A program made the translations under genes and the position numbers. Below, piece by piece: positions 1 to 64,000 of a stretch of DNA of 64,000 nucleotides. Below the pieces are notes generated by a model that was not told the origin of the DNA, did not search any database, and saw only the letters and a program-made list of their open reading frames with translations. The DNA comes from Marilutibacter spongiae (GTDB lineage Bacteria > Pseudomonadota > Gammaproteobacteria > Xanthomonadales > Xanthomonadaceae): contig NZ_JACHTF010000010.1 of NCBI RefSeq assembly GCF_014145325.1, positions 1-64,000 on the forward strand, read 5' to 3'. Each line of letters opens with the position of its first letter. The stretch's first letter is position 1.

Positions 1-149
1 GACTGCGCAGGCTGGCCGCCGCGCGCGCCGCGCGGCGTGCGATGCCGGCATCGCCGGGCGGCGAAAGCAAGCGGGCACCCTTGCCGGGCGCGGCGGCGGC
101 CGCCCTCGCCCGCGCCCGGGCACGCGCGGCCGAACGCGGGAAGTCCTGA
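1..149 (+). CDS. C-terminal end of an upstream gene (possibly rnfB/rsxB)
   Basis: An open frame runs in from the left edge (first full codon at 3) and stops at TGA 147-149, directly before the nth ATG. The visible 48 residues are an Ala/Arg-rich tail ending AAERGKS. In Xanthomonadaceae nth usually follows rnfB/rsxB, whose product has an Ala/Arg-rich C-terminal extension, so that is the likely identity. No cofactor-binding motif lies inside the window, so this rests on context and composition only. Confidence 0.4.
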   Translation, partial: LRRLAAARAARRAMPASPGGESKRAPLPGAAAAALARARARAAERGKS

Positions 150-150
150 C

Positions 151-849
151 ATGGCATCGCAGGCAAGCGCGTCGCCGGCGCGGCGATCGCGGGCACGGCG
201 CCTCAAGCCGGCGCAGGTCGAGGAACTGTTCCGCCGGCTCAAGTGGCTCGACCCCAAGCCCACCACCGAGCTGGAATTCTCAAGCCCCTACGAACTGCTG
301 GTGGCGGTGACGCTGTCCGCGCAGGCCACCGACGTGGGCGTCAACAAGGCGACCCGCAAGCTGTTCCCGGTCGCCAATACCCCGGAGGCGATCGCCGCCC
401 TCGGCGTGGACGGGCTCAAGCCCTACATCTCGACGATCGGGCTGTACAACACCAAGGCCGCGAACGTGGTCGCGATGGCCGAACAACTGATCGAACGGCA
501 CGCCAGCGAGGTTCCGCGCGAGCGGGCCGCGCTCGAAGCGTTGCCCGGCGTGGGCCGGAAGACCGCCAACGTGGTCCTCAACACCGCCTTCGGCGAGCCG
601 ACGATGGCCGTGGACACGCACATCTTCCGCGTGTCCAACCGCACCGGCCTGGCGCCGGGCAAGACCGTCAGGGCGGTGGAGGATGGCTTGCTGAAGGTCG
701 TCCCGGCGCACTACCTGCACGATGCGCACCACTGGCTGATCCTGCATGGTCGCTACGTGTGCAAGGCGCGCAGGCCCGACTGCCCGCGTTGCCCGATCCG
801 CGACCTCTGCCTGTACAAGGACAAGACGCCCGGCGAGCCCGAAGCCTGA
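151..849 (+). CDS. nth: Endonuclease III (DNA glycosylase/AP lyase)
   Basis: Base-excision-repair enzyme that removes oxidised pyrimidines and cleaves at the AP site. From the ATG at 151 the protein is 232 aa. The helix-hairpin-helix LPGVGRKTA (131-139) carries the catalytic Lys137, and the family's catalytic Asp is Asp155 in AVDTHIF. The C-terminus has the [4Fe-4S] ligand pattern C-x6-C-x2-C-x5-C. An in-frame start at 37 would add 38 Arg/Pro-rich residues absent from the family. ATG 151 lies one base after the upstream stop, which suggests translational coupling. Length and motifs are normal for the family. Confidence 0.96.
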   Translation: MASQASASPARRSRARRLKPAQVEELFRRLKWLDPKPTTELEFSSPYELLVAVTLSAQATDVGVNKATRKLFPVANTPEAIAALGVDGLKPYISTIGLYNTKAANVVAMAEQLIERHASEVPRERAALEALPGVGRKTANVVLNTAFGEPTMAVDTHIFRVSNRTGLAPGKTVRAVEDGLLKVVPAHYLHDAHHWLILHGRYVCKARRPDCPRCPIRDLCLYKDKTPGEPEA

Positions 850-885
850 CCGGTCGCCTCCGTCGCGACGCGGATGCCACCACGT

Positions 886-1740
886 TCAACGATGCGCGCG
901 CTCGCGCAGCCACTTGGTCGCCACCCACTTCTCGCCTTCCAGGACCGGAGCGCCGCCGTGCAGGCTCAGGGTCATCGGGTGCGGACGGTCGTAGCTGAAG
1001 AACACCGCGTTGCCCTTGACCGCGGCCACCTCGAACCCCGCTTCGGGGAACGTCGTCGCACCGCCCCGCGAAGGCGTGTTGAGGTACATCACCAGCGACG
1101 CGACGCGTTGCCCTCCGCGCTCCAGCAACACGCCCGCGCCCGGTTGCGCGGGATCGAAGTAATCGTGGTGCGGCTTGTATTCGGCGCCCACGCCATAGCG
1201 CAGGACCTGCATGCCCTCGCCGTTCTCCAGCGGCCAGTCGAGCAGGCGGGACAGCCGGTCCTCCACGCGCTGCAGCAAGGCATTGGCGCCGCGCGCGAAG
1301 CAGGTGCCCTGGCTGGTGCGACCCACGTGCACCTCGTCGCCGCCGGTCGCCATGTTGACGGTCGCCGAACGCGACAGCCGCGGACGCGCCATCTCGACGA
1401 GCGCATCGCACTCGTCGTCGGAGAGCACGTTGGCGAATGCGATCACCCGCGGATGGCGCAGCTGCGAGACGACGCGCACCTCGCGGTCGCCCGCGCGCAA
1501 CGAGGACGCATCGTTCAGTCCAAGCGGCGCGGGAACGCGACTGGCCGGCGGCAGGCCGTCCTCGCGCTCGCGCTGTTCGACGAAGCCACGCAGCGCATGC
1601 TCGACCGCATCGATCGCGGCCTGTTCCTGCCAACCGCGATCCAGCAAGGGCTTGAGTACGGCCTCGGGCGGCGAGCCCGCCCTCACCTGCTCGAATATCC
1701 ACCGTTCGAGCGCATCGTCGATACGCGCCTGGCCTGCCAT
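886..1740 (-). CDS. Prolyl 4-hydroxylase-like 2OG-Fe(II) oxygenase
   Basis: Predicted 284-aa cytoplasmic dioxygenase. The Fe(II) triad is visible as H191-x-D193 (in YKPHHDYFDP) and H261 (SLHGG); Lys271 in EGEKWVATKW is placed to bind 2-oxoglutarate. The C-terminal 200 residues match the P4H alpha-subunit catalytic fold. The N-terminal ~60 residues are helical and of unknown role. The start chosen (complement of 1738-1740) has GGGAG about 8 nt upstream; an in-frame start at 1836 would add 32 poorly structured residues. The substrate is not evident: bacterial homologues act on proteins or free proline. It is convergent with nth and divergent from the lipoprotein at 2047. Confidence 0.88.
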   Translation of the reverse strand: MAGQARIDDALERWIFEQVRAGSPPEAVLKPLLDRGWQEQAAIDAVEHALRGFVEQREREDGLPPASRVPAPLGLNDASSLRAGDREVRVVSQLRHPRVIAFANVLSDDECDALVEMARPRLSRSATVNMATGGDEVHVGRTSQGTCFARGANALLQRVEDRLSRLLDWPLENGEGMQVLRYGVGAEYKPHHDYFDPAQPGAGVLLERGGQRVASLVMYLNTPSRGGATTFPEAGFEVAAVKGNAVFFSYDRPHPMTLSLHGGAPVLEGEKWVATKWLRERAHR

Positions 1741-2046
1741 CGCGGTCGCTCCCGCAGGTCGTTCCGCCTGCCCGGCCTTCCACTTTGCTGCCGTTCGATG
1801 ACAAACGCGTGTCGGTTCGAGCACGAATTCCCGCACGCGCTCGCTTCATGAAATCCATGCGAATCCTGCAAGCGATCTGTCACATCACGAGCCTATAACT
1901 TTTCACCGATTCGTCACCGGGCACGACATCGACACGCGTCGACACAGCGCCAACCAGGGGAGCGGAACAGGGCCGGCCTCGCGCCACGGCGGTCCTGTCC
2001 GGGCCATGCACGTTCGAACCCACTGAAACGATCGGAGAGCAACACG
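1741..2046. other. Intergenic region with Pho-box promoter
   Basis: This 306-bp divergent spacer lies between the oxygenase start and the lipoprotein start. Apart from the oxygenase RBS at its left end, the recognisable content is the candidate Pho box at 1877-1916. No ORF here is supported. Confidence 0.6.
1877..1916 (+). promoter_or_regulatory. Candidate Pho box (four 11-bp units)
   Basis: Four 7-nt units with 4-nt spacers are in exact 11-bp register: CTGTCAC (1877), CGAGCCT (1888, degenerate), CTTTTCA (1899) and TTCGTCA (1910). The PhoB consensus from enteric bacteria is CTGTCAT units every 11 bp. The site lies 130 bp upstream of the lipoprotein/TonB-receptor pair. No clear -10 was identified. 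Confidence 0.55.
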
Positions 2047-3480
2047 ATGACTTCTGGCAACAACTACCGGACCTTGCTGGTCACGTTCGGCGCCGTGCTG
2101 GCGTTGACGGCCTGCGGCGGCGGCGCCGACCGCGTCGCCTCGCCGGGCGAAGGCTCGTTCCCGCCGCCGCCGGTAACGCCGCCGCCCCCGCCGCCGCCGG
2201 CCCCGCCGCCGCCGCCGAGCGGTGCCGTCTGCCCGACGGGTACCACCGACGTCGGCGAGATCGCCGGCCTGACCGCCTGCGAACTCCCGGCCCGCATCAT
2301 CGGCGACGTCACCCTTGAGAAGCTCGACGGCATCGTGTATTCGCTCAACGGCCGTACCGACGTGGGCGAGGACATGGGCGGCGACGTCGCCAATCCGTAC
2401 CCGCAGGCGCGCCAGGGCATCCTGCGCATCGAACCGGGCGTGACCGTGTTCGGTTCGGCGGGCGCCGACTTCCTGATGGTCAACCGCGGCTCGCAGATCT
2501 TCGCCGAAGGCACCGCCGCCGAACCGATCGTGCTGACCAGCCGCGAGAGCGTCGAGGGCACCACCGACGTGAACTCGATCGGCCAGTGGGGCGGCCTGGT
2601 GCTGCTGGGCCGTGCCGCGATCAGCACCTGCCCGGGTACCGCGCAGCCGGGCACCGCCACCTGCGAGGCGCAGGTCGAGGGCGCCAATGGCTACTTCGGC
2701 GGCAACAACGACACCGACAACAGCGGCGTGCTCAAGTACGTGCGCGTCATGCATTCGGGCTTCGAGGTCCTGCCGGACGTCGAGCTCAACGGCATCACCA
2801 TGGCGGGCCTGGGCAGCGGCACCACGGTCGACTACGTGCAGGTGCACAACAGCTCCGACGACGGCATCGAGTGGTTCGGCGGCAAGGTCAACGCCAAGCA
2901 CCTGGTGATGACCGGCAACGACGACGACAGCTTCGACACCGACTCCGGCTACCGCGGCGCGATCCAGTTCGGCCTGATCGTCCAGCGCGACGGCGGCGGC
3001 GACCGCGTCAACGAGATGAGCTCGCAGGACCTGCCCTACCGTTCCAACCCGGTGCTCGCCAACGTGACCTACGTCAGCAAGGGCCACGACAACGTGGTCG
3101 TGCTGAACCAGGGCACCCTGGTGAACTACTACAACGCCGTGTTCACCGGCGGCAACCCCGCCTGCATCGAGTTCCAGTCGGCCACGACGGAAGGCACGTT
3201 CGATTCGACCTACGCCTCGTGCGCCCAGCCGTTCGCCAACGGCGCCGGCGGTGCCGAAGCCGCGGCATTCGTGGCCGGCACCAACAACTCCACCGGCGCC
3301 TCGACGCTGACCAGCACGTTCATCAACGGTGCCAACGAATCGGCGGTCCCGGCCTATTCCGGCCTCTCGAGCATCAATCCGTTCTTCGAGGACGTCGACT
3401 ACATCGGCGCGGTGAAGGACTCGGCCGACACCTGGTGGGAAGGCTGGACCTGCGGCCTGACCAGCAACGATCCCTGCTGA
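2047..3480 (+). CDS. Secreted lipoprotein with poly-proline linker and beta-helix-like body
   Basis: 477 aa. The signal peptide ends in a lipobox L20-T21-A22-C23, followed by GGG, so lipidation at Cys23 is expected. Residues ~38-58 form a poly-Pro linker. The rest is rich in short Gly/Asn/Asp/Val beta repeats (for example around VNAKHLVMTGNDDDSFDTDSG), consistent with a right-handed beta-helix; no catalytic motif was recognised. It is followed by a TonB-dependent receptor and a type II secretion operon and preceded by a Pho box. In Caulobacter a phosphate-starvation lipoprotein (ElpS) is exported by T2SS, so this protein could be a T2SS cargo or a receptor partner. That role is inference from context. 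Confidence 0.75.
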   Translation: MTSGNNYRTLLVTFGAVLALTACGGGADRVASPGEGSFPPPPVTPPPPPPPAPPPPPSGAVCPTGTTDVGEIAGLTACELPARIIGDVTLEKLDGIVYSLNGRTDVGEDMGGDVANPYPQARQGILRIEPGVTVFGSAGADFLMVNRGSQIFAEGTAAEPIVLTSRESVEGTTDVNSIGQWGGLVLLGRAAISTCPGTAQPGTATCEAQVEGANGYFGGNNDTDNSGVLKYVRVMHSGFEVLPDVELNGITMAGLGSGTTVDYVQVHNSSDDGIEWFGGKVNAKHLVMTGNDDDSFDTDSGYRGAIQFGLIVQRDGGGDRVNEMSSQDLPYRSNPVLANVTYVSKGHDNVVVLNQGTLVNYYNAVFTGGNPACIEFQSATTEGTFDSTYASCAQPFANGAGGAEAAAFVAGTNNSTGASTLTSTFINGANESAVPAYSGLSSINPFFEDVDYIGAVKDSADTWWEGWTCGLTSNDPC

Positions 3481-3518
3481 TGGCACGCCCGCGGCCGCAG
3501 GGGGCGGTCGCGGGAGGA

Positions 3519-3580
3519 CGGGGCCCCGATGTCCGGGGCCCCGCCCGCACCCCGATGCCGCGGCCCGACCGCGGCATCGG
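3519..3580 (+). other. Two tandem stem-loops between lipoprotein and TonB receptor
   Basis: Two perfect inverted repeats follow one another: CGGGGCCCCG at 3519-3528 and 3534-3543 with a 5-nt loop, then CCGATGCCGCGG at 3552-3563 pairing with 3569-3580 across a 5-nt loop. Neither is followed by a T-run. They could stabilise the upstream mRNA or reduce read-through, so the lipoprotein would be made in excess of the receptor. Confidence 0.6.
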
Positions 3581-3619
3581 CATATCGGACACAACGGACC
3601 CATTGAAAGGCTGCCACTC

Positions 3620-6313
3620 ATGACGCTCACCACCGCCCGCACGGGCCTGTTCCTGGCGATCGCCGCCCTGCTCGCGCCGCACGGCGCGCTGGCACAGGCA
3701 AGCACGGCCGAACCGGCCACTTCAGAACAATCGCCGCCCGCCGACGCCGGCACCCCGGACCAGGCGGCCACCGAACTCGACGCCGTCCAGGTGCGCGGCG
3801 AGTTCATCCCGCAACCGATGCTGACCAGCTCGGCGGTGATGACCCACGTTTCGCGCGAAGATCTCTCGCGGCAGGGCGACAGCACCGTCGCCGACGCCCT
3901 GGTCCGCGTCGCCGGGCTGAGCGTCAACGAAGGCAAGTACGTCTACGTGCGCGGCCTCAACGAACGCTACTCCTCTGCGCTGCTGAACAACTCGCCGCTG
4001 CCCAGTCCCGAACCGCTCAAGCGCGTGGTCCCGCTCGACCTGTTCCCGACCAACATGCTCGACACCGTCGAGATCCAGAAGACGTACTCGGTGCGCTTCC
4101 CCGGCGAGTTCGGCGGCGGCACCATCAACCTCACCAGCGCCGTGGTGCCCGAGGCGCCCTTCCTCACCCTGAAGGCAGGCATCGGCGGCAACAGCGAGAC
4201 CACCGGACAGCCCGGCCTGACCTACTACGGCGGCGGCGCCTCGGACTTCTTCGGCTTCGACGACGGCACCCGCAAGATGTCCACGGAACTGCGCGATGCC
4301 CTGGCGACCGGCAAGCGCATCACGCCCGGCCCGGACTTCAGCAGCGAGGAGGTCAAGGCGATCGGCCGCAGCTTCGTCAACGCGCCGCTCAACCTGCTGC
4401 AGACCACCGACCATGTCGACCCCGACTACGAGTACGAAGTCAGCGGCGGCAATGCCTTCGACGTGGGCACGAACTCGCGCCTGGGCGTGATCGCCACCGC
4501 CGCGCTCAAGAACAAGTGGCGCACGCACGAGGGCGTCCAGCAGGACGGCGCCGTCGAGCAGGGCCAGATGGCCGTGCAGAGCGACTACGACTTCCTGTCG
4601 ACGACCAACCAGGCGACCATCAACGGGCTCCTCGGCGTCACCCTGGACATGGAAGACCACACCATCGGCATCATGACGATGTACGTCCACGACACCGACA
4701 AGGAGACGCGCAGCACCGAGGGCTACAGCCTGCTCACCGGCGACAACATCCGCGACGACACCACCCGCTGGTACGAGCGCGAGCTGATCAACACCCAACT
4801 GACCGGCAAGCACGTCTTCGGCGAATTCCGCGACCTCACCATCGACTGGCGCGCAGGCCATTCGCGCGCCAGCCTCGACGCGCCGTACGAGAAGGGGTTC
4901 CGCTACCGGGAGGACCAGAACGGCAACTGGTTCCACGATGCCTCCCAGGCGCAGAACTACACCCGCTTCAGCGAGGTCAACGAGCGCATCGACTCCGCGG
5001 GGGTCGACGCGGCCTGGCGCCTGCCGACCGACATCGACTTCTACCTGAACTTCGGCGCGGCCTGGTCGGATACCGAGCGCGACGCGGTGCAGCGCGAGTT
5101 CCGCTTCCTGTCGCTGGGCAACCTGCCCTTCCCCAACCGCTACCAGCGCCCGGACTTCCTGCTCTCGGACTACAACATCAGCCAGGGCTACATCACCCTG
5201 CGAGAGACCACCGGCGGCACCGGTGCGGCGGCCTACGACGGCGCGCTGGAAACCAAGGCGCTCTACGTGGAAGCCGAGTCGCAGCTGACCGACAACCTGC
5301 GCGCGACCGCGGGCGTTCGCTACGAGGACGCGACGCAGTCGGTCGAGCCGATCGACCTGTTCGACATCGGCCCGCCGCTGCCGACGGCGCCGGCGCTGGA
5401 GAACGACTACTTCCTGCCGGCCGCCTCCGTCACCTGGAACTTCGCCGACAACCAGCAGTTGCGCCTGGCCGCCTCCAAGACCATCGCCCGCCCGCAGTTC
5501 CGCGAACTGGCGCCGCAGCAGTACCTCGACCTGGACACCGAACGCCTGGTCATCGGCAATCCCTTCCTGGTCGATTCAGAGCTGCTGAACTTCGATGCGC
5601 GCTACGAGTGGTACTTCAACCGCGGCGAGTACCTGAGCGCCGGCGTGTTCTACAAGAACATCGACAAGCCGGTCGAGGTGGTGCTCAACGGACGCTCGGG
5701 ATCGAGCTGGCAACAGAGCTTCATCAACGCACCCGAGGCGGTGGTCTACGGCCTGGAGCTGGACTTCCGCAAGTACTACGACAGTCCCTTCGAGTGGACG
5801 GGCGACAGCCGCTTCTTCGTCAGCGCCAACTACACCTACTCGGACTCGGAAGTCCGCGTCGACGACGGCGACGTCGCCTACACCCTGGCGGGCAACGGCA
5901 ATCCGCAGCCTGCCTCGGAGCTGGTGATGGACGGCAGCCGCCTGCAGGGCCAGTCCGAGCACCTGGCCAACCTTCAGCTGGGCATGGAGGACTCGCGCGG
6001 CAGCCAGGCGACGCTGCTGGTCGGCTATGCCAGCGAGCGGATCAATGCCCGCGGCATCAACGGCTTCGATCCGGCCACCGGCAACACCATCGTCGTCCAG
6101 CCCGACTACGTGCAGGACCCGGGCACGACCGTCGACCTGGTGCTGAAGAAGGTCTTCACGCTCTGGAACGTCGACATGGAACTGGGCCTGGAGGCGCGCA
6201 ACCTCTTCAACCAGGAGTACCGCGAGTACCAGGAGTACGGCGGCGGTCGCGCCGACGTGATGCGCTACGACCTGGGCACCAGCTACATGCTCAGCCTGTC
6301 GGCGTCGTTCTGA
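3620..6313 (+). CDS. TonB-dependent outer-membrane receptor
   Basis: 897-aa gated outer-membrane beta-barrel importer. The signal peptide ends at about residue 25 (GALA|QA). The plug domain includes VSREDLSRQGDSTVADALVR and VYVRGLNERYSSALLNN (~75-190). A barrel of alternating aromatic strands runs to the terminal Phe (MLSLSASF). No STN domain is present, so direct sigma/anti-sigma signalling is not expected. The start at 3620 has AAAGG upstream. It is paired with the lipoprotein gene under a Pho box and sits upstream of gspC. A phosphate-ester or other phosphorus substrate is plausible but not shown by the sequence. Confidence 0.92.
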   Translation: MTLTTARTGLFLAIAALLAPHGALAQASTAEPATSEQSPPADAGTPDQAATELDAVQVRGEFIPQPMLTSSAVMTHVSREDLSRQGDSTVADALVRVAGLSVNEGKYVYVRGLNERYSSALLNNSPLPSPEPLKRVVPLDLFPTNMLDTVEIQKTYSVRFPGEFGGGTINLTSAVVPEAPFLTLKAGIGGNSETTGQPGLTYYGGGASDFFGFDDGTRKMSTELRDALATGKRITPGPDFSSEEVKAIGRSFVNAPLNLLQTTDHVDPDYEYEVSGGNAFDVGTNSRLGVIATAALKNKWRTHEGVQQDGAVEQGQMAVQSDYDFLSTTNQATINGLLGVTLDMEDHTIGIMTMYVHDTDKETRSTEGYSLLTGDNIRDDTTRWYERELINTQLTGKHVFGEFRDLTIDWRAGHSRASLDAPYEKGFRYREDQNGNWFHDASQAQNYTRFSEVNERIDSAGVDAAWRLPTDIDFYLNFGAAWSDTERDAVQREFRFLSLGNLPFPNRYQRPDFLLSDYNISQGYITLRETTGGTGAAAYDGALETKALYVEAESQLTDNLRATAGVRYEDATQSVEPIDLFDIGPPLPTAPALENDYFLPAASVTWNFADNQQLRLAASKTIARPQFRELAPQQYLDLDTERLVIGNPFLVDSELLNFDARYEWYFNRGEYLSAGVFYKNIDKPVEVVLNGRSGSSWQQSFINAPEAVVYGLELDFRKYYDSPFEWTGDSRFFVSANYTYSDSEVRVDDGDVAYTLAGNGNPQPASELVMDGSRLQGQSEHLANLQLGMEDSRGSQATLLVGYASERINARGINGFDPATGNTIVVQPDYVQDPGTTVDLVLKKVFTLWNVDMELGLEARNLFNQEYREYQEYGGGRADVMRYDLGTSYMLSLSASF

Positions 6314-6335
6314 AGCCCGCCGGGGCTTGCGAGGC

Positions 6336-6363
6336 GAAGGCCCGGGCGGGTGCCCGGGCCTTC
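6336..6363 (+). terminator. Strong hairpin after the TonB receptor
   Basis: A 12-bp perfect stem (GAAGGCCCGGGC at 6336-6347, 4-nt loop, complement at 6352-6363) starts 22 nt after the receptor stop. The following sequence is only weakly T-rich (gtgcatttcatg), so termination may be partial. Confidence 0.6.
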
Positions 6364-6392
6364 GTGCATTTCATGTGTCAATTGAAGTCATA

Positions 6393-6410
6393 GCGTCACA
6401 AATCCGTCTC
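6393..6410 (+). promoter_or_regulatory. Candidate Pho box upstream of gspC
   Basis: GCGTCAC (6393-6399), AAAT, then CCGTCTC (6404-6410) gives an 11-bp direct repeat matching about 12 of 18 positions of the enteric PhoB consensus. It lies about 75 bp upstream of the gspC GTG. A third, shifted half-site (CTGTTCG at 6414) follows. It is weaker than the sites at 1877 and 17660. Confidence 0.4.
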
Positions 6411-6484
6411 ATCCTGTTCGCGTCGCTGAAATCTCGCGCCGCCGCGCCCGCACCGGGCTCCCCAGGACCGAAAACGGACCGTAC

Positions 6485-7312
6485 GTGATCCATGCCCTCC
6501 CCATCCTGGACGACGACACCCGCAGGCGCCTGGCCCACCAGGCCCGCGTGGCCGCCGAGGTGGCGCTCGTGGCGTTGCTTGCGTTCCAGGCGGCACGACT
6601 CGCCTGGACGCTGGCCGTCCCACCGGCACCGGTCGGCGCCATGACCACGCGCCAGGCCTCGCCGACGTCGCCGTCGGGTTTCATCGACGCCTTCCATCCG
6701 GCGATGCCGGGGGTTGCCGGCGACGCCGACTCCCAGTTGGCGGGTTTCCGTGTACACGGACTGCGCGTGGACCCGACACCGGGTGGCACGCTGGGCGCGG
6801 CCATCATCGCCGGACCCGACACGTCGCAGCAGGCCTACCGCGTCGGCGACGCCATCGCCGACGGCATCGTGCTGGCGGAAGTCGAACCCGGGTACGCGGT
6901 GCTGCGCCGTGGTGGCCGGGAGGTCCGGCTGGCGCTGGTCGCCGGTCCCGACGCGCCATCGGGCACTGCCGGTGGCCGATTGCCCGCCTCGCCCAGCAGC
7001 GGCGGCGCGCCGGCGGTGACGCCCCCCGCCGCGGAGCCGGTCGCGATGGCCCCCGCGCAACTGATGTCCCAGGCCGGCATGCGCGCCACCCTCGACGGTG
7101 GCTACGCGCTGGTGCCCCGGGGAGACGGGGCCTTCTTCCGCCAGGCCGGGCTCGAACCAGGCGACGTGCTGGTGGCGGTGGACGGACGTCCCCTCGACCT
7201 CGAACGCCTGCGCGGGCTCGAGGCCGAACTCGGCACCCGCGCATCGACCGTGCTCACGGTCAAGCGCGGCGACCAGACCCGAACGATCACCTTGCAGGCC
7301 ACGCCACCTTGA
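6485..7312 (+). CDS. gspC: Type II secretion protein GspC
   Basis: 275-aa inner-membrane component that links the secretin GspD to the inner-membrane platform. One N-terminal membrane segment (~21-42, VALVALLAFQAARLAW) is followed by a periplasmic homology region (~75-150, GFRVHGLRVDPTPGGTLGAAII...), a Pro/Ala linker, and a C-terminal PDZ domain (~200-270, AFFRQAGLEPGDVLVAVDG). The start is GTG. It opens a 12-gene operon, gspC to gspN, in which nearly every junction overlaps. A Pho-box-like sequence lies upstream. Confidence 0.9.
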   Translation: MIHALPILDDDTRRRLAHQARVAAEVALVALLAFQAARLAWTLAVPPAPVGAMTTRQASPTSPSGFIDAFHPAMPGVAGDADSQLAGFRVHGLRVDPTPGGTLGAAIIAGPDTSQQAYRVGDAIADGIVLAEVEPGYAVLRRGGREVRLALVAGPDAPSGTAGGRLPASPSSGGAPAVTPPAAEPVAMAPAQLMSQAGMRATLDGGYALVPRGDGAFFRQAGLEPGDVLVAVDGRPLDLERLRGLEAELGTRASTVLTVKRGDQTRTITLQATPP

Positions 7313-9387
7313 ACCGATCCCTCCTCTCCACCCTGTTGATCGCCAGCCTGGCGCTGCAACCGGTCGCCGCGCCGCGGGCGCAAGCCGTGGCGCCGCCCGC
7401 CTCCGGGGCCCTGGACATGCAGGGCGCGGACATCCGCGCCTTCATCCAGGACGTCGCGCGCGCCACCGGCACCACCTTCATCGTCGACCCGCGGGTGCAG
7501 GGCACGGTCAACGTCAACCGCAGCGCCCCCATGTCCGAACAGGAGCTGCTCGGCGTGCTGCTCGCCGTCCTGCGCGCGAACGGGCTGGTCGCCGTCCCGG
7601 CCGGCGCGGGCGCCTACCGCGTGGTCCCGGACGACACCGCCGCGCAGCAGCCGGGATCGGCGGGCGGCGGCGCCATGGGCTTCGCCACACAGGTCATCCC
7701 ACTGCGCACGGTCGATGCGCGGATCGCCGCCGAGACGCTGAAGCCGCTGGTCGGACGCGGCGGCGTGGTCCTGCCCATGCCGCAATCCAACAGCCTGCTG
7801 GTGGCCGACTACGCCGACAACCTCAGGCGCATCCGCGAACTGGTCGCGCAGGTCGACAGCGATCGCGCGACCATCGACACCGTCACCCTGCGCAACAGCT
7901 CGGCCCAGGAGATCGCGGGCACCGTATCGCGCCTGTTCGGCATCGGCGGCGCCGACGGCGGCAGCACGGCCTTGTCGATCCTGCCCGTGGAGAGCAGCAA
8001 CTCGATCGTGGTGCGCGGCGACGCGGCGCTCATCCAGCGGGTCACGGCGATGATCCTGGAGCTCGACCGCCGGGCGGAGAGCAGCGGCGACGTCCGCGTG
8101 GTGAAGCTGCGGCACGCCAACGCCGAACAGTTGCTGCCGGTACTGCAGCAACTGGTGGGCCAGGCGCCCGACGGTGCGACGTCCGCCGACCGGCCGGCCA
8201 GCAATGCCGTCGATCCCGCGGGCGCGGACGCCCAGGTGATCGCGGGCACCGCCGGCAAGCGCCCGACCATCGTGCGCTACCCGGGCTCCAACTCGCTCAT
8301 CATCAATGCCGATCCGGAAACCCAGCGAACCCTGCTCGACGTCATCAACCAGCTCGACACGCGCCGCGAACAGGTGCTGGTCGAAGCGATCGTGGTCGAG
8401 ATATCCGACGAGGCCGCGAAGGAGCTGGGCGTGCAGTTCCTGCTGGCCGGCAAGGACGGCCGCATACCGTTCACCGCCACCCAGTACCCCAGTTCCAGCG
8501 TGGGCATCATGCCGATCGCGGCCGGGGTCGCCGCCGGCGCGCCCGGCGAGGACGACGACGGCAACCCCCTGCTCGACGCCGCCCGCACCGCCGCCCTGAA
8601 CTCGCTGCTCGGCCTGACAGGCGGCCTGGCCGGCATCGCCGGCAGCAGCGGCGACGCGGTCTTCGGCATGATCATCAACGCGGTCAAGTCCGACACCGGC
8701 TCGAACCTGCTGTCGACGCCGTCCATCCTCACCCTCGACAACGAGCAGGCGCGCATCCTGGTGGGCCAGGAAGTGCCGATCACGACCGGCGAGGTCCTGG
8801 GCGACTCCAACAGCAATCCCTTCCGCACGATCCAGCGCCAGGACGTCGGCGTGCAGCTGGAGGTCAAGCCGCAGGTCAACAGCGGCGGCGGCATCACCCT
8901 GTTCCTGCGGCAGGAAGTGTCGTCGATCGCCGGGCCGGTGAGTTCCAGCCTCAACGAGCTCGTCCTCAACAAACGCGAGATCGAGACCCGCGTGCAGGTC
9001 GACGACGGCGCCATCGTCGTCCTTGGCGGCCTGCTCGACCAGACCGACCGGGTCACGGTCGACAAGGTCCCCGGACTGGGCGACATCCCGCTGATCGGCG
9101 GCCTGTTCCGCAGCACCGCGCGCCGCAACGACCAGCGCAACCTGATGGTGTTCATCCGGCCCACGGTGATCCGCGATGCCAGCGACGCCCAGCGCGCGAC
9201 CTCGCAGCGCTACGACTATATCCGCGACCGCCAGTTGCAGGCCCAGGATCCGCGCCAGCAACGCGCCACCCTCGATGCCCTGGTCCAGGATTACCTGCGC
9301 GCGAGCCCGCCGGTGGCGCCGCCCGTGCCCCTGCCCGCCGCCCCGGCCGCGCCGCCCCTGGAACCGGCGCCGTCGTCCACGCCATGA
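7309..9387 (+). CDS. gspD: Type II secretion secretin GspD
   Basis: 692-aa outer-membrane secretin that forms the exit channel. The signal peptide ends near residue 25. An N0 domain (DMQGADIRAFIQDVARATG, ~40-110) precedes N1-N3 repeats and the conserved C-terminal secretin domain (~380-640), which contains NLLSTPSILTLDNEQARILVGQ split over the usual positions and VPGLGDIPLIGGLFR. A Pro-rich tail ends the protein. No separate pilotin (GspS) gene was found nearby. The start is TTG, overlapping the gspC TGA. Confidence 0.97.
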   Translation: MNRSLLSTLLIASLALQPVAAPRAQAVAPPASGALDMQGADIRAFIQDVARATGTTFIVDPRVQGTVNVNRSAPMSEQELLGVLLAVLRANGLVAVPAGAGAYRVVPDDTAAQQPGSAGGGAMGFATQVIPLRTVDARIAAETLKPLVGRGGVVLPMPQSNSLLVADYADNLRRIRELVAQVDSDRATIDTVTLRNSSAQEIAGTVSRLFGIGGADGGSTALSILPVESSNSIVVRGDAALIQRVTAMILELDRRAESSGDVRVVKLRHANAEQLLPVLQQLVGQAPDGATSADRPASNAVDPAGADAQVIAGTAGKRPTIVRYPGSNSLIINADPETQRTLLDVINQLDTRREQVLVEAIVVEISDEAAKELGVQFLLAGKDGRIPFTATQYPSSSVGIMPIAAGVAAGAPGEDDDGNPLLDAARTAALNSLLGLTGGLAGIAGSSGDAVFGMIINAVKSDTGSNLLSTPSILTLDNEQARILVGQEVPITTGEVLGDSNSNPFRTIQRQDVGVQLEVKPQVNSGGGITLFLRQEVSSIAGPVSSSLNELVLNKREIETRVQVDDGAIVVLGGLLDQTDRVTVDKVPGLGDIPLIGGLFRSTARRNDQRNLMVFIRPTVIRDASDAQRATSQRYDYIRDRQLQAQDPRQQRATLDALVQDYLRASPPVAPPVPLPAAPAAPPLEPAPSSTP

Positions 9388-10880
9388 GCACCGTCGCGCC
9401 CGCCCGCCTGCCGTACGCCTTCGCCAAGGCCCATGGCATCGTCGTCCTGGACAGTGGCGAGGATTTCGTGCGGATCGGCCTGCGCGAAGGCGCCGACGCC
9501 GGTGCGTTGCTCGAGGCCCGGCGCGCCCTGCAGCGGCGCCTGCAGGTCGAGCGGCTCGATCGCGCGGCCTTCGACCGGCAGCTGTCGGAAGCGTACGCCG
9601 ATGCGGGGCTCGAGCGCGCGAGCGACGCCGACGCCTTCGATGCCCATGGCAGCCTGGACGCGCTGGTCGACGACATGCCGGCCACCGCCGACCTGCTCGA
9701 AAGCCAGGACGACGCGCCGATCATCCGGCTCATCAACGGCCTGCTCGCGGAAGCCGCCCGCCTGGGCGCATCCGACGTGCACGTGGAACCTTCCGAAGCC
9801 CACCTGCGGGTGCGTTTCCGCGTGGACGGCGTCATGCGCGAGATGCTCCGCCTGCCGGCGCGGATCGCGCCGCTGCTGGTCTCGCGGGTGAAGGTGATGG
9901 CGCGCCTGGACATCGCCGAGAAGCGCGTGCCGCAGGACGGTCGCATCTCCGTGTCGATGGGGGCGAAGGCGCTGGACGTGCGCGTCTCCACGCTACCGGC
10001 CCGGGGCGGCGAGCGCGTGGTGCTGCGCCTGCTCGACAAGGACCAGGGCATTCTTTCGCTGCGCGAACTGGGCATGCCGCCCGGGGTGTCGCGGGCGGTC
10101 GAGCGCGCGCTTGGCCTGCCCAACGGCATCATCCTGGTCACCGGCCCGACCGGCTCGGGCAAGACCACCACGCTCTACGCCGGGTTGGCCGGGCTGAACG
10201 ACGGCAGCCGCACCATCCTCACCGTGGAGGACCCGGTCGAGTACGCGATCGACGGCATCGGACAGACCCAGGTCAACGCCAAGGTCGGCATGAGCTTCGC
10301 GGCGGGCCTGCGCGCGATCCTGCGACAGGATCCGGACACGGTGATGGTGGGCGAGGTCCGGGACCCGGAAACTGCGCGCATCGCGGTGCAGGCCAGTCTC
10401 ACCGGCCACCTGGTGCTGTCCACGGTGCACACCAACGATGCCGTCGGCGCGATCACCCGCCTGCGCGACATGGGCGTCGAGCCGTTCCTGCTGGCCTCCA
10501 CCCTGCGCCTGATCCTGGCCCAGCGACTGGTGCGTCGCCTGTGCCCGGCCTGCCGCGCGCCGCGGGAACCGGACGCCCTCGCGGCGCGCGTACTCGGCAC
10601 GGGCGTCGCCGCCACGCTCTATCGAGCGACCGGTTGCCAGGCCTGCAACCACACCGGCTACTCGGGTCGCCTGGGGGTCTACGAGGCGATCACGATCGAC
10701 GACACGCTGCGCCGCCTGATCGGCGAGAACGCCGACGAGGGCAGCATCGCCCGCGCCGCGTTCGCCGAGGGTGCCCGCCTCTCGCAGGCCGCCCGCGACT
10801 GCGTGCTCGCCGGTCACACGACACTGGAAGAAGCCTTGCGCGTCACCCACCAGGGGAGCGGTGTCGATGGCGAGGTTTGA
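9384..10880 (+). CDS. gspE: Type II secretion ATPase GspE
   Basis: 498-aa cytoplasmic hexameric ATPase that powers pseudopilus assembly. Walker A GPTGSGKTT is at 254-262 (Lys260). The Asp box and Walker B lie in RQDPDTVMVGEVRDPETA and the His box in STVHTND. The zinc-binding tetracysteine (CPAC...CQAC) lies near residues 385-415. The ATG at 9384 overlaps the gspD stop as ATGA; in-frame sequence further upstream is a shadow of gspD. Length is normal. Confidence 0.97.
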   Translation: MSTVAPARLPYAFAKAHGIVVLDSGEDFVRIGLREGADAGALLEARRALQRRLQVERLDRAAFDRQLSEAYADAGLERASDADAFDAHGSLDALVDDMPATADLLESQDDAPIIRLINGLLAEAARLGASDVHVEPSEAHLRVRFRVDGVMREMLRLPARIAPLLVSRVKVMARLDIAEKRVPQDGRISVSMGAKALDVRVSTLPARGGERVVLRLLDKDQGILSLRELGMPPGVSRAVERALGLPNGIILVTGPTGSGKTTTLYAGLAGLNDGSRTILTVEDPVEYAIDGIGQTQVNAKVGMSFAAGLRAILRQDPDTVMVGEVRDPETARIAVQASLTGHLVLSTVHTNDAVGAITRLRDMGVEPFLLASTLRLILAQRLVRRLCPACRAPREPDALAARVLGTGVAATLYRATGCQACNHTGYSGRLGVYEAITIDDTLRRLIGENADEGSIARAAFAEGARLSQAARDCVLAGHTTLEEALRVTHQGSGVDGEV

Positions 10881-12075
10881 GTACGCCGCGCTCGACGTCC
10901 GTGGACGACCGCGACAGGGCGTGGTCGACGCCGCCGACCCCGAATCCGCACGTGCGCGACTGCAGGCGCGGCGCCTGTCGCCCACACGGCTCGAACCGGC
11001 CCGCGCCTCCCGACCCGCCGCGCGCGGACGCAGCCTGTTCGATCGCTTCAGCGGGCGCGACGCGACCCTGTTCACCCGCCAGCTGGCGACACTGGTCACG
11101 GCCGCGCCACTGGAGGAAGCGCTGCGCACGATCGGTTCGCAGGCCGAGAAGCCCGCCGTGCGCCGGGTCGTCATGGCGACCCACGCGCAGGTGCTCGAGG
11201 GCTTCCGCCTGTCGGATGCGATGGCGCGCCAGGGCAAGGCTTTCCCGCCCCTGTACCGTGCCATGGTCGCCGCCGGTGAGGGTTCGGGCGCGCTGCCCGA
11301 CGTGCTCGAGCGGCTGGCCGACCTGCTCGAACGCGAACAGCAGGTCCGCGGGAAGCTCGTCACCGCGCTCGTCTATCCCGCGGCACTGGCGATGACCGCG
11401 ATCTGCGTGGTGATCGCGCTGATGCGCTTCGTCGTACCGCGGGTGGTCGACCAGTTCGACTCCATGGGCCGCGAGTTGCCGGCGCTGACGCGCGCGATCA
11501 TCGCCGTCTCCGACCTGATGACCCAGTGGGGCCTGCCAGCGCTGTTGGTTCTCGGCCTGGGCCTGGCGGCATTCCGCGGCCTGCTGGCGCGCGACGCGTT
11601 CCGCTTGCGATTCGACGCACTCGTGTTGCGCACGCCCCTGCTGGGACGACTGGTGCGCGACGTCCATGCCGCGCGCATGGCGCGAACGCTTTCGATCATG
11701 GTCGACAGCGGCCTGCCGATCATGGAAGGCCTGGCCATCACCGCGCGCACGGTGCACAACCGCGTGCTGCGCGGCGCCACCGACGACATGGTGGCGTCGA
11801 TCCGCGAAGGCGGCAGTCTGTCCGCGGCGATGAAGCGCGCCGGCGTGTTCCCGCCCACCCTGCTCTACATGGCCTCCAGCGGCGAGAACAGCGGACGCCT
11901 GGCGCCGATGCTTGCGCGCGCGGCCGACTACCTCGAGCGCGAGTTCAACACCTTCACCACCGCCGCGATGAGCCTGCTGGAGCCGGCGATCATCATCCTG
12001 CTCGGCGGCGTGGTCGCGGTGATCGTGCTCGCCATCCTGCTGCCCATCCTCCAGTTCAACTCGCTCGCCCTGTAG
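10867..12075 (+). CDS. gspF: Type II secretion platform protein GspF
   Basis: 402-aa polytopic inner-membrane platform protein. It begins MARFEYAALD, the usual GspF N-terminus, and has two T2SSF domains, each ending in a membrane segment (ALAMTAICVVIALMRFVVP; LLVLGLGLAAF; IIILLGGVVAVIVLAILLP). Conserved FTRQLATLV and ASSGENSGRL are visible. The ATG at 10867 lies 14 nt inside gspE, so translation is probably coupled. Confidence 0.96.
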   Translation: MARFEYAALDVRGRPRQGVVDAADPESARARLQARRLSPTRLEPARASRPAARGRSLFDRFSGRDATLFTRQLATLVTAAPLEEALRTIGSQAEKPAVRRVVMATHAQVLEGFRLSDAMARQGKAFPPLYRAMVAAGEGSGALPDVLERLADLLEREQQVRGKLVTALVYPAALAMTAICVVIALMRFVVPRVVDQFDSMGRELPALTRAIIAVSDLMTQWGLPALLVLGLGLAAFRGLLARDAFRLRFDALVLRTPLLGRLVRDVHAARMARTLSIMVDSGLPIMEGLAITARTVHNRVLRGATDDMVASIREGGSLSAAMKRAGVFPPTLLYMASSGENSGRLAPMLARAADYLEREFNTFTTAAMSLLEPAIIILLGGVVAVIVLAILLPILQFNSLAL

Positions 12076-12112
12076 CGGGCGGCCCCATGCCCACCCCGGA
12101 CCCGATGCCGAC

Positions 12113-12571
12113 ATGAACCCGACTCCCTCGCCCCACAAGACACCCCGGCCCCGCCCAGCGGCCGCCGGCTTCACCCTCGTCGAACTGATGGTGGTGATCG
12201 TCATCATCGGCCTGCTGGCGACGGTGGTGATGATCAACGTGATGCCCAGCCAGGACCGCGCCATGGTCGAGAAGGCACGCGCGGACGTCTCCGTGCTGGA
12301 GCAGGCCACCGAGACCTACCGCCTCGACAACCTGGCGTATCCCACCACGGCGCAGGGCCTGCAGGCACTGCTGCAGGCGCCCGCCGGCCTTGCCCGTCCC
12401 GAGCGCTACCGTCGCGGCGGCTACATCCGCCGGCTTCCCGAGGATCCTTGGGGGCAGCCGTACCAGTACCGCGCGCCGGGACGTCGCGGTCCGTTCGACG
12501 TGTATTCCCTGGGCGCCGACGGCGTCGAGGGCGGCGAAGACGACAATGCCGACATCGGCAACTGGGAATGA
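12113..12571 (+). CDS. gspG: Major pseudopilin GspG
   Basis: 152-aa main subunit of the T2SS pseudopilus. The prepilin-peptidase site is G19|F20 in GFTLVELMVV, with Glu at +5. The GspG calcium-site region SLGADGVEGGEDDNADIGNW is at the C-terminus. The leader is Pro-rich and longer than usual (19 residues). It is the only gene in the operon with a real gap upstream (37 nt), which may allow independent initiation of this abundant subunit. Confidence 0.97.
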   Translation: MNPTPSPHKTPRPRPAAAGFTLVELMVVIVIIGLLATVVMINVMPSQDRAMVEKARADVSVLEQATETYRLDNLAYPTTAQGLQALLQAPAGLARPERYRRGGYIRRLPEDPWGQPYQYRAPGRRGPFDVYSLGADGVEGGEDDNADIGNWE

Positions 12572-13032
12572 CCCCGCGCTCGCCCCGGCACTCGCGCGGC
12601 TTCACCCTGGTGGAGCTGATGGTCGTGCTCTTCGTCATCGGCCTGGCCGGGGCCGCCGTGGCGATGACCGCGCCGGGCCGTGATCCGTTGCGCGAACAGG
12701 CCGACCGCTTCGCGGTGCGCCTGGCGCTGGCCCGCGACGAGGCCATCCTGGGCGCGCGCACGATCGAAGTCACCGTGACCTCGCAGGGCTACGGTTTCTC
12801 GCGACGCCAGTTCGAAGGCTGGCAGGCGCTGGGCGAGCCGCCGTTCGCGAACGTCCTGTGGGAGGACGACGTCGGCGCGCGCCTGCCCCGCGAGGACGCC
12901 CGCTTGCGTTTCCACTTCGATCCAACCGGGGCGGCGCTGCCCCAGGCCCTCCGCCTGGAACGCGAGGGCGGCGTCATGACCGTAGAGGTCGATGCCGCCG
13001 GCCAGGTACAGGTCCATGCAGCGAACCGCTGA
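12568..13032 (+). CDS. gspH: Minor pseudopilin GspH
   Basis: 154 aa. The leader is cut at G11|F12 in RGFTLVELMVVLFVIG, with Glu+5. The globular part fits GspH/FimT (FAVRLALARDEAILGARTIEV...GYGFSRRQF). The ATG at 12568 overlaps the gspG stop as ATGA. The protein is thought to sit below the GspI-J-K tip. Confidence 0.93.
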   Translation: MTPRSPRHSRGFTLVELMVVLFVIGLAGAAVAMTAPGRDPLREQADRFAVRLALARDEAILGARTIEVTVTSQGYGFSRRQFEGWQALGEPPFANVLWEDDVGARLPREDARLRFHFDPTGAALPQALRLEREGGVMTVEVDAAGQVQVHAANR

Positions 13033-13033
13033 C

Positions 13034-13402
13034 ATGCGCGCCCGCGGATTCTCCCTGATCGAGGTGTTGGTGGCGCTCGCCATCTTCGGCCTGGCGGTGA
13101 TCGCCCTGCTCAACCTGGCGGGCGAGAGCACGCGCAACACCGCCTGGATGCGCGAACGCATCCTCGCCGGCGTGGTGGCCGACAACCGAGCCGTCGAGGC
13201 GAGCCTTGCCGGGCGCGCCGAGCTCGACGCGATGATGGCGATCCGGGAAGGCGTGGAAGAGGCGGGCGGCCAGGACTGGCGATGGACGCGGCGTTTCGAG
13301 GCGACCGACGTCCCGGGCCTGATGCGGGTGGACGTGACCGTCGTGGCCGCGGACTCGGACCGGATCGCCGCCGAGCTGACCCTGTACCGGACGTCGCCGT
13401 GA
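13034..13402 (+). CDS. gspI: Minor pseudopilin GspI
   Basis: 122 aa. A short leader is cut before FSLIEVLVALAIFGL, with Glu+5; the C-terminal part matches GspI (NTAWMRERILAGVVADNRAVEA). The ATG at 13034 is one base after the gspH stop. An alternative in-frame ATG at 13016 would lengthen the leader by six residues and overlap gspH. It forms the pseudopilus tip with GspJ and GspK. Confidence 0.93.
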   Translation: MRARGFSLIEVLVALAIFGLAVIALLNLAGESTRNTAWMRERILAGVVADNRAVEASLAGRAELDAMMAIREGVEEAGGQDWRWTRRFEATDVPGLMRVDVTVVAADSDRIAAELTLYRTSP

Positions 13403-14043
13403 ACGTCCGTGTCGACCCGTCGCGCCCCAACGACCGGAGGCTCATCCGTGGGAGGTGCCTGGAGGCGGGCTTCACCCTCGTGGAGATGCTGGTGGCCCTT
13501 TTCGTCTTCGGACTCATCGCCGCGTCGGCGGTGGCGGTGATGGCGTATGCCGTCGACGGCCAGGAGGTGGTGCGCGGGCATGCCGGGGAAATCGCCGCGT
13601 TCCAGCGCGCGCGCGCCCTGCTGCGCGCCGACCTGGGCCAGGCGGCGCCAAGGCGCGTGCGGGACGCCAGCGGCCAGCCCGCGCGCCGCGCGTTCGTCGC
13701 CGGCGCACCGGGGGCGCCGGTGCTGCTGGGCTTCGTGCGACGCGGGTGGAGCAATCCGGAGGGCGAAGCACGCGCCTCGCTGCAGTACGTGGAATACCGC
13801 ATCGTCGAAGGCCGCCTGGAGCGTCGCACCCGCCCCGCCCTGGATGGCGCCGCGCTGTCCGCGCCGCAGGTCCTGCTGGAGGGGGTGCGGTCGGCACGGC
13901 TGCGCTTTCGTTTCCGCGGCGACTGGCTCGACGGCTGGCCGGGCGGCGCGGAAACGCTGCCGGATGCCATCGCGCTGGAACTCGAGCTCGACGGCTTCGG
14001 TCGAATCGAACAACTGTTCCTGGTCCCGGCGGTGCCGGCATGA
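13399..14043 (+). CDS. gspJ: Minor pseudopilin GspJ
   Basis: 214 aa from a GTG start that overlaps the gspI stop. The prepilin site is G24|F25 in AGFTLVEMLVALFVFGL, with Glu+5. The body contains GspJ features (RARALLRADLGQ; VEYRIVEGRLERRT; LLEGVRSARLRFR). A start further upstream in frame would be a gspI shadow. Confidence 0.93.
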   Translation: MNVRVDPSRPNDRRLIRGRCLEAGFTLVEMLVALFVFGLIAASAVAVMAYAVDGQEVVRGHAGEIAAFQRARALLRADLGQAAPRRVRDASGQPARRAFVAGAPGAPVLLGFVRRGWSNPEGEARASLQYVEYRIVEGRLERRTRPALDGAALSAPQVLLEGVRSARLRFRFRGDWLDGWPGGAETLPDAIALELELDGFGRIEQLFLVPAVPA

Positions 14044-15044
14044 ACCGCGCGCGCCGGACGCCCCTGCCGGCGCAGCGCGGGGTCGCGCTGTTGACCGTGC
14101 TCCTGCTGGTCGCGGTGATGTCGGTGCTGGCGATGGCGATGCTCGACGACGTCCGCTTCGCGACGCGACGTGCGCGCAACGTGCAATCGGTGACGCAGGC
14201 GCAGTGGCATGCGCTGGGCGCCGAGGCGCTCGCGCGACAGACGATCCTCCGCATCGACGCGGCCCAACCCGGGCGTACCACCCTGGCGGGGGGCTGGAAC
14301 GGGCGCAGCGTGCCGCTTCCCATCGAAGACGGCGAGCGCGGGATGGCGACGCTGCGCATCCGCGATGCCGGCAATTGCTTCAACCTCAACAGCGTCGTCG
14401 AGGGCACCGTGGAGCAGTGGCAACGACGCGAGTTGGGCGCGCGCCAGTACTTCGCGTTGCTGCATGCCCTGGCGTTCGACGATGCGCAGGCCCGGCAACT
14501 GGTCGACACCCTGGTCGACTGGATCGACACCGACGCGACGCCGTCGCCCGCGGGCGCCGAGGACGCCCACTACGCACACCGCGAACCCGCCAGCCGCACG
14601 GCGGCGGGCCTGCTGGCCGACACCAGCGAGTTGCGGGCGATCGCCGGCTATTCGGCATCCGCCTACGCACGCGTCCGACCCTACGTCTGCGCGCTGCCGG
14701 GTGCCGGGCTTTCGCCGCTCAACCTCAACACCCTGGGCCCCGACGACGCCCCCCTGCTGTCGATGCTCACCCTGGGGGCACTGGACGCCGCGCAGGCCCG
14801 GCGCGCCATCGCCGGTCGCCCGGCCGGCGGCTGGACCGATGCCGCCGCGTTCTGGAGCCAACCGCTGCTCGCCGCCACCGCACCGCCCAACCCGGTGCTG
14901 GAGCAGGTGGCCCTGCGCACCCGCTTCTTTGGCGTACGCGCGCAGGTCGAGTACGGCGATGCACAGGTCGTGCTGGACGAACTCCTCGAACTTCGCGCCG
15001 GCGCGCTGCTCCTGCGCGCCCGCCAATGGGACCCCGATCCATGA
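14040..15044 (+). CDS. gspK: Minor pseudopilin GspK
   Basis: 334-aa tip subunit. After R13-G14 the hydrophobic helix reads VALLTVLLLVAVMSV and lacks Glu+5, which is diagnostic of GspK. The alpha-helical insertion domain with NCFNLNSVV and LVDWIDTD (calcium-site region) is present, as is PLNLNTLGPDDAPLL near the C-terminal domain. ATGA overlap with gspJ. Confidence 0.95.
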   Translation: MNRARRTPLPAQRGVALLTVLLLVAVMSVLAMAMLDDVRFATRRARNVQSVTQAQWHALGAEALARQTILRIDAAQPGRTTLAGGWNGRSVPLPIEDGERGMATLRIRDAGNCFNLNSVVEGTVEQWQRRELGARQYFALLHALAFDDAQARQLVDTLVDWIDTDATPSPAGAEDAHYAHREPASRTAAGLLADTSELRAIAGYSASAYARVRPYVCALPGAGLSPLNLNTLGPDDAPLLSMLTLGALDAAQARRAIAGRPAGGWTDAAAFWSQPLLAATAPPNPVLEQVALRTRFFGVRAQVEYGDAQVVLDELLELRAGALLLRARQWDPDP

Positions 15045-16219
15045 CAAGCCTCATCCGCCTGCACCTGCTGGCACCCACCGGGACCCACGCCCACTGCCTG
15101 AGCCTCGACGAAGCCGGTCGCATCATCGGCCGCGAGACGTGGTCGGTGGACCCGCCGCAGCGCTGCCGGCCGCCGCGCAGCGATGCCCCCGTCCGCGACG
15201 TCCTTGCCGTGCCCGGTGCGGCCGTGGGAAGCACATGGATGGCGATCGACGCCGCCAGCGAGGCACAGGCCGTGGCGCTCGCCCGGCACCGGATGGAAGG
15301 CCGGCATGCGTCGGCGCCGGGCGCGCTGCACGTCGTGCTGGCGCCTGCGCATGAGGGCGAGCCCGAGCGCCAGGTGCTCGTCGTCGACCCCGACCTGATG
15401 CAGCACTGGCTCGACGCGGCAAGCCGCCTGGGCATCGAGGCTGACGTTGTCCTGCCCGACTACATGCTGCTCCCCGGCCCCGTCCCCGCCGGGGCCGACG
15501 ACAGCGCCGCGACCGCCCCCGCGACCACGCGCCTCGAGCGGGCGGGCCAGTGGCTGGTCCGTGGAGACCGGCTGGCGTTCACCGCCGAGCCCGAGCTCGC
15601 GCGGCTGCTGCTGGACATGCCCGCGGACGGTGCAACCGGGACCGTCGTCCTCCCGCCCGACGCCGGCGATGAGTCCCTCGCAGCCGGCGCCCTGCAGCCA
15701 TCGGTGAACCTGCTGCAGCACCGGTTCGCGCCTCGGCGTGGCGATGCCGGCGTGGCGTCCTGGCACCGCGTGGCGATCCTGGCGGCACTCCTGGTGCTCT
15801 CGCCGGCGCTGCTGGCCGCGGGCGACGCGGTCCGCCACGGGATCGCCGCCATGCGGCTCGAGCGCGAGGCAGACGACACCGCCCGCGCCCTGCTGGGCGC
15901 GTCGGCCGCGGACCTGCCCCCGGCCGTTGCGTTGCAGGACGCGCTCGACTCGGGCGCGTCCGGCACCACGACGCCCGCCGCGCTCGCGCCGTTGTTCGCT
16001 GCGGTGGGCCAGGTGCCCGGCCTCCATATCGAACGCCTGGACGCGACCGAAGGACGCCCGGTCTCCGCCTGCGTGGCGCCCGCCACCCCGGCGGACCTGG
16101 ACGCATTGCGCGAGGCCCTGGCCCGCAAGGGACTCTCGATGGCGCCCGGTCCGGCCAGCCCGACGCCCGCCGACTGCGCGGGCCACGTCCTCATCCTCGC
16201 CCCGGAAGTCCATCAATGA
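15041..16219 (+). CDS. gspL: Type II secretion assembly protein GspL
   Basis: 392 aa. The cytoplasmic actin-like part (~1-235) would bind GspE. One membrane segment is VAILAALLVLSPALLAAGDAV (~245-265), split around its ends, and a periplasmic ferredoxin-like domain follows (PLFAAVGQVPGLHIERLDA...). The sequence is divergent, as is normal for GspL. Identity rests on the topology and the position between gspK and gspM. ATGA overlap with gspK. Confidence 0.88.
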   Translation: MTSLIRLHLLAPTGTHAHCLSLDEAGRIIGRETWSVDPPQRCRPPRSDAPVRDVLAVPGAAVGSTWMAIDAASEAQAVALARHRMEGRHASAPGALHVVLAPAHEGEPERQVLVVDPDLMQHWLDAASRLGIEADVVLPDYMLLPGPVPAGADDSAATAPATTRLERAGQWLVRGDRLAFTAEPELARLLLDMPADGATGTVVLPPDAGDESLAAGALQPSVNLLQHRFAPRRGDAGVASWHRVAILAALLVLSPALLAAGDAVRHGIAAMRLEREADDTARALLGASAADLPPAVALQDALDSGASGTTTPAALAPLFAAVGQVPGLHIERLDATEGRPVSACVAPATPADLDALREALARKGLSMAPGPASPTPADCAGHVLILAPEVHQ

Positions 16220-16722
16220 ACGCCATCCCGCCCCTGCAGCGCTGGTGGCGCGGTCGCGACCGCCGCGAGCACTGGCTGATCGGCACGATGTGCCTGATGC
16301 TCGCGGCCTTCGCCTACGCCTATGGCGTGCTGGCGCCCCTGCATGCCCTGGGTCGCGACGCACGCGCGCGCTACGACAGGGCCGCGGCCGATGTCCTCCG
16401 GGTCCGCGAGCAGGCCGAAACGCTCCGCCGGATGCCCGACGCGGCAAGCCGCCAGCCCGTCGACCTGGCGCGGGTGCTGGACACCCTGTCCGACGCCGGG
16501 CTCGACGACCGCACCACGCACCGGCTCGATGGCGACGCGATCGAGCTCGAACTGACGGACGTCGAGGCCGCGGCCGTGTTCGCCTGGCTGGACCGGCTGG
16601 AGCAGGGCCACGCGACGGCGCCCACGATGCTGCATGTCGAGCGACGCGCCACCGGCGTGGCGGCTCGCCTGCGACTGCCCGCAGGGCGCCCGCCCCCCGC
16701 TTCACAGGTGGGGACGCCATGA
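16216..16722 (+). CDS. gspM: Type II secretion assembly protein GspM
   Basis: 168 aa. A short cytoplasmic N-terminus with RWWRGRDRREHWLI leads into one membrane helix (~22-43) and a periplasmic ferredoxin-like domain. This topology and the position next to gspL identify GspM, the partner of GspL. ATGA overlap with gspL. Confidence 0.88.
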   Translation: MNAIPPLQRWWRGRDRREHWLIGTMCLMLAAFAYAYGVLAPLHALGRDARARYDRAAADVLRVREQAETLRRMPDAASRQPVDLARVLDTLSDAGLDDRTTHRLDGDAIELELTDVEAAAVFAWLDRLEQGHATAPTMLHVERRATGVAARLRLPAGRPPPASQVGTP

Positions 16723-17453
16723 GCGGGCGACGGCTGCTGGCGGTGTTCTTCGTGCTGCTGGTCGTGTCGATGGCGGTCCTGGTGCCGTTGCGCCTGTTGC
16801 TCGCGGTCCCCGGTCTCCCCGCCCCGGGCTGGTCGGCGCGGGCCGTCGACGGAAGCGCGTGGCGGGGCACGCTGCGCGGGCTGCAATGGGGCGGGCTGCG
16901 GCTGGACACCGTGCGTGTCGCGCTCGAGCCCCTGCCGCTGGCGCTCGGCGAACGCCGCTGGGCGATCGACGCTCCCGCGCTGTCGGCGACCTGGCTGCAG
17001 GGCCGCACGCAGGGGCTGGACGATGCCGTCGGCGAGATCGCGATCGACCTCCCGGGCCTCGAGGCGCCGGCCCGGCTGGGCTTCGAGCAGACGCGCATCG
17101 TGTTCCGCGACGGCCGCTGCGCGGAGGCGGGCGGGCGGATGCGCGTCGAACTGCCGTTTCCCGGCCCCCCGGGGAGCGACGGCGAAACGGCCGCTGACGG
17201 CCTGCGTCTGGACGGCCCGATCGAATGCGACGGTGCTCGGGGGTTGGCGGTCCTGCAAGCCCTGTCGGCCGCCCTGCCCCCGGGTATCGACGCTGTCGAG
17301 TGCCGGCTGCACGTCGATGCGCACGGTGGCGTGGCCATCGATACGACCGCCGCGACCGAAGTGCCCGCCGCCCGACTCGCGCTGGAAGGGGCGGGCTTCG
17401 AGGCCGGGCCCGGGGGCATGCACCGGCGCGACCTCCTGCAGGCACCGCACTGA
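16719..17453 (+). CDS. gspN: Type II secretion protein GspN
   Basis: 244 aa, with an N-terminal membrane anchor (LLAVFFVLLVVSMAVLVPLRLL) and a periplasmic beta-rich part containing GSAWRGTLRGLQWGGLRLD, typical of GspN. It ends the operon and overlaps gspM by ATGA. Many T2SS systems lack GspN; its role is not well defined. No prepilin peptidase gene (gspO/pilD) is in this window, so processing must rely on one elsewhere. Confidence 0.88.
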   Translation: MSGRRLLAVFFVLLVVSMAVLVPLRLLLAVPGLPAPGWSARAVDGSAWRGTLRGLQWGGLRLDTVRVALEPLPLALGERRWAIDAPALSATWLQGRTQGLDDAVGEIAIDLPGLEAPARLGFEQTRIVFRDGRCAEAGGRMRVELPFPGPPGSDGETAADGLRLDGPIECDGARGLAVLQALSAALPPGIDAVECRLHVDAHGGVAIDTTAATEVPAARLALEGAGFEAGPGGMHRRDLLQAPH

Positions 17454-17574
17454 ACGCCCGACCACGGTGTCAAACCACTGACATATGACAACCGTCTCGC
17501 GGCCAGGCGGGTATCGGGACGCGGTTCCATGATCGCCGACAGGACCCGCCATGGCATCAAGGGAGACCGGATCG

Positions 17575-17609
17575 CGCGCCAAGTCATTGTTCCTGAAGGG
17601 CTTGGCGCG
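17575..17609 (+). terminator. Possible terminator of the gspC-N operon
   Basis: A 9-bp perfect stem CGCGCCAAG (17575-17583) pairs with CTTGGCGCG (17601-17609) across a 17-nt loop and is followed by gctttctc. The loop is long and the T-run poor, so support is modest. Confidence 0.4.
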
Positions 17610-17659
17610 GCTTTCTCAATTCCGCCACATGAACGAAAACTTCGTGAAATAAGACAGTC

Positions 17660-17677
17660 CTGTCATACATCCGTCAC
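17660..17677 (+). promoter_or_regulatory. Pho box upstream of the phosphate porin
   Basis: CTGTCAT (17660-17666), spacer ACAT, CCGTCAC (17671-17677): an almost perfect 11-bp PhoB direct repeat. About 7 nt downstream is an AT-rich TTTAAATAG that could serve as the -10. The gene starts 50 bp after the box. This is the best Pho box in the window. Confidence 0.75.
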
Positions 17678-17727
17678 GTTCTTTAAATAGGCTGCGCGCA
17701 TTCTTCCAACACCCCAACGGCACCGCC

Positions 17728-18885
17728 ATGAAGATTTCCCCCACCCTCCTCTCCGTCGCCGTGCTCGCCTGCATGGCACCTGCCGCGAACGCCGCCGTCG
17801 ATATCGACGAGATCGGCGGCTCGAAGGTGAGCTTCGAAGGCCTCGTCCAGACCGACGGTGCCTGGTACGACAGCGATGGCTTCGACCTCGACGCCGACCC
17901 GAACGACGGCGACGACACCGACTTCGAGCTGCGCCGCGCCGAACTGGTGCTCAAGGGCAAGGGGCCGGGCAACGTGGACTGGGTCCTGGGCTATGACGCT
18001 TCCGGCGACGGCAAGTGGCTCGACGCCAACATCAAGTACAGCTTCGACGACAAGCACCAGTACGTGCAGGTCGGCCAGTACAAGCAGTTCAACTCGATGG
18101 AAGAGCTGTCCTCGACCAAGAACAACGACTTCATCTCCAAGGCCATCGTGACCAACCTCTACTCGGTCGGTCGTCGCATGGGCGCGAGCTACGGCTACCG
18201 CGCCGACAACTGGAACGTCAGCGGCGGCTGGTACGGTCGCGAGATCACCGACGGACGCGGCCGAGGTTCCGGCTACGGCCTGCGCGGCAGCTGGGCCCCG
18301 GTCAACGAGGAAGGCAACATCTTCAACGTGGGCCTGTCCTACGTCAGCAACGACACCTACAACGACACCATCCGCGTACGCAGCCGCCCCGCGGCCGAGC
18401 TGTCCAACCGCCTCGTGGACACCAACATCCGCAACGCGGACAGCACCTCCACCCTGGGCCTGGAGAGCTTCTGGGTCCGTGGGCCGGTCAAGCTGCAGGC
18501 CGAGTACATGGTCAACACGATCGACCGCTACGAAACCGGCTTCGCCGACCAGCCGGGCGGCGACTACCAGACCCAGGGCGGCTACCTCAGCGGCGTGTGG
18601 AACGTCACCGGCGAGACCTGGAGCAACAAGGACGGCACCCCCGGCACGGCCAAGCCGGCCAACCCGTCGCGCGGCATGTGGCAGCTGGGCCTGCGCTACG
18701 ACACGCTGGACCTGAACGACGGCGACACCCGCCCGGGCAAGATCGATGCCTGGACGTTCGGCGTCAACTACTACTGGCGCTCCAACTTCAAGTTCGCCCT
18801 CGACTACGTCGACGTCAGCGCCGAGCGCAACGGCATCGACGAGGACCCGAGCCTGGTCGCGGCGCGCGCGCAGTTCTACTGGTAA
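17728..18885 (+). CDS. oprO: Phosphate-selective porin OprO/OprP family
   Basis: 385-aa outer-membrane trimeric porin for phosphate or polyphosphate. The signal peptide ends ANA|AV (~residue 22). Family features include the acidic N-terminus with FDLDADPNDGDDTDFELRRAEL, LRRAELVLKGK, and QVGQYKQFNSMEELSSTK near the channel constriction. The C-terminus is the aromatic ARAQFYW. It is slightly shorter than Pseudomonas OprP. A strong Pho box lies upstream and pstS downstream, consistent with PhoB control. Confidence 0.93.
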   Translation: MKISPTLLSVAVLACMAPAANAAVDIDEIGGSKVSFEGLVQTDGAWYDSDGFDLDADPNDGDDTDFELRRAELVLKGKGPGNVDWVLGYDASGDGKWLDANIKYSFDDKHQYVQVGQYKQFNSMEELSSTKNNDFISKAIVTNLYSVGRRMGASYGYRADNWNVSGGWYGREITDGRGRGSGYGLRGSWAPVNEEGNIFNVGLSYVSNDTYNDTIRVRSRPAAELSNRLVDTNIRNADSTSTLGLESFWVRGPVKLQAEYMVNTIDRYETGFADQPGGDYQTQGGYLSGVWNVTGETWSNKDGTPGTAKPANPSRGMWQLGLRYDTLDLNDGDTRPGKIDAWTFGVNYYWRSNFKFALDYVDVSAERNGIDEDPSLVAARAQFYW

Positions 18886-18913
18886 TCCTTCTACTCTCCC
18901 CCTGAAGGCTTTC

Positions 18914-18947
18914 ATGGGCGCGGTGCCTGCATCGCGCCCATTTTTTT
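18914..18947 (+). terminator. Rho-independent terminator after oprO
   Basis: The stem ATGGGCGCG (18914-18922) pairs with CGCGCCCAT (18933-18941) and is followed by a run of T to 18947. It isolates oprO from pstS transcription. Confidence 0.9.
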
Positions 18948-19204
18948 GCACGGCCCGCCAGCGGTCGCCATGCGGCGCATGCCAGCGGGCCGCGGCTGCC
19001 GTATTCCCCACATCGCTACCCCGGTGCGCGTCGCTTGCCCGGGCGACGTGGCCGCGGCTGCCGCAGGCCTCGCATCGCGGACCGGGGGCCCCTCTCTTCC
19101 CGGATGGAGGATTTGTGTCCGCCGGTCCTCCGCACATCTGAGAAGGCTGCCGGACAGACCTTAAAAATCCTTTTAAATCAAAAAGATGAATATTCGCCCC
19201 TGGT

Positions 19205-19233
19205 GTGTAACAGGCGTGTAACAAAAACATCAT
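19205..19233 (+). promoter_or_regulatory. Candidate Pho box upstream of pstS
   Basis: The direct repeat GTGTAAC (19205-19211), AGGC, GTGTAAC (19216-19222), AAAA, then ACATCAT (19227-19233) keeps an exact 11-bp spacing. The unit differs from CTGTCAT but retains the TGT-x-A core. It follows an AT-rich stretch and lies 55 bp before the pstS ATG. Given the gene it precedes, PhoB control is expected. Confidence 0.55.
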
Positions 19234-19287
19234 TTCATAGCACCATCCGCCGGGCAGTCCGGCTCGAACCCCAGTCACGGAGTCATC

Positions 19288-20379
19288 ATGAATTCCTCCC
19301 CGGCCCGTTTCGCCGTCCTCGCCCTCGCCACCACGCTGGCCCTGGCCGCCTGCAAGCCGTCGACCGATGCCCCGGCCACCGCCGACGGCGCCACCGCCCC
19401 GGCCAGCAGCGACGCCGCCGGCGACAAGGTCGCCGCCGAGATCACCGGTGCCGGCGCGACCTTCATCTTCCCGCTGATCTCCAAGTGGTCCAGCGACTAC
19501 AACGCGCAGACCGGCGCCAAGGTCAACTACCAGTCGATCGGTTCGGGCGGCGGCATCGCCCAGATCAAGGGCGGCACGGTGGACTTCGGTTCGTCCGATG
19601 CGCCGCTGAGCCCCGAAGAGCTGGCCGAGGCCGGCCTGGGCCAGTTCCCGTCCGCGATCGGCGGCGTGGTGCCGGTGCTGAACATCGAGGGCATCGCGCC
19701 GGGCCAGCTGCGCCTGACGGGTGCGCTGCTCGCCGACATCTACCTGGGCAAGGTCGCCAAGTGGAACGACCCGGCCATCGCCGCGGCCAATCCGGGCGTG
19801 AGCCTGCCCGACGTCAAGATCACCCTGGTGCACCGCTCCGACGGCTCGGGCACGACCTTCAACTTCACCAACTACCTGTCCAAGGTCAGCCCTGCCTGGA
19901 AGGACAGCGTGGGCGAAGGCAAGTCGGTCAAGTGGGTCGACGGCGTCGGCGGCAAGGGCAACGAAGGCGTCGCCTCGTACGTCCAGCAGATCAAGGGCTC
20001 GATCGGCTACGTCGAGCTCGCCTACGCGATCCAGAACGACATGGCCTACACCACGCTGCAGAACGCGGCGGGCAACTGGGTGGCCCCGAGCGCGGAGAGC
20101 TTCCAGGCCGCGGCCGCCACCGCGGACTGGGCCAACACCCAGGACTTCCACCTGGTGATCACCAACGCCCCGGGCGCCGATGCGTGGCCGATCACCGCCA
20201 CCAACTTCATCCTCATGTACAAGCAGCCCAAGGACGCCAAGCGCAGCGCCGACGCCATGGCCTTCTTCAAGTGGGCCTTCGAGAACGGCCAGGCTCAGGC
20301 CTCGGAACTGCACTACGTGCCGCTGCCGGCCGAGCTGGTGCAGCAGATCGAGTCCTACTGGGCGGCCGAGTTCAAGTAA
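19288..20379 (+). CDS. pstS: Phosphate ABC transporter substrate-binding protein PstS
   Basis: 363-aa periplasmic phosphate-binding lipoprotein. The lipobox LAAC precedes an Ala/Thr/Asp linker. Phosphate-site motifs are present: TGAGATFIFPLISKW, YQSIGSGGGIAQI, FGSSDAPL and HRSDGSGTTFNFTNYL. It delivers phosphate to PstCA. A stem-loop separates it from pstC, as expected for a binding protein made in excess. Confidence 0.97.
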   Translation: MNSSPARFAVLALATTLALAACKPSTDAPATADGATAPASSDAAGDKVAAEITGAGATFIFPLISKWSSDYNAQTGAKVNYQSIGSGGGIAQIKGGTVDFGSSDAPLSPEELAEAGLGQFPSAIGGVVPVLNIEGIAPGQLRLTGALLADIYLGKVAKWNDPAIAAANPGVSLPDVKITLVHRSDGSGTTFNFTNYLSKVSPAWKDSVGEGKSVKWVDGVGGKGNEGVASYVQQIKGSIGYVELAYAIQNDMAYTTLQNAAGNWVAPSAESFQAAAATADWANTQDFHLVITNAPGADAWPITATNFILMYKQPKDAKRSADAMAFFKWAFENGQAQASELHYVPLPAELVQQIESYWAAEFK

Positions 20380-20386
20380 TGCACCA

Positions 20387-20413
20387 CCCCGTGCCCGCAT
20401 CGCGGGCACGGGG
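20387..20413 (+). other. Perfect 12-bp stem-loop between pstS and pstC
   Basis: CCCCGTGCCCGC (20387-20398) pairs fully with 20402-20413 across a 3-nt loop, starting 8 nt after the pstS stop, with no T-run. It probably protects the pstS mRNA or attenuates read-through into pstCAB. Confidence 0.65.
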
Positions 20414-20423
20414 CAGGGTCCGA

Positions 20424-20455
20424 CCGACGTCCCGGCGCAAGCCGGGATCCTGCTT
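20424..20455. repeat. Dispersed palindromic repeat, copy 1
   Basis: TCCCGGC-gcaa-GCCGGGA within an element that reappears, with about 80% identity by eye, at 47903-47936. It resembles the short palindromic interspersed repeats (core GCGCAAGCC, then GATCC) common in intergenic DNA of Xanthomonadaceae. Confidence 0.5.
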
Positions 20456-20545
20456 TTCCCGCCGGCGCATGGCGCACCAGGCCAGCGCCGACCCGCCAGG
20501 CCCGTGCGGGCGCGGGCATGAACACGACGAGTGCCGGTATCCCCG

Positions 20546-21514
20546 ATGAATGCGACGACTGCGTCCGCCTCAGCCCCCAGCGTCCGCGACATCAAGGACG
20601 CGCGACACGACCGCTGGTTCCGCTACCTGCTCGTGGCCACCGTGGTGCTGGTGCTGGTCGCGCTCGCAGGCGCGGCGCTCTCGATGCTCTGGGGCGGCCG
20701 CCAGGTCCTGGCCACCACCGGGCTGGACTTCTTCACCACCACCGAGTGGAACCCGGTGGAAGACAAGTACGGTGCGCTCGTGCCGATCTACGGCACCATC
20801 GTCACCGCCATCATCGCCATGCTGATCGCGGTCCCCGTGAGTTTCGGCATCGCCTTCTTCCTGACCGAGGTCGCGCCGCGCTGGGCGCGCGGTCCCATCG
20901 GCACCGCGATCGAGCTGCTGGCCGGCATCCCGTCCATCATCTACGGCATGTGGGGCCTGTTCGTGCTGGTGCCGGTGATGACGGAGTACGTCACGCCCTG
21001 GCTCAACGACCACCTGGGCACGCTGCCGGTGCTGGGCGCGGTGTTCCAGGGCCCGCCCCTGGGCATCGGCATGCTCACGGCCGGCATCGTGCTGTCGATC
21101 ATGGTCATCCCGTTCATCTCCTCGGTGATGCGCGAAGTGTTCCTGACGGTGCCCACGCGCTTGAAGGAGTCGGCCTACGCGCTCGGCGCGACCCGCTGGG
21201 AAGTCAGCTGGGACATCGTGCTGCCCTATACGCGCTCGGCCGTCATCGGCGGCATCTTCCTCGGCCTGGGCCGCGCACTGGGCGAGACCATGGCCGTGGC
21301 CTTCGTCGTCGGCAACAGCGTCCGCTTCTCGCCGTCCCTGCTCGAACCGGGCACCACGATCGCCGCCCTCATCGCCAACGACTTCGGCGAGGCCACCGAG
21401 ACCTACCGCTCGGCGCTGCTCCTGCTGGGCTTCGTCCTGTTCATCGTCACCTTCGTCGTGCTCGCCATCGCGCGGCTCATGCTCCACCAACTGTCCAAGC
21501 GGGAGGGCAACTGA
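20546..21514 (+). CDS. pstC: Phosphate ABC transporter permease PstC
   Basis: 322-aa inner-membrane permease with about six membrane helices. The binding-protein-dependent transport motif (EAA loop) is KESAYALGATRWEVSWDIVLPY. LAGIPSIIYGMWG and LGRALGETMAVAFVVGN are typical of PstC. ATG 20546 was chosen; an in-frame GTG at 20531 would add five residues. It overlaps pstA by one base (TGATG). Confidence 0.95.
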   Translation: MNATTASASAPSVRDIKDARHDRWFRYLLVATVVLVLVALAGAALSMLWGGRQVLATTGLDFFTTTEWNPVEDKYGALVPIYGTIVTAIIAMLIAVPVSFGIAFFLTEVAPRWARGPIGTAIELLAGIPSIIYGMWGLFVLVPVMTEYVTPWLNDHLGTLPVLGAVFQGPPLGIGMLTAGIVLSIMVIPFISSVMREVFLTVPTRLKESAYALGATRWEVSWDIVLPYTRSAVIGGIFLGLGRALGETMAVAFVVGNSVRFSPSLLEPGTTIAALIANDFGEATETYRSALLLLGFVLFIVTFVVLAIARLMLHQLSKREGN

Positions 21515-22401
21515 TGGCTGCCGCCACCCACGACGCGCGGATGCGCACCGCCGACGCCCTGTACCGCCGGCGCCGCCTGATGAACGCGCTGGCAATGGTG
21601 CTGGCGTGCAGCGCCGCGGCGTTCGGCCTGTTCTTCCTGGGCTGGATCCTGTGGACGCTGTTCGCGAAGGCGATCGGCGGCATCGACTGGGCGCTGTTCA
21701 CCCAGGACACGCCGCCGCCGATGCAGGAAGGCGGCCTGCGCAATGCCTTCTTCGGCAGCGCGGTGATGTGCCTGATGGCGATCCTCATCGGCACCCCGCT
21801 CGGCGTCGCCGCGGGAACCTGGCTGGCCGAGTACGGCGCCGGCCGCCGGCTCGGCACCGTGGTGCGCTTCGTCAACGACATCCTCCTGTCCGCGCCCTCG
21901 ATCGTGCTGGGCCTGTTCGTCTACACCCTGATCGTCGCGCAGAGCGGCGGCAATTTCTCGGCGCTCGCCGGTTCGGTGGCGCTGGCCTTCATCGTGCTCC
22001 CGGTCGTGGTGCGCACCACCGACGAGATGCTGCGCCTGGTGCCGGGGCAGATGCGCGAGGCCGCGCTGTCGCTGGGCGTACCGCAGTGGAAGGTGATCGT
22101 GCAGGTGATGTACCGCAGCGCCTCGGCGGGCATCATCACCGGCGTGCTGCTGGCGCTGGCGCGCATCTCCGGCGAGACCGCACCGCTGCTGTTCACCGCC
22201 TTCGGCAACCAGTACTGGAGCACCGACGTCATGCAGCCCATGGCCAGCGTCCCGGTGGTGATGTACCAGTTCGCCGGCAGCCCCTACGAGTCCTGGCAGA
22301 CCCTCGCCTGGGCCGGTGCGCTCATACTGGCCCTGTTCGTGCTGGTCGTGAGCCTGCTCGCCCGTGCCCTGCTGGTACGCAAGAGGATCGCCCATGACTG
22401 A
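21514..22401 (+). CDS. pstA: Phosphate ABC transporter permease PstA
   Basis: 295-aa partner of PstC in the inner membrane. The EAA-loop region is [39 protein letters not shown] is a PstA signature. About six membrane helices. The start overlaps the pstC stop. It ends 8 nt beyond an upstream ATG of pstB, so the genes are tightly coupled. Confidence 0.95.
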
Positions 22402-22435
22402 CCTCTCTTCCCCTTTCGCTTCACGGACCCCGGCC

Positions 22436-23251
22436 ATGAACGATGCCCGTATTTCCCTGGCCACGCCGCAACGCGATGCCGCCGCCCAGGCCGACGCCCC
22501 GGTCAAGCTGTCGGTGCGCGGGCTGGATTTCCACTACGACGCCTTCCACGCGCTGAAGAACATCGACCTGGACATCCCGGAGAAGCGCGTCACCGCGCTG
22601 ATCGGGCCGTCCGGCTGCGGCAAGTCGACCCTGCTGCGCATCTTCAACCGCATCTACGCGCTGTACCCCAAGCTGCGGGCGACCGGCCAGGTCCTGCTGG
22701 ACGGCGAGAACATCCTCGACCCGAAGTACCCGATGAACCGCCTGCGCAGCAAGGTCGGCATGGTGTTCCAGAAGCCGGTGCCGTTCCCGATGACCATCTT
22801 CGAGAACGTGGCCTATGCGATCCGCCACCACGAGAAGCTGTCGAAGTCGGAGATGAACGACCGCGTCGAACAGGCGCTGCGCCAGGGCGCGCTGTGGGAC
22901 GAGGTCAAGGACAAGCTCGGGCAGAGTGCGCTCGGCCTGTCCGGCGGCCAGCAGCAGCGCCTGTGCATCGCCCGCGCCGTCGCGCTGCGCCCGGACGTGC
23001 TGCTGCTCGATGAACCGACGTCCGCCCTCGACCCCATCTCGACCAGCCGCATCGAGCAGCTGGTCGAGGAGCTGAAGGTCGACTACACCATCGCGATCGT
23101 CACCCACAACATGCAGCAGGCCGCGCGCGTGTCCGACTACACCGCCTTCATGTACCTGGGCGACCTCATCGAGCATGGTCGCACCGACGACATCTTCTCC
23201 TCGCCGACCAAGCAGCAGACCGAGGACTACATTACCGGGCGCTTCGGCTGA
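22436..23251 (+). CDS. pstB: Phosphate ABC transporter ATPase PstB
   Basis: 271-aa cytoplasmic ATPase of the Pst importer. Walker A is GPSGCGKST, the ABC signature [14 protein letters not shown], Walker [14 protein letters not shown], and the switch His lies in [13 protein letters not shown]. The start at 22436 matches the usual N-terminal length; an in-frame ATG at 22394 overlapping pstA would add 14 residues. Downstream is phoU. Confidence 0.96.
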
Positions 23252-23342
23252 AGCGCCCTCCCGCCGCCATCCGGCGCCTCCCTCCCCTTTCCCGTCCACG
23301 CCCCGCCCATCGCGAACCCGGGCCACGAGACAGGAGCCGCAC

Positions 23343-24053
23343 ATGAGTACCGACATGCACGAGCACATCGTCAAGAGCTACGACGACGAGCAGAAACGCC
23401 TCCTCGATGAAACCCTGCGCATGGGCGAGATGGCCGCCTCACAGCTGGAGGCCGCGCTCGACGTGGTCGAACGGCGCGACGACAAGGCCGCCGAGCGGAT
23501 CATCGCCAACGACGAGGCGATCGATGCGCTGGAGCAGGAGGTCAGCCACGACGTGATGAAGCTAGCGCTGCGCGGGCCGATGGCGCGCGACCTGCGCGAG
23601 ATCCTCGCCGCCATCCGCATCGCCTCGGACATCGAGCGCATCGGCGACTACGCCGCCAACGTGGCCAAGCGGTCCACCGCGCTGAACATGATGCCGGCCC
23701 TGCCGCACGTGGCCGGCCTGCACGCGATCGGCACGCTGGCCGTCAAGCAGGTCCGCGACGTGCTCGTGGCCTACCGCGACAGCGACGTGGACGCAGCCAA
23801 GCACATCCGCGTCCGCGACGCCGAGATCGACATCGCCTACACCGGGCTGTTCCGCGAGCTGCTGACCTACATGATGGAGGATCCGCGCAGCATCACCGCC
23901 TGCACGCACCTGCTGTTCATGGCCAAGAACATCGAGCGCATCGGCGACCATGCCACCAACATCGCCGAGAACGTCTGGTTCCTGGTCAAGGGCGAGGACG
24001 AACTGCCGCCGCGCGAGAAGCGCGACGAATCGAGCACGACGACGAGCCCCTGA
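23343..24053 (+). CDS. phoU: Phosphate signalling regulator PhoU
   Basis: 236-aa all-helical cytoplasmic protein with two PhoU repeats. The metal-site motif lies in ASDIERIGDYAANVAK in repeat 1 and AKNIERIGDHATNIAE in repeat 2. In other bacteria it links Pst transport to PhoR and keeps the Pho regulon off when phosphate is plentiful. The start at 23343 has AGGAG about 8 nt upstream. phoB and phoR are not in this window. Confidence 0.97.
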   Translation: MSTDMHEHIVKSYDDEQKRLLDETLRMGEMAASQLEAALDVVERRDDKAAERIIANDEAIDALEQEVSHDVMKLALRGPMARDLREILAAIRIASDIERIGDYAANVAKRSTALNMMPALPHVAGLHAIGTLAVKQVRDVLVAYRDSDVDAAKHIRVRDAEIDIAYTGLFRELLTYMMEDPRSITACTHLLFMAKNIERIGDHATNIAENVWFLVKGEDELPPREKRDESSTTTSP

Positions 24054-24426
24054 GGGGCGCCCGCCCAGGGGCGGGTGGACACCACGCCGGGACCGGGCAC
24101 GACCCGCGCCCGGCAGCCAGCCGGGGCCGCGCATGTCGCGGCCCTCGTCGTCGTGGCGCAGCAACGGCGATGCCGCGGTGCAACACGTCCAGACGGGGCC
24201 GCACGCGGTGAACGGATACTGAACGAAGCCCTGCGCATGCGCCGCGGGAAGCGCAATCATGTCCCCGGGGTGTAACCGCCCGGCGCGGGCCTGCGTAAGC
24301 AGTACTGTGTCGAGCAAGCCTGCCGTCTTCCCCCGACGGTCCCGGTCACGCGACATGCAGCTGTACGACTTCAATCCCAACGGATCGGCGCCACGTGCGT
24401 CCACCACCCAGAGAAGGAATCCCGTC
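24054..24426. other. Intergenic region between phoU and the hvf operon
   Basis: 373 bp. It contains a perfect 8-bp stem-loop (24124-24131 with 24137-24144) that may end phoU transcription, although no T-run follows, and the ECF-like promoter at 24272-24297. No conserved ORF is seen. Confidence 0.5.
24272..24297 (+). promoter_or_regulatory. ECF-sigma-type promoter of the hvf operon
   Basis: GTAACC (24272-24277), a 16-nt spacer, then CGTA (24294-24297). The motif recalled for Caulobacter SigF, an ECF sigma controlling DUF2282/DUF692 operons, is GTAACC-N16-CGAA, so this matches except one base. It lies 130 bp upstream of hvfA. No ECF/anti-sigma pair is adjacent, so the sigma would act in trans. 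Confidence 0.5.
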
Positions 24427-24843
24427 ATGAACAGCAACAAGAAGCCCATCGCCCTCGCCGTCGGCGCCACCCTCCTGGGCGGCCTCGCCCTGTCCTCCTC
24501 CGCTTTCGCGATGAGCGAGCTCGCGGCCGGCTACATGCAGGGCGCCGCCCAGGCCGAGAAGGCCGCCGAGGGCAAGTGCGGCGAAGGCAAGTGCGGCGTC
24601 GAGAAGATGGACGCCGACAAGAACGGTTCGGTGTCGATGGCCGAGTTCGCCGCCGCCCACGATGGCGACGACAGCCGCTTCGCGCGCTACGACGCCAACC
24701 ACGACGGCCAGATCAGCGCCGACGAGTTCAAGGCGGGCCACGAAGGCTCCTGCGGTGCCGACAAGGGCGCCGAAGGTTCCTGCGGCGGCGACAAGGGCGC
24801 CGAGGGCAAGTGCGGCGAAGGCAAGTGCGGCGGCATGGCCTGA
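24427..24843 (+). CDS. hvfA: HvfA/bufferin-like RiPP precursor with EF-hand pair
   Basis: 138-aa secreted Cys-rich peptide. The signal peptide spans ~1-28 (SAFA). Six cysteines (51, 56, 109, 119, 129, 134) each sit in EG[K/S]CG. Between the second and third lie two canonical EF-hand loops, D62-x-D-x-N-x-S...E73 and D89-x-N-x-D-x-Q...E100. In Haemophilus HvfA the Cys of EGKCG is converted by HvfB/HvfC to an oxazolone/thioamide pair that binds copper. The adjacent hvfB and hvfC genes fit that pathway. The EF hands suggest calcium binding as well. A start at 24259 in frame is unlikely because the signal peptide begins at 24427. Confidence 0.85.
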
Positions 24844-24856
24844 TCGAGCCCGTGCG

Positions 24857-25729
24857 ATGACCGCCCTCCGATCCCTGCCGTCCGATGCCGCCGGCCTCGG
24901 CCTGCGGCGTGCCCTGCTCGATCCCCTGTGCGGCGCGGACGCCGGCGCCTTCGATTTCCTCGAATGCGCGCCGGAGAACTGGATCGGAGTCGGCGGTCGA
25001 CTCGGCGAGGCGCTGGACGCACTCAGCGCCCGCCATCCCATCACCTGCCATGGTCTCTCGCTGTCGCTGGGCGGCTGCATGCCGCTCGACGAGACCTTCC
25101 TCAAGCGCACGCGACAGTTCCTGGACCGCCACCGCGTCGCGCTGTACAGCGAGCACCTGAGCTATTGCAGCGACGACGGCCAGCTCTACGACCTGCTGCC
25201 GATCCCGTTCACCGACGAAGCCGTACACCACGTCGCCGCGCGGATCCGCCAGGCCCAGGACATCGTCGGCCGCCGCATCGCCGTCGAGAACGTGTCGTAC
25301 TACGCGGCACCGCATCCGGGCATGGACGAGGCGACTTTCATCAACGCGGTGCTGGCGGAAGCGGACTGCGACCTGCTCCTCGACGTCAACAACGTCTACG
25401 TCAACGCCATCAACCATGGCTACGATGCCGAGGCCTTCCTCGCGGCCATGCCGGGCGAGCGCATTGCCAGCATCCACGTGGCCGGACACTACGACGAAGC
25501 CGAGGACCTGAAGGTCGACACCCACGGGGCCCCCGTCAAAGCCGACGTCTGGCACCTGCTCGATGCCGCCTACCAGCGCTTCGGCCCGCGTCCGACCCTG
25601 CTCGAGCGCGATTTCAATTTCCCGCCGTTCGGCGAACTGCTGGACGAACTGGGCATGGTGCGTGCGTGCATGCAGCGCCACGCCGGACGCGACGCCAGGC
25701 CCGCGCGCGATGACCGCGTCCGCGCCTGA
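24857..25729 (+). CDS. hvfB: HvfB: DUF692/MbnB-family multi-iron RiPP-modifying enzyme
   Basis: 290-aa TIM-barrel enzyme of the MbnB/TglH family (DUF692). Conserved iron-ligand regions are visible: [61 protein letters not shown] and ERDFNFPPF. It should oxidise Cys residues of the HvfA peptide using O2. It begins 13 nt after hvfA and overlaps hvfC by 20 nt. The 195 in-frame bases before the ATG are a shadow of hvfA. Confidence 0.92.
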
Positions 25730-26483
25730 CAGCGGTGCGCCGGCGAAGCTGCGCGACCAACAGTGGTCGCTGGCCCGGCACCTGCGCGACCCCGACGGCG
25801 TGCCTGCTCCGGCGGGCATCGAGCCGCGGCGGCTGCAGGTCTACCGCGAGTTGCTCTTCAACAACATCGAGTCATTGCTGGCCGGGAACTTCCCGGTGAT
25901 CCGGCGCATCTTCGGCGCGCAATGGCCGGTGCTGGTGCGCGCCTTCTTCCGCGAGCACCGCTGCCAGACGCCGCTGTTCCCGGAGATCGCGCGGGAATTC
26001 CTGCGTTACCTGGAAGCGCGTCCCGACCCGGCGCGCCCATGGCTGCAGGAACTGGCGCATTACGAATGGGTCGAACTGGCCCTTCAGATCGCCGAGGCCC
26101 GCGAAGAAGATGCCGGTGCCGATCCAGGCGGCGACCTCCTCGACGGCCGCCCCTGCCTGTCGCCGCTGGCCTGGCCGCTGGCCTACGCCTGGCCGGTGCA
26201 CCGGATCGGCCCGGACTGGCAGCCCGGGCACGCGCCCGACGCACCGACGCTGCTGCTGCTTCGCCGGCGCGCGGACGGCAGTGTGCATTTCTCCGAACTC
26301 AGCCCGCTCGCCTTCCGCCTGGCCGGGCTGCTCGGCGAGGACTCCGGCCACAGCGGTCGGCAATGCCTGGCGCAACTGGCCACCGAAGCCGGGCGGCCCT
26401 TCGACGACGCCTTCCTCGCCCAGGGCCGCACCATGCTCGAACAGATGCGTGACAGCCGGGTGGTCCTGGGCACCGTGGACTGA
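25710..26483 (+). CDS. hvfC: HvfC: DUF2063-type RiPP partner protein
   Basis: 257 aa. It has the N-terminal DUF2063 helical domain ([30 protein letters not shown], read in two parts) that forms a complex with the DUF692 enzyme and presents the peptide, and a C-terminal domain ([11 protein letters not shown]-like strands, FRLAGLLGE). The operon ends here: the DoxX-type membrane protein often following hvfC is absent, and rnt begins 53 nt later. Confidence 0.88.
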
Positions 26484-26536
26484 ACGTCCCACCACCGACG
26501 TAGGGCCCGGCCTCGCGGGTCTGCTAGGCTTTCGGG

Positions 26537-27199
26537 ATGCAGATCCCCCGTGAAATCGCCGCCGCGGTCCGCCCTACCGGCGCCCGGGCCGCCGCCATTT
26601 CCCCGCTCGCGACCCGCTTCCGCGGCTACCTGCCGGTCATCGTCGACGTCGAGACCGGTGGTTTCGACTGGAACCGCCATGCACTGCTTGAGATCGCGGT
26701 CGCACCCATCGACGTCGACGCCGACGGGCAACTGGTCGTCGGCGAAGTGACCGGCAGCCACGTCGAGCCGGCCGAAGGCACCGAGATCGACCCGAAGTCG
26801 CTGGAGGTCACCGGCATCGACATCGGCCACCCGTTCCGCGATGCCCTGCCCGAGCGACCGGCGCTCGAGCGCGTGTTCGCGCCGGTGCGCGCGGCGCTCA
26901 AGAAGCACGGCTGCCAGCGCGCGATCCTGGTCGGCCACAACGCCCACTTCGACCTCAACTTCCTCAATGCCGCGGTCGCCCGCTGCGGGCACAAGCGCAA
27001 TCCCTTCCATCCCTTCAGCGTGTTCGACACGGTGTCGCTGGCGGGCGTGGCCTACGGGCAGACGGTGCTAGCGCGCGCGGTGCAGGCGGCCGGCATGGAA
27101 TGGAACAGCGACGAGGCGCACTCGGCGGTCTACGACACCGAGCGCACCGGGCAGCTGTTCTGCCGCATCGTCAACGCCTGGCCCCGCGCCGGGGCCTGA
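26537..27199 (+). CDS. rnt: Ribonuclease T
   Basis: 220-aa DEDDh 3'-5' exoribonuclease that trims tRNA and other stable RNA 3' ends. Motifs: Exo I VDVETGG, Exo [11 protein letters not shown], and Exo [13 protein letters not shown] with the catalytic His. [14 protein letters not shown] is an RNase T family feature. It is convergent with sugE, 20 nt away. Confidence 0.95.
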
Positions 27200-27218
27200 G
27201 TGGGGTTCGCGGACGCGC

Positions 27219-27536
27219 TCAGGGCGTCGCCAGTTTCAGGCCCACCAGGCCGGCGACGATCAACAGCAGGCTGATGCCCCGCAGGGCGTTCAGGGGTTCG
27301 TTGAACAGGACGATGCCGCAGATGACCGTGCCTACCGCGCCAACGCCGACCCAGATCGCATAGGCGGTGCCGACCGGCAGGGATTTCATCGCCAGGCCCA
27401 GCAGACCGATGCTCACGACCATCGCTGCGACAGTGCCCACCGAGGGCCACAGGCGGGTGAAGCCTTCGGTGTACTTCAGGCCAATCGCCCACACGACCTC
27501 GAGCAGGCCGGCAAGAACCAGGATGAACCAGGACAT
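27219..27536 (-). CDS. sugE: SugE/Gdx small multidrug-resistance family guanidinium exporter
   Basis: 105-aa inner-membrane protein with four helices. Glu13 in [16 protein letters not shown] is the family's central proton/substrate residue. [15 protein letters not shown] and the Gdx-type KYT..F segment favour the SugE/Gdx branch over EmrE-type drug exporters. The guanidine-II riboswitch just upstream makes guanidinium export the likely function. The start at 27536 has GGAG 8 nt upstream; longer in-frame sequence is an antisense shadow of rlmB. Confidence 0.93.
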
Positions 27537-27554
27537 GGAACGCGCTCCGTAGGA

Positions 27555-27597
27555 GGGGCCGTCCCCGGTTGTCGTCGAGAGGCAGGGCCGTCCCCGC
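27555..27597 (-). promoter_or_regulatory. Guanidine-II (mini-ykkC) riboswitch
   Basis: On the minus strand two short hairpins with identical ACGG tetraloops precede sugE: GCGGGG-ACGG-CCCTGC (27597-27582, one G-U pair) and GGGG-ACGG-CCCC (27566-27555), joined by a 15-nt linker. Twin ACGR-loop hairpins before a Gdx exporter are the defining form of guanidine-II riboswitches. The second hairpin ends 18 nt before the start codon, next to the RBS, so guanidinium would control translation initiation. Confidence 0.88.
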
Positions 27598-27685
27598 TTC
27601 GCTCCACCGCCCTCACCGGAGGTGGACGCCACTAGTCTCCCACGCTGGGTGCGTGGCAGGGCGACCCGGAGATGAACGGTGGACC

Positions 27686-28444
27686 TCAGGTCGCGCGCTG
27701 GCGCACCGCTTCGAACAGGCTCACGCCACTGGCTACCGAAACGTTCAGGCTCTCCACGCCCCCCTCGGCATCCGCGCCAGGCATCGGGATGTTGACCAGC
27801 TGGTCGCAGTTTTCCCGGGTCAGGCGGCGCAGGCCGTCGCCTTCGCCCCCCAGCACCAGGGCGACGTTGCCGCGCAGGTCCAGGTCGTACAGCGATGCAC
27901 CGGCCTCCCCGGCGAGCCCGTACAGCCAGACGCCCAGCTTCTGCAGGTCGCGCATGGCGCGCGCGAGGTTGGTCACCGGGACGACGGGCACCCGGTCCGC
28001 GGCGCCCGCGGAGGTCTTGCGGACGGTCGCGTTGACCTGCACCGCCTTGTCCTTGGGGATCAGCACCGCGGTGGCGCCGGCGGCAGCGGCACTGCGCAGG
28101 CAGGCGCCCAGGTTGTGGGGGTCCTGCACGCCGTCGAGCACGAGCAGCAGCGCGCGCCCTCCGGCGGCTTCCACCAGGCCCTGCAGCTCGTTCTCGTTCC
28201 AGGTCTTGGCGGCGGCATAGCGCGCGACGGCGCCCTGGTGGCGCAGGCCACCGGCCACGCCATCGAGCGCCTGCTGGGCCACGCGGCGCACGTCGATGTC
28301 GCGGCGCCGCGCCGCGGTTTCGATCTCGGCCAGGCGCGGGTTCTTCGCGCCGGCCTCGATCAGGACCTCGCGGACGTTGTCGGCGTCGTGTTCGATCGCG
28401 GCGGCGACGGCATTGATGCCGGCGATCCATTGTTTCTGGCTCAT
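27686..28444 (-). CDS. rlmB: 23S rRNA (guanosine-2'-O-)-methyltransferase RlmB
   Basis: 252-aa SPOUT methyltransferase that modifies G2251 of 23S rRNA. An N-terminal substrate-binding domain (~1-75) is followed by the knotted catalytic domain, with [27 protein letters not shown] and IPMPG...[10 protein letters not shown], the three SpoU motifs. It lies 70 nt downstream of rnr on the same strand, a common gammaproteobacterial order. Confidence 0.96.
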
Positions 28445-28514
28445 GGGAACGAGGTGTCCGGGGGGCGCCCATTGTAGCGCCGGCGGCCATGGCCGCCGAC
28501 GCCTGCCGGGCGCG

Positions 28515-30962
28515 TCAGTACTTCTGCTTGCCGCGCCTGGCCGGCTGTCCCCGTGGGGGCGGCGGGCGCACGCCGCGCTCCTCGACCAGGCGGAAGTCGA
28601 TCTTGCGGTCCTCGACGCTGGCCTTCATCACCACGATCTCGACCCGGTCGCCAAGCCGGAACTCGCGGCCGGAGCGCTCGCCGGTCAGGGTCTTGCGGAT
28701 CGGGTCGAAGTGGTAGAAGTCGTTCGGCAACTGGGTCACGTGGACCAGCCCATTGACCTTGGATTCGTCGAGTTCCACGAACAGGCCGAAGCTGGTCACG
28801 CCGCTGATGACGCCAGCGAACTCGCCGCCGACGTGTTTTTCCATCCAGGCCGCGCGATAGCGCTCGTCGACCTCGCGCTGGGCCTCGTCGGCGCGGCGCG
28901 AACGCTCCGAGCACTGCAGCGACAGCGCCGCCATCTGGCTGGGCGCATAGGTGAACTTCTCGGCCGCGGCGCCGGACAGGGCGTGCTTGATCGCGCGGTG
29001 GACCATGAGGTCCGGGTAGCGACGGATCGGCGACGTGAAGTGGGCGTACGCCTCCAGCGCCAGGCCGAAGTGGCCCTGGTTGTCGGGCGAATACACCGCC
29101 AGGCTCTGGCTGCGCAGCAGCACCGACTCGAGCAGGGTGGCGTCGGGGCGTTCGCGGATCTTCCTGAGCAGGTGGGTGAAATCGCGCGGCTGCACCTTCG
29201 ACCATGGCGGCATGCGCAGCTTGAACTCCTTCAGGAACTCCTGCAGGTCGGCGTACTTCTGCTCCGGCGGCCGCTCATGGATGCGGTACGGCGCGGGCAC
29301 CGCGTGGGACAACAGGAACCGCGCCGCCTCCACGTTGGCCGCGATCATGCATTCCTCGATCAGCTTGTGCGCGTCGTTGCGCTGGAGCATGCCGGCCTGG
29401 ACGACGTCGCCGGTATTGTCGAGCACGAAGCGCACTTCGCTGCTCTCGAACTCGATCGCGCCGCGGCGCGCGCGCGCCTTGGCGAGGATGGCGTAGAGCT
29501 GGTGCAGGCGCTGCACCTGCGGCAACAGCTCGCCCACCGTCGCGAGCGCGGCGGCGTGGTCCTCGTCGGGGATGCCCTCGCCCACCGCGTTCCAGACCTG
29601 GGTGTAGGTGAGGCGGGCATGCGAATGCATCACCGCTTCGTAGAAGCGCGAACCGGTGACCTCGCCGTCGCGGTCCACCTGCATGTCGCAGACGAAGCAC
29701 AGGCGGTCGACCTTGGGCTTCAGCGAGCAGATCCCGTTCGACAGGGTCTCCGGCAGCATCGGCACGACGAAGCCCGGGAAATAGACCGAGGTGGCGCGCA
29801 GCTGCGCCTCCTCGTCGAGGGGACTGCCCGGCCTGACGTAGTGCGAGACGTCGGCGATCGCCACCACCAGGCGGAAGCCGTCGCGGTTGGGTTCGCACCA
29901 GACCGCGTCGTCGAAGTCCTTGGCGTCCTCGCCGTCGATGGTCACCAGCGGCAGCGCGCGGATGTCGACCCGCGCCGCGGCCGTCGCGGCGTCGACCTCG
30001 AGCGGCACCGCGGCGGCCTGGTCGAGGACTTCCTGCGGGAACTCGTGCGGGATGTCGTGCGCATGCAGCGCGGCCTGCACCGCCAGCGAGGCGGTCAGGC
30101 GCTCGCCGAGCACGGTGAGGATGCGCCCGATCGGCGGGCGCCGGGCGTCCGCCGGCTGGGTGATCTCGGCCACCACCAGTTGCCCGGCGCGGGCCTCGCC
30201 GCGGGCTTCCGCGGGGATCATGACGTTGCGCTGGATGCGCGGGTCGTCCGGGACCACGTAACTGATGCCCGCCTCTTCGGTGAAGCGACCGATCAGGCGA
30301 TTGAGGCGGCGCTCGAGCACCTCGACGATCGCCCCCTCGCGACGCCCGCGGCGGTCCATGCCGGTGACGCTGGCCAGGACGCGGTCGCCATGCATCGCCT
30401 TGCGCATCTCGTAAGGCGGCAGGAACAGGTCGTCGCCGCCGGCGTCCGGGCGCAGGAAGCCGAAGCCGTCGGGATTGGCGATCACCACGCCCGGCACCAG
30501 GTCCATCTGTTCGGCGGGTGCGTAGTCGCCCTTGCGGTTCTGCAGCACCTGGCCGTCGCGCACCATCGCCCGCAGGCGGGCATTGAGGGCGTCGAGCCGG
30601 TCGCCTTCCTCGAGCGAGAGGCGCGCGGCGAGCGCCTCGCCCGACATCGGGCCGTCGGCGGCGACCAGCAGGCCCAGGATCATTTCCCGGCTGGCGATCG
30701 GATTGTCGTAGCGGGCGGCCTCGCGCGCGGCGTGCGGGTCATGCCCGCCCGTGGCCTCGACCGGCTTGAGGACACCGCCGGCCGGCCTGGACGCGACGCG
30801 CGGCTTGAATCCCTTGGGCGGTGGCTCGGGCATCCACCCGGGTCGCTTGGATTTCGGGGACTTGCCGGCCTTCTGGCCGCTGGGGGCGCCACGCTTGGCG
30901 CCGGGTTTGCCGGCCTTCGAGCCGGCCTTGGATTTACCGCGCGATGTCGGTTTCTTGGTCAT
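28515..30962 (-). CDS. rnr: Ribonuclease R
   Basis: 815-aa processive 3'-5' exoribonuclease. A Lys-rich N-terminus (TKKPTSRGKSKAGSKAGK) leads to an RNase B OB cold-shock domain region, the RNB catalytic domain with the acidic cluster in IDGEDAKDFDDAVW, and a C-terminal S1 domain (GVISGVTSFGLFVELDESKVNGLVHV, read in parts). The Lys-rich segment at the N-terminus is unusual in position; in E. coli the basic tail is C-terminal. The start at 30962 was chosen because 48 in-frame upstream residues resemble noncoding sequence. Confidence 0.96.
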   Translation of the reverse strand: MTKKPTSRGKSKAGSKAGKPGAKRGAPSGQKAGKSPKSKRPGWMPEPPPKGFKPRVASRPAGGVLKPVEATGGHDPHAAREAARYDNPIASREMILGLLVAADGPMSGEALAARLSLEEGDRLDALNARLRAMVRDGQVLQNRKGDYAPAEQMDLVPGVVIANPDGFGFLRPDAGGDDLFLPPYEMRKAMHGDRVLASVTGMDRRGRREGAIVEVLERRLNRLIGRFTEEAGISYVVPDDPRIQRNVMIPAEARGEARAGQLVVAEITQPADARRPPIGRILTVLGERLTASLAVQAALHAHDIPHEFPQEVLDQAAAVPLEVDAATAAARVDIRALPLVTIDGEDAKDFDDAVWCEPNRDGFRLVVAIADVSHYVRPGSPLDEEAQLRATSVYFPGFVVPMLPETLSNGICSLKPKVDRLCFVCDMQVDRDGEVTGSRFYEAVMHSHARLTYTQVWNAVGEGIPDEDHAAALATVGELLPQVQRLHQLYAILAKARARRGAIEFESSEVRFVLDNTGDVVQAGMLQRNDAHKLIEECMIAANVEAARFLLSHAVPAPYRIHERPPEQKYADLQEFLKEFKLRMPPWSKVQPRDFTHLLRKIRERPDATLLESVLLRSQSLAVYSPDNQGHFGLALEAYAHFTSPIRRYPDLMVHRAIKHALSGAAAEKFTYAPSQMAALSLQCSERSRRADEAQREVDERYRAAWMEKHVGGEFAGVISGVTSFGLFVELDESKVNGLVHVTQLPNDFYHFDPIRKTLTGERSGREFRLGDRVEIVVMKASVEDRKIDFRLVEERGVRPPPPRGQPARRGKQKY

Positions 30963-31361
30963 ATGGGCAATAGTCGCACACCGGCCTGAAGCCGGCGTCA
31001 GCAGGAGGAGTGGGCCACGTCGGCCTGGATGGCGCGTGGCAAGAGCGGCCCGGACGCGGAAGCGGGCCTTGGTTCGTCGCGCGCAGGCGCGTGCGGCGCA
31101 CGGCATGGCGACGTGGCGGCAACCGACGGGCGCGCCGTCAGGCGCCCGGAGTCGCGTCGGCGCGGTCGAGCGTCAGGGATCGTGGACCGCCGTGGATCGG
31201 GCGCGTGCGCCCGGCCGGTGGAGGCACTGTGGACCCGGCCACATGGACCGGAGGTGAAGCCGGCGGTCCGGCGCGCTGGCCGGCCCGGGGCCGGGATGCA
31301 AAAAACCCCGCGCGGGGCGGGGTTTCCCGTCGCCTGGCTGGTAGTGCCAGTGCGAAATGTA
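30963..31361. other. Intergenic region between rnr and tRNA-Leu
   Basis: 399 bp holding the 5' region of rnr (minus strand) and, at its right end, the tRNA terminator (31300-31325). The remaining GC-rich sequence shows no conserved ORF; plus-strand frames here run into antisense of the tRNA. Confidence 0.5.
31300..31325 (-). terminator. Rho-independent terminator of tRNA-Leu
   Basis: On the minus strand AAACCCCGC...GCGGGGTTTTTT forms a 9-bp stem followed by a T-run, 37 nt past the tRNA 3' end. Confidence 0.85.
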
Positions 31362-31448
31362 TGGTGCCCAGGAGAGGACTCGAACCTCCACGGAGTTGCC
31401 CCCGCTAGCACCTGAAGCTAGTGCGTCTACCAATTCCGCCACCTGGGC
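31362..31448 (-). tRNA. tRNA-Leu (anticodon CAG)
   Basis: An 87-nt class II tRNA including an encoded CCA. The acceptor GCCCAGG pairs with CCTGGGC. The anticodon stem-loop CTAGC-TTCAGGT-GCTAG gives anticodon CAG (codon CUG). A long variable arm (GGGGGCAACTCC) and the T-loop GTTCGAGTCC are present. Confidence 0.97.
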
Positions 31449-31480
31449 AAATCGCGCTGCAGCAGCAGTGCGAGCCGCGT

Positions 31481-31509
31481 ATGTTGCGTTGGGTCGGCCG
31501 GCTTGTCAA
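31481..31509 (-). promoter_or_regulatory. Promoter of tRNA-Leu
   Basis: On the minus strand a consensus -35 TTGACA (31509-31504) is followed by a 17-nt spacer and CAACAT (31486-31481) as a weak -10, placing the start about 25 nt before the tRNA. A GC-rich discriminator fits stringent control. Confidence 0.55.
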
Positions 31510-31709
31510 TGCCCCTAGATGAATTTTTTTCGTCGAGGCGAATGCGCCCGCATGGCCGCCACGCGGGGCGCGTCGCGGCCGGGAACCGCCTGTCCACGCA
31601 CCTCGCCACGCGCTTGCCGGACGCGTGGGCCGGGGCTATGGTCGGGGCTCATCGACCTTCCACGGGCGGCGCCTGGCATGGCGCCGCCCGTCCTGCATTG
31701 GAGCCCCGC

Positions 31710-32123
31710 ATGACCCGCCCCATCCCCCCGCCCCTGGTCCTCTCCCGCCTGGACGTGCAGCGCATCGAAGCCTTGCTCGAGACGCCGCCGGCTGGCGTCG
31801 ATACATCGGCCCTCGAAGCCGAACTCGCGCGTGCCGAGGTCGTCGAACCCGCCGCGATGCCGGCGGACGTGATCAGCATGAATTCGACCGCGCGCTTCCG
31901 CGACGAAGAGAGCGGCGCGGAACACGAACTGACCCTCGTCTATCCCCGCGACGCCGACGGCAGCACGGACCGGGTCTCGATCCTCGCGCCGATCGGCAGC
32001 GCCCTGCTGGGGATGCGCGTGGGCGAATCGATCGACTGGCCGCTGCCCGGTGGACGCCACGCCCGGCTGGCCGTGCTGTCCATCCGCTACCAGCCCGAGG
32101 CCGCCGGCGACCTGCACCGCTGA
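31710..32123 (+). CDS. rnk: Regulator of nucleoside diphosphate kinase (Rnk, GreA/B-like)
   Basis: 137 aa. The N-terminal short coiled part ([14 protein letters not shown]) and the C-terminal GreA/GreB FKBP-like domain ([45 protein letters not shown]) match Rnk, which binds RNA polymerase near the secondary channel without transcript-cleavage activity. The ATG at 31710 is preceded by ttgGAGcccc. Confidence 0.92.
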
Positions 32124-32212
32124 GTCCCGCCCGTCGCGACCCCGCCCCCGCCGGCTCCACCGGTGGCGGCGGCCCGATAGAATGTCCCCCTGCCTCACAG
32201 ACCGTCCCGCAC

Positions 32213-34456
32213 ATGACCGAAACCGTACGTCCGGCATTCCATGGCTTCGAACAGATTCCGCTGAAGGAATACGCCGAGCGCGCCTACCTCGACTACTCGA
32301 TGTACGTGGTGCTCGACCGCGCCCTGCCCTTCCTGGGCGACGGCCTCAAGCCGGTGCAGCGCCGGATCATCTACTCGATGAGCGAGCTGGGCCTCAACGC
32401 CGGCGCCAAGCCCAAGAAGTCCGCGCGCACCGTCGGCGACGTCATCGGCAAGTACCACCCGCATGGCGACAGCGCCTGCTACGAGGCCATGGTGCTGATG
32501 GCCCAGCCCTTCTCCTACCGCTACCCGCTGGTCGAGGGCCAGGGCAATTTCGGCTCCAGCGACGATCCCAAGTCGTTCGCCGCGATGCGCTACACCGAGT
32601 CCAAGCTGACGCCGATCGCCGAGGTCCTGCTGGGCGAGCTCGGCCAGGGCACGGTGGACTGGACGCCCAACTTCGACGGTACCCTGGAAGAGCCCACCTG
32701 GATGCCGGCGCGCCTGCCGCACCTGATGCTCAACGGCACCACCGGCATCGCCGTGGGCATGGCCACCGACGTGCCGCCGCACAACCTCAACGAGGTCGTC
32801 AGCGCCACGGTGCGCCTGCTCGACGACCCCGACGCCAGCACCCGCGACCTGTGCGAGCACGTGCTGGGGCCGGACTACCCGACCGAAGCGGAGATCATCA
32901 CCCCGCGCGCCGACCTGGTCGCCATGTACGAGACCGGCCTGGGCAGCGTGCGCGCACGCGCCGTCTACGAGAAGGAAGGCGGCAACATCGTCGTCACCGC
33001 GCTGCCCTACCAGGCCTCGCCCGGCAAGGTGATCGAACAGATCGCCACGCAGATGCGCGCCAAGAAGCTGCCGTGGCTCGAGGACCTGCGCGACGAATCC
33101 GACCACGCCACGCCGACGCGCATCGTGCTGGTGCCGCGCAGCAACCGCGTGGACGTCGAGCAGCTGATGGGCCATTTGTTCGCCACCACCGACCTGGAGA
33201 AGAGCTACCGGGTCAATTTCAACGTCATCGGGCTCGACGGCCGTCCGCAGGTCAAGGGCCTCAAGGCCTTCCTGTCGGAGTGGCTGGTCTTCCGCACCGA
33301 CACCGTGACCCGGCGGCTCAAGCACCGCCTCGACAAGGTCGAGCGTCGCCTGCACCTGCTCGAAGGCCTGCTGGTGGCCTTCCTCAACCTCGACGAGGTG
33401 ATCCGGATCATCCGCAGCGAGGACGAACCGCGGCCGGTGCTGATCGCGCGCTTCAAGCTCAGCGAGGAACAGGCCGACTACATCCTCGAGACCCGCCTGC
33501 GCCAGTTGGCGAGGCTGGAGGAGATGAAGATCCGCGGCGAGGAGGCCGAGCTCGACGCCGAGCGCGACAAACTCATCGCGACCCTGGGCAGCAAGGCCAG
33601 GCTGAAGAAGCTCGTCAAGGACGAACTGCTGGCCGACGCGAAGAAGTTCGGCGACGCACGTCGCTCGCCGCTGGTGGCGCGCGGCGCCGCCCAGGCCATG
33701 TCCGAGTCCGACCTGGTCCCCAGCGAACCGATGACCGTCGTGGTCAGCGAGAAGGGCTGGGTACGCGCGGCCAAGGGCCACGACATCGACGCGGCCGCGT
33801 TGAGCTACCGCGAGGGCGACACCCTGCTGGGCGCCGCGCGCAGCCGCAGCACGCAGCAAGTGGCGTTCCTCGACTCGACCGGGCGCGCCTACTCGACCAT
33901 CGTGCATTCGCTGCCCTCGGCGCGCGGCAACGGCGAGCCGCTGACCGGGCGCTTCTCGCCGGCGGCCGGTGCCTCGTTCCAGGCCGTGGCCAGCGGCGAG
34001 AACGACACGCGGTTCGTGCTGGCGTCCAGCCATGGCTATGGCTTCGTGACCCGGTTCGAGAACCTCACCAGCCGCAACAAGGCCGGCAAGGCCATGCTCT
34101 CGCTCACGCCGGGCGCACGCGTCGTGCAACCGGCGGCGGTCGGCGACGTCGCGCAGGACCGGGTCGTCGTGGCGACCACCGCCGGCCACCTGCTCGCCTT
34201 CCCGGTCGCGGAGCTGCCCGAGCTGGACAAGGGCAAGGGCAACAAGTTGATCGACATCCCCAAGGCCAAGCTCGGGACCGAGCGGGTGGTCGCCGTCGCC
34301 GTGGTCGCGCCCGGCGCGACGCTGAGCGTGAAGTCCGGCGCGCGCACCATGAGCCTGTCGTGGAAGGACCTCGACGCCTACGTCGGCAGCCGCGCCACCC
34401 GCGGCGGCCTGCTGCCGCGCGGCTGGCAGAAGGTCGAAGACCTGTCGGTCGAATAG
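32213..34456 (+). CDS. parC: DNA topoisomerase IV subunit A
   Basis: 747-aa cleavage-rejoining subunit that decatenates chromosomes with ParE. The catalytic Tyr127 is in [10 protein letters not shown]. The quinolone-determining region [12 protein letters not shown] has Ser87 and Glu91, the susceptible-type residues. The C-terminal beta-pinwheel is short, as in ParC rather than GyrA. The start at 32213 gives the standard N-terminus; upstream in-frame sequence overlaps rnk. Confidence 0.96.
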
Positions 34457-34479
34457 TCGCGCGGTCGCCGGGAACGTCC

Positions 34480-35136
34480 ATGCACGCCGATTTCTGGCAC
34501 CAGCGCTGGCAGGAGGGCCGCATCGGCTTCCACCAGGACGTGCCGACGCCGCTGCTGGTCGAGCACTGGCCCGCGCTGGCACTGCCGGCGGGGAGCCGGG
34601 TCTTCGTGCCCCTGGCCGGCAAGTCGCTGGACATGGCATGGCTGGCCGCGCGCGGCCATCGCGTGCTCGGCGTGGAGTTGTCGCGGCTTGCCGTGGAACA
34701 GTTCTTCCAGGCCCAGGGACTGGAACCGGCGATCGAGACCGTCGGCGCCGCCCGCCATTACCGGGCCGGCGGCATCGAGCTGGTCTGCGGCGACGTGTTC
34801 GAGCTCGATCCCGCCCTGCTCGCCGACTGCGACGCGGTGTTCGACCGCGCGGCCCTGATCGCCCTGCCCGCGGCACTGCGCCTTCGCTATGCCCGTGAGG
34901 TCTACGGCCGGCTGCCCCGCGGTTGCCGCGGCCTGCTGGTCAGCCTGGAGTATCCCCCGCACGAAAAGGAAGGGCCGCCCTTCCCGGTCGAGCCGGCGGA
35001 GGTCGAGGCCCTGTTCGCGCCCGACTGGTCGGTCGAGTCGCTGCAGCGCCAGGACATCCTCGCCGAACAACCGCGCTTCATCGACGAGGGCGTCACCCGC
35101 TTGTGGACCGCCGCCTACCGGCTGCAGCGCGACTGA
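34480..35136 (+). CDS. tpm: Thiopurine S-methyltransferase family protein
   Basis: 218-aa SAM-dependent methyltransferase. MHADFWHQRWQEGRIGFHQ is the family N-terminus, VFVPLAGKSLDMAWLAARGH the SAM-binding region, and DRAALIALP a later motif. Bacterial homologues methylate thiopurines, tellurite and selenite; the native substrate is not known. It begins 23 nt after parC and may be co-transcribed. Confidence 0.94.
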   Translation: MHADFWHQRWQEGRIGFHQDVPTPLLVEHWPALALPAGSRVFVPLAGKSLDMAWLAARGHRVLGVELSRLAVEQFFQAQGLEPAIETVGAARHYRAGGIELVCGDVFELDPALLADCDAVFDRAALIALPAALRLRYAREVYGRLPRGCRGLLVSLEYPPHEKEGPPFPVEPAEVEALFAPDWSVESLQRQDILAEQPRFIDEGVTRLWTAAYRLQRD

Positions 35137-35179
35137 GGCAGGCCGCCGCGCCATGGCGGCGGCCCGGCCGCGATCCGGT

Positions 35180-36889
35180 TCAGGTCGCGAACGCGGATGC
35201 GTGCACGCCCGCGACCGCACGCCCGGAAGGGTCCGCGGCGTCGGCGAACGCGGCGTCCCAGGCGATCGCCGCAGGCGAGGAACAGGCGATCGACTTGCCG
35301 CCGGGCACCGTCGCCGCGCAGGCGGGACCGGGGAAGTACTGCTCGAAGATGTGGCGGTAGAGGTAGGCCTCCTTCGTCTGCGGCGGATTGACCGGAAAGC
35401 GGCTGGCGGCCGCCGCGAATACCCGGTCGCTGACCTGCGCGGCGGCATGGTCGCGCAGCCCGTCGATCCAGCCGTATCCCACGCCGTCGCTGAACTGCTC
35501 CTTCTGCCGCCAGAGGATCGAGTCGGGCAGGTAGCCCTCGAAGGCCTCGCGCAGGATCGCCTTTTCCATCCGCCTGCGGCCGTCCCGGCCGGTGCCGGCC
35601 ATCTTGTGCCGGGCATCCATCGACATCGCCACGTCCAGGAAGTCGACGTCGAGGAAGGGCACGCGGCCCTCCACGCCCCAGGCCATCATCGACTTGTTCG
35701 CGCGCAGGCAGTCGTAGTTGTGCAGGGCGTCCAGCTTGCGGATCGTCTCGTCGTGGAACTCGCGCGCGTCCGGGGCCTTGTGGAAATACAGGTAGCCCCC
35801 GAACACCTCGTCGCTGCCCTCGCCCGACAGCACCATCTTCACGCCCATCGCCTTGATCCGCCGGGCGAGCAGGAACATCGGCGTGGACGCACGGATGGTG
35901 GTGACGTCGTAGGTCTCGATATGGCGAATCACCTCCGGCAGCGCGTCCAGCCCTTCCTCGAAGGTGTAGGTGAAGCCATGGTGGACGGTCCCCAGCGCCG
36001 CCGCGGCCACTTCGGCCGCGGCCAGGTCGGGCGAGCCCTCCAGGCCGATCGCGAAGGAATGCAGGCGCGGCCACCAGGCCTCCGAGGCGTCGTCCTCCTC
36101 GACCCGCCGACGTGCGAAGCGGGCGGCGACGGCCGCGACCAGCGAGGAGTCCAGCCCACCGGAGAGCAGGACGCCGTAGGGCACGTCGCACATCAGCTGG
36201 CGGTGCACGGCCTGCTCGAAGGCCTCGCGAAGGGCCTGGCGGGAGACGTCGACGCCGCGGGTGGCGTCATGGTCGCGCCACGGCCGGTGGTAGTAGCGCA
36301 CCAGCTCGCCGCTGGCGCTGTCGTAGTAGTGCCCGGGCGGGAACTGCGCGACATCGGCGCAGGTGCTGGCCAGGGCCTTCATTTCCGATGCCACGCACAT
36401 GCGACCGGTGGCGTCGTGGCCCCAGTACAGCGGGCACACGCCGATCGGGTCGCGGGCGACCAGGTAACGCTTGCGCTCGCTGTCCCAGAGCGCGAAGGCG
36501 AAGATGCCGTTGAGGCGATCCAGCCAGGTGGCGATGTCGCCGCCGGTGGCCACCGCCTCGCGGTACAGGGCATTGATCACCTCGCAGTCCGACCCGCTCT
36601 GGAAGGCATACGGCGTGGCCAACGCCTGCTCGAGCTCACGGTGGTTGTAGATCTCGCCATTGACGGCCAGCACCAGGCGACCGTCCTGGGAGCGCAGCGG
36701 CTGGGCGCCGCCGGCGGGGTCGACGATGGCCAGGCGCTCATGCACCAGTATCGCGCCCTCGTCCATGTAGACACCGCTCCAGTCGGGGCCGCGATGACGC
36801 TGGCATTGCGATTGCTCCAGCGCCTGGCGACGCAGGGCCGGGATGTCGTCGCCGGCCTGGAGGCCGAAGATTCCGAGGATCGAGCACAT
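35180..36889 (-). CDS. asnB: Glutamine-hydrolysing asparagine synthetase
   Basis: 569-aa enzyme converting Asp, Gln and ATP to Asn. Cys2 after the initiator Met is the N-terminal nucleophile of the glutaminase domain (MCSILGIFG), with RHRGPDWSG and VNGEIYNHREL. The synthetase domain has the pyrophosphate loop LSGGLDSS and LSGEGSDEVFGGY. The start at 36889 is fixed by the need for Cys2. GGAG lies about 10 nt upstream. A possible transcription attenuator lies further upstream. Confidence 0.96.
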   Translation of the reverse strand: MCSILGIFGLQAGDDIPALRRQALEQSQCQRHRGPDWSGVYMDEGAILVHERLAIVDPAGGAQPLRSQDGRLVLAVNGEIYNHRELEQALATPYAFQSGSDCEVINALYREAVATGGDIATWLDRLNGIFAFALWDSERKRYLVARDPIGVCPLYWGHDATGRMCVASEMKALASTCADVAQFPPGHYYDSASGELVRYYHRPWRDHDATRGVDVSRQALREAFEQAVHRQLMCDVPYGVLLSGGLDSSLVAAVAARFARRRVEEDDASEAWWPRLHSFAIGLEGSPDLAAAEVAAAALGTVHHGFTYTFEEGLDALPEVIRHIETYDVTTIRASTPMFLLARRIKAMGVKMVLSGEGSDEVFGGYLYFHKAPDAREFHDETIRKLDALHNYDCLRANKSMMAWGVEGRVPFLDVDFLDVAMSMDARHKMAGTGRDGRRRMEKAILREAFEGYLPDSILWRQKEQFSDGVGYGWIDGLRDHAAAQVSDRVFAAAASRFPVNPPQTKEAYLYRHIFEQYFPGPACAATVPGGKSIACSSPAAIAWDAAFADAADPSGRAVAGVHASAFAT

Positions 36890-37289
36890 GCGGGTGGAGC
36901 TCCTTGTAGGTCGGGGCGGGCACCTTTCCCGGGTGCCGGCGTCCATTGCGGGGGTGGGATGGATGGAGGGCGCGGGGTTCGACAGGCAATAAAAAAGCCC
37001 ACACTTCTCAGTGCGGGCCGGGGAGAGCGACGTCTTTTCTTTCGACTACGCGCTAATCACCGGCCCCATGGAGGCTGGTGTTGGTATTCGCATTGCGGAT
37101 GCACGCCACGACGCAAGCCGCGGCCCTGGGGCGGCGGCAGGTCGGATCGGGCTTGGCGTGGCGCGGATGCATGGGCCGATCCTGCCCCAGCTTCCCGGGC
37201 GACGCAAGCGACGCTTGCAGATGAAACCGCTTCCGGCCCGGAGGGCGACGCCGCGCCTTTGGGCTAAGCTGGCCCGAAAAAGGGGACGG
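36890..37289. other. Divergent region between asnB and acylase genes
   Basis: 400 bp. The asnB side holds a leader with a short ORF, a potential antiterminator and a rho-independent terminator (36991-37069). The acylase side shows only an RBS-like AGGGGAC before the ATG at 37290. Confidence 0.6.
36991..37069 (-). promoter_or_regulatory. Putative attenuator upstream of asnB
   Basis: On the minus strand a 7-codon ORF (MGPVISA, 37069-37046) precedes a terminator: GCCCGCACT (37018-37010), loop GAGA, AGTGTGGGC (37005-36997), then six T. The leader segment GGGCCGG (37066-37060) can pair with CCGGCCC (37021-37015), which would block the 5' arm of the terminator. asnB starts 100 nt downstream. No Asn codon occurs in the mini-ORF, so the signal sensed is unclear, and no good RBS was seen. 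Confidence 0.5.
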
Positions 37290-39698
37290 ATGGTGAAACG
37301 ATCGAGGCGCATCCTGGCGTGGGGCGCGGGCACGCTCGCGATACTGCTGGCGCTGTCAGGGCTGGCCGCCTGCCTGGCGCTGCGCGGCAGCCTCCCTTCG
37401 CTGGAGGGCGAGCGCTCGCTGCCCGGCCTCGCGGCGCCGGTAAGGATCGAGCGCGACGCCATCGGCACGGTCACCATCGATGCGTCCAGCCAGATCGATG
37501 CGGTACGCGCGCTGGGCTACGTGCACGGCCAGGAGCGCTTCTTCGAGATGGACCTGATGCGGCGTACCGCGGCCGGCGAGCTGGCGGCGCTGTTCGGCCC
37601 GGCGGCGGTCGAGACGGACAAGCGGCGACGCGTGCATCGCATGCGCCAGCGCGTGCGCACGCACCTGGCGTCGTTCACCCAGGGCCAGCGCGAGGCCGTC
37701 GAGGCCTACGTGGCCGGCGTCAACAGTGGCCTGGCCGCGCTCGACGCACGCCCATGGCCCTACCTGCTGGTGCGCAGGACGCCCGAGCCGTGGACGGTCG
37801 AGGACGTCGCCCTGACCGGCTTCGCGATGTACTTCGACCTGCAGGACGCCGGCAATGCCAACGAACTCGCGCTGTGGCAGGCGCGGCCTTACCTGCCGGT
37901 ACCGCTGTGGAACCTGATCGTCCATGACGGTAGCCAGTGGGATGCCCCCATCATGGGCGGCCCGCGCGGCGACGCCGTCCTGCCCGGGCCCGACGACCTG
38001 GACCTGCGGACGCTGGCGCACCCGGCCACGTCGCTCGCTGCGGCGGGCATTGGCGACCGGCCCGCGCTGGGCAGCAACAACTTCGCCGTGTCCGGGGCGA
38101 TGAGCGCCACCGGCAGCGCGATCGTGGCCGACGACATGCACCTGGGCCTGCGCGTGCCGAACATCTGGTTCCGCGCGCGGCTTCGATATCCGGACACCGA
38201 GGCCCCCAACGGACGGGTGGACGCGACCGGATTCACCCTGCCCGGCCTGCCCGCCATCGTGGTGGGCAGCAACGGACACGTCGCCTGGGCCTTCACCAAC
38301 AGCTACGGCGACTGGCTGGACTGGCAGGAACTGCCCGCCTGCCCGACCGACCCGCAAGCACCCGCCGACGACGCGGCCTGCCCCGCCGTGCAGCGCGTAC
38401 GCGAACGCATCGACGTTGCCGGCGCCGACCCGGTCGAGCTCGAGATCGAGGAAACCGACTGGGGCCCGATCCTCCACCGCAGCGCCGACGGCCGGCGGCT
38501 GGCGCTGCGCTGGGTCGCCCATCGCCCGGGCGCCCTGACGGTCGGCCTGATGGACGTCCTGCGCGCCGGCTCGGTGGCGTCGGCCCTGGAGATCGCCGAC
38601 CGCTCGGCGATCCCGGCGCAGAACCTGCTCGTCGGCGATCGCGACGGGACGATCGCCTGGCGACTGCTGGGCGTGCTGCCGCAGCGCGCGGACGGCTGCC
38701 GGGCGACGCCCTTGCATGCCGCACCCGGTGCCCCGCTCGATCCGCCCGGCCGCTGCCCGCCCTGGGGCCTGGGCACGTCCGCCGGCGTCGCGCTGGTGGC
38801 ACCCGACGACGGCCGCCTGTGGACGGCCAACAACCGTGTCGCCGACGGCGAAGCGCTGGCGCGGATCGGCGACGGCGGCTACGTGCTGGGTGCGCGCGCG
38901 AAGCAGATCCGCGACGGCCTGCGCGCAAGCGAACGCTTCGACGAGCGCGGCCTGCTCGACATCCAGCTCGACGACCGCAGCGTGTTCCTGGAACGCTGGT
39001 GGCGGCTGCTGCAGGCCGAGGCCACGCGCGACGGCACCCCGGCCCTGCGCGAGGTCGCCGCGGCCGCGAGCGACTGGTCGGGCCACGCGGACGTCGACTC
39101 GGTCAGCTACCGCCTGGTCCGCGGCTGGCGCCAACATGTCCACGAGCGCATCGCCGACGGCCTCACGGGCCCGGCCCGGGCCGCACTGGGCGATGACTTC
39201 CTGATGCCCAACCTCTCGCAGCTCGAGGGCGTGGCCTGGCCCATGGTGAGCCAGCAGCCCGCGCACCTGCTGCCGCCCCGGTTCGGGACCTGGCAGGCGC
39301 TGTTCGAGGACGCGGCCTTGCAGTTGCGCAACGAGCTGCAGGCGCAGGGGCCGCTGGCCGAACGCACGTGGGGCGAGCGCAACACCGCGCGGATCTGCCA
39401 CCCGCTGCAACGCGCCCTGCCCGCGCTCGCCCGCCACTGGCTGTGCATGCCGGCCGACCCACTGCCGGGCGACAGCCACATGCCGCGCGTGCAGGCGCCG
39501 GACATGGGCGCATCCGAACGGATGGTGGTTTCGCCGGGTTACGAGGAAAACGGCATCGCGCACATGCCGGGCGGCCAGAGCGGCCACCTGCTGTCGCCGT
39601 TCTGGGGCGCGGGCCACGAGGACTGGGTCCGGGGCAGTCCGACGCCCTTCCTGCCCGGACCGGCGCGCTACACCCTGACCCTGTCCCCTGCCCGCTGA
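37290..39698 (+). CDS. Penicillin acylase-family N-terminal nucleophile hydrolase
   Basis: 802-aa precursor of a periplasmic amidase. One hydrophobic segment (WGAGTLAILLALSGLAACLAL, ~11-31, read in parts) acts as signal/anchor. The alpha part (~50-210) has IERDAIGTVTI and ALGYVHGQERFFEMDLMRR. Autocleavage is expected at Gly261|Ser262 in LGSNNFAVSG, making Ser262 the catalytic residue of the beta subunit. C-terminal GGQSGHLLSPFWGAGHEDW is typical. Substrates in the family include beta-lactams and acyl-homoserine lactones; which applies is unknown. Convergent with dapE. Confidence 0.92.
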   Translation: MVKRSRRILAWGAGTLAILLALSGLAACLALRGSLPSLEGERSLPGLAAPVRIERDAIGTVTIDASSQIDAVRALGYVHGQERFFEMDLMRRTAAGELAALFGPAAVETDKRRRVHRMRQRVRTHLASFTQGQREAVEAYVAGVNSGLAALDARPWPYLLVRRTPEPWTVEDVALTGFAMYFDLQDAGNANELALWQARPYLPVPLWNLIVHDGSQWDAPIMGGPRGDAVLPGPDDLDLRTLAHPATSLAAAGIGDRPALGSNNFAVSGAMSATGSAIVADDMHLGLRVPNIWFRARLRYPDTEAPNGRVDATGFTLPGLPAIVVGSNGHVAWAFTNSYGDWLDWQELPACPTDPQAPADDAACPAVQRVRERIDVAGADPVELEIEETDWGPILHRSADGRRLALRWVAHRPGALTVGLMDVLRAGSVASALEIADRSAIPAQNLLVGDRDGTIAWRLLGVLPQRADGCRATPLHAAPGAPLDPPGRCPPWGLGTSAGVALVAPDDGRLWTANNRVADGEALARIGDGGYVLGARAKQIRDGLRASERFDERGLLDIQLDDRSVFLERWWRLLQAEATRDGTPALREVAAAASDWSGHADVDSVSYRLVRGWRQHVHERIADGLTGPARAALGDDFLMPNLSQLEGVAWPMVSQQPAHLLPPRFGTWQALFEDAALQLRNELQAQGPLAERTWGERNTARICHPLQRALPALARHWLCMPADPLPGDSHMPRVQAPDMGASERMVVSPGYEENGIAHMPGGQSGHLLSPFWGAGHEDWVRGSPTPFLPGPARYTLTLSPAR

Positions 39699-39714
39699 GG
39701 GCGGGGCCGGCGTT

Positions 39715-40845
39715 TCAGGCGAGCAGGCGCTCCAGCAGCGCGCCGTACAGGTCCGGCAACGCCTCCAGGTCGGCCACCGCCACGTGCTCGTCGACCTGGT
39801 GGATGCTGGCGTTGACCGGGCCGACTTCGATGCACTGGGCGCCGAGGGGGGCGATGAAGCGTGCATCGGAGGTGCCGCCGCCGGTGCTCTCCTCCGGGTC
39901 GGCGCCCGCGAACGCCGCCAGCACCTCGCGCGCCGCAAGCCGCAAGGGGCCTTCGGGCGTGAAGAAGGGTTCGCCGCTGCGGTGCCAGCGGATGTCGAAC
40001 GACAGGCCGTGGGCATTTAACATGCCCTCGCACTCGGCGACGAGGCGATCGGCGTTCCAGTGCGGGTTGTAGCGCAGGTTGAACAGCACTTCCAGCTCGC
40101 CCGGGATCACGTTGTTCGCGCCGGTGCCGGCGTGGATGTTGCTGATCTGCAGACTGGTCGGCGGGAAGCCCTCGTAGCCCTCGTCCCAGCGCCGCGACGC
40201 CAGTGCGTCCAACGCCGCCAGCGCGAGGTGGATCGGATTGCGGGCCTTGTCCGGATAGGCCACGTGGCCCTGGACGCCATGGACGTCCAGGCGCGCGGAC
40301 AGGCTGCCGCGCCGGCCCACGCGCAGCAGGTCGCCCAGCCGCGCCTTCGAGGACGGCTCGCCGGTGATGCACCAGTCGATGCGCTCGCCGCGCTCGCGGA
40401 AGATGTCGGCGACACGGCGGACGCCGTCGATCGCGTCGCCCTCCTCGTCCGAGGTCAGCAGCACCGCGAGCCGGCCGCGATGCTGCGGATGCTCGGCGAC
40501 GAAGCGCTCGGCCGCGACGATGAATGCCGCGACGCTGCCCTTCATGTCGGCCGCGCCGCGGCCGTACAGCAGGCCGTCGCGCAGCGTCGGCTCGAACGGA
40601 TCGCTGTGCCAGGCCTCGCGCGGCCCCGGCGGCACCACGTCGGTGTGGCCCAACAGCACCAGGGTCGGCCCGTCGCACGTGCCATGCGTCGCCCAGAGGT
40701 TGTCGACCTCGCCCAGGCGCAGGTGCTCGCAGGCGAAGCCGGCGGCCTGCAATCGCGCGGCGAGCAGGGCCTGGCAACCGGCATCGTCGGGCGTCACCGA
40801 CGGTCGCGAGATCAGCGCGCGGGTCAGTTCGAGAACGTCGCTCAT
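39715..40845 (-). CDS. dapE: Succinyl-diaminopimelate desuccinylase
   Basis: 376-aa dimetal (Zn) peptidase M20 enzyme of the succinylase lysine/DAP pathway, releasing LL-DAP. Metal and catalytic motifs: [32 protein letters not shown] and GTSDARFI; the dimerisation domain lies in the middle. Length equals the usual ~376 aa. It is 17 nt downstream of yffB in the map-glnD-dapD-yffB-dapE run. Confidence 0.97.
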
Positions 40846-40862
40846 GGGCGCCTCCATGCCGC

Positions 40863-41216
40863 TCAGGCGCCGAAGCGCTTCTTGAAGCCGTTGTCGCTGA
40901 AGCCCTGGCTGATCGCGCCGTCGCCGGTCACCACGACCGGCCGCCGCACCAGCTGCGGATGCTCGCGCAGCAGCAGCTTCCACTCGGCGTCGGAGCCGGG
41001 CGACTTGCGCGCTTCCGGCAACTGGCGCCAGGTGGTCGAGGACTTGTTGACCATCGCATCCCAGCCGCCGAGCGCATCCTTCCACCCGACCAGGGTCTCG
41101 GGGCTGCGCGGCGCGTCGCGGTAGTCGACGAACTCGTGTTCGACGCCGAAGCGGTCGAGCCACTTGCGCGCCTTGCGGCAGGTATCGCAGTTCTTCAGTC
41201 CGTACAGCGTGACCAT
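40863..41216 (-). CDS. yffB: ArsC/Spx-family protein (YffB)
   Basis: 117-aa thioredoxin-fold protein with the C10-x2-C13 motif (NCDTCRKA). It belongs to the ArsC/YffB group routinely found between dapD and dapE or next to dapE; arsenate reduction has not been shown for this group, and a redox/GSH-linked role is only suggested. The gap to dapD is 2 nt. Confidence 0.9.
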
Positions 41217-41218
41217 GT

Positions 41219-42100
41219 TCAATCCGCCAGCCCGCGCAGGAGGTCGTTGATGCTGGTCTTGGAGCGCGTCTTCGCGTCCACCTGCTTGACGATGACCGCA
41301 CAGTAGAGCGAGTGGCTGCCGTCGGCGGCGGGCAGCTGGCCGGAAACCACCACGCTGTAAGGCGGCACCGAGCCATAGCTGACCTCGCCGGTGGCGCGGT
41401 TGTACACCCGGGTGCTCTGGCCGAGGAACACGCCCATGCCGATGACGCTGTGGTGGCCGACGACGAAGCCTTCGACGACCTCCGAGCGCGCGCCGATGAA
41501 GCAGTGGTCCTCGATGATGGTCGGCGTCGCCTGCAGCGGCTCGAGCACGCCGCCGATGCCGGCGCCGCCGGACAGGTGGCAGTGCGCGCCGACCTGCGCA
41601 CAGGAGCCGACGGTGGCCCAGGTGTCGACCATGGTCCCTTCGCCGACATGGGCGCCGATGTTGACGAAGCTCGGCATCAGCACCACGTCCTTGCCGATGT
41701 GCGCGCCGCGACGGGCGATCGCGCCGGGCACGACGCGCGCGCCGAGCTGGCGGAACGCGGCCTCGTCGTAGCCCTCGAAGCGCGCCGGGATCTTGTCCCA
41801 GAACGGCGCGGGGTCGGCATCGACGACCTCCATCTCCTGGGTGCGGAAGTACAGCAGCACCGCCTTCTTCAACCACTCGTTGACCTTCCAGCCGCCGGCG
41901 CCGTCGGGCTCGGCGACGCGGAACTCGCCGCTCTCCAGGCCGTCCATCACGCGCTCGACCGCCGGTCGCGTGGAGCCGTCGATCTCGTCGCCGGTCAGCG
42001 CGGCGCGGCGCTCGAAGGCGCTCTCGATCACGAACCTGAGTTCATCCGCACCGTCCAGGCGGGCGGTTCCGGGGGCGTCCTTGAGGGACTTGGGACTCAT
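41219..42100 (-). CDS. dapD: Tetrahydrodipicolinate N-succinyltransferase
   Basis: 293-aa enzyme committing to the succinylase branch of DAP/lysine synthesis. The left-handed beta-helix hexapeptide repeats run ~120-260 ([23 protein letters not shown]...). [23 protein letters not shown] contains conserved catalytic-site residues. An N-terminal helical domain with [11 protein letters not shown] is normal. It overlaps glnD by 4 nt. Confidence 0.97.
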
Positions 42101-44718
42101 CGGGCATCTCCTTCCAGGCAGGCGAGCAGCGCATCCCTCAGGGCCTGCCGCCGGGTTTCGTCAAGGGGTTGGTCGTTGCCGTCCGCATCGACGGCGGTGA
42201 CCTGGAACAGGTCCTCGGCGCGCGCGCCGAAGGTCGCGATCCGGGCATCGTGCACGCGCAGCGACTGGGTGCGCAGCGTGCGGGTGACGTCGGCCAGCAG
42301 TCCCGGCCGGTCGGTGCAGACCAGGCTGAGCTGGGTGCGGCCACCGCGGGTGTCGTCGAAGCCGACCTGCGGGGCGATGCGGAAATGGCGCAGGTGGCGC
42401 GGCTGCGTGCGCCGCGGCGGCCTGACGTCCTCCAACGTGCCCGACAGGGTGGATTCGAGCTTCTGCTCGACGTCCGGGCCGGCGGGGATGTGGCGGCTGT
42501 CGGCCGGGATCACTTCGAAGCTGTCGAAGATCGTGCCGTCCGGGCCGTCGTGGACGCGCGCCTGCTGGATCGCCAGGCCGAGGCGGTCGAGGGTGGCGAC
42601 GATGGCGTCGAACAGGCCGTCGCGGTCGGGCGAATGCACGAACACTTCCATCGCGCTCGCATGGGCGGCCACCGGCCGCACGCGGACCCGCACGTCGCCG
42701 GGCCGGACGCCGCGCAGCGACACCGCCTGCCAGGCCAGGTGGTCCGGACGCCCGCGCTGGAAGCCGATATCCGGCATCCGCGCGAACAGCGCCTCGATCT
42801 CCTCGTCCTCGGTGCCGAAAGCGGCGAGCATCGCGCGCGCCGCCTCGCGGTTCTCCGCCGCGCGCTCGGTCGCCGCAAGCGGGTGCTCGAGGCCACGGCG
42901 CAATGCCAGCCGGGTGGCGGTGTAGAGATCCGCCATCAGCCGGTCCTTCCACGCATTCCACAGCTTGGGCGAGGTGCCCGCGATATCGGCGCAGGTCAGC
43001 AGGTAGAGATGATCCAGGCGGTCGCGGTCGGCGACCTGGGTGGCGAAGCGGTGGATCACCTCCGGGTCGGTGATGTCCTGCTTCTGCGCGGTGGTCGACA
43101 TCAGCAGGTGCTTGCGCACCAGCCATTCGACCAGCGAGGCCTCGGTGGGGTTGAGGCCGATGGTGTCGCAGAACAGGCGGGCGTCGTCGCCGCCGAGTTC
43201 GGAGTGGTCGCCGCCCCGCCCCTTGCCGATGTCGTGGAACAGGCCCGCCAGCAGCAGCAGTTCCGGCTTGCGCAGCCGCGGCCAGACCTCGTGCGCCAGG
43301 GTGAAGCGCTCATCGTGCTCCTCGGACGCGAACGAGGCCAGGTTCTTGAGCACCGCCAGCGTGTGCTGGTCGACGGTGTACACGTGGAACAGGTCGAACT
43401 GCATCCGGCCCGACACCCGCGCGAAGGCCGGGATCCAGCGGCCGAGCACGCCCAGCCGCGCCATCCGCGTCAGCGTGGCGACCGGCCGCGGGCCGCGCAG
43501 CAGCTGCATGAAGCGCGCATGCAGTTCGGACGGCGCCGAGGCGTAGTCGGGGAAGGCCGACAGCGCCTCGGCCAGGGCACGGGCGGTCTGCGAATGCAGG
43601 CCGCGGACGTCGTCCCGGGACGCCCAGGTGGCGAACAGCGCCAGCACGTCGCCAGGGGTCGCGGGCCACTGCTCGTCGCGGGCGGCGAGATAGCCGCGGC
43701 GAAGCTCGAAATCGGCATCGATCGGCTCGGCGACCGGCTCGCCCTCGATCTGTTCTTCGAAGCGCTGCAACAGCCGTTCGCCGATGCGCTGCACCAGCGA
43801 GGCGCTGCGATAGAAGCCCTGCATCATCTTCTCGACCGCGAGCACGCCGTCGCTGTCGGTATAGCCCAGGCGCTCGGCGAGGATCTTCTGGTAGTCGAAG
43901 CGCAGGCGCTCCTCGTGCTTGCGCGCCAGCAGGTGGAGGCCGAAGCGCAGCCGCGACAGGAAGCGGCGCTCGCGCTCGAGCGAGGCCACTTCGTCCGCGC
44001 CGAGCTGGCCGACCGCGATCAGCGATTCCAGGTCCGAGGTCCCGATGATGCGCAGGGCCATCCAGTGCAGGGTCTGCACGTCGCGCAGGCCGCCGGGACC
44101 GTCCTTGAGGTTGGGCTCGAGGTTGTCGGAGGTGTCGCCGTGGCGGGCGTGTCGCTCGCGCAGCTCCTGCCGCTTGGCCTGGAAGAACGCCCGGGCCGGC
44201 CACACCAGGGATGGCGCGATCGCCGCCTCGAGCGCCTGCCGCACCGGCAACGGCGCGGCCAGCGGGCGCGACTCGAGGATGGCCGTCATCACGGTGATGT
44301 CGGCCTCGGCCACCTCGGTGCACTGGCTGGCCGAACGCACTGCGTGGCCGAGCGGCAGGCCGGCGTCCCACAACAGACTGAAGAAGCGCGCCAGGGCGTC
44401 CTCGTGCTGCCGCTGCGCCGTGGGCTCGGCGAGCACCAGGAGGTCGATGTCGGAGTGGGGAAACAGTTCCCCGCGGCCGTATCCGCCGACCGCGAACAGG
44501 GCCAGGGCGCCGTCGTCGCCGATGCAGCGCTGCCATGCCCCGGTCACGTGGCGATCGACGACCCTGGCGCGCTCGGCGACCAGGCGATCGACGTCGACCG
44601 CCGCGTCGAAGCGCTCTGCCAGGGCCTCGGCATGCCGGCCGAGGGCGTCGCGCGCGGCGGCGGCCCACTCCGCGTCGGAGCCGGCCGAGGGCGCCTCGCC
44701 GGCATGCGGCCGGCTCAT
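42097..44718 (-). CDS. glnD: Bifunctional uridylyltransferase/uridylyl-removing enzyme
   Basis: 873-aa nitrogen sensor acting on PII proteins. The nucleotidyltransferase domain has [19 protein letters not shown] (~80-98); the HD domain has [18 protein letters not shown]; two C-terminal ACT domains ([16 protein letters not shown] and [16 protein letters not shown]) sense glutamine. Complete and of normal length. The start at 44718 overlaps the end of map by 4 nt; more upstream in-frame sequence is a shadow of map. Confidence 0.97.
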
Positions 44719-45491
44719 AGGTCGTTGTCGTCGCCCGGCAGGCGGGTCAGGATCTCCACGCCGTCGTCGGTCACCGCGACCGTGTGTTCCCACTGCGCCG
44801 ACAGCTTGCGGTCCTTGGTCACCACGGTCCAGCCGTCGGGCAGCAGGCGCGTATGCCGGCCGCCCTCGTTGATCATCGGCTCGATGGTGAAGGTCATGCC
44901 CGGCTTGAGTACCACCCCCGTGCCCGGGCGGCCGTAGTGCAGGACCTGGGGCTCGTCGTGGTAGACCTTGCCGATGCCGTGGCCGCAGTACTCGCGCACC
45001 ACCGAGAAGCGCTCGGACTCGGCGTACGCCTGGATCGCGTGCCCGATGTCGCCCAGGGTCGCCCCGGGCCTGACCGCACGGATGCCGCGGAACATGGCCT
45101 CGCGGGTGACGTCCACCAGGCGCTGGGCCATCACCGACGGCTTGCCGGCGATGTACATGCGGCTGGTGTCGCCATGCCAGCCGTCCTTGATGACGGTGAC
45201 GTCGATGTTGACGATGTCGCCTTCCTTCAGGACCTTGGCTTCGCTGGGTATCCCGTGGCAGATCACGTTGTTCACCGAGGTGCACACGGTCTTGGGGAAG
45301 CCCTTGTAGCCGACGTTGGCCGGGATCGCCTTCTGCACGTTGACGATGTGGTCGTGGCAGATGCGGTCCAGCTCCTCGGTGCTGACGCCCGGCTTCACGT
45401 GCGGGGCGACGACCTGGAGCACCTCGGCGGCCAGGCGGCCGGCGACGCGCATCTTCTCGATGTCTTCTGGGGTCTTGAGGGTGATGGCCAT
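44715..45491 (-). CDS. map: Methionine aminopeptidase type I
   Basis: 258-aa cytosolic dimetal enzyme removing initiator Met. Metal ligands are in [26 protein letters not shown] and the C-terminal QWEHTVAV. It is divergent from rpsB, as in E. coli. A possible -10 AATAAT (45502-45497) lies only 5 nt from the ATG, which would give a leaderless or near-leaderless mRNA; this is speculative. Confidence 0.97.
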
Positions 45492-45840
45492 GGCCCATTA
45501 TTGCGCATTCGGGGCCCGGGGCGGCGGGAACTTGTCCACAGGCCGGCCGGCGGCTATACTCCGTCGGCTGTCCCGGGACCCTTTCCCGGCACAGGCGCCC
45601 ACGCCGGGCGGCAAGCACGGGGCCCCAGGCCCGGTAGCAGGCGAATACACACCCGCTGCCACGCACCGTGCCGGGGTGCCCCGATCGCCGCCTGGAGCCT
45701 CGCGCCCCGGTCCGGCAAGCGGGGTTCGGACACGGAAGCAGCGGGGAGGCCCAACCCCGGAACCCATGCCCCGCCGACCGGCGCGGCAGCCGCCCCAACC
45801 TTTCCGGCGGCCGGGTTCCACTGCCTTGGAGTTACCTGCA
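45492..45840. other. map-rpsB divergent region and rpsB leader
   Basis: 349 bp. A promoter lies at 45532-45560, leaving a long ~270-nt 5' leader before rpsB. In E. coli the rpsB leader binds S2 for autoregulation; a similar role is possible here but no specific structure was worked out. No ORF is supported. Confidence 0.55.
45532..45560 (+). promoter_or_regulatory. Sigma-70 promoter of rpsB-tsf
   Basis: TTGTCC (45532-45537), a 17-nt spacer, TATACT (45555-45560), followed by a GC-rich start region, as in growth-rate-regulated promoters. Confidence 0.75.
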
Positions 45841-46662
<822 letters not shown>

Positions 46663-46674
46663 GGCAGCCGTCAT

Positions 46675-46700
46675 GCAGCCACGCGATACTGCGTGGCTGC
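46675..46700 (+). other. Stem-loop between rpsB and tsf
   Basis: A perfect 10-bp stem GCAGCCACGC (46675-46684) with its complement at 46691-46700 and a 6-nt loop, followed by gttctcc. An intercistronic hairpin here is known in E. coli and tunes S2 against EF-Ts output. Confidence 0.7.
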
Positions 46701-46811
46701 GTTCTCCCGCCGCGACCGGCGGGATGGATACACCGCGCATGCCCGCGCCTGAACGGCCGGGCATCGCCCGCAAGTCGCACCGCGACCCAACCCCATTTTT
46801 GAGGTACCCCC

Positions 46812-47684
46812 ATGGCTGAAATCACCGCATCCCTCGTCAAGGAACTGCGCGAGCGCACCGGCGCCGGCATGATGGAGTGCAAGAAGGCGCTGACCGAGAC
46901 CAACGGCGACATCGATGCCGCCGCCGAGCACCTGCGCAAGTCGGGCCTGGCCAAGGCCGACAAGAAGGCCGGCCGCGTCGCCGCCGAAGGCCGCGTCGCG
47001 ATGGCCCAGGCCGACGGCAAGGCCGTGCTGGTCGAAGTCAACTCCGAGACCGACTTCGTCGCCAAGGACGAGAACTTCGTCGCCTTCACCGACATGGTCG
47101 CCAACGCCGCCCTCGGCGCCAGCGACATCGAGGCGCTCAAGGGCACCAGCGTCGACGGCAAGACCGTCGAGGAAATCCGCGCCGCCCTGATCGCCAAGGT
47201 CGGCGAGAACGTGCAGCTTCGCCGCATGGTCCGCATCGACACCGACAACACCGTCGCCGCCTACGTGCACGGCGGCCGCATCGGCGTGCTGGTCGAGCTG
47301 CAGGGCGGCGACACCGACCTGGCGCGCGGCCTGGCGATGCACATCGCCGCGATGAACCCGCCGCACGTCAAGGCGTCCGACGTGCCGGCCGACTTCATCG
47401 AGAAGGAAAAGGAAATCGAACTGGCCAAGATGTCCGAGAAGGACAAGTCCAAGCCGGCCGACATCCTGGAGAAGATCATCGGCGGCAAGATCGCCAAGAT
47501 CGTCAACGAAGTCACCCTGTACGGCCAGCCCTACGTGCTGGACACCAACCAGAACGTCGAGGCCGTGCTGAAGGCCGCCGGCGCCGAGGTGGTGAAGTTC
47601 GAGCGCCTGGCCGTCGGCGAAGGCATCGAGAAGGTGGTCGAGGACTACGCCGCCGAAGTGATGAAGCAGGCCGGCCTCGCCTGA
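46812..47684 (+). CDS. tsf: Elongation factor Ts
   Basis: 290-aa nucleotide-exchange factor for EF-Tu. The N-terminal UBA-like module [24 protein letters not shown] contains the TDFV-equivalent [12 protein letters not shown] further on. The core subdomains and C-terminal module ([16 protein letters not shown]-like) are complete. Confidence 0.98.
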
Positions 47685-47710
47685 CCCTGCCCGTCCCTCG
47701 CCGGACATGG

Positions 47711-47740
47711 AAAAGCCGCGGAGCGATCCGCGGCTTTTTC
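47711..47740 (+). terminator. Rho-independent terminator after tsf
   Basis: AAAAGCCGCGGA (47711-47722), loop GCGA, TCCGCGGCTTTTT (47727-47739): a long perfect stem with T-run. Confidence 0.95.
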
Positions 47741-47902
47741 TTGGGTTCTTCTCCCGGCCGAAGGGAGAATGATGGCGCGCGGCTGGCCCCGGCGCCCGTG
47801 GATGCCCAGGGCGACACGCTGGGGTCGACCAGGTGTGCAGCGGGCAGGAGCCGTGGAGCGATGCGCCTCGTTCATCGCCATTTGTCCGTCCGTTTCCCCG
47901 CG

Positions 47903-47936
47903 CCGACATCCCAGCGCAAGCCGTGATCCAGCTTCT
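47903..47936. repeat. Dispersed palindromic repeat, copy 2
   Basis: Matches the element at 20424-20455 over about 35 positions (shared CCGAC, TCCC, GCGCAAGCC, GATCC, GCTT), with the palindrome partly eroded. Confidence 0.5.
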
Positions 47937-47977
47937 GCGTCCAACGCTCGCCGCGCGGCGTTTGGCGAGATCCGCAG

Positions 47978-48004
47978 GGTGCAATAAGCCGAGCGCATTG
48001 CACC
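47978..48004. repeat. Short palindromic repeat
   Basis: GGTGCAAT (47978-47985) and ATTGCACC (47997-48004) form an 8-bp inverted repeat around AAGCCGAGCGC. The look is that of a REP-type element. Confidence 0.5.
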
Positions 48005-48094
48005 ACGCAAGGTCGCGCTTCGAGCAAGGCTTATTTCACCCGCCGGTGATGACAGTCAATCGACGCGATCGCTTCGAGCCGTCCCCTCATGCCG

Positions 48095-48124
48095 GGCCCC
48101 GGGTGCGCTGCGCTGACCCGGGCC
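48095..48124. repeat. Short palindromic repeat
   Basis: GGCCCCGGGT (48095-48104) pairs with ACCCGGGCC (48116-48124) around GCGCTGCGCTG, one base bulged. Confidence 0.45.
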
Positions 48125-48134
48125 ACGCGCTGCT

Positions 48135-48650
48135 CGAAGCAAAACCGATCGTGCGCCGCGGCCGGAAGCGATGGTGGGTATCGCCTTCGGCTCTACCCAC
48201 CCTACGAGGCGGGAGGGGAGGCAGAACCGTAGGATGGGTAGCGCGAAGCAAAACCCATCGTGCATCTTGCGTGAAATACCGTGACGGTGGGTTTCGCCTT
48301 TGGCTCTACCCACCCTACGAGGCGGGAGGGGCGACGGAACCGTAGGATGGGTAGCGCGAAGCAAAACCCATCGTGCGTCTTGCGTGAAATACCGTGACGG
48401 TGGGTTTCGCCTTTGGCTCTACCCACCCTACGAGGCGGGAGGGGAGGCAGAACCGTAGGATGGGTAGCGCGAAGCAAAACCCATCGTGCATCTTGCGTGA
48501 AATACCGTGACGGTGGGTTTCGCCTTTGGCTCTACCCACCCTACGAGGCGGGAGGGGCGACAGAACCGTAGGATGGGTAGCGCGAAGCAAAACCCATCAT
48601 TCATCGTGCATGCGAGCACGCGTCAGTGGGTATCGCCTTCGGCTCGCAGC
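48135..48650. repeat. 113-bp tandem array of palindromic units
   Basis: Units beginning CCGTAGG start at 48227, 48340, 48453 and 48566, exactly 113 bp apart. A diverged half-unit precedes them and the last is cut short near 48600. Each unit is a long imperfect palindrome (GTAGGATGGGTAG ... CTACCCACCCTAC, with an inner AACCCAT/GTGGGTT pair) plus a purine-rich spacer. Spacers alternate GGAGGCAG / GGCGACGG, so the array grew by copying a two-unit block. No spacer diversity, so it is not a CRISPR array. Confidence 0.9.
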
Positions 48651-48731
48651 CGCGACAAAGGATGAACGGCCGCCCGTGTGCAGGAAGACGCCGGGCACGG
48701 GCATGTGCCCGGCGTCTGTCGGCTTCGACGG

Positions 48732-51700
48732 TCAGAACTGCAACGAGTAGCGCGCGTTCAGCCCGTGGGCATCGGCGTCGTCGCCAAACTGGCCGCTGTA
48801 GCCGAACTCCAGCAGGCTGTTCTCGCCCAGGCGGGCGGCCAGGCCCAGCTCGGCGACGGTCGCGTCGTCGGCCAGCGGCGCGCCGGCCACCACGAAGGCA
48901 TCGCTACCGTCCCAGGCCACGCGGGTGGTCGGCAACAGGTCGCCGCTGGCATCGCGATAGCCGATGCCACCGCGCAGGCTCAGCCAGCTCTCGGCCTGGT
49001 GCGGGGCCTTGAGGTTGACGTTGAAGCGCAGGCCGGCGGTCGCGAGATCGACGTCGCCATCGGCAGCATCGCCATGCAGCGCGGCGATCCCGCCGGCTTC
49101 ATTGAAGCCGTCGGTGTCGACGCTGACGTGGGCGTACTGCAGGTAGGGCTCGATCTCCCAGGCGCCGCGCCCGAAGCGGTAGCCCGCTTCGACGAAGGCC
49201 TGGGTGCTGGTCGCGTCGTACTCCGCCCAGGTGGCGTCGGTGAGACCCGGGAAAGCGATGTTGCGGCGCACGTCGACTTCGCTGCTGTCGTGGGTGACGC
49301 CGCCGCGGACGCCGAAGCCGCCCCAGGCCTTGCCCGCGTAGACACCCACGCGATAGCCGGTCAGGTCGCCCTTGCTGGCGCGATCGCGGGCGTTGAGGTC
49401 GCTGCGGCCGGTGCCGCCCATCACGCCCAGGCGCAGGCCGTTGTCGAACCGGTAGTCGTAGCCCACCAGCGTGGTATTGCCGTTGTACTCGACGCGGGCC
49501 GCGTTGCCGTCGCCCTGGAGCGTGCCGCCGTCGCGGGAGGCCTGGACCCAGGCCGAGGACCCGGCCTCGTCCTGGCGAGCGAAACCGCCCTGCCCCGCGG
49601 CCGCGCGCGCGAGCGCACTGTCGCGAAGCTGGCGCTGGCCCTCGACCATCACCGAACGCGCGCTGGCGTGCAGCTCGCCGCTCAACTGGTCCAGCGCATC
49701 CATCGCCTGCGCCGGGAACAGCTGGGTCAGCCGTTGCGCGAGCGCCTGGTCGAAGGCCAGGCCATCGACGGCCGCGCCCACGGCCCGCTGGTTGCGGGTG
49801 CCGGCGGCATCGGCGAGCAACTGCCCGCGCAGGACGTCGAGCGCGACGCGGTCGTCCAGGTAGGAGAACGAGAACGAGAGGAACGGCGAGATCGCGCTGG
49901 CGTCCAGGCCGTCGAAGGCACCGGTGACGCCGCCGCTGGCGCTGAGGATGTTGTACTGGCGACCGAGCAGGTAGGCGTCGGCGCCGCGAAGCAGCTTGAC
50001 CGTGCCGCCCTGCAGGTCGGCGCTGCCGCTGACGTCGATCAGGTCGACCGCGCCGGGCGCCTCGAACTCCACCTCGAACACAGAGCCGGCCAGTTGGGTG
50101 TAGTCGCCAGCCACGCGCAGCGTGCCGACCGAGTTGCCCGGGGCGATCGTGCCCGCCACGCGGGTGTCGCCGAGCACGCCGGTACCATGCAGGCGTCCGC
50201 CGACGCCAACGGTGGTCAGGCCGCCAGTGACCGTGCCCTGGATGCTGGCCAGGCCATCGTTGACCGTCAGGTCGGTGTCGCGCAGGGTGCCGTTGAGGAC
50301 GAAGAAGCCGCCATTGACCTCGGCCGCGCCGGTCAGCGCATTGTCGCCGTCGAGCTCGAGCACGCCGTCCTCGACGCTCAGGCCGGCGAACGTGTTGTCG
50401 CCGCTCAGGCGCAACCAGCCGATGCCGGACTTGGTCAGGCGACCGGGACCGCCGATGTCGTTGCGCCAGTCGTCCCAGGCCGGGCCGTCCCAGACCTTCT
50501 GCCCGCCGGCGAACACGTTCATCTCGACGTTGGTGTCGACGCGCAGCATGCCGGGGCCGTCGATCGCCTTCTTGAGGTCGATCAGGCCCCAGCCGTAGAT
50601 CTCGTCGACGCCCTTCGCGCCCAGGTCCGTCGCGGTGGTCAGCAGGACGTCGCGGACCTGCGGATTGTCCAGGTAGGGGAAGCGCTCCATCAGCAGCGCC
50701 AGGGCGCCAGTGACGTGCGGAGTCGCCATCGAGGTGCCGGTCAGGTCGCCGTAGCCGAAGAGCGGGTTCTCCTCGGTGGGCTGGAAGCCGATCACGTTGC
50801 CGTCGGCGTCGTAGACCAGCTCGATCTCGGTGTCGCCGCCGATGACCGTCGAGGTGATGTCGGTGCCCGGCGCGGCCACGCACCAGTCCATCGTCTGGCC
50901 GCAGATGCTGGAACTGCCGTCGATGCCGCCGCCCTGGTTGATGTTGACCACGCTCAGCCAGTACTTCTCGGCCTCGGGGACCCAGCGCGGCAGGCTGGCA
51001 TAAAGCCCGGCGATGTCGCCCGAACCGTTGCCCGCCGCCCAGACCTGCAGCATGCCGTCGCGCAGCGAGGCATTGGTGTAGGTGGACAGGTACTCGGCAG
51101 CGCCCTCGGAGCCGTAGAGCGCATCCATGTCCTCGACCGTGGTCGGCTCTGTGGCCAGGCCCCAGCTGTGGTTGATCGCGCGCACGCCCTGCGCGGCCAT
51201 CTGCTCGTACATCGAGTTGACCGCCTCGCCGCCCGGGCCGATACCCAGGCGGGTGCCGCCGAAATCGACGCCGAAGATGTCCGACAGCAGCGAGGTCACG
51301 TCCTGGTAGCTGTTGCCGAACAGGCGGGCGGTGGTCAGGTCCGAGCCGAAGGCCACGCCATGGGTGCCGCTGCCGTCGCGGTTGGCCAGCATGGTGCCGG
51401 CGACGTGGGTGCCGTGGGTGTTGTAGGACACGCCGGCCAGGCCCTCGAGGATCTCGTTCGCATCCGGCACCAGCCAGCCGAACTGGATCAGCAGGTCGAC
51501 CAGCTCGCGGTCGGCCTCGGTGTACAGCAGCACTTCGATCTGTGCGCGGTCGCCATCGCTGCTGAAGCAGGCGTCCGGACCGGCGAGCACCGCCTCGGTG
51601 GTGCAGTCGGGGTCGGCCATGTGGATCGAGCGATGGTCCTTGCCGGCGAAGTCGCCATGGCGCTGGTCCGCGCCGCTGTCGAACACGCCCAGGCGAATGC

Positions 51701-51950
51701 CACGGCCGGTGAGGCCGCGCGCGTAGGCGTGGTCGGCGCCGATCGCCGCCAGGCCCCAGTCGGCCTTGAACTCGTCGCTGTGCCAGCTGTCGGCATCGCC
51801 GGCGCGGCCTTCTTCCTGGTAGTCGGCGGCGTCCTGCGCGAGCGCGTTGCCCGCACTGCCGAGCAGCAACGCGACGACGATCGCCGACGAAAGCACCGAA
51901 CGCACCTGGCCGCGCCCCGCGGTCGAAAAATCCCTGCTGTACTGCTTCAA
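48732..51950 (-). CDS. Subtilisin-like (S8) serine protease autotransporter
   Basis: 1072-aa type V secreted protease. Signal peptide ~1-38 (NALA|QD), long and with an extended N-region. The S8 domain (~75-470) has the triad Asp91 (VFDSGAD), His179 (NTHGTHVAGT) and Ser407 (GTSMATPH). A beta-helical passenger stalk with autotransporter repeats (~510-690) follows, then a C-terminal beta-barrel (~780-1072) ending ARYSLQF. It lies downstream of the STN-type TonB receptor on the same strand, 162 nt away, and may supply peptides for uptake; this link is inferred. Confidence 0.95.
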   Translation of the reverse strand: MKQYSRDFSTAGRGQVRSVLSSAIVVALLLGSAGNALAQDAADYQEEGRAGDADSWHSDEFKADWGLAAIGADHAYARGLTGRGIRLGVFDSGADQRHGDFAGKDHRSIHMADPDCTTEAVLAGPDACFSSDGDRAQIEVLLYTEADRELVDLLIQFGWLVPDANEILEGLAGVSYNTHGTHVAGTMLANRDGSGTHGVAFGSDLTTARLFGNSYQDVTSLLSDIFGVDFGGTRLGIGPGGEAVNSMYEQMAAQGVRAINHSWGLATEPTTVEDMDALYGSEGAAEYLSTYTNASLRDGMLQVWAAGNGSGDIAGLYASLPRWVPEAEKYWLSVVNINQGGGIDGSSSICGQTMDWCVAAPGTDITSTVIGGDTEIELVYDADGNVIGFQPTEENPLFGYGDLTGTSMATPHVTGALALLMERFPYLDNPQVRDVLLTTATDLGAKGVDEIYGWGLIDLKKAIDGPGMLRVDTNVEMNVFAGGQKVWDGPAWDDWRNDIGGPGRLTKSGIGWLRLSGDNTFAGLSVEDGVLELDGDNALTGAAEVNGGFFVLNGTLRDTDLTVNDGLASIQGTVTGGLTTVGVGGRLHGTGVLGDTRVAGTIAPGNSVGTLRVAGDYTQLAGSVFEVEFEAPGAVDLIDVSGSADLQGGTVKLLRGADAYLLGRQYNILSASGGVTGAFDGLDASAISPFLSFSFSYLDDRVALDVLRGQLLADAAGTRNQRAVGAAVDGLAFDQALAQRLTQLFPAQAMDALDQLSGELHASARSVMVEGQRQLRDSALARAAAGQGGFARQDEAGSSAWVQASRDGGTLQGDGNAARVEYNGNTTLVGYDYRFDNGLRLGVMGGTGRSDLNARDRASKGDLTGYRVGVYAGKAWGGFGVRGGVTHDSSEVDVRRNIAFPGLTDATWAEYDATSTQAFVEAGYRFGRGAWEIEPYLQYAHVSVDTDGFNEAGGIAALHGDAADGDVDLATAGLRFNVNLKAPHQAESWLSLRGGIGYRDASGDLLPTTRVAWDGSDAFVVAGAPLADDATVAELGLAARLGENSLLEFGYSGQFGDDADAHGLNARYSLQF

Positions 51951-52112
51951 ACCCGTACTCCCCTTCAGATGGAAAGACAGGTCGCCGTGGCTGCGCGTGC
52001 ACTTGCGCCGCCGACATGGACCTGCGCCGGCCCGGCATGGGCGGCAGGAATGTCAACGCAGCTGGCGTGGTGCCCCCTACCCCATGTGGGCGCTGGCGCG
52101 CCCACCGCGCCA

Positions 52113-54956
52113 TCAGAAGCGGTAGCGCGCGCTCAGCAGGAAGAAGCGGCCACGCGGGTCGTCGAACGCGACGTTGTAGCCATCCTGTCGCGTGTCGTAG
52201 TTGACCGGATCGCGGTCGGCGAGGTCGCGCACGTTCAGGCTCAGGCGTAGGTTCTGGAAGCCGGTGTAGGCCAGGTCGAGGTCAAGCACGCCCCGGCCCG
52301 GCGTCTCGCAGCGGTTGCCGTTGTAGCCGGGACACGCGAGTCCGTCGCCGGTGACATGGAAGGGGCCGCGCGCGCGCAGACCCAGCGTGGTTGCCCAGTT
52401 GCCCTTCAGCCACTGCAGCGAGGCGAGCAACTGGGTGTTGGGGGCGTCGTAGCCCGCGCTGTCCACCCGCGGCGCGCTGGGCCAGCTCTGGCGTTCGATG
52501 CTGGAGGTGTGGTGGGCCGACACCAGCAGCGACAAGCGCCCCGCGTCGCCGGCGTCGAGCTGCGTGCGCATCTCCGCTTCCCAGCCGCGCACGTCGGTGC
52601 GGCCGGTGTTCTCGAAGTAGCTGTCGATCGCGACCAGGCGCCCCAGGGCATCGCGCCGCAGCGAGTCCGGGAACGCATCGACGTCGTCGAAGGCATTGCC
52701 CGCGAGGATCTCGTTGTCGCGGCGGATCCGGAAATGGTCGAAGCTCAGGCTGAAGTCGGCCGAGGGCGCCCAGACGAAGCCGAGGGTGTGGCCGCGCGAG
52801 GTCTCCGGCTCGAGGTCGGGATTCTCGAACGCACCCACGTCCACCAGGCAATAGGCGAGCTCGCGGGAGATCGCGAATTCCACGGCGCAGTCGCCGACGA
52901 CGGGCACCTTGCGCACGAAGGTCCGGCTCTCGAACACATTGGGCCGCCGCAGCTCGAACAGCGAGGGCGCGCGGTAACCGGTGGCCGCCGTCGCGCGAAG
53001 GGTCAGCGATTGCCAGGGCGACCACTTCAGGCCGAGCCTCGGCGAATACCGGCTGTCGTAGCCCTGCTGGCGGTCGTAGCGCACCGCCAGTTCGGCCTCC
53101 AGTCCCTTGCGCAGAGGCAGCACCATCTCCGCGTAGACCGCCCCGCCGTCGCGCTGGCTGTCGAGCGCGCGCTTGGGCGTTCCCAGCGCGAGGTCGTCCT
53201 GCTGCAGGCGGGCGTCGGGCTCGTGGACCAGGCGGTTGCGCGTGCCTTCCACGCCGGTGGCCAGGCGCGCGGGGCCGCCCGGCAGCGCGAACAGCGGGCC
53301 TTCGAAGCCCAGCGAGACCTGGTCCACCTGCGCGCGGCCGTCCAGTGCGAAGGTCGGCGACACCACGCCCAGCAGCGGCACCGGGTTGGGCGTGCCGTCG
53401 AAGCGGTAGCGGTCGACGAACACCGACTGCTCCACGCCCTTGGTGCTGACCAGGCCGTCGATGCGGCTTTCGACGACATTGGTGTGGTGCGACAGCGCGG
53501 CCTCCCAGGTCCAGTCGCCCATCCAGCCGCTCACCGACGCGGTCCCGTCGAAGCTGCGGTTGCGATTGCGGTTGTGGACGGGGCCCACCTCGAAGTACGC
53601 ATAGTCCAGCGAGCCGCCCGGGAGGCTGTCGGGATGCCCTGGCGGCAGGGTCACCCGGGCGCGGAACGGCGGGTTCTGCAGGGCCTGGCGCGCTTCGCTG
53701 TAACGCAGGTCGAGCTCGAACGTGGCACCTTCCCACAAGGGTTCGGCAAGCGCGCCGTAGACCGAGGTGCGACGGCTCTCGGGTTGCAGGCTGATGTAGC
53801 GTGCAGGATCGAACAGGCAGGTCGCGGCGATGTCCGGCGGCGCGTTGCCGCACTGCAGGCGCACCAGGCGCAGGTCGGCGTCGCGATATCCCAGCGGGAT
53901 CCGCCAGTCCGGCAGGCCATGGCGGCCGTGGTCGTAGGTGTGCCAGTCGCGACTGTCGCCCGCCAGGGCATCGCGGTCGAACCAGTCCAGCGCCACCAGG
54001 CCATTGCCGCCTCGCGGAGTGGAGAAACCGTGGCTGAGCGACACCCGCTGCTCCTGCGCGTCGCCCTCGCCCGACTGGCCGTGGCGCACGATCAGCTCAC
54101 CGCCGTCCTGCTGCTTGCGCAGGATGATGTTGACCACGCCGGCCATCGCGTCGGCGCCATAGATCGCCGAGGCCCCGCCGCGCAGGATCTCGACGCGCTC
54201 GACCATGCTCAGCGGGATCACGTCCAGGTCGGTCAGGCCGCCCAGTTCCGAGGACGTGAGGCCATAGTTGGCCACGCGCCTGCCGTCGACCAGGAACAGC
54301 GTGGCGCGCGGTCCCAGTGCGTTGAGGCTGGTGGTCGCGGCGATATTGAAGGGCTGCTGGAAGTTCGGCCCGCCGTCGGCCGCCACCGCGACCGGGTGGT
54401 GGCCGGTCATGCCCGGCTGGAAACGCAGCAGTTCGAAGAGGGTCTGGTAGCCGCTGGCCTCGATCTCGTCGCGCCCGATCAGGGTCATCGGCGAGGTGGT
54501 CACCGCGTCGATGTCGACCCGGGGGATGCGCGAGCCGATCACTTCCAGGCGGGCCATGTCGACGGTCCGCTGGCGCGGTGGAGGGTCGGGTTCGCGGGGT
54601 GTTGCGGGCGCCGATTCCGGGGCCTGCGCGATCTCACGCAGGACGTAGGTGCCGGGCCCGCTCCGGACTGCCTTCAGGCCGCTGCCCTCCAGCAGGTAAC
54701 GCAGGGCCTGCTCGACGTCCATCCGGCCCTGCAGCGCGCGCGCCTGGCGACCCCGGACCACGGCCGGCGCGTAGAGCACCTGCAGGCCCTCCTGCAGCGC
54801 GAGCCGCTTCAGGGCCTCGTCGAGGGTGCCCGCGGGCAGGTCCAGCATGCGCGCCGGCGGCGGCACGGCGGCCCCGCCCCATGCCGGCAGCGCCAGTAGC
54901 CCGCTCATCGCGAGGACCAGACTTGACCGTCGCCACGCGGAGGGAGCCGTCACCAT
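52113..54956 (-). CDS. TonB-dependent receptor with N-terminal STN signalling domain
   Basis: 947-aa FecA-type outer-membrane transducer. Signal peptide ~1-29. The STN domain (~38-108: DLPAGTLDEALKRLALQEGLQ, read in parts) contacts FecR. The TonB box/plug follows (ARLEVIGSRIP, then GYQTLFELLRFQPGMTG) with the plug signature LNALGPRATLFLVDGRRV. The barrel ends in FLLSARYRF. It lies 103 nt downstream of fecR. The ligand is unknown; clustering with a secreted protease fits peptide or protein-derived substrates better than siderophores. Confidence 0.94.
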   Translation of the reverse strand: MVTAPSAWRRSSLVLAMSGLLALPAWGGAAVPPPARMLDLPAGTLDEALKRLALQEGLQVLYAPAVVRGRQARALQGRMDVEQALRYLLEGSGLKAVRSGPGTYVLREIAQAPESAPATPREPDPPPRQRTVDMARLEVIGSRIPRVDIDAVTTSPMTLIGRDEIEASGYQTLFELLRFQPGMTGHHPVAVAADGGPNFQQPFNIAATTSLNALGPRATLFLVDGRRVANYGLTSSELGGLTDLDVIPLSMVERVEILRGGASAIYGADAMAGVVNIILRKQQDGGELIVRHGQSGEGDAQEQRVSLSHGFSTPRGGNGLVALDWFDRDALAGDSRDWHTYDHGRHGLPDWRIPLGYRDADLRLVRLQCGNAPPDIAATCLFDPARYISLQPESRRTSVYGALAEPLWEGATFELDLRYSEARQALQNPPFRARVTLPPGHPDSLPGGSLDYAYFEVGPVHNRNRNRSFDGTASVSGWMGDWTWEAALSHHTNVVESRIDGLVSTKGVEQSVFVDRYRFDGTPNPVPLLGVVSPTFALDGRAQVDQVSLGFEGPLFALPGGPARLATGVEGTRNRLVHEPDARLQQDDLALGTPKRALDSQRDGGAVYAEMVLPLRKGLEAELAVRYDRQQGYDSRYSPRLGLKWSPWQSLTLRATAATGYRAPSLFELRRPNVFESRTFVRKVPVVGDCAVEFAISRELAYCLVDVGAFENPDLEPETSRGHTLGFVWAPSADFSLSFDHFRIRRDNEILAGNAFDDVDAFPDSLRRDALGRLVAIDSYFENTGRTDVRGWEAEMRTQLDAGDAGRLSLLVSAHHTSSIERQSWPSAPRVDSAGYDAPNTQLLASLQWLKGNWATTLGLRARGPFHVTGDGLACPGYNGNRCETPGRGVLDLDLAYTGFQNLRLSLNVRDLADRDPVNYDTRQDGYNVAFDDPRGRFFLLSARYRF

Positions 54957-55059
54957 CCGTTAACATTAAGCGGCGCAGACATCGCGGCGCAACGCACCGC
55001 GCGCCCAGAACCGGACCCAGGCCCGGGGCCGGCACCGCGTGGGCCCTGCCCCGCCCTGT

Positions 55060-56037
55060 TCAGCGTGGCGCTGCTCTCAGCACGATGGCATCGCCCTCGT
55101 CCTCCGCGCCCAGGCCCCAGCCTTCCTGCAGGGCGGCGACCAGCTCGCCCTGGGCATTGGCGCGGAACACGCCGCTGACCGAGAGGCCCGCCAGCGAGGG
55201 GTCGCCCAGGCGCAGCGGCTTGGCCGAGTAGCGGTTCATCTCGAGGACCAGGTCCTCCAGGCGGCGGTCGCGGAACACCAGCTCGCCCCGCGGCCAGCCT
55301 TCGGCCATCGGCAGGTCGAGGGCCTGCACGCGTGAGAAGCGGCCCTGGGCATCGACCCGGACGCGCTCGCCCGGCGCCAGCCGCACCGAGGCGGCGCCGT
55401 CGTTGCGGCTCACGTCCACTTCGCCCTCCACCAGGCCGACATCGACATCGTCGCCACGCCGGGTGACCTGGAACGTGGTGCCGATGTCGCGGATGGTGCT
55501 GGCGGCCGCCTGCACCCGGAACGGGCGCGCGGGGTCCTCGCCCACCTCGAAGCGCACGCGGCCCTGCACCAGCTCGACCTCGCGCGTGTCGCGGCCGAAG
55601 GCGGTCGCGACGACGGTGCCGGTGTCCAGGGTCATGCGGGTGCCGTCCTCGAGCACGACCTGGCGGGTCTCGCCGACCGCGGTGGCGTACTCGGCCGTGG
55701 CGACCGGCCCCGGCTGAAGGCGCATCCATCCCAGCACGCCAAGCGCCAGCACCAGGCTCGCGGCCAGCGCCAACGGCCAGCGGCGCGATGCCGGGCGCAC
55801 CGGTCGACGCGGCCGCATGACCGGCACCGGCACCGCCGCGCGCAGCGCGGGGTCGGCACGCAGGCTCGCGGCCATCGCATGCAGCCGCTCGGCCTCCAGG
55901 AAGGCCTCCACGTGCTGCGCGGACGCGGCCAGCCAGTCCTCGAACGCGGCCCGTTCGGCAGGCGTGCATTCGGGCGACTCCAGGCGCGCCAGCCAGTCGG
56001 CCGCCGTTTCGTGATGTTCCCTGGCCACGATGTTCAT
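55060..56037 (-). CDS. fecR: FecR-family anti-sigma/regulator
   Basis: 325 aa. The cytoplasmic N-terminal FecR_N domain (ADWLARLESPECTPAERAAFEDWL) binds the sigma factor. One membrane helix is WPLALAASLVLALGVLGWM (~88-106). The periplasmic FecR domain (VVLEDGTRMTLDTGTVV, GRVRFEVGED, IRDIGTTFQV) and a C-terminal STN-like part (LVFRDRRLEDLVLEMNRYS) follow. Its start overlaps the sigma gene stop by ATGA. Confidence 0.95.
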   Translation of the reverse strand: MNIVAREHHETAADWLARLESPECTPAERAAFEDWLAASAQHVEAFLEAERLHAMAASLRADPALRAAVPVPVMRPRRPVRPASRRWPLALAASLVLALGVLGWMRLQPGPVATAEYATAVGETRQVVLEDGTRMTLDTGTVVATAFGRDTREVELVQGRVRFEVGEDPARPFRVQAAASTIRDIGTTFQVTRRGDDVDVGLVEGEVDVSRNDGAASVRLAPGERVRVDAQGRFSRVQALDLPMAEGWPRGELVFRDRRLEDLVLEMNRYSAKPLRLGDPSLAGLSVSGVFRANAQGELVAALQEGWGLGAEDEGDAIVLRAAPR

Positions 56038-56618
56038 CGGCTCCCTCCCTGCGGCAAGGTGGCTTCGTCCGGCAACATGCCCTCGCGCAGACCCTTCAGG
56101 GCGCGGCTGACGTGCTTCTCGACGGCTTTGACGGAAATGCCGCAGCGTTCCGCGATCTGGGTGTAGCTCATGCCTTCCATTCTGTTCAGCAGGTAGACCT
56201 CGCGACAGCGATCCGGCAATTGCAGGATCAGCTCGCGCATGCGCGCCAACTGTTGTTGCGTGTCCACGCGTTGTTCGTGGCTGGGCTCACCCGAAGGCAG
56301 CCAGTCGTGTTGTTCGGACAGACTCACTTGCGCCTGGGCGTCAACGCTGGTCGCCATCCTTCGCCCCCTGTCGAGCAGTGCATTGGTCGCTATCCGGTAC
56401 ATCAGGCGCCGGAGCTGGTCGTCCGGCAGGCCGCGATAACGCATCAACCGGACCAGTGCTTCCTGCGCCACGTCCTTGGCGTCCTCCTCCGGCACGCGGC
56501 GGCACAGGTAGCCCACCAGCACCTGGCGCTGGTCGCGGACGAACGCGTCGAAGCCGTCGGACTCGCCTCCCGGCCCGGACGTGCCCGCTCCTTCCCGGCC
56601 CACCGGGCGATCGATCAA
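56034..56618 (-). CDS. fecI: FecI-like ECF sigma factor
   Basis: About 194 aa from a TTG start at 56618. Region 2 is DQRQVLVGYLCRRVPEEDAKDVAQEALVRL (read in parts); region 4 is LPDRCREVYLLNRMEGMSYTQIAE then ISVKAVEKHVSRALKGLRE. The start is uncertain: the open frame continues to an ATG at 56855, but the extra residues are Arg/Gly/Pro-rich and unlike the family; TTG 56660 and GTG 56603 are alternatives. It would drive transcription of the receptor and probably its own operon when FecR signals. Confidence 0.9.
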   Translation of the reverse strand: MIDRPVGREGAGTSGPGGESDGFDAFVRDQRQVLVGYLCRRVPEEDAKDVAQEALVRLMRYRGLPDDQLRRLMYRIATNALLDRGRRMATSVDAQAQVSLSEQHDWLPSGEPSHEQRVDTQQQLARMRELILQLPDRCREVYLLNRMEGMSYTQIAERCGISVKAVEKHVSRALKGLREGMLPDEATLPQGGSR

Positions 56619-56880
56619 GCCGATCGCCCCGCCGCCAGCCCGGGGCGCGACCCGGTACAAGCCCTGTTGAAGTGGATCATGCGTGGTCCCGCCTCCCTGG
56701 AAAGGCCGCCGAGCCGGCGCCCGGCTCCCGGAGGATAGCCCGTCGCCACGGCCGGCGGCCGCCTGTGCGGCACGCCGGCGCCCGCACGACGGCCCGCCCT
56801 CGCCGGGAGCGGGCCGCAGCGGCGCGAACCGCACTGCACACCCACGACAACGCATCTCGTGCCCGCCCCCCTACCTCGGC

Positions 56881-56886
56881 TAGAAT
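56881..56886 (+). promoter_or_regulatory. Likely -10 box of pyrH
   Basis: TAGAAT lies 29 bp before the pyrH ATG; no convincing -35 was found. Because tsf ends in a strong terminator 9 kb upstream, pyrH needs its own promoter. Confidence 0.5.
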
Positions 56887-56915
56887 CGTCGCGTTCACCC
56901 ACCATCGAGACCTCA

Positions 56916-57638
56916 ATGTCCGCACTCGCCCACCGCCGCGTCCTGTTGAAACTTTCCGGCGAGGCCCTGATGGGAGACGAGGACTACGGCATCGACCCGA
57001 AGATGATCGGCCGCCTGGCGCGCGAAGTGATCGAAGCGCAGCAGGCCGGGGCCGAGGTCGCGCTGGTGATCGGCGGCGGCAACATCTTCCGCGGCGCCGG
57101 CCTCGCGGCCTCGGGCATGGAGCGCGTCACCGGCGACCACATGGGCATGCTGGCCACGGTCATCAACGCGCTGGCCATGCAGGACGCGCTGGAGAAGCTC
57201 GGCGGCAAGGCCCGGGTGATGAGCGCACTGAAGATCAACGACGTCTGCGAGGATTACATCCGCCGACGCGCGATCCGCCACCTCGAGAAGGGCCGCCTGG
57301 TGATCTTCGCCGCCGGCACCGGCAACCCGTTCTTCACCACCGATTCGGGCGCGGCGCTGCGCGCGATCGAGATCGGCGCGGACCTGCTGCTGAAGGCGAC
57401 CAAGGTCGACGGCGTCTACGACAAGGACCCCAAGAAGCATCCCGACGCGGTCCGCTACGACACCCTGACCTACGACCAGGTCATCCAGCGGGACCTGCAG
57501 GTCATGGACACCGCGGCCTTCGCACTGTGCCGCGACAGCGGCCTGCCGCTGCGCATCTTCGACATGAGCCAGCCGGGCATGCTGCTGCGGATCCTGCAGG
57601 GCGAGGACATCGGCACCCTGGTCAGCGGCCGGGACTGA
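56916..57638 (+). CDS. pyrH: UMP kinase
   Basis: 240-aa hexameric amino-acid-kinase-fold enzyme making [47 protein letters not shown] and [15 protein letters not shown] are typical. The start at 56916 gives the standard N-terminus. It is usually directly downstream of tsf but here is separated by 9.2 kb. Confidence 0.97.
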
Positions 57639-57715
57639 GCCGCCGGCCCCGTGCGCCGCCCCTGCCGGGGCGCGTGTAATAGTGTCCCCGCCGCGTGCAT
57701 GGGAGGATCGTCCCC

Positions 57716-58624
57716 ATGCACGGACACCACCATCACCACGACGGCACGCGCGCCTTCGCCGCCGTCACCCTGATCAACCTGGCCTACACCGCCCTCGAGG
57801 CCGGCTATGGCTTCGCGATCAACTCGCTGGCGCTGCTGTCGGACGCGCTTCACAACCTTGGCGACGTGCTCGGGCTGGGCCTGGCCTGGGGTGCCGCGGT
57901 TCTGGCGCGGCGACCTCCGACCGCACGCCATACCTACGGCTGGCGCCGCGCCACCCTGCTGTCGCCGCTGGCCAACTCCCTGCTCCTGGTTGCGTTCTCC
58001 GGCGCGCTCGCCTGGGAAGCGGTGCGCCGCTTCACCCAACCGCCTGAGATCCCGGCGACGACGGTGATCGTGGTCGCCGCGATCGGCATCGCGGTGAACC
58101 TGGGCGGCGCCTGGCTGGTCCGCGACGGGCACGACCACGACCTCAACCGACGCGGGGCGTTCCTGCACCTGGTGGCCGACGCCGCGGTATCCGTGGCCGC
58201 CGTCCTGGCCGGCCTGGGCATGGCGTGGCAGGGCTGGGCCTGGCTGGACCCCGCCACCGCCCTGCTGATCGGCGCGGTGGTCGCGTTCAGCGCCTTCGGC
58301 CTGCTGCGCGAGAGCTTCAACGCCGCGATGGACGCGGTGCCCGCCGGCATCGACCAGGACGAGGTCCAGCGGTTCCTGGCGCAGCAGCCCGGGGTCGGCG
58401 CGGTCCACCACCTGCACATCTGGTCGCTGGGCGCGGGCGAGATCGCGATGACCGCCCACCTGGTGAGGCCGCCGGACGCCGACCACGATGGCTTCATCGA
58501 CCGCCTCAACCGCGAACTCGACGCACGCTTCGGCATCAACCACCCGACGCTGCAGGTCGAGCACGGGCGCGAATGCGAGCACGACCAGCACGTCCGCGCC
58601 CCGCACGGGCACCCCGCCGACTGA
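57716..58624 (+). CDS. Cation diffusion facilitator (zinc/cobalt exporter)
   Basis: 302-aa inner-membrane metal/proton antiporter. The N-terminus [10 protein letters not shown] is His-rich. Membrane helices include [15 protein letters not shown] and [10 protein letters not shown], with the H/D metal-site residues of CDF helices 2 and 5. A cytoplasmic C-terminal domain ([20 protein letters not shown]) is present. The ATG at 57716 is chosen because GGGAGG lies 9 nt upstream; an in-frame GTG at 57695 is less likely. It interrupts the usual pyrH-frr adjacency. Confidence 0.94.
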
Positions 58625-58676
58625 ACCCGGCGGGACGGCGCGCGGGCGTCGTCGCGGCCTTCGGCCCCGCATCGCA

Positions 58677-58682
58677 TATAAT
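58677..58682 (+). promoter_or_regulatory. Consensus -10 box of frr
   Basis: TATAAT lies 33 bp before the frr ATG. The -35 region is weak. It suggests that frr and the downstream lipid/envelope genes have a promoter of their own. Confidence 0.6.
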
Positions 58683-58715
58683 CCGGCGGTTACCGACACA
58701 GGACCGGAGCCGGCG

Positions 58716-59273
58716 ATGCTCAACGAGATCAACCAAGACGCCAAGACCCGCATGAACAAGAGCGTGGAAGCGCTCCGGCAGGACCTCACCAAGGTGCGGA
58801 CCGGCCGGGCTTCGACCGCGCTCGTCGACGGGCTCAAGGTCAACTACTACGGCTCGGACATGCCGTTGACCCAGGTGGCCAGCGTCGCCGTGACCGACGC
58901 CCGCTCGCTGACCATCACGCCATGGGAGAAGCCCATGGTGGCCGCGGTGGAGAAGGCGATCATCAACTCCGACCTGGGCCTGACACCCAACACCGCCGGC
59001 ACGGTGATCCGCATCAACCTGCCTGCGCTGACCGAGGAGCGCCGCCGCGAGCTGTCCAAGGTGGTCCATGCCACCGGCGAGGACGCCAAGGTCGCCATCC
59101 GCAACATCCGCCGCGACGCCAACCACCAGATCAAGGAGCTCCTGAAGGAGAAGGAGATCACCGAGGACGACGTGCGCCGCGCCGAGGACGACATCCAGAA
59201 GCTGACCGACAGCGCCATCAAGGACGTCGACGAGGTGGTCAAGGCCAAGGAACAGGAACTGATGGCGGTTTGA
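58716..59273 (+). CDS. frr: Ribosome recycling factor
   Basis: 185 aa, exactly the usual length. Motifs: [52 protein letters not shown] and the C-terminal coiled part. GGAGCCGGCG precedes the ATG. Confidence 0.98.
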
Positions 59274-59293
59274 CGGCAACGCCCGTCGCCAGC

Positions 59294-60061
59294 ATGTCCC
59301 CCGAGCCCGCCATCGGCCCCGAGTCCGGCACCCCGCGCCACCTGGCCGTCATCATGGACGGCAATGGCCGCTGGGCCGAACGCCGGCGCCGGCCACGCAT
59401 GATCGGCCACCGCGCCGGCGCGCGCGCGGTCAACGTATGCATCGATTTCTGCCTGGAGCGCGGCATCCGGGCGCTGACCCTGTTCGCGTTCTCCAGCGAG
59501 AACTGGGGACGGCCGGAGGACGAAGTCGGCGCGCTCATGAAGCTGTTCATGAACGCGCTTGAGCGCGAGGTCGAGGAATTGCACCGGCGGGGCGTGCGCG
59601 TGCGCTTCATCGGCGAGCGGGGGCGCTTCAGCGAGGCGATCCGGCAGCGCATGGACGAGGCCGAGGCGGTGACCGCGGGCAACGACCGGCTCCACCTGAG
59701 CATCGCCGCCAGCTACGGCGGGCGCTGGGACATCGCCCAGGCCGCTCGCGCGCTCGCTCAGGACGTGGCCGCCGGGCGGCTCTCGCCCGACGCGATCGAC
59801 GAACACGCACTGCACGTCCGCACCTGCCTGGCCGACCTGCCGCCGCCGGACCTGTTCATCCGCACCGGCGGCGACCTGCGCATCAGCAACTTCCTGCTCT
59901 GGCAACTGGCCTACACCGAGCTGTGGTTCACCGAGGCACTGTGGCCCGAGCTCGACGCCGCGACCCTGCAGTCCGCCCTGGACGACTACGCCCGCCGCCA
60001 GCGCCGCTTCGGCCTGACCGGCGCCCAGGTGGCCGCGCCCCGAACCGAGACTTCCGCATGA
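59294..60061 (+). CDS. uppS: Undecaprenyl diphosphate synthase
   Basis: 255-aa cis-prenyltransferase making the C55 carrier for cell-wall synthesis. Asp22 in [13 protein letters not shown] is the catalytic acid; [11 protein letters not shown] and [19 protein letters not shown] are family motifs. ATGA overlap with cdsA. Confidence 0.97.
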
Positions 60062-60897
60062 CCCGCACCCGCCTGATCGCCGCCCTGGTGATGGCCCCCC
60101 TCGCCATCGCCGCCATCCTGCTGCTGCCCACGCCCTGGTTCATGGCGCTGGCCGCGGTGGTCTTCCTCGGTGGCCTCTGGGAATGGTTCGACCTGGCGGA
60201 CGTCAGCGACAACCTGGCCCGGGCCGTCCTGCTGGCCGCCAACCTGGCGCTGATGGTGGCGCTGGTGTGGGCGTCGCGCTCGACCGCGGGCTTCAGCTTC
60301 GTGCTGCTGCAGCTGGTCTCGGTGCTGGGCGTCGCCTGGTGGCTGCTGGCCCTGCTGTGGCTGGGGCGCTACGACTTCGCCAGCGACCCCGATTCCCATG
60401 CGCGGGCGATCAAGCTCGCGGCCGGCACCATGAGCCTGGTACCGGCCTGGTGCGCGCTGGCCTGGATCCATGGCGGCGCGGACCCCAACAGCCACCGCTG
60501 GGTGTTCGTCGCGCTGGGCATCGTGTGGGCCGCCGATTCCGGCGCCTACTTCGCGGGCCGCACGCTGGGCAAGCGCAAGCTGGCGCCGCGCATCAGCCCC
60601 AACAAGACCATCGAGGGCCTGGTCGGCGGCGTGGTCGCGGGCCTGGTGGCCGGCCTCGGGCTGAGCCTGTTCGCCGGCGCCAGCCTGGCGCAGCTGCCCT
60701 GGATCGCCCTGGCGATCGTGTTCGCGGTGCTGTTCTCGGTGGTCGGCGACCTGTTCGAGAGCCTGCTCAAGCGCCACGCCGGGGTGAAGGACTCCGGGCA
60801 CCTGATCCCCGGGCACGGCGGCATCCTCGATCGCCTCGACGGCGTCCTCGCCGCGCTCCCGGCGTTCGCCGTCGCCAAGGCCGTGTTCGGATTCTGA
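60058..60897 (+). CDS. cdsA: Phosphatidate cytidylyltransferase
   Basis: 279-aa inner-membrane enzyme making CDP-diacylglycerol. About eight membrane helices; the CDS signature is [21 protein letters not shown], ending [14 protein letters not shown]. The ATG at 60058 overlaps uppS. Confidence 0.97.
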
Positions 60898-60899
60898 GC

Positions 60900-62075
60900 A
60901 TGGCCCCGGCACGCGACATCGCCGTCCTCGGCGCGACGGGCTCGATCGGCACCTCTGCGCTCGACGTCATCGCCCGCCACCCCGACCGCCTGCGGGTCGG
61001 CCTGCTGGCCGCCGGCAGCAACGTCGACGCCCTGCTCGCCCTGTGCCGGCGGCACCGGCCGCGGCACGCGGTCATCGCCGACGCCGCGGCGTTCCCGGCC
61101 CTGCGCGATGGCTTGCGCGAGGCCGGTCTCGACACCACCGCCCACCCCGGCGACGCGCTCGACGCCCTGGTCGAGGGCGATGCCTGCGACACCGTCGTCG
61201 CCGCGATCGTCGGCGCGGCCGGGCTGCCCTCGACCCTGGCCGCCGCCCGCGCCGGCAAGCGCCTGCTGCTGGCCAACAAGGAGTCGCTGGTGCTGGCCGG
61301 CGAACTGCTCATGGCCGCAGCCCGCGACGGTGGCGCGACGATCGTGCCGATCGACAGCGAACACAATGCGATCTTCCAGTGCCTGCCCGACCGGCACGCG
61401 CATGCCGGCCTTCGACGCCTGGTGCTGACCGCGTCCGGCGGCCCGTTCCGGGGCCGCAGCCGCGCCTCGCTCGCCGACGTGACGCCCGCGCAGGCGATCG
61501 CGCACCCGAAGTGGTCGATGGGGCCGAAGATCTCGGTCGACTCGGCGACCTTGATGAACAAGGGGCTGGAGGTCATCGAAGCGCACCACCTGTTCGCCGT
61601 CCCCGGCGAGCGGATCGACGTGCTCGTGCATCCGCAGAGCCTGGTCCATTCCCTGGTCGAATTCGTCGACGGCTCCACCCTCGCCCAGCTGGGCCTGCCC
61701 GACATGCGCACCGCGCTCGCCGTTGGCCTGGCCTGGCCGGAGCGGATCGCGTCGGGGGTCGGCGGGCTCGACCTGCTGGCCGAGGGCGGGCGGCTGGAGT
61801 TCGAGCCGCCCGACCTGGAGGCCTTCCCCTGCCTGCGGCTGGCCTTCGACGCGCTCGCCGCCGGCGGCACCGCCCCGGCGGTGCTCAACGCGGCCAACGA
61901 AATCGCGGTTTCAGCCTTTCTTCAGGGGCGGGTGGGTTTCCTGAGCATCCCCCGCCTGATCGAAGACGCCATGACGGCCCTGCCCCCGGCCCCAGCCCGC
62001 ACGCTCGATGCCCTGGCCGAGGCCGACACCGCGGCACGGCGACATGCCGCGGCCGCCCTGGCCCGTTTCGCATGA
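60900..62075 (+). CDS. dxr: 1-deoxy-D-xylulose 5-phosphate reductoisomerase
   Basis: 391-aa MEP-pathway enzyme for isoprenoid precursors. NADPH-binding [15 protein letters not shown] at the N-terminus, [12 protein letters not shown], and the metal-site [22 protein letters not shown] and [23 protein letters not shown] are typical (read in parts). It begins 2 nt after cdsA. Confidence 0.97.
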
Positions 62076-62174
62076 ACGTCCCATTCCGGACCCGACCGCG
62101 ATCCCGGTTAGACTGGGACCACGCCACCCTCCTCCTGAGCACGCAGATGACGCCGCACGATACGGGTAGCCGCC

Positions 62175-63536
62175 ATGGGTGAGTTCATCGGCTCGATCTG
62201 GTGGCTGATCGTCAGCCTCGGCGTGCTGGTCACGATCCATGAATACGGGCACTTCTGGGTCGCCCGGCGCTGCGGCGTGAAGGTGCTGCGCTTCTCGATC
62301 GGCTTCGGCCGCCCGCTGTGGATGAAGCGGGGTCGCGACGGCACCGAGTACGCCATCGCCGCCCTGCCGCTGGGTGGCTACGTGAAGATGCTCGACGAAC
62401 GCGAGGGCGAGGTCGCCGCCAACGAGGTGGGCCAGGCCTTCAATCGCAAGTCGGTCTGGAAGCGCATCGCGATCGTCGTCGCGGGACCCGTCGCCAATCT
62501 CTTGCTGTGCGTGGCCCTGTTCTGGGGCATGTTCGTGATCGGGCGCCCGGACTTCGCGCCGGTGGTCGGCCAGGTCGAGCGCATCGCCCAGCAGGCCGGC
62601 CTGCGCGAGGGCGACACCGTCCGCGCGGTGGGCGACCGGGCCACGCCGACCTGGAGCGAGGTGCAGATGGCCCTGCTGCCGGCGGCGCTCGACCGCGCCG
62701 ACATCGACCTGCAGGTCGCCGGCACGGATGGCACGGACCGCATCGTGCGCCTGCCGCTGAGCCGCCTTCCGGAACACTTCGACGAGCGCAATGCCATTGG
62801 CGTGATCGGCCTGGTGCCGCGCCATGCGCGGGTCCCCGCCATCGTGGGCCGGGTCGCGCCGGACACGGCGGCCTGGGGCGTGCTGGCCGAGGGCGACCGC
62901 ATCACCGCGATCGACGGCGAACCGGTCCAGGACTGGCGCGACATCGGGCCGCTCGTGCAGGCCCTGGGCGCGCACGGCGGCCCGGCGATGATCGAGGTCG
63001 AGCGCGATGGCGAGCGCCTGGCCCTGGAGATCGAGCCCCGGCTGTCCCAGCTGGAGACGGGCGAGGCGTACTGGGCATTGGGCGTGCAGTCGACCGGCCG
63101 CAGCGACCCCCGACACGACGCGCTGCTGCGCTACGGGCCCTTGCAGGCCGTGCCGGCGGCGTTCGCCGAGGCCACGCACCAGGCCCGGGAACTGTTCGCG
63201 ATGATCGGCCGGGCCTTCACCGGACGGGTCTCGGTCGAGAACACCGTCGCCGGGCCGATCACCATCGCCCGCGCCACCAATGCCTTCGCCGGCCAGGGCC
63301 CGGCCTGGTACCTGTCGATCCTGGCCCTGCTGTCGCTCAGCCTGGGCATCCTGAACCTGCTGCCGATCCCGATCTTGGACGGCGGGCACCTGCTGTATTA
63401 CCTTATCGAGTTGGTCAAGGGCAGCCCGGTGAGCGAGCGCGTCATGGCCGCCGGGCAATACGTCGGCCTTGCATTGATTGCCGGGCTGATGGGCCTGGCG
63501 TTCTACAACGACATCGTGAACAACCTGGTGCGCTGA
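62175..63536 (+). CDS. rseP: Site-2 protease RseP
   Basis: 453-aa inner-membrane zinc metalloprotease that cleaves anti-sigma factors such as RseA and clears signal peptides. HEYGH at 22-26 (H22, E23, H26) is in the first membrane segment; NLLPIPILDGGHL near the C-terminus carries the third ligand Asp. Two periplasmic PDZ domains lie between. Cleavage of FecR-type regulators by RseP is known, so it may serve the signalling operon nearby. 99 nt after dxr. Confidence 0.97.
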   Translation: MGEFIGSIWWLIVSLGVLVTIHEYGHFWVARRCGVKVLRFSIGFGRPLWMKRGRDGTEYAIAALPLGGYVKMLDEREGEVAANEVGQAFNRKSVWKRIAIVVAGPVANLLLCVALFWGMFVIGRPDFAPVVGQVERIAQQAGLREGDTVRAVGDRATPTWSEVQMALLPAALDRADIDLQVAGTDGTDRIVRLPLSRLPEHFDERNAIGVIGLVPRHARVPAIVGRVAPDTAAWGVLAEGDRITAIDGEPVQDWRDIGPLVQALGAHGGPAMIEVERDGERLALEIEPRLSQLETGEAYWALGVQSTGRSDPRHDALLRYGPLQAVPAAFAEATHQARELFAMIGRAFTGRVSVENTVAGPITIARATNAFAGQGPAWYLSILALLSLSLGILNLLPIPILDGGHLLYYLIELVKGSPVSERVMAAGQYVGLALIAGLMGLAFYNDIVNNLVR

Positions 63537-63605
63537 TGACGGCCACCGCCCTCGACCCCATGGCGCCCGCAATGCCGGGCGTGCAGTGAATCCCAACCGG
63601 ACGTG

Positions 63606-64000
63606 ATGATGACGCGAACACCCAATCGCCGCCTGCTTGCCCTTGCCCTGACCACTGCCCTGTATCCCGCCGTGGTGCTTCCCGCAATGGCGCAGGAGGC
63701 CGGGCAGGCCCTGCCCAGTCCGTTCTCGCCGGACTACGCCGCGCCCGAAGCGTCCCCCGCGCCCGCCCCGATGCCCGGCGCGAGCGCGTTCCGCGTCAGC
63801 GACATCCGCGTCGATGGCCTGCAGCGCATCGCCGCCGGCACGGTGTTCACCTACCTGCCCGTCGAGCGTGGCGACACCCTCGACCAGGCCAAGGCCGGCG
63901 AGGCGATCCGCGCGCTCTACAAGACCGGCTTCTTCGAGGACATCAGCCTCTCGCGCCAGGGCGACATCCTCGTGGTCACCGTCCGCGAACGCCCGGCGAT
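63606..64000 (+). CDS. bamA: Outer-membrane assembly factor BamA (5' part)
   Basis: The first 131 codons are visible and open to the window edge. A signal peptide ends near residue 29 (PAMA|QE). After a Pro/Ala-rich linker begins POTRA1: FRVSDIRVDGLQRIAAGTVF, YLPVERGDTLD and ALYKTGFFEDISL. Position after rseP is as expected. The barrel lies beyond the window. ATG 63609 is an alternative start. Confidence 0.95.
   Translation, partial: MMTRTPNRRLLALALTTALYPAVVLPAMAQEAGQALPSPFSPDYAAPEASPAPAPMPGASAFRVSDIRVDGLQRIAAGTVFTYLPVERGDTLDQAKAGEAIRALYKTGFFEDISLSRQGDILVVTVRERPA

Follow-up and report, generated by a model that had tools for sequence, protein, structure and literature searches.

Which kind of system is encoded by a short operon of Marilutibacter spongiae whose precursor peptide carries EF hands among EGxCG motifs, and which metals would the peptide handle? 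The operon lies in a stretch of 64 kb (hereafter the window). An earlier note on this DNA had described an hvfABC-type operon whose precursor joins EF hands to EGxCG cores, with six such motifs split 2 + 4 around the EF pair and with hvfB and hvfC downstream and overlapping. These points are all borne out, by motif searches and curated HvfB and HvfC models, by the position of every cysteine and by an overlap of 20 bases. At position 24272, which the note gave as the start, a promoter-like element begins, and the precursor gene starts at 24427.

The precursor gene and its motifs

The hvfA-like precursor ORF (24427-24843, forward strand) encodes 138 aa and is preceded by a putative RBS, AAGGAA at 24414-24419, recognized by eye. 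Two EGKCG motifs are followed by two canonical EF loops and then by four EGxCG motifs, and all cysteines of the precursor (6 of 6) are located inside the EGxCG motifs, two of which are EGSCG (Table 1). When the residues of the precursor were shuffled 20,000 times, more than two EGxCG motifs never appeared, and two EF loops never appeared. The EF-hand_5 model (PF13202) matches two stretches with 39.8 bits (cut-off 25.9), and NF050137 (KCGExKCG_twice) reaches 38.9 bits (cut-off 19.5). However, the HvfA equivalog model NF050188 gives 26.9 bits, far below its cut-off of 95, thus the precursor is not filed as HvfA itself. Two other families were rejected for the precursor, XopAW (a type III effector), which stays far below its cut-off, and lanmodulin, whose curated LanM model gives 17.7 bits against a cut-off of 135; both matches are explained by the EF loops.

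Table 1. Features of the operon, in window positions
Feature	Position	Strand	Details
sigma-F-like promoter element GTAACC-N16-CGTA	24272..24297	+	-35-like 24272-24277, -10-like 24294-24297
Sec-type signal peptide, putative	24427..24510	+	cleavage after SSAFA, residue 28; by eye and alignment
LxxGY element	24520..24534	+	residues 32-36, directly after signal peptide
N-terminal arm, 2 EGKCG	24568..24597	+	Cys 51, 56
EF loop 1	24610..24645	+	residues 62-73
EF loop 2	24691..24726	+	residues 89-100; starts 27 residues after loop 1 start
C-terminal arm, 4 EGxCG	24742..24831	+	Cys 109, 119, 129, 134
hvfB, MNIO (DUF692) enzyme	24857..25729	+	PF05114 343.4 bits; PRK05409 424 bits, cut-off 360
hvfC, DUF2063 partner (PME type 1)	25710..26483	+	PF09836, PF22106; NF050145 293.9 bits, cut-off 142

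Compared with its nearest relative (L003), the precursor gene has 15 synonymous and 3 non-synonymous differences, and dN (0.009) is far smaller than dS (0.182; dN/dS about 0.05), which indicates purifying selection.

In 45 aligned EF precursors, Y36 of the LxxGY element is invariant, while L32 and G35 are conserved in at least 90%. Moreover, in 161 of 168 precursors, with and without EF pair, [LFMI]x(1-3)GY is found ahead of the first motif of the EGxCG type. An element of the LxxGY type is a candidate recognition element, and we do not claim it as the sole one for HvfC; in a shortened FonA peptide, every single-alanine variant ahead of the core was tolerated (PMC12668002).

A structure was predicted by AlphaFold2 from 45 aligned precursors, drawn from the 51 EF precursors that the window and the named set contain (the named set being the 80 best of 278 confirmed relatives of HvfB). 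The mean pLDDT is 54.6; it reaches 81-85 over residues 61-100 and stays below 50 in both arms. In the Foldseek search, all of the 50 matches listed are EF-hand proteins or calmodulin-bearing constructs by title; the best E is 0.021, and none of these 50 has an E of 0.001 or less.

Enzymes and gene neighbourhood

For hvfB, the nearest solved structure by sequence is 3bww (E 3e-72), and the closest relative of the protein comes from Lysobacter aestuarii, now Marilutibacter aestuarii (91% identical). The gene order is phoU (about 23337-24053), precursor, hvfB, hvfC and an RNase T-type exonuclease gene (26537-27199). Generally, the operon occupies one chromosomal address, and phoU and the exonuclease gene both flank 55 of the 80 named loci (36 EF and 19 EF-less; tblastn on the flanks examined). 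This is the one EGKCG-type locus in the genome. An HvfX/DoxX gene is absent from the operon, where the RNase T-type gene comes after hvfC, and the sole DoxX match in the genome is located on contig C31, away from the operon.

A second MNIO gene is present in the genome (L002; G000:C51:148284-149033), which stays below the cut-off of all five NCBIfam MNIO models that it matched. A gene of the cysteine-dioxygenase type (PF05995, 48.6 bits, cut-off 23) lies nearby, and no DUF2063 partner is found among the five ORFs scanned there (3.75 kb).

Comparison with known systems

The fusion of EF hands with EGKCG motifs, which the earlier note took for possibly uncatalogued and distinct, is already on record. 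A survey of MNIO genes in 2025 catalogues EGKCG/EF-hand chimaeras beside them (PMC12452194; example WP_187711723.1), so the combination in the window is not new. For these chimaeras, added roles in calcium homeostasis or signalling were suggested, and EfhP was cited. The window precursor resembles the Buf_EGKCG/EF-hand_5 chimaera in its EGKCG motifs, its two EF-hand_5 domains and its place beside MNIO and DUF2063 genes, its EGKCG membership being judged here with NF050137 instead of the survey's own Buf_EGKCG profile. Its putative signal peptide, clear by eye and in the alignment, would correspond to the N-terminal hydrophobic helix or signal peptide of these exported chimaeras. In the text on the chimaeras the EF pair stands at the C-terminus of a short EGKCG domain, and Figure 3l of the survey may draw the two-armed form. 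The window precursor likewise has a short N-terminal EGKCG domain and then the EF pair, but four further EGxCG motifs come after it.

The chemistry expected by the note, an oxazolone/thioamide pair on the cysteine of EGKCG, is outdated as well. The modification of oxazolin was first described in this way and is now reported as 5-thiooxazole; HvfABC and FonABC install 5-thiooxazoles on EGKCG repeats, and the products bind copper (PMC12668002, PMC13419390). For a two-repeat EGKCG peptide, the reported mass loss is 8 Da, about 4 Da per cysteine (PMC12668002). For one EGKCG product, copper binding gave a complex mixture with precipitation, and its physiological role was left open (PMC12668002). 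Without its signal sequence, HvfA is poorly modified (PMC13419390), which points to a leader-like role of the signal peptide. Oxazolin (HvfABC, Haemophilus influenzae) and fontiphorin (FonABC) share with the window an MNIO with a DUF2063 partner and EGKCG repeats, which are converted into 5-thiooxazoles in those systems. In contrast to the window, EF hands are not mentioned in PMC12668002 (0 occurrences), and the hvf operon includes HvfX (DoxX) (PMC13419390), whereas the window operon is without it.

A further member of this circle is EfhP of Pseudomonas aeruginosa. Its gene, efhP (PA4107), likely forms an operon with PA4106 (DUF692) and PA4105 (DUF2063), and the EF loops of the protein are at residues 88-99 and 115-126 (PMC4053335). 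EfhP contains four EGKCG repeats, for which iron sensing was offered as a hypothesis and dual Ca and Fe sensing was suggested (PMC11559002). The protein, produced in E. coli without signal peptide, binds calcium selectively with a Kd of 13.7 uM; it is molten-globule-like without calcium, and calcium folds it (PMC9132961). Its hydrophobicity also changes with calcium, and EfhP reportedly governs responses to Ca as well as the uptake of iron. By published description, EfhP shares with the window precursor two EF loops 27 residues apart, EGKCG repeats and DUF692 and DUF2063 neighbours, and on this comparison it appears to fit the chimaera description. However, EfhP was studied as a calcium sensor, and the published passages on it are silent on modification by PA4106/PA4105. 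None of the papers cited here states that EfhP is modified by its MNIO neighbour, the nearest being PMC12452194, whose passage on the chimaeras cites EfhP beside them. In the EF-bearing Pseudomonas relatives of EfhP in our sample, all EGxCG motifs are located before the EF pair. For example, L066 (152 aa, four EGxCG, loops at 85-96 and 112-123) has the EfhP-type layout.

Distribution and evolution of the EF pair

HvfB relatives were detected in 229 of 297 genomes of the family (E 1e-40). Besides the named set, a family set of 60 regions was hand-picked among the matches listed, many of them apparently from the same genomes as named loci, and a class and phylum set of 80 regions was hand-picked from NF050137 hits; EF-less precursors outside the family are over-represented, because this last sample was drawn with the repeat model NF050137. 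The 221 stretches examined gave 204 HvfB records, of which 202 were kept (L039 and one motif-less record were dropped), and 168 loci remained after those with at least 97% identity were removed.

A search for EF-hand plus EGKCG precursors beside DUF692 genes had been proposed in the note, and 79 of the 168 loci carry an EF pair. The commonest EF layout has cysteine arms on either side of the EF pair (58 of 79 EF precursors), while 20 precursors contain an N arm only, 1 a C arm only, and 89 are EF-less. Among the best 80 of 278 relatives plus the window (L039 dropped, since it is cut upstream), 39 are two-armed, 11 are N-arm only, 1 is C-arm only and 29 are EF-less. Thus the two-armed layout, in which the note supposed that the EF pair might space two metal-binding clusters, is common in relatives and not peculiar to the window. 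Most two-armed precursors (52 of 58, window included) belong to the window's own family, Lysobacteraceae in the named loci; the others come from another family of the order (2), a further family of the class (1) and records without family label (3). Homologues without conserved EGxCG motifs, which the note would have counted against its reading, did not turn up, because the relatives retain these motifs.

The EF pair itself is regular, with two loops in 78 of 79 EF precursors and the 27-residue spacing in 66 of those 78. In two-armed precursors the last cysteine before the EF pair lies 6 residues from loop 1 (48 of 58), and the distance on the C side is variable; the fixed spacing on the N side may be owed to shared ancestry no less than to function. 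Conservation of the EF ligands was dropped as independent evidence, because the pattern that picks the loops demands those residues and the argument is partly circular. An HMM of the EF region was used instead, and it found no decayed EF pair in 30 EF-less precursors (best E 0.36; L039 among them is cut short).

On the HvfB tree, EF presence requires 5 changes among 81 rows, 3 of them forced by well-supported branches, and 9 changes among 168 rows, at least 7 of them forced. Within the genus of the window, L142 contains extra EGKCG repeats where the EF pair would be, and keeps the same kind of leader, C-terminus, promoter core, cysteine arms and enzyme. From these gains and losses and from the EF-less L142, it follows that the EF pair is an exchangeable module, while the cysteine arms and the enzymes are the constant part.

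Some loci depart from the common layouts. L058 and L061 (Pseudomonas sichuanensis type) are EF-less within an EF-bearing clade, and their gene stops right after the cysteine arm. L070 (2508-2933) is an EF precursor with one EGKCG near the very end and without N arm, a form that is perhaps on the way to losing its metal arms.

At first sight, EF pair and DoxX/HvfX seem to be alternatives. Among the best 80 of 278 relatives plus the window minus L039, DoxX was found on either strand in the flanks examined of 5 of 51 EF loci versus 25 of 29 EF-less loci, with L038 and L070 (EF, short downstream flanks) scored as DoxX-less. In the wider set, with DoxX on the same strand within 3 kb, the numbers are 13 of 75 versus 60 of 87, 6 of the 168 rows being dropped for short flanks. 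The DoxX identity was confirmed for the gene of L015 (PF07681 71.9 bits, HvfX model 146.9 bits), and the others were assigned by a purpose-built HMM. After correction for descent, however, the idea is unsupported: 7 independent pairs are available on the tree, and on average DoxX differs in the expected way in 1.2, in the opposite way in 0.4 and not at all in 5.5. We reject a swap of EF pair for DoxX because the contrast tracks clades and the two occur together in L041, L221, L271 and others. In ten EF loci, DoxX is located on the same strand ahead of the precursor gene, and about 0.6 to 0.9 kb separate its end from hvfB. All EGxCG motifs come before the EF pair in L153, L160, L186, L194, L196, L198, L199 and L200 of these, while L195 and L197 are two-armed.

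A promoter-like element upstream of the precursor

Of the 10 fixed bases in the sigma-F site of Caulobacter (GTAACC-N16-CGAA), 9 recur in the element at 24272, and in that organism sigma-F activates MNIO operons in response to chromate and cadmium (PMC3511200). The likeness of these sigma-F/NrsF bufferin operons to the window operon consists in the MNIO genes and in the resemblance of the promoter-like element to their promoter, with induction by metal stress there (PMC3511200); their precursors, however, are of the DUF2282 type, another precursor family.

GTAACC-N16-CGTA has 1 match in the window (0.02 expected). The full upstream form is TGTAACC-N15-GCGTAAG, and TGTAACC-N15-17-CGTAAG is unique in the genome with 0 matches in the reversed control; the site was already known when both search patterns were drawn up. 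In the genome, looser forms occur no more often than in reversed controls (4 vs 4; 2 vs 4). The core GTAACC-N16-CGT is found upstream of all 6 own-genus loci examined (a seventh own-genus genome, G160, is outside the set). In the whole sample, the sigma-F-like element is located upstream of 11 of 168 precursors (6 of 79 EF and 5 of 89 EF-less), 6 of these 11 being own-genus, against a background of 40 of 3360 shuffles and 31 of 5504 other tiles from these loci. Beyond the genus, where the element is rare, we reject sigma-F control as a shared trait of EF-type operons.

An ECF sigma gene that overlaps an NrsF anti-sigma gene is present (L282; G000:C31:50504-51112), on a contig other than the operon's, and no sigma-F-like site was detected in the 3.6 kb around these genes. 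No sigma-70 promoter was found at 24050-26560.

Proposed mechanism and alternative explanations

The explanation we favour, and consider likely as a whole, is that the operon belongs to the Buf_EGKCG/EF-hand chimaera class in two-armed form, with modification by HvfBC, export by Sec, a core folded by calcium and copper buffering outside the cytosol. Probably the exported peptide grips copper by two modified arms that flank a calcium-binding module. Metal stress would turn the operon on, perhaps through a system of the sigma-F/NrsF type. HvfC would recognise the precursor by its signal peptide and leader, and HvfB would oxidise up to six EGxCG cysteines in the cytosol to copper-binding 5-thiooxazoles, after which Sec would export the peptide. 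Calcium is plentiful in the periplasm, where the EF pair, which would be loose in its absence, would bind it and adopt a compact core flanked by two flexible arms that bind copper. The overall task of the peptide would be to buffer copper outside the cytosol, and its folded state would be set by calcium. The analysis itself establishes the genes, domains, conservation and promoter-like element. We infer the modification chemistry, copper binding, leader role and calcium-driven folding of the window precursor from characterised relatives, and any effect of calcium on copper binding, including the idea of a clamp, is pure conjecture on our part.

Free calcium is low in the cytosol. Periplasmic calcium, in turn, is at least at external levels (PMC9132961). 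If an affinity of about 14 uM is valid here, the EF pair would hold no calcium and be loose while the peptide is modified and exported, and would fill later; with a loose EF pair in the cytosol one enzyme could reach cysteines on either side and Sec could thread the chain. This can be carried further: the EF pair might be a compartment switch, molten in the cytosol and calcium-folded after export, by which the thiooxazole arms are joined as a copper clamp, and EfhP might really be a thiooxazole-modified dual-metal peptide. We regard this stronger version as rather unlikely.

Unlikely, in our judgement, is a peptide that acts chiefly as an EfhP-like calcium sensor of the periplasm, whose EF pair changes shape with calcium and signals onward while the cysteine arms, modified or not, add redox or iron/copper input. 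The calcium-selective binding of EfhP, the change of its fold and hydrophobicity by calcium, its control of Ca responses and iron uptake, and the proposal of dual Ca and Fe sensing from its EGKCG repeats (PMC11559002) are all consistent with a sensor. Yet L142, from the same genus, is without EF pair and keeps cysteine arms, enzyme and promoter core, which argues that the cysteine arms are the constant element, and no downstream partner is known here. The same exchangeability could suggest that the EF pair is a neutral spacer or stability module and that calcium is irrelevant to copper handling. The 9 changes on the 168-locus tree point in this direction, and the C arm comes and goes too (58 two-armed, 20 N-arm only, 1 C-arm only); a neutral module would hardly, however, keep its two loops and their spacing as constantly as described above, nor leave the 30 EF-less precursors without a decayed EF pair, and we think this explanation improbable. 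That the EF pair serves another metal, e.g. a lanthanide or Mn, seems very improbable to us. Lanmodulin (6mi5, E 0.0011) is among the PDB sequence matches that span both loops, but the curated LanM model stays far below its cut-off and EfhP is reported as calcium-selective (PMC9132961). The loops of the window precursor, moreover, are without proline at position 2. A proline at this position of the EF loop is the mark of lanmodulin.

Implications

The operon is placed in an already catalogued class, and the chemistry expected of it is corrected. To this class we add that the two-armed layout is the main EF form in the family, that the EF pair is exchangeable at a fixed locus, that a promoter element resembles a metal-stress site, and that the link with EfhP is explicit. 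In this way the class is tied to a protein with measured calcium binding, and the link leads to the prediction that thiooxazoles are present in EfhP and its two-armed relatives and that these proteins bind both copper and calcium. A further question raised by the two-armed layout is how one enzyme modifies cysteines that flank a foldable domain. If the EF pair does act as a compartment switch, calcium and copper responses would be joined in one molecule.
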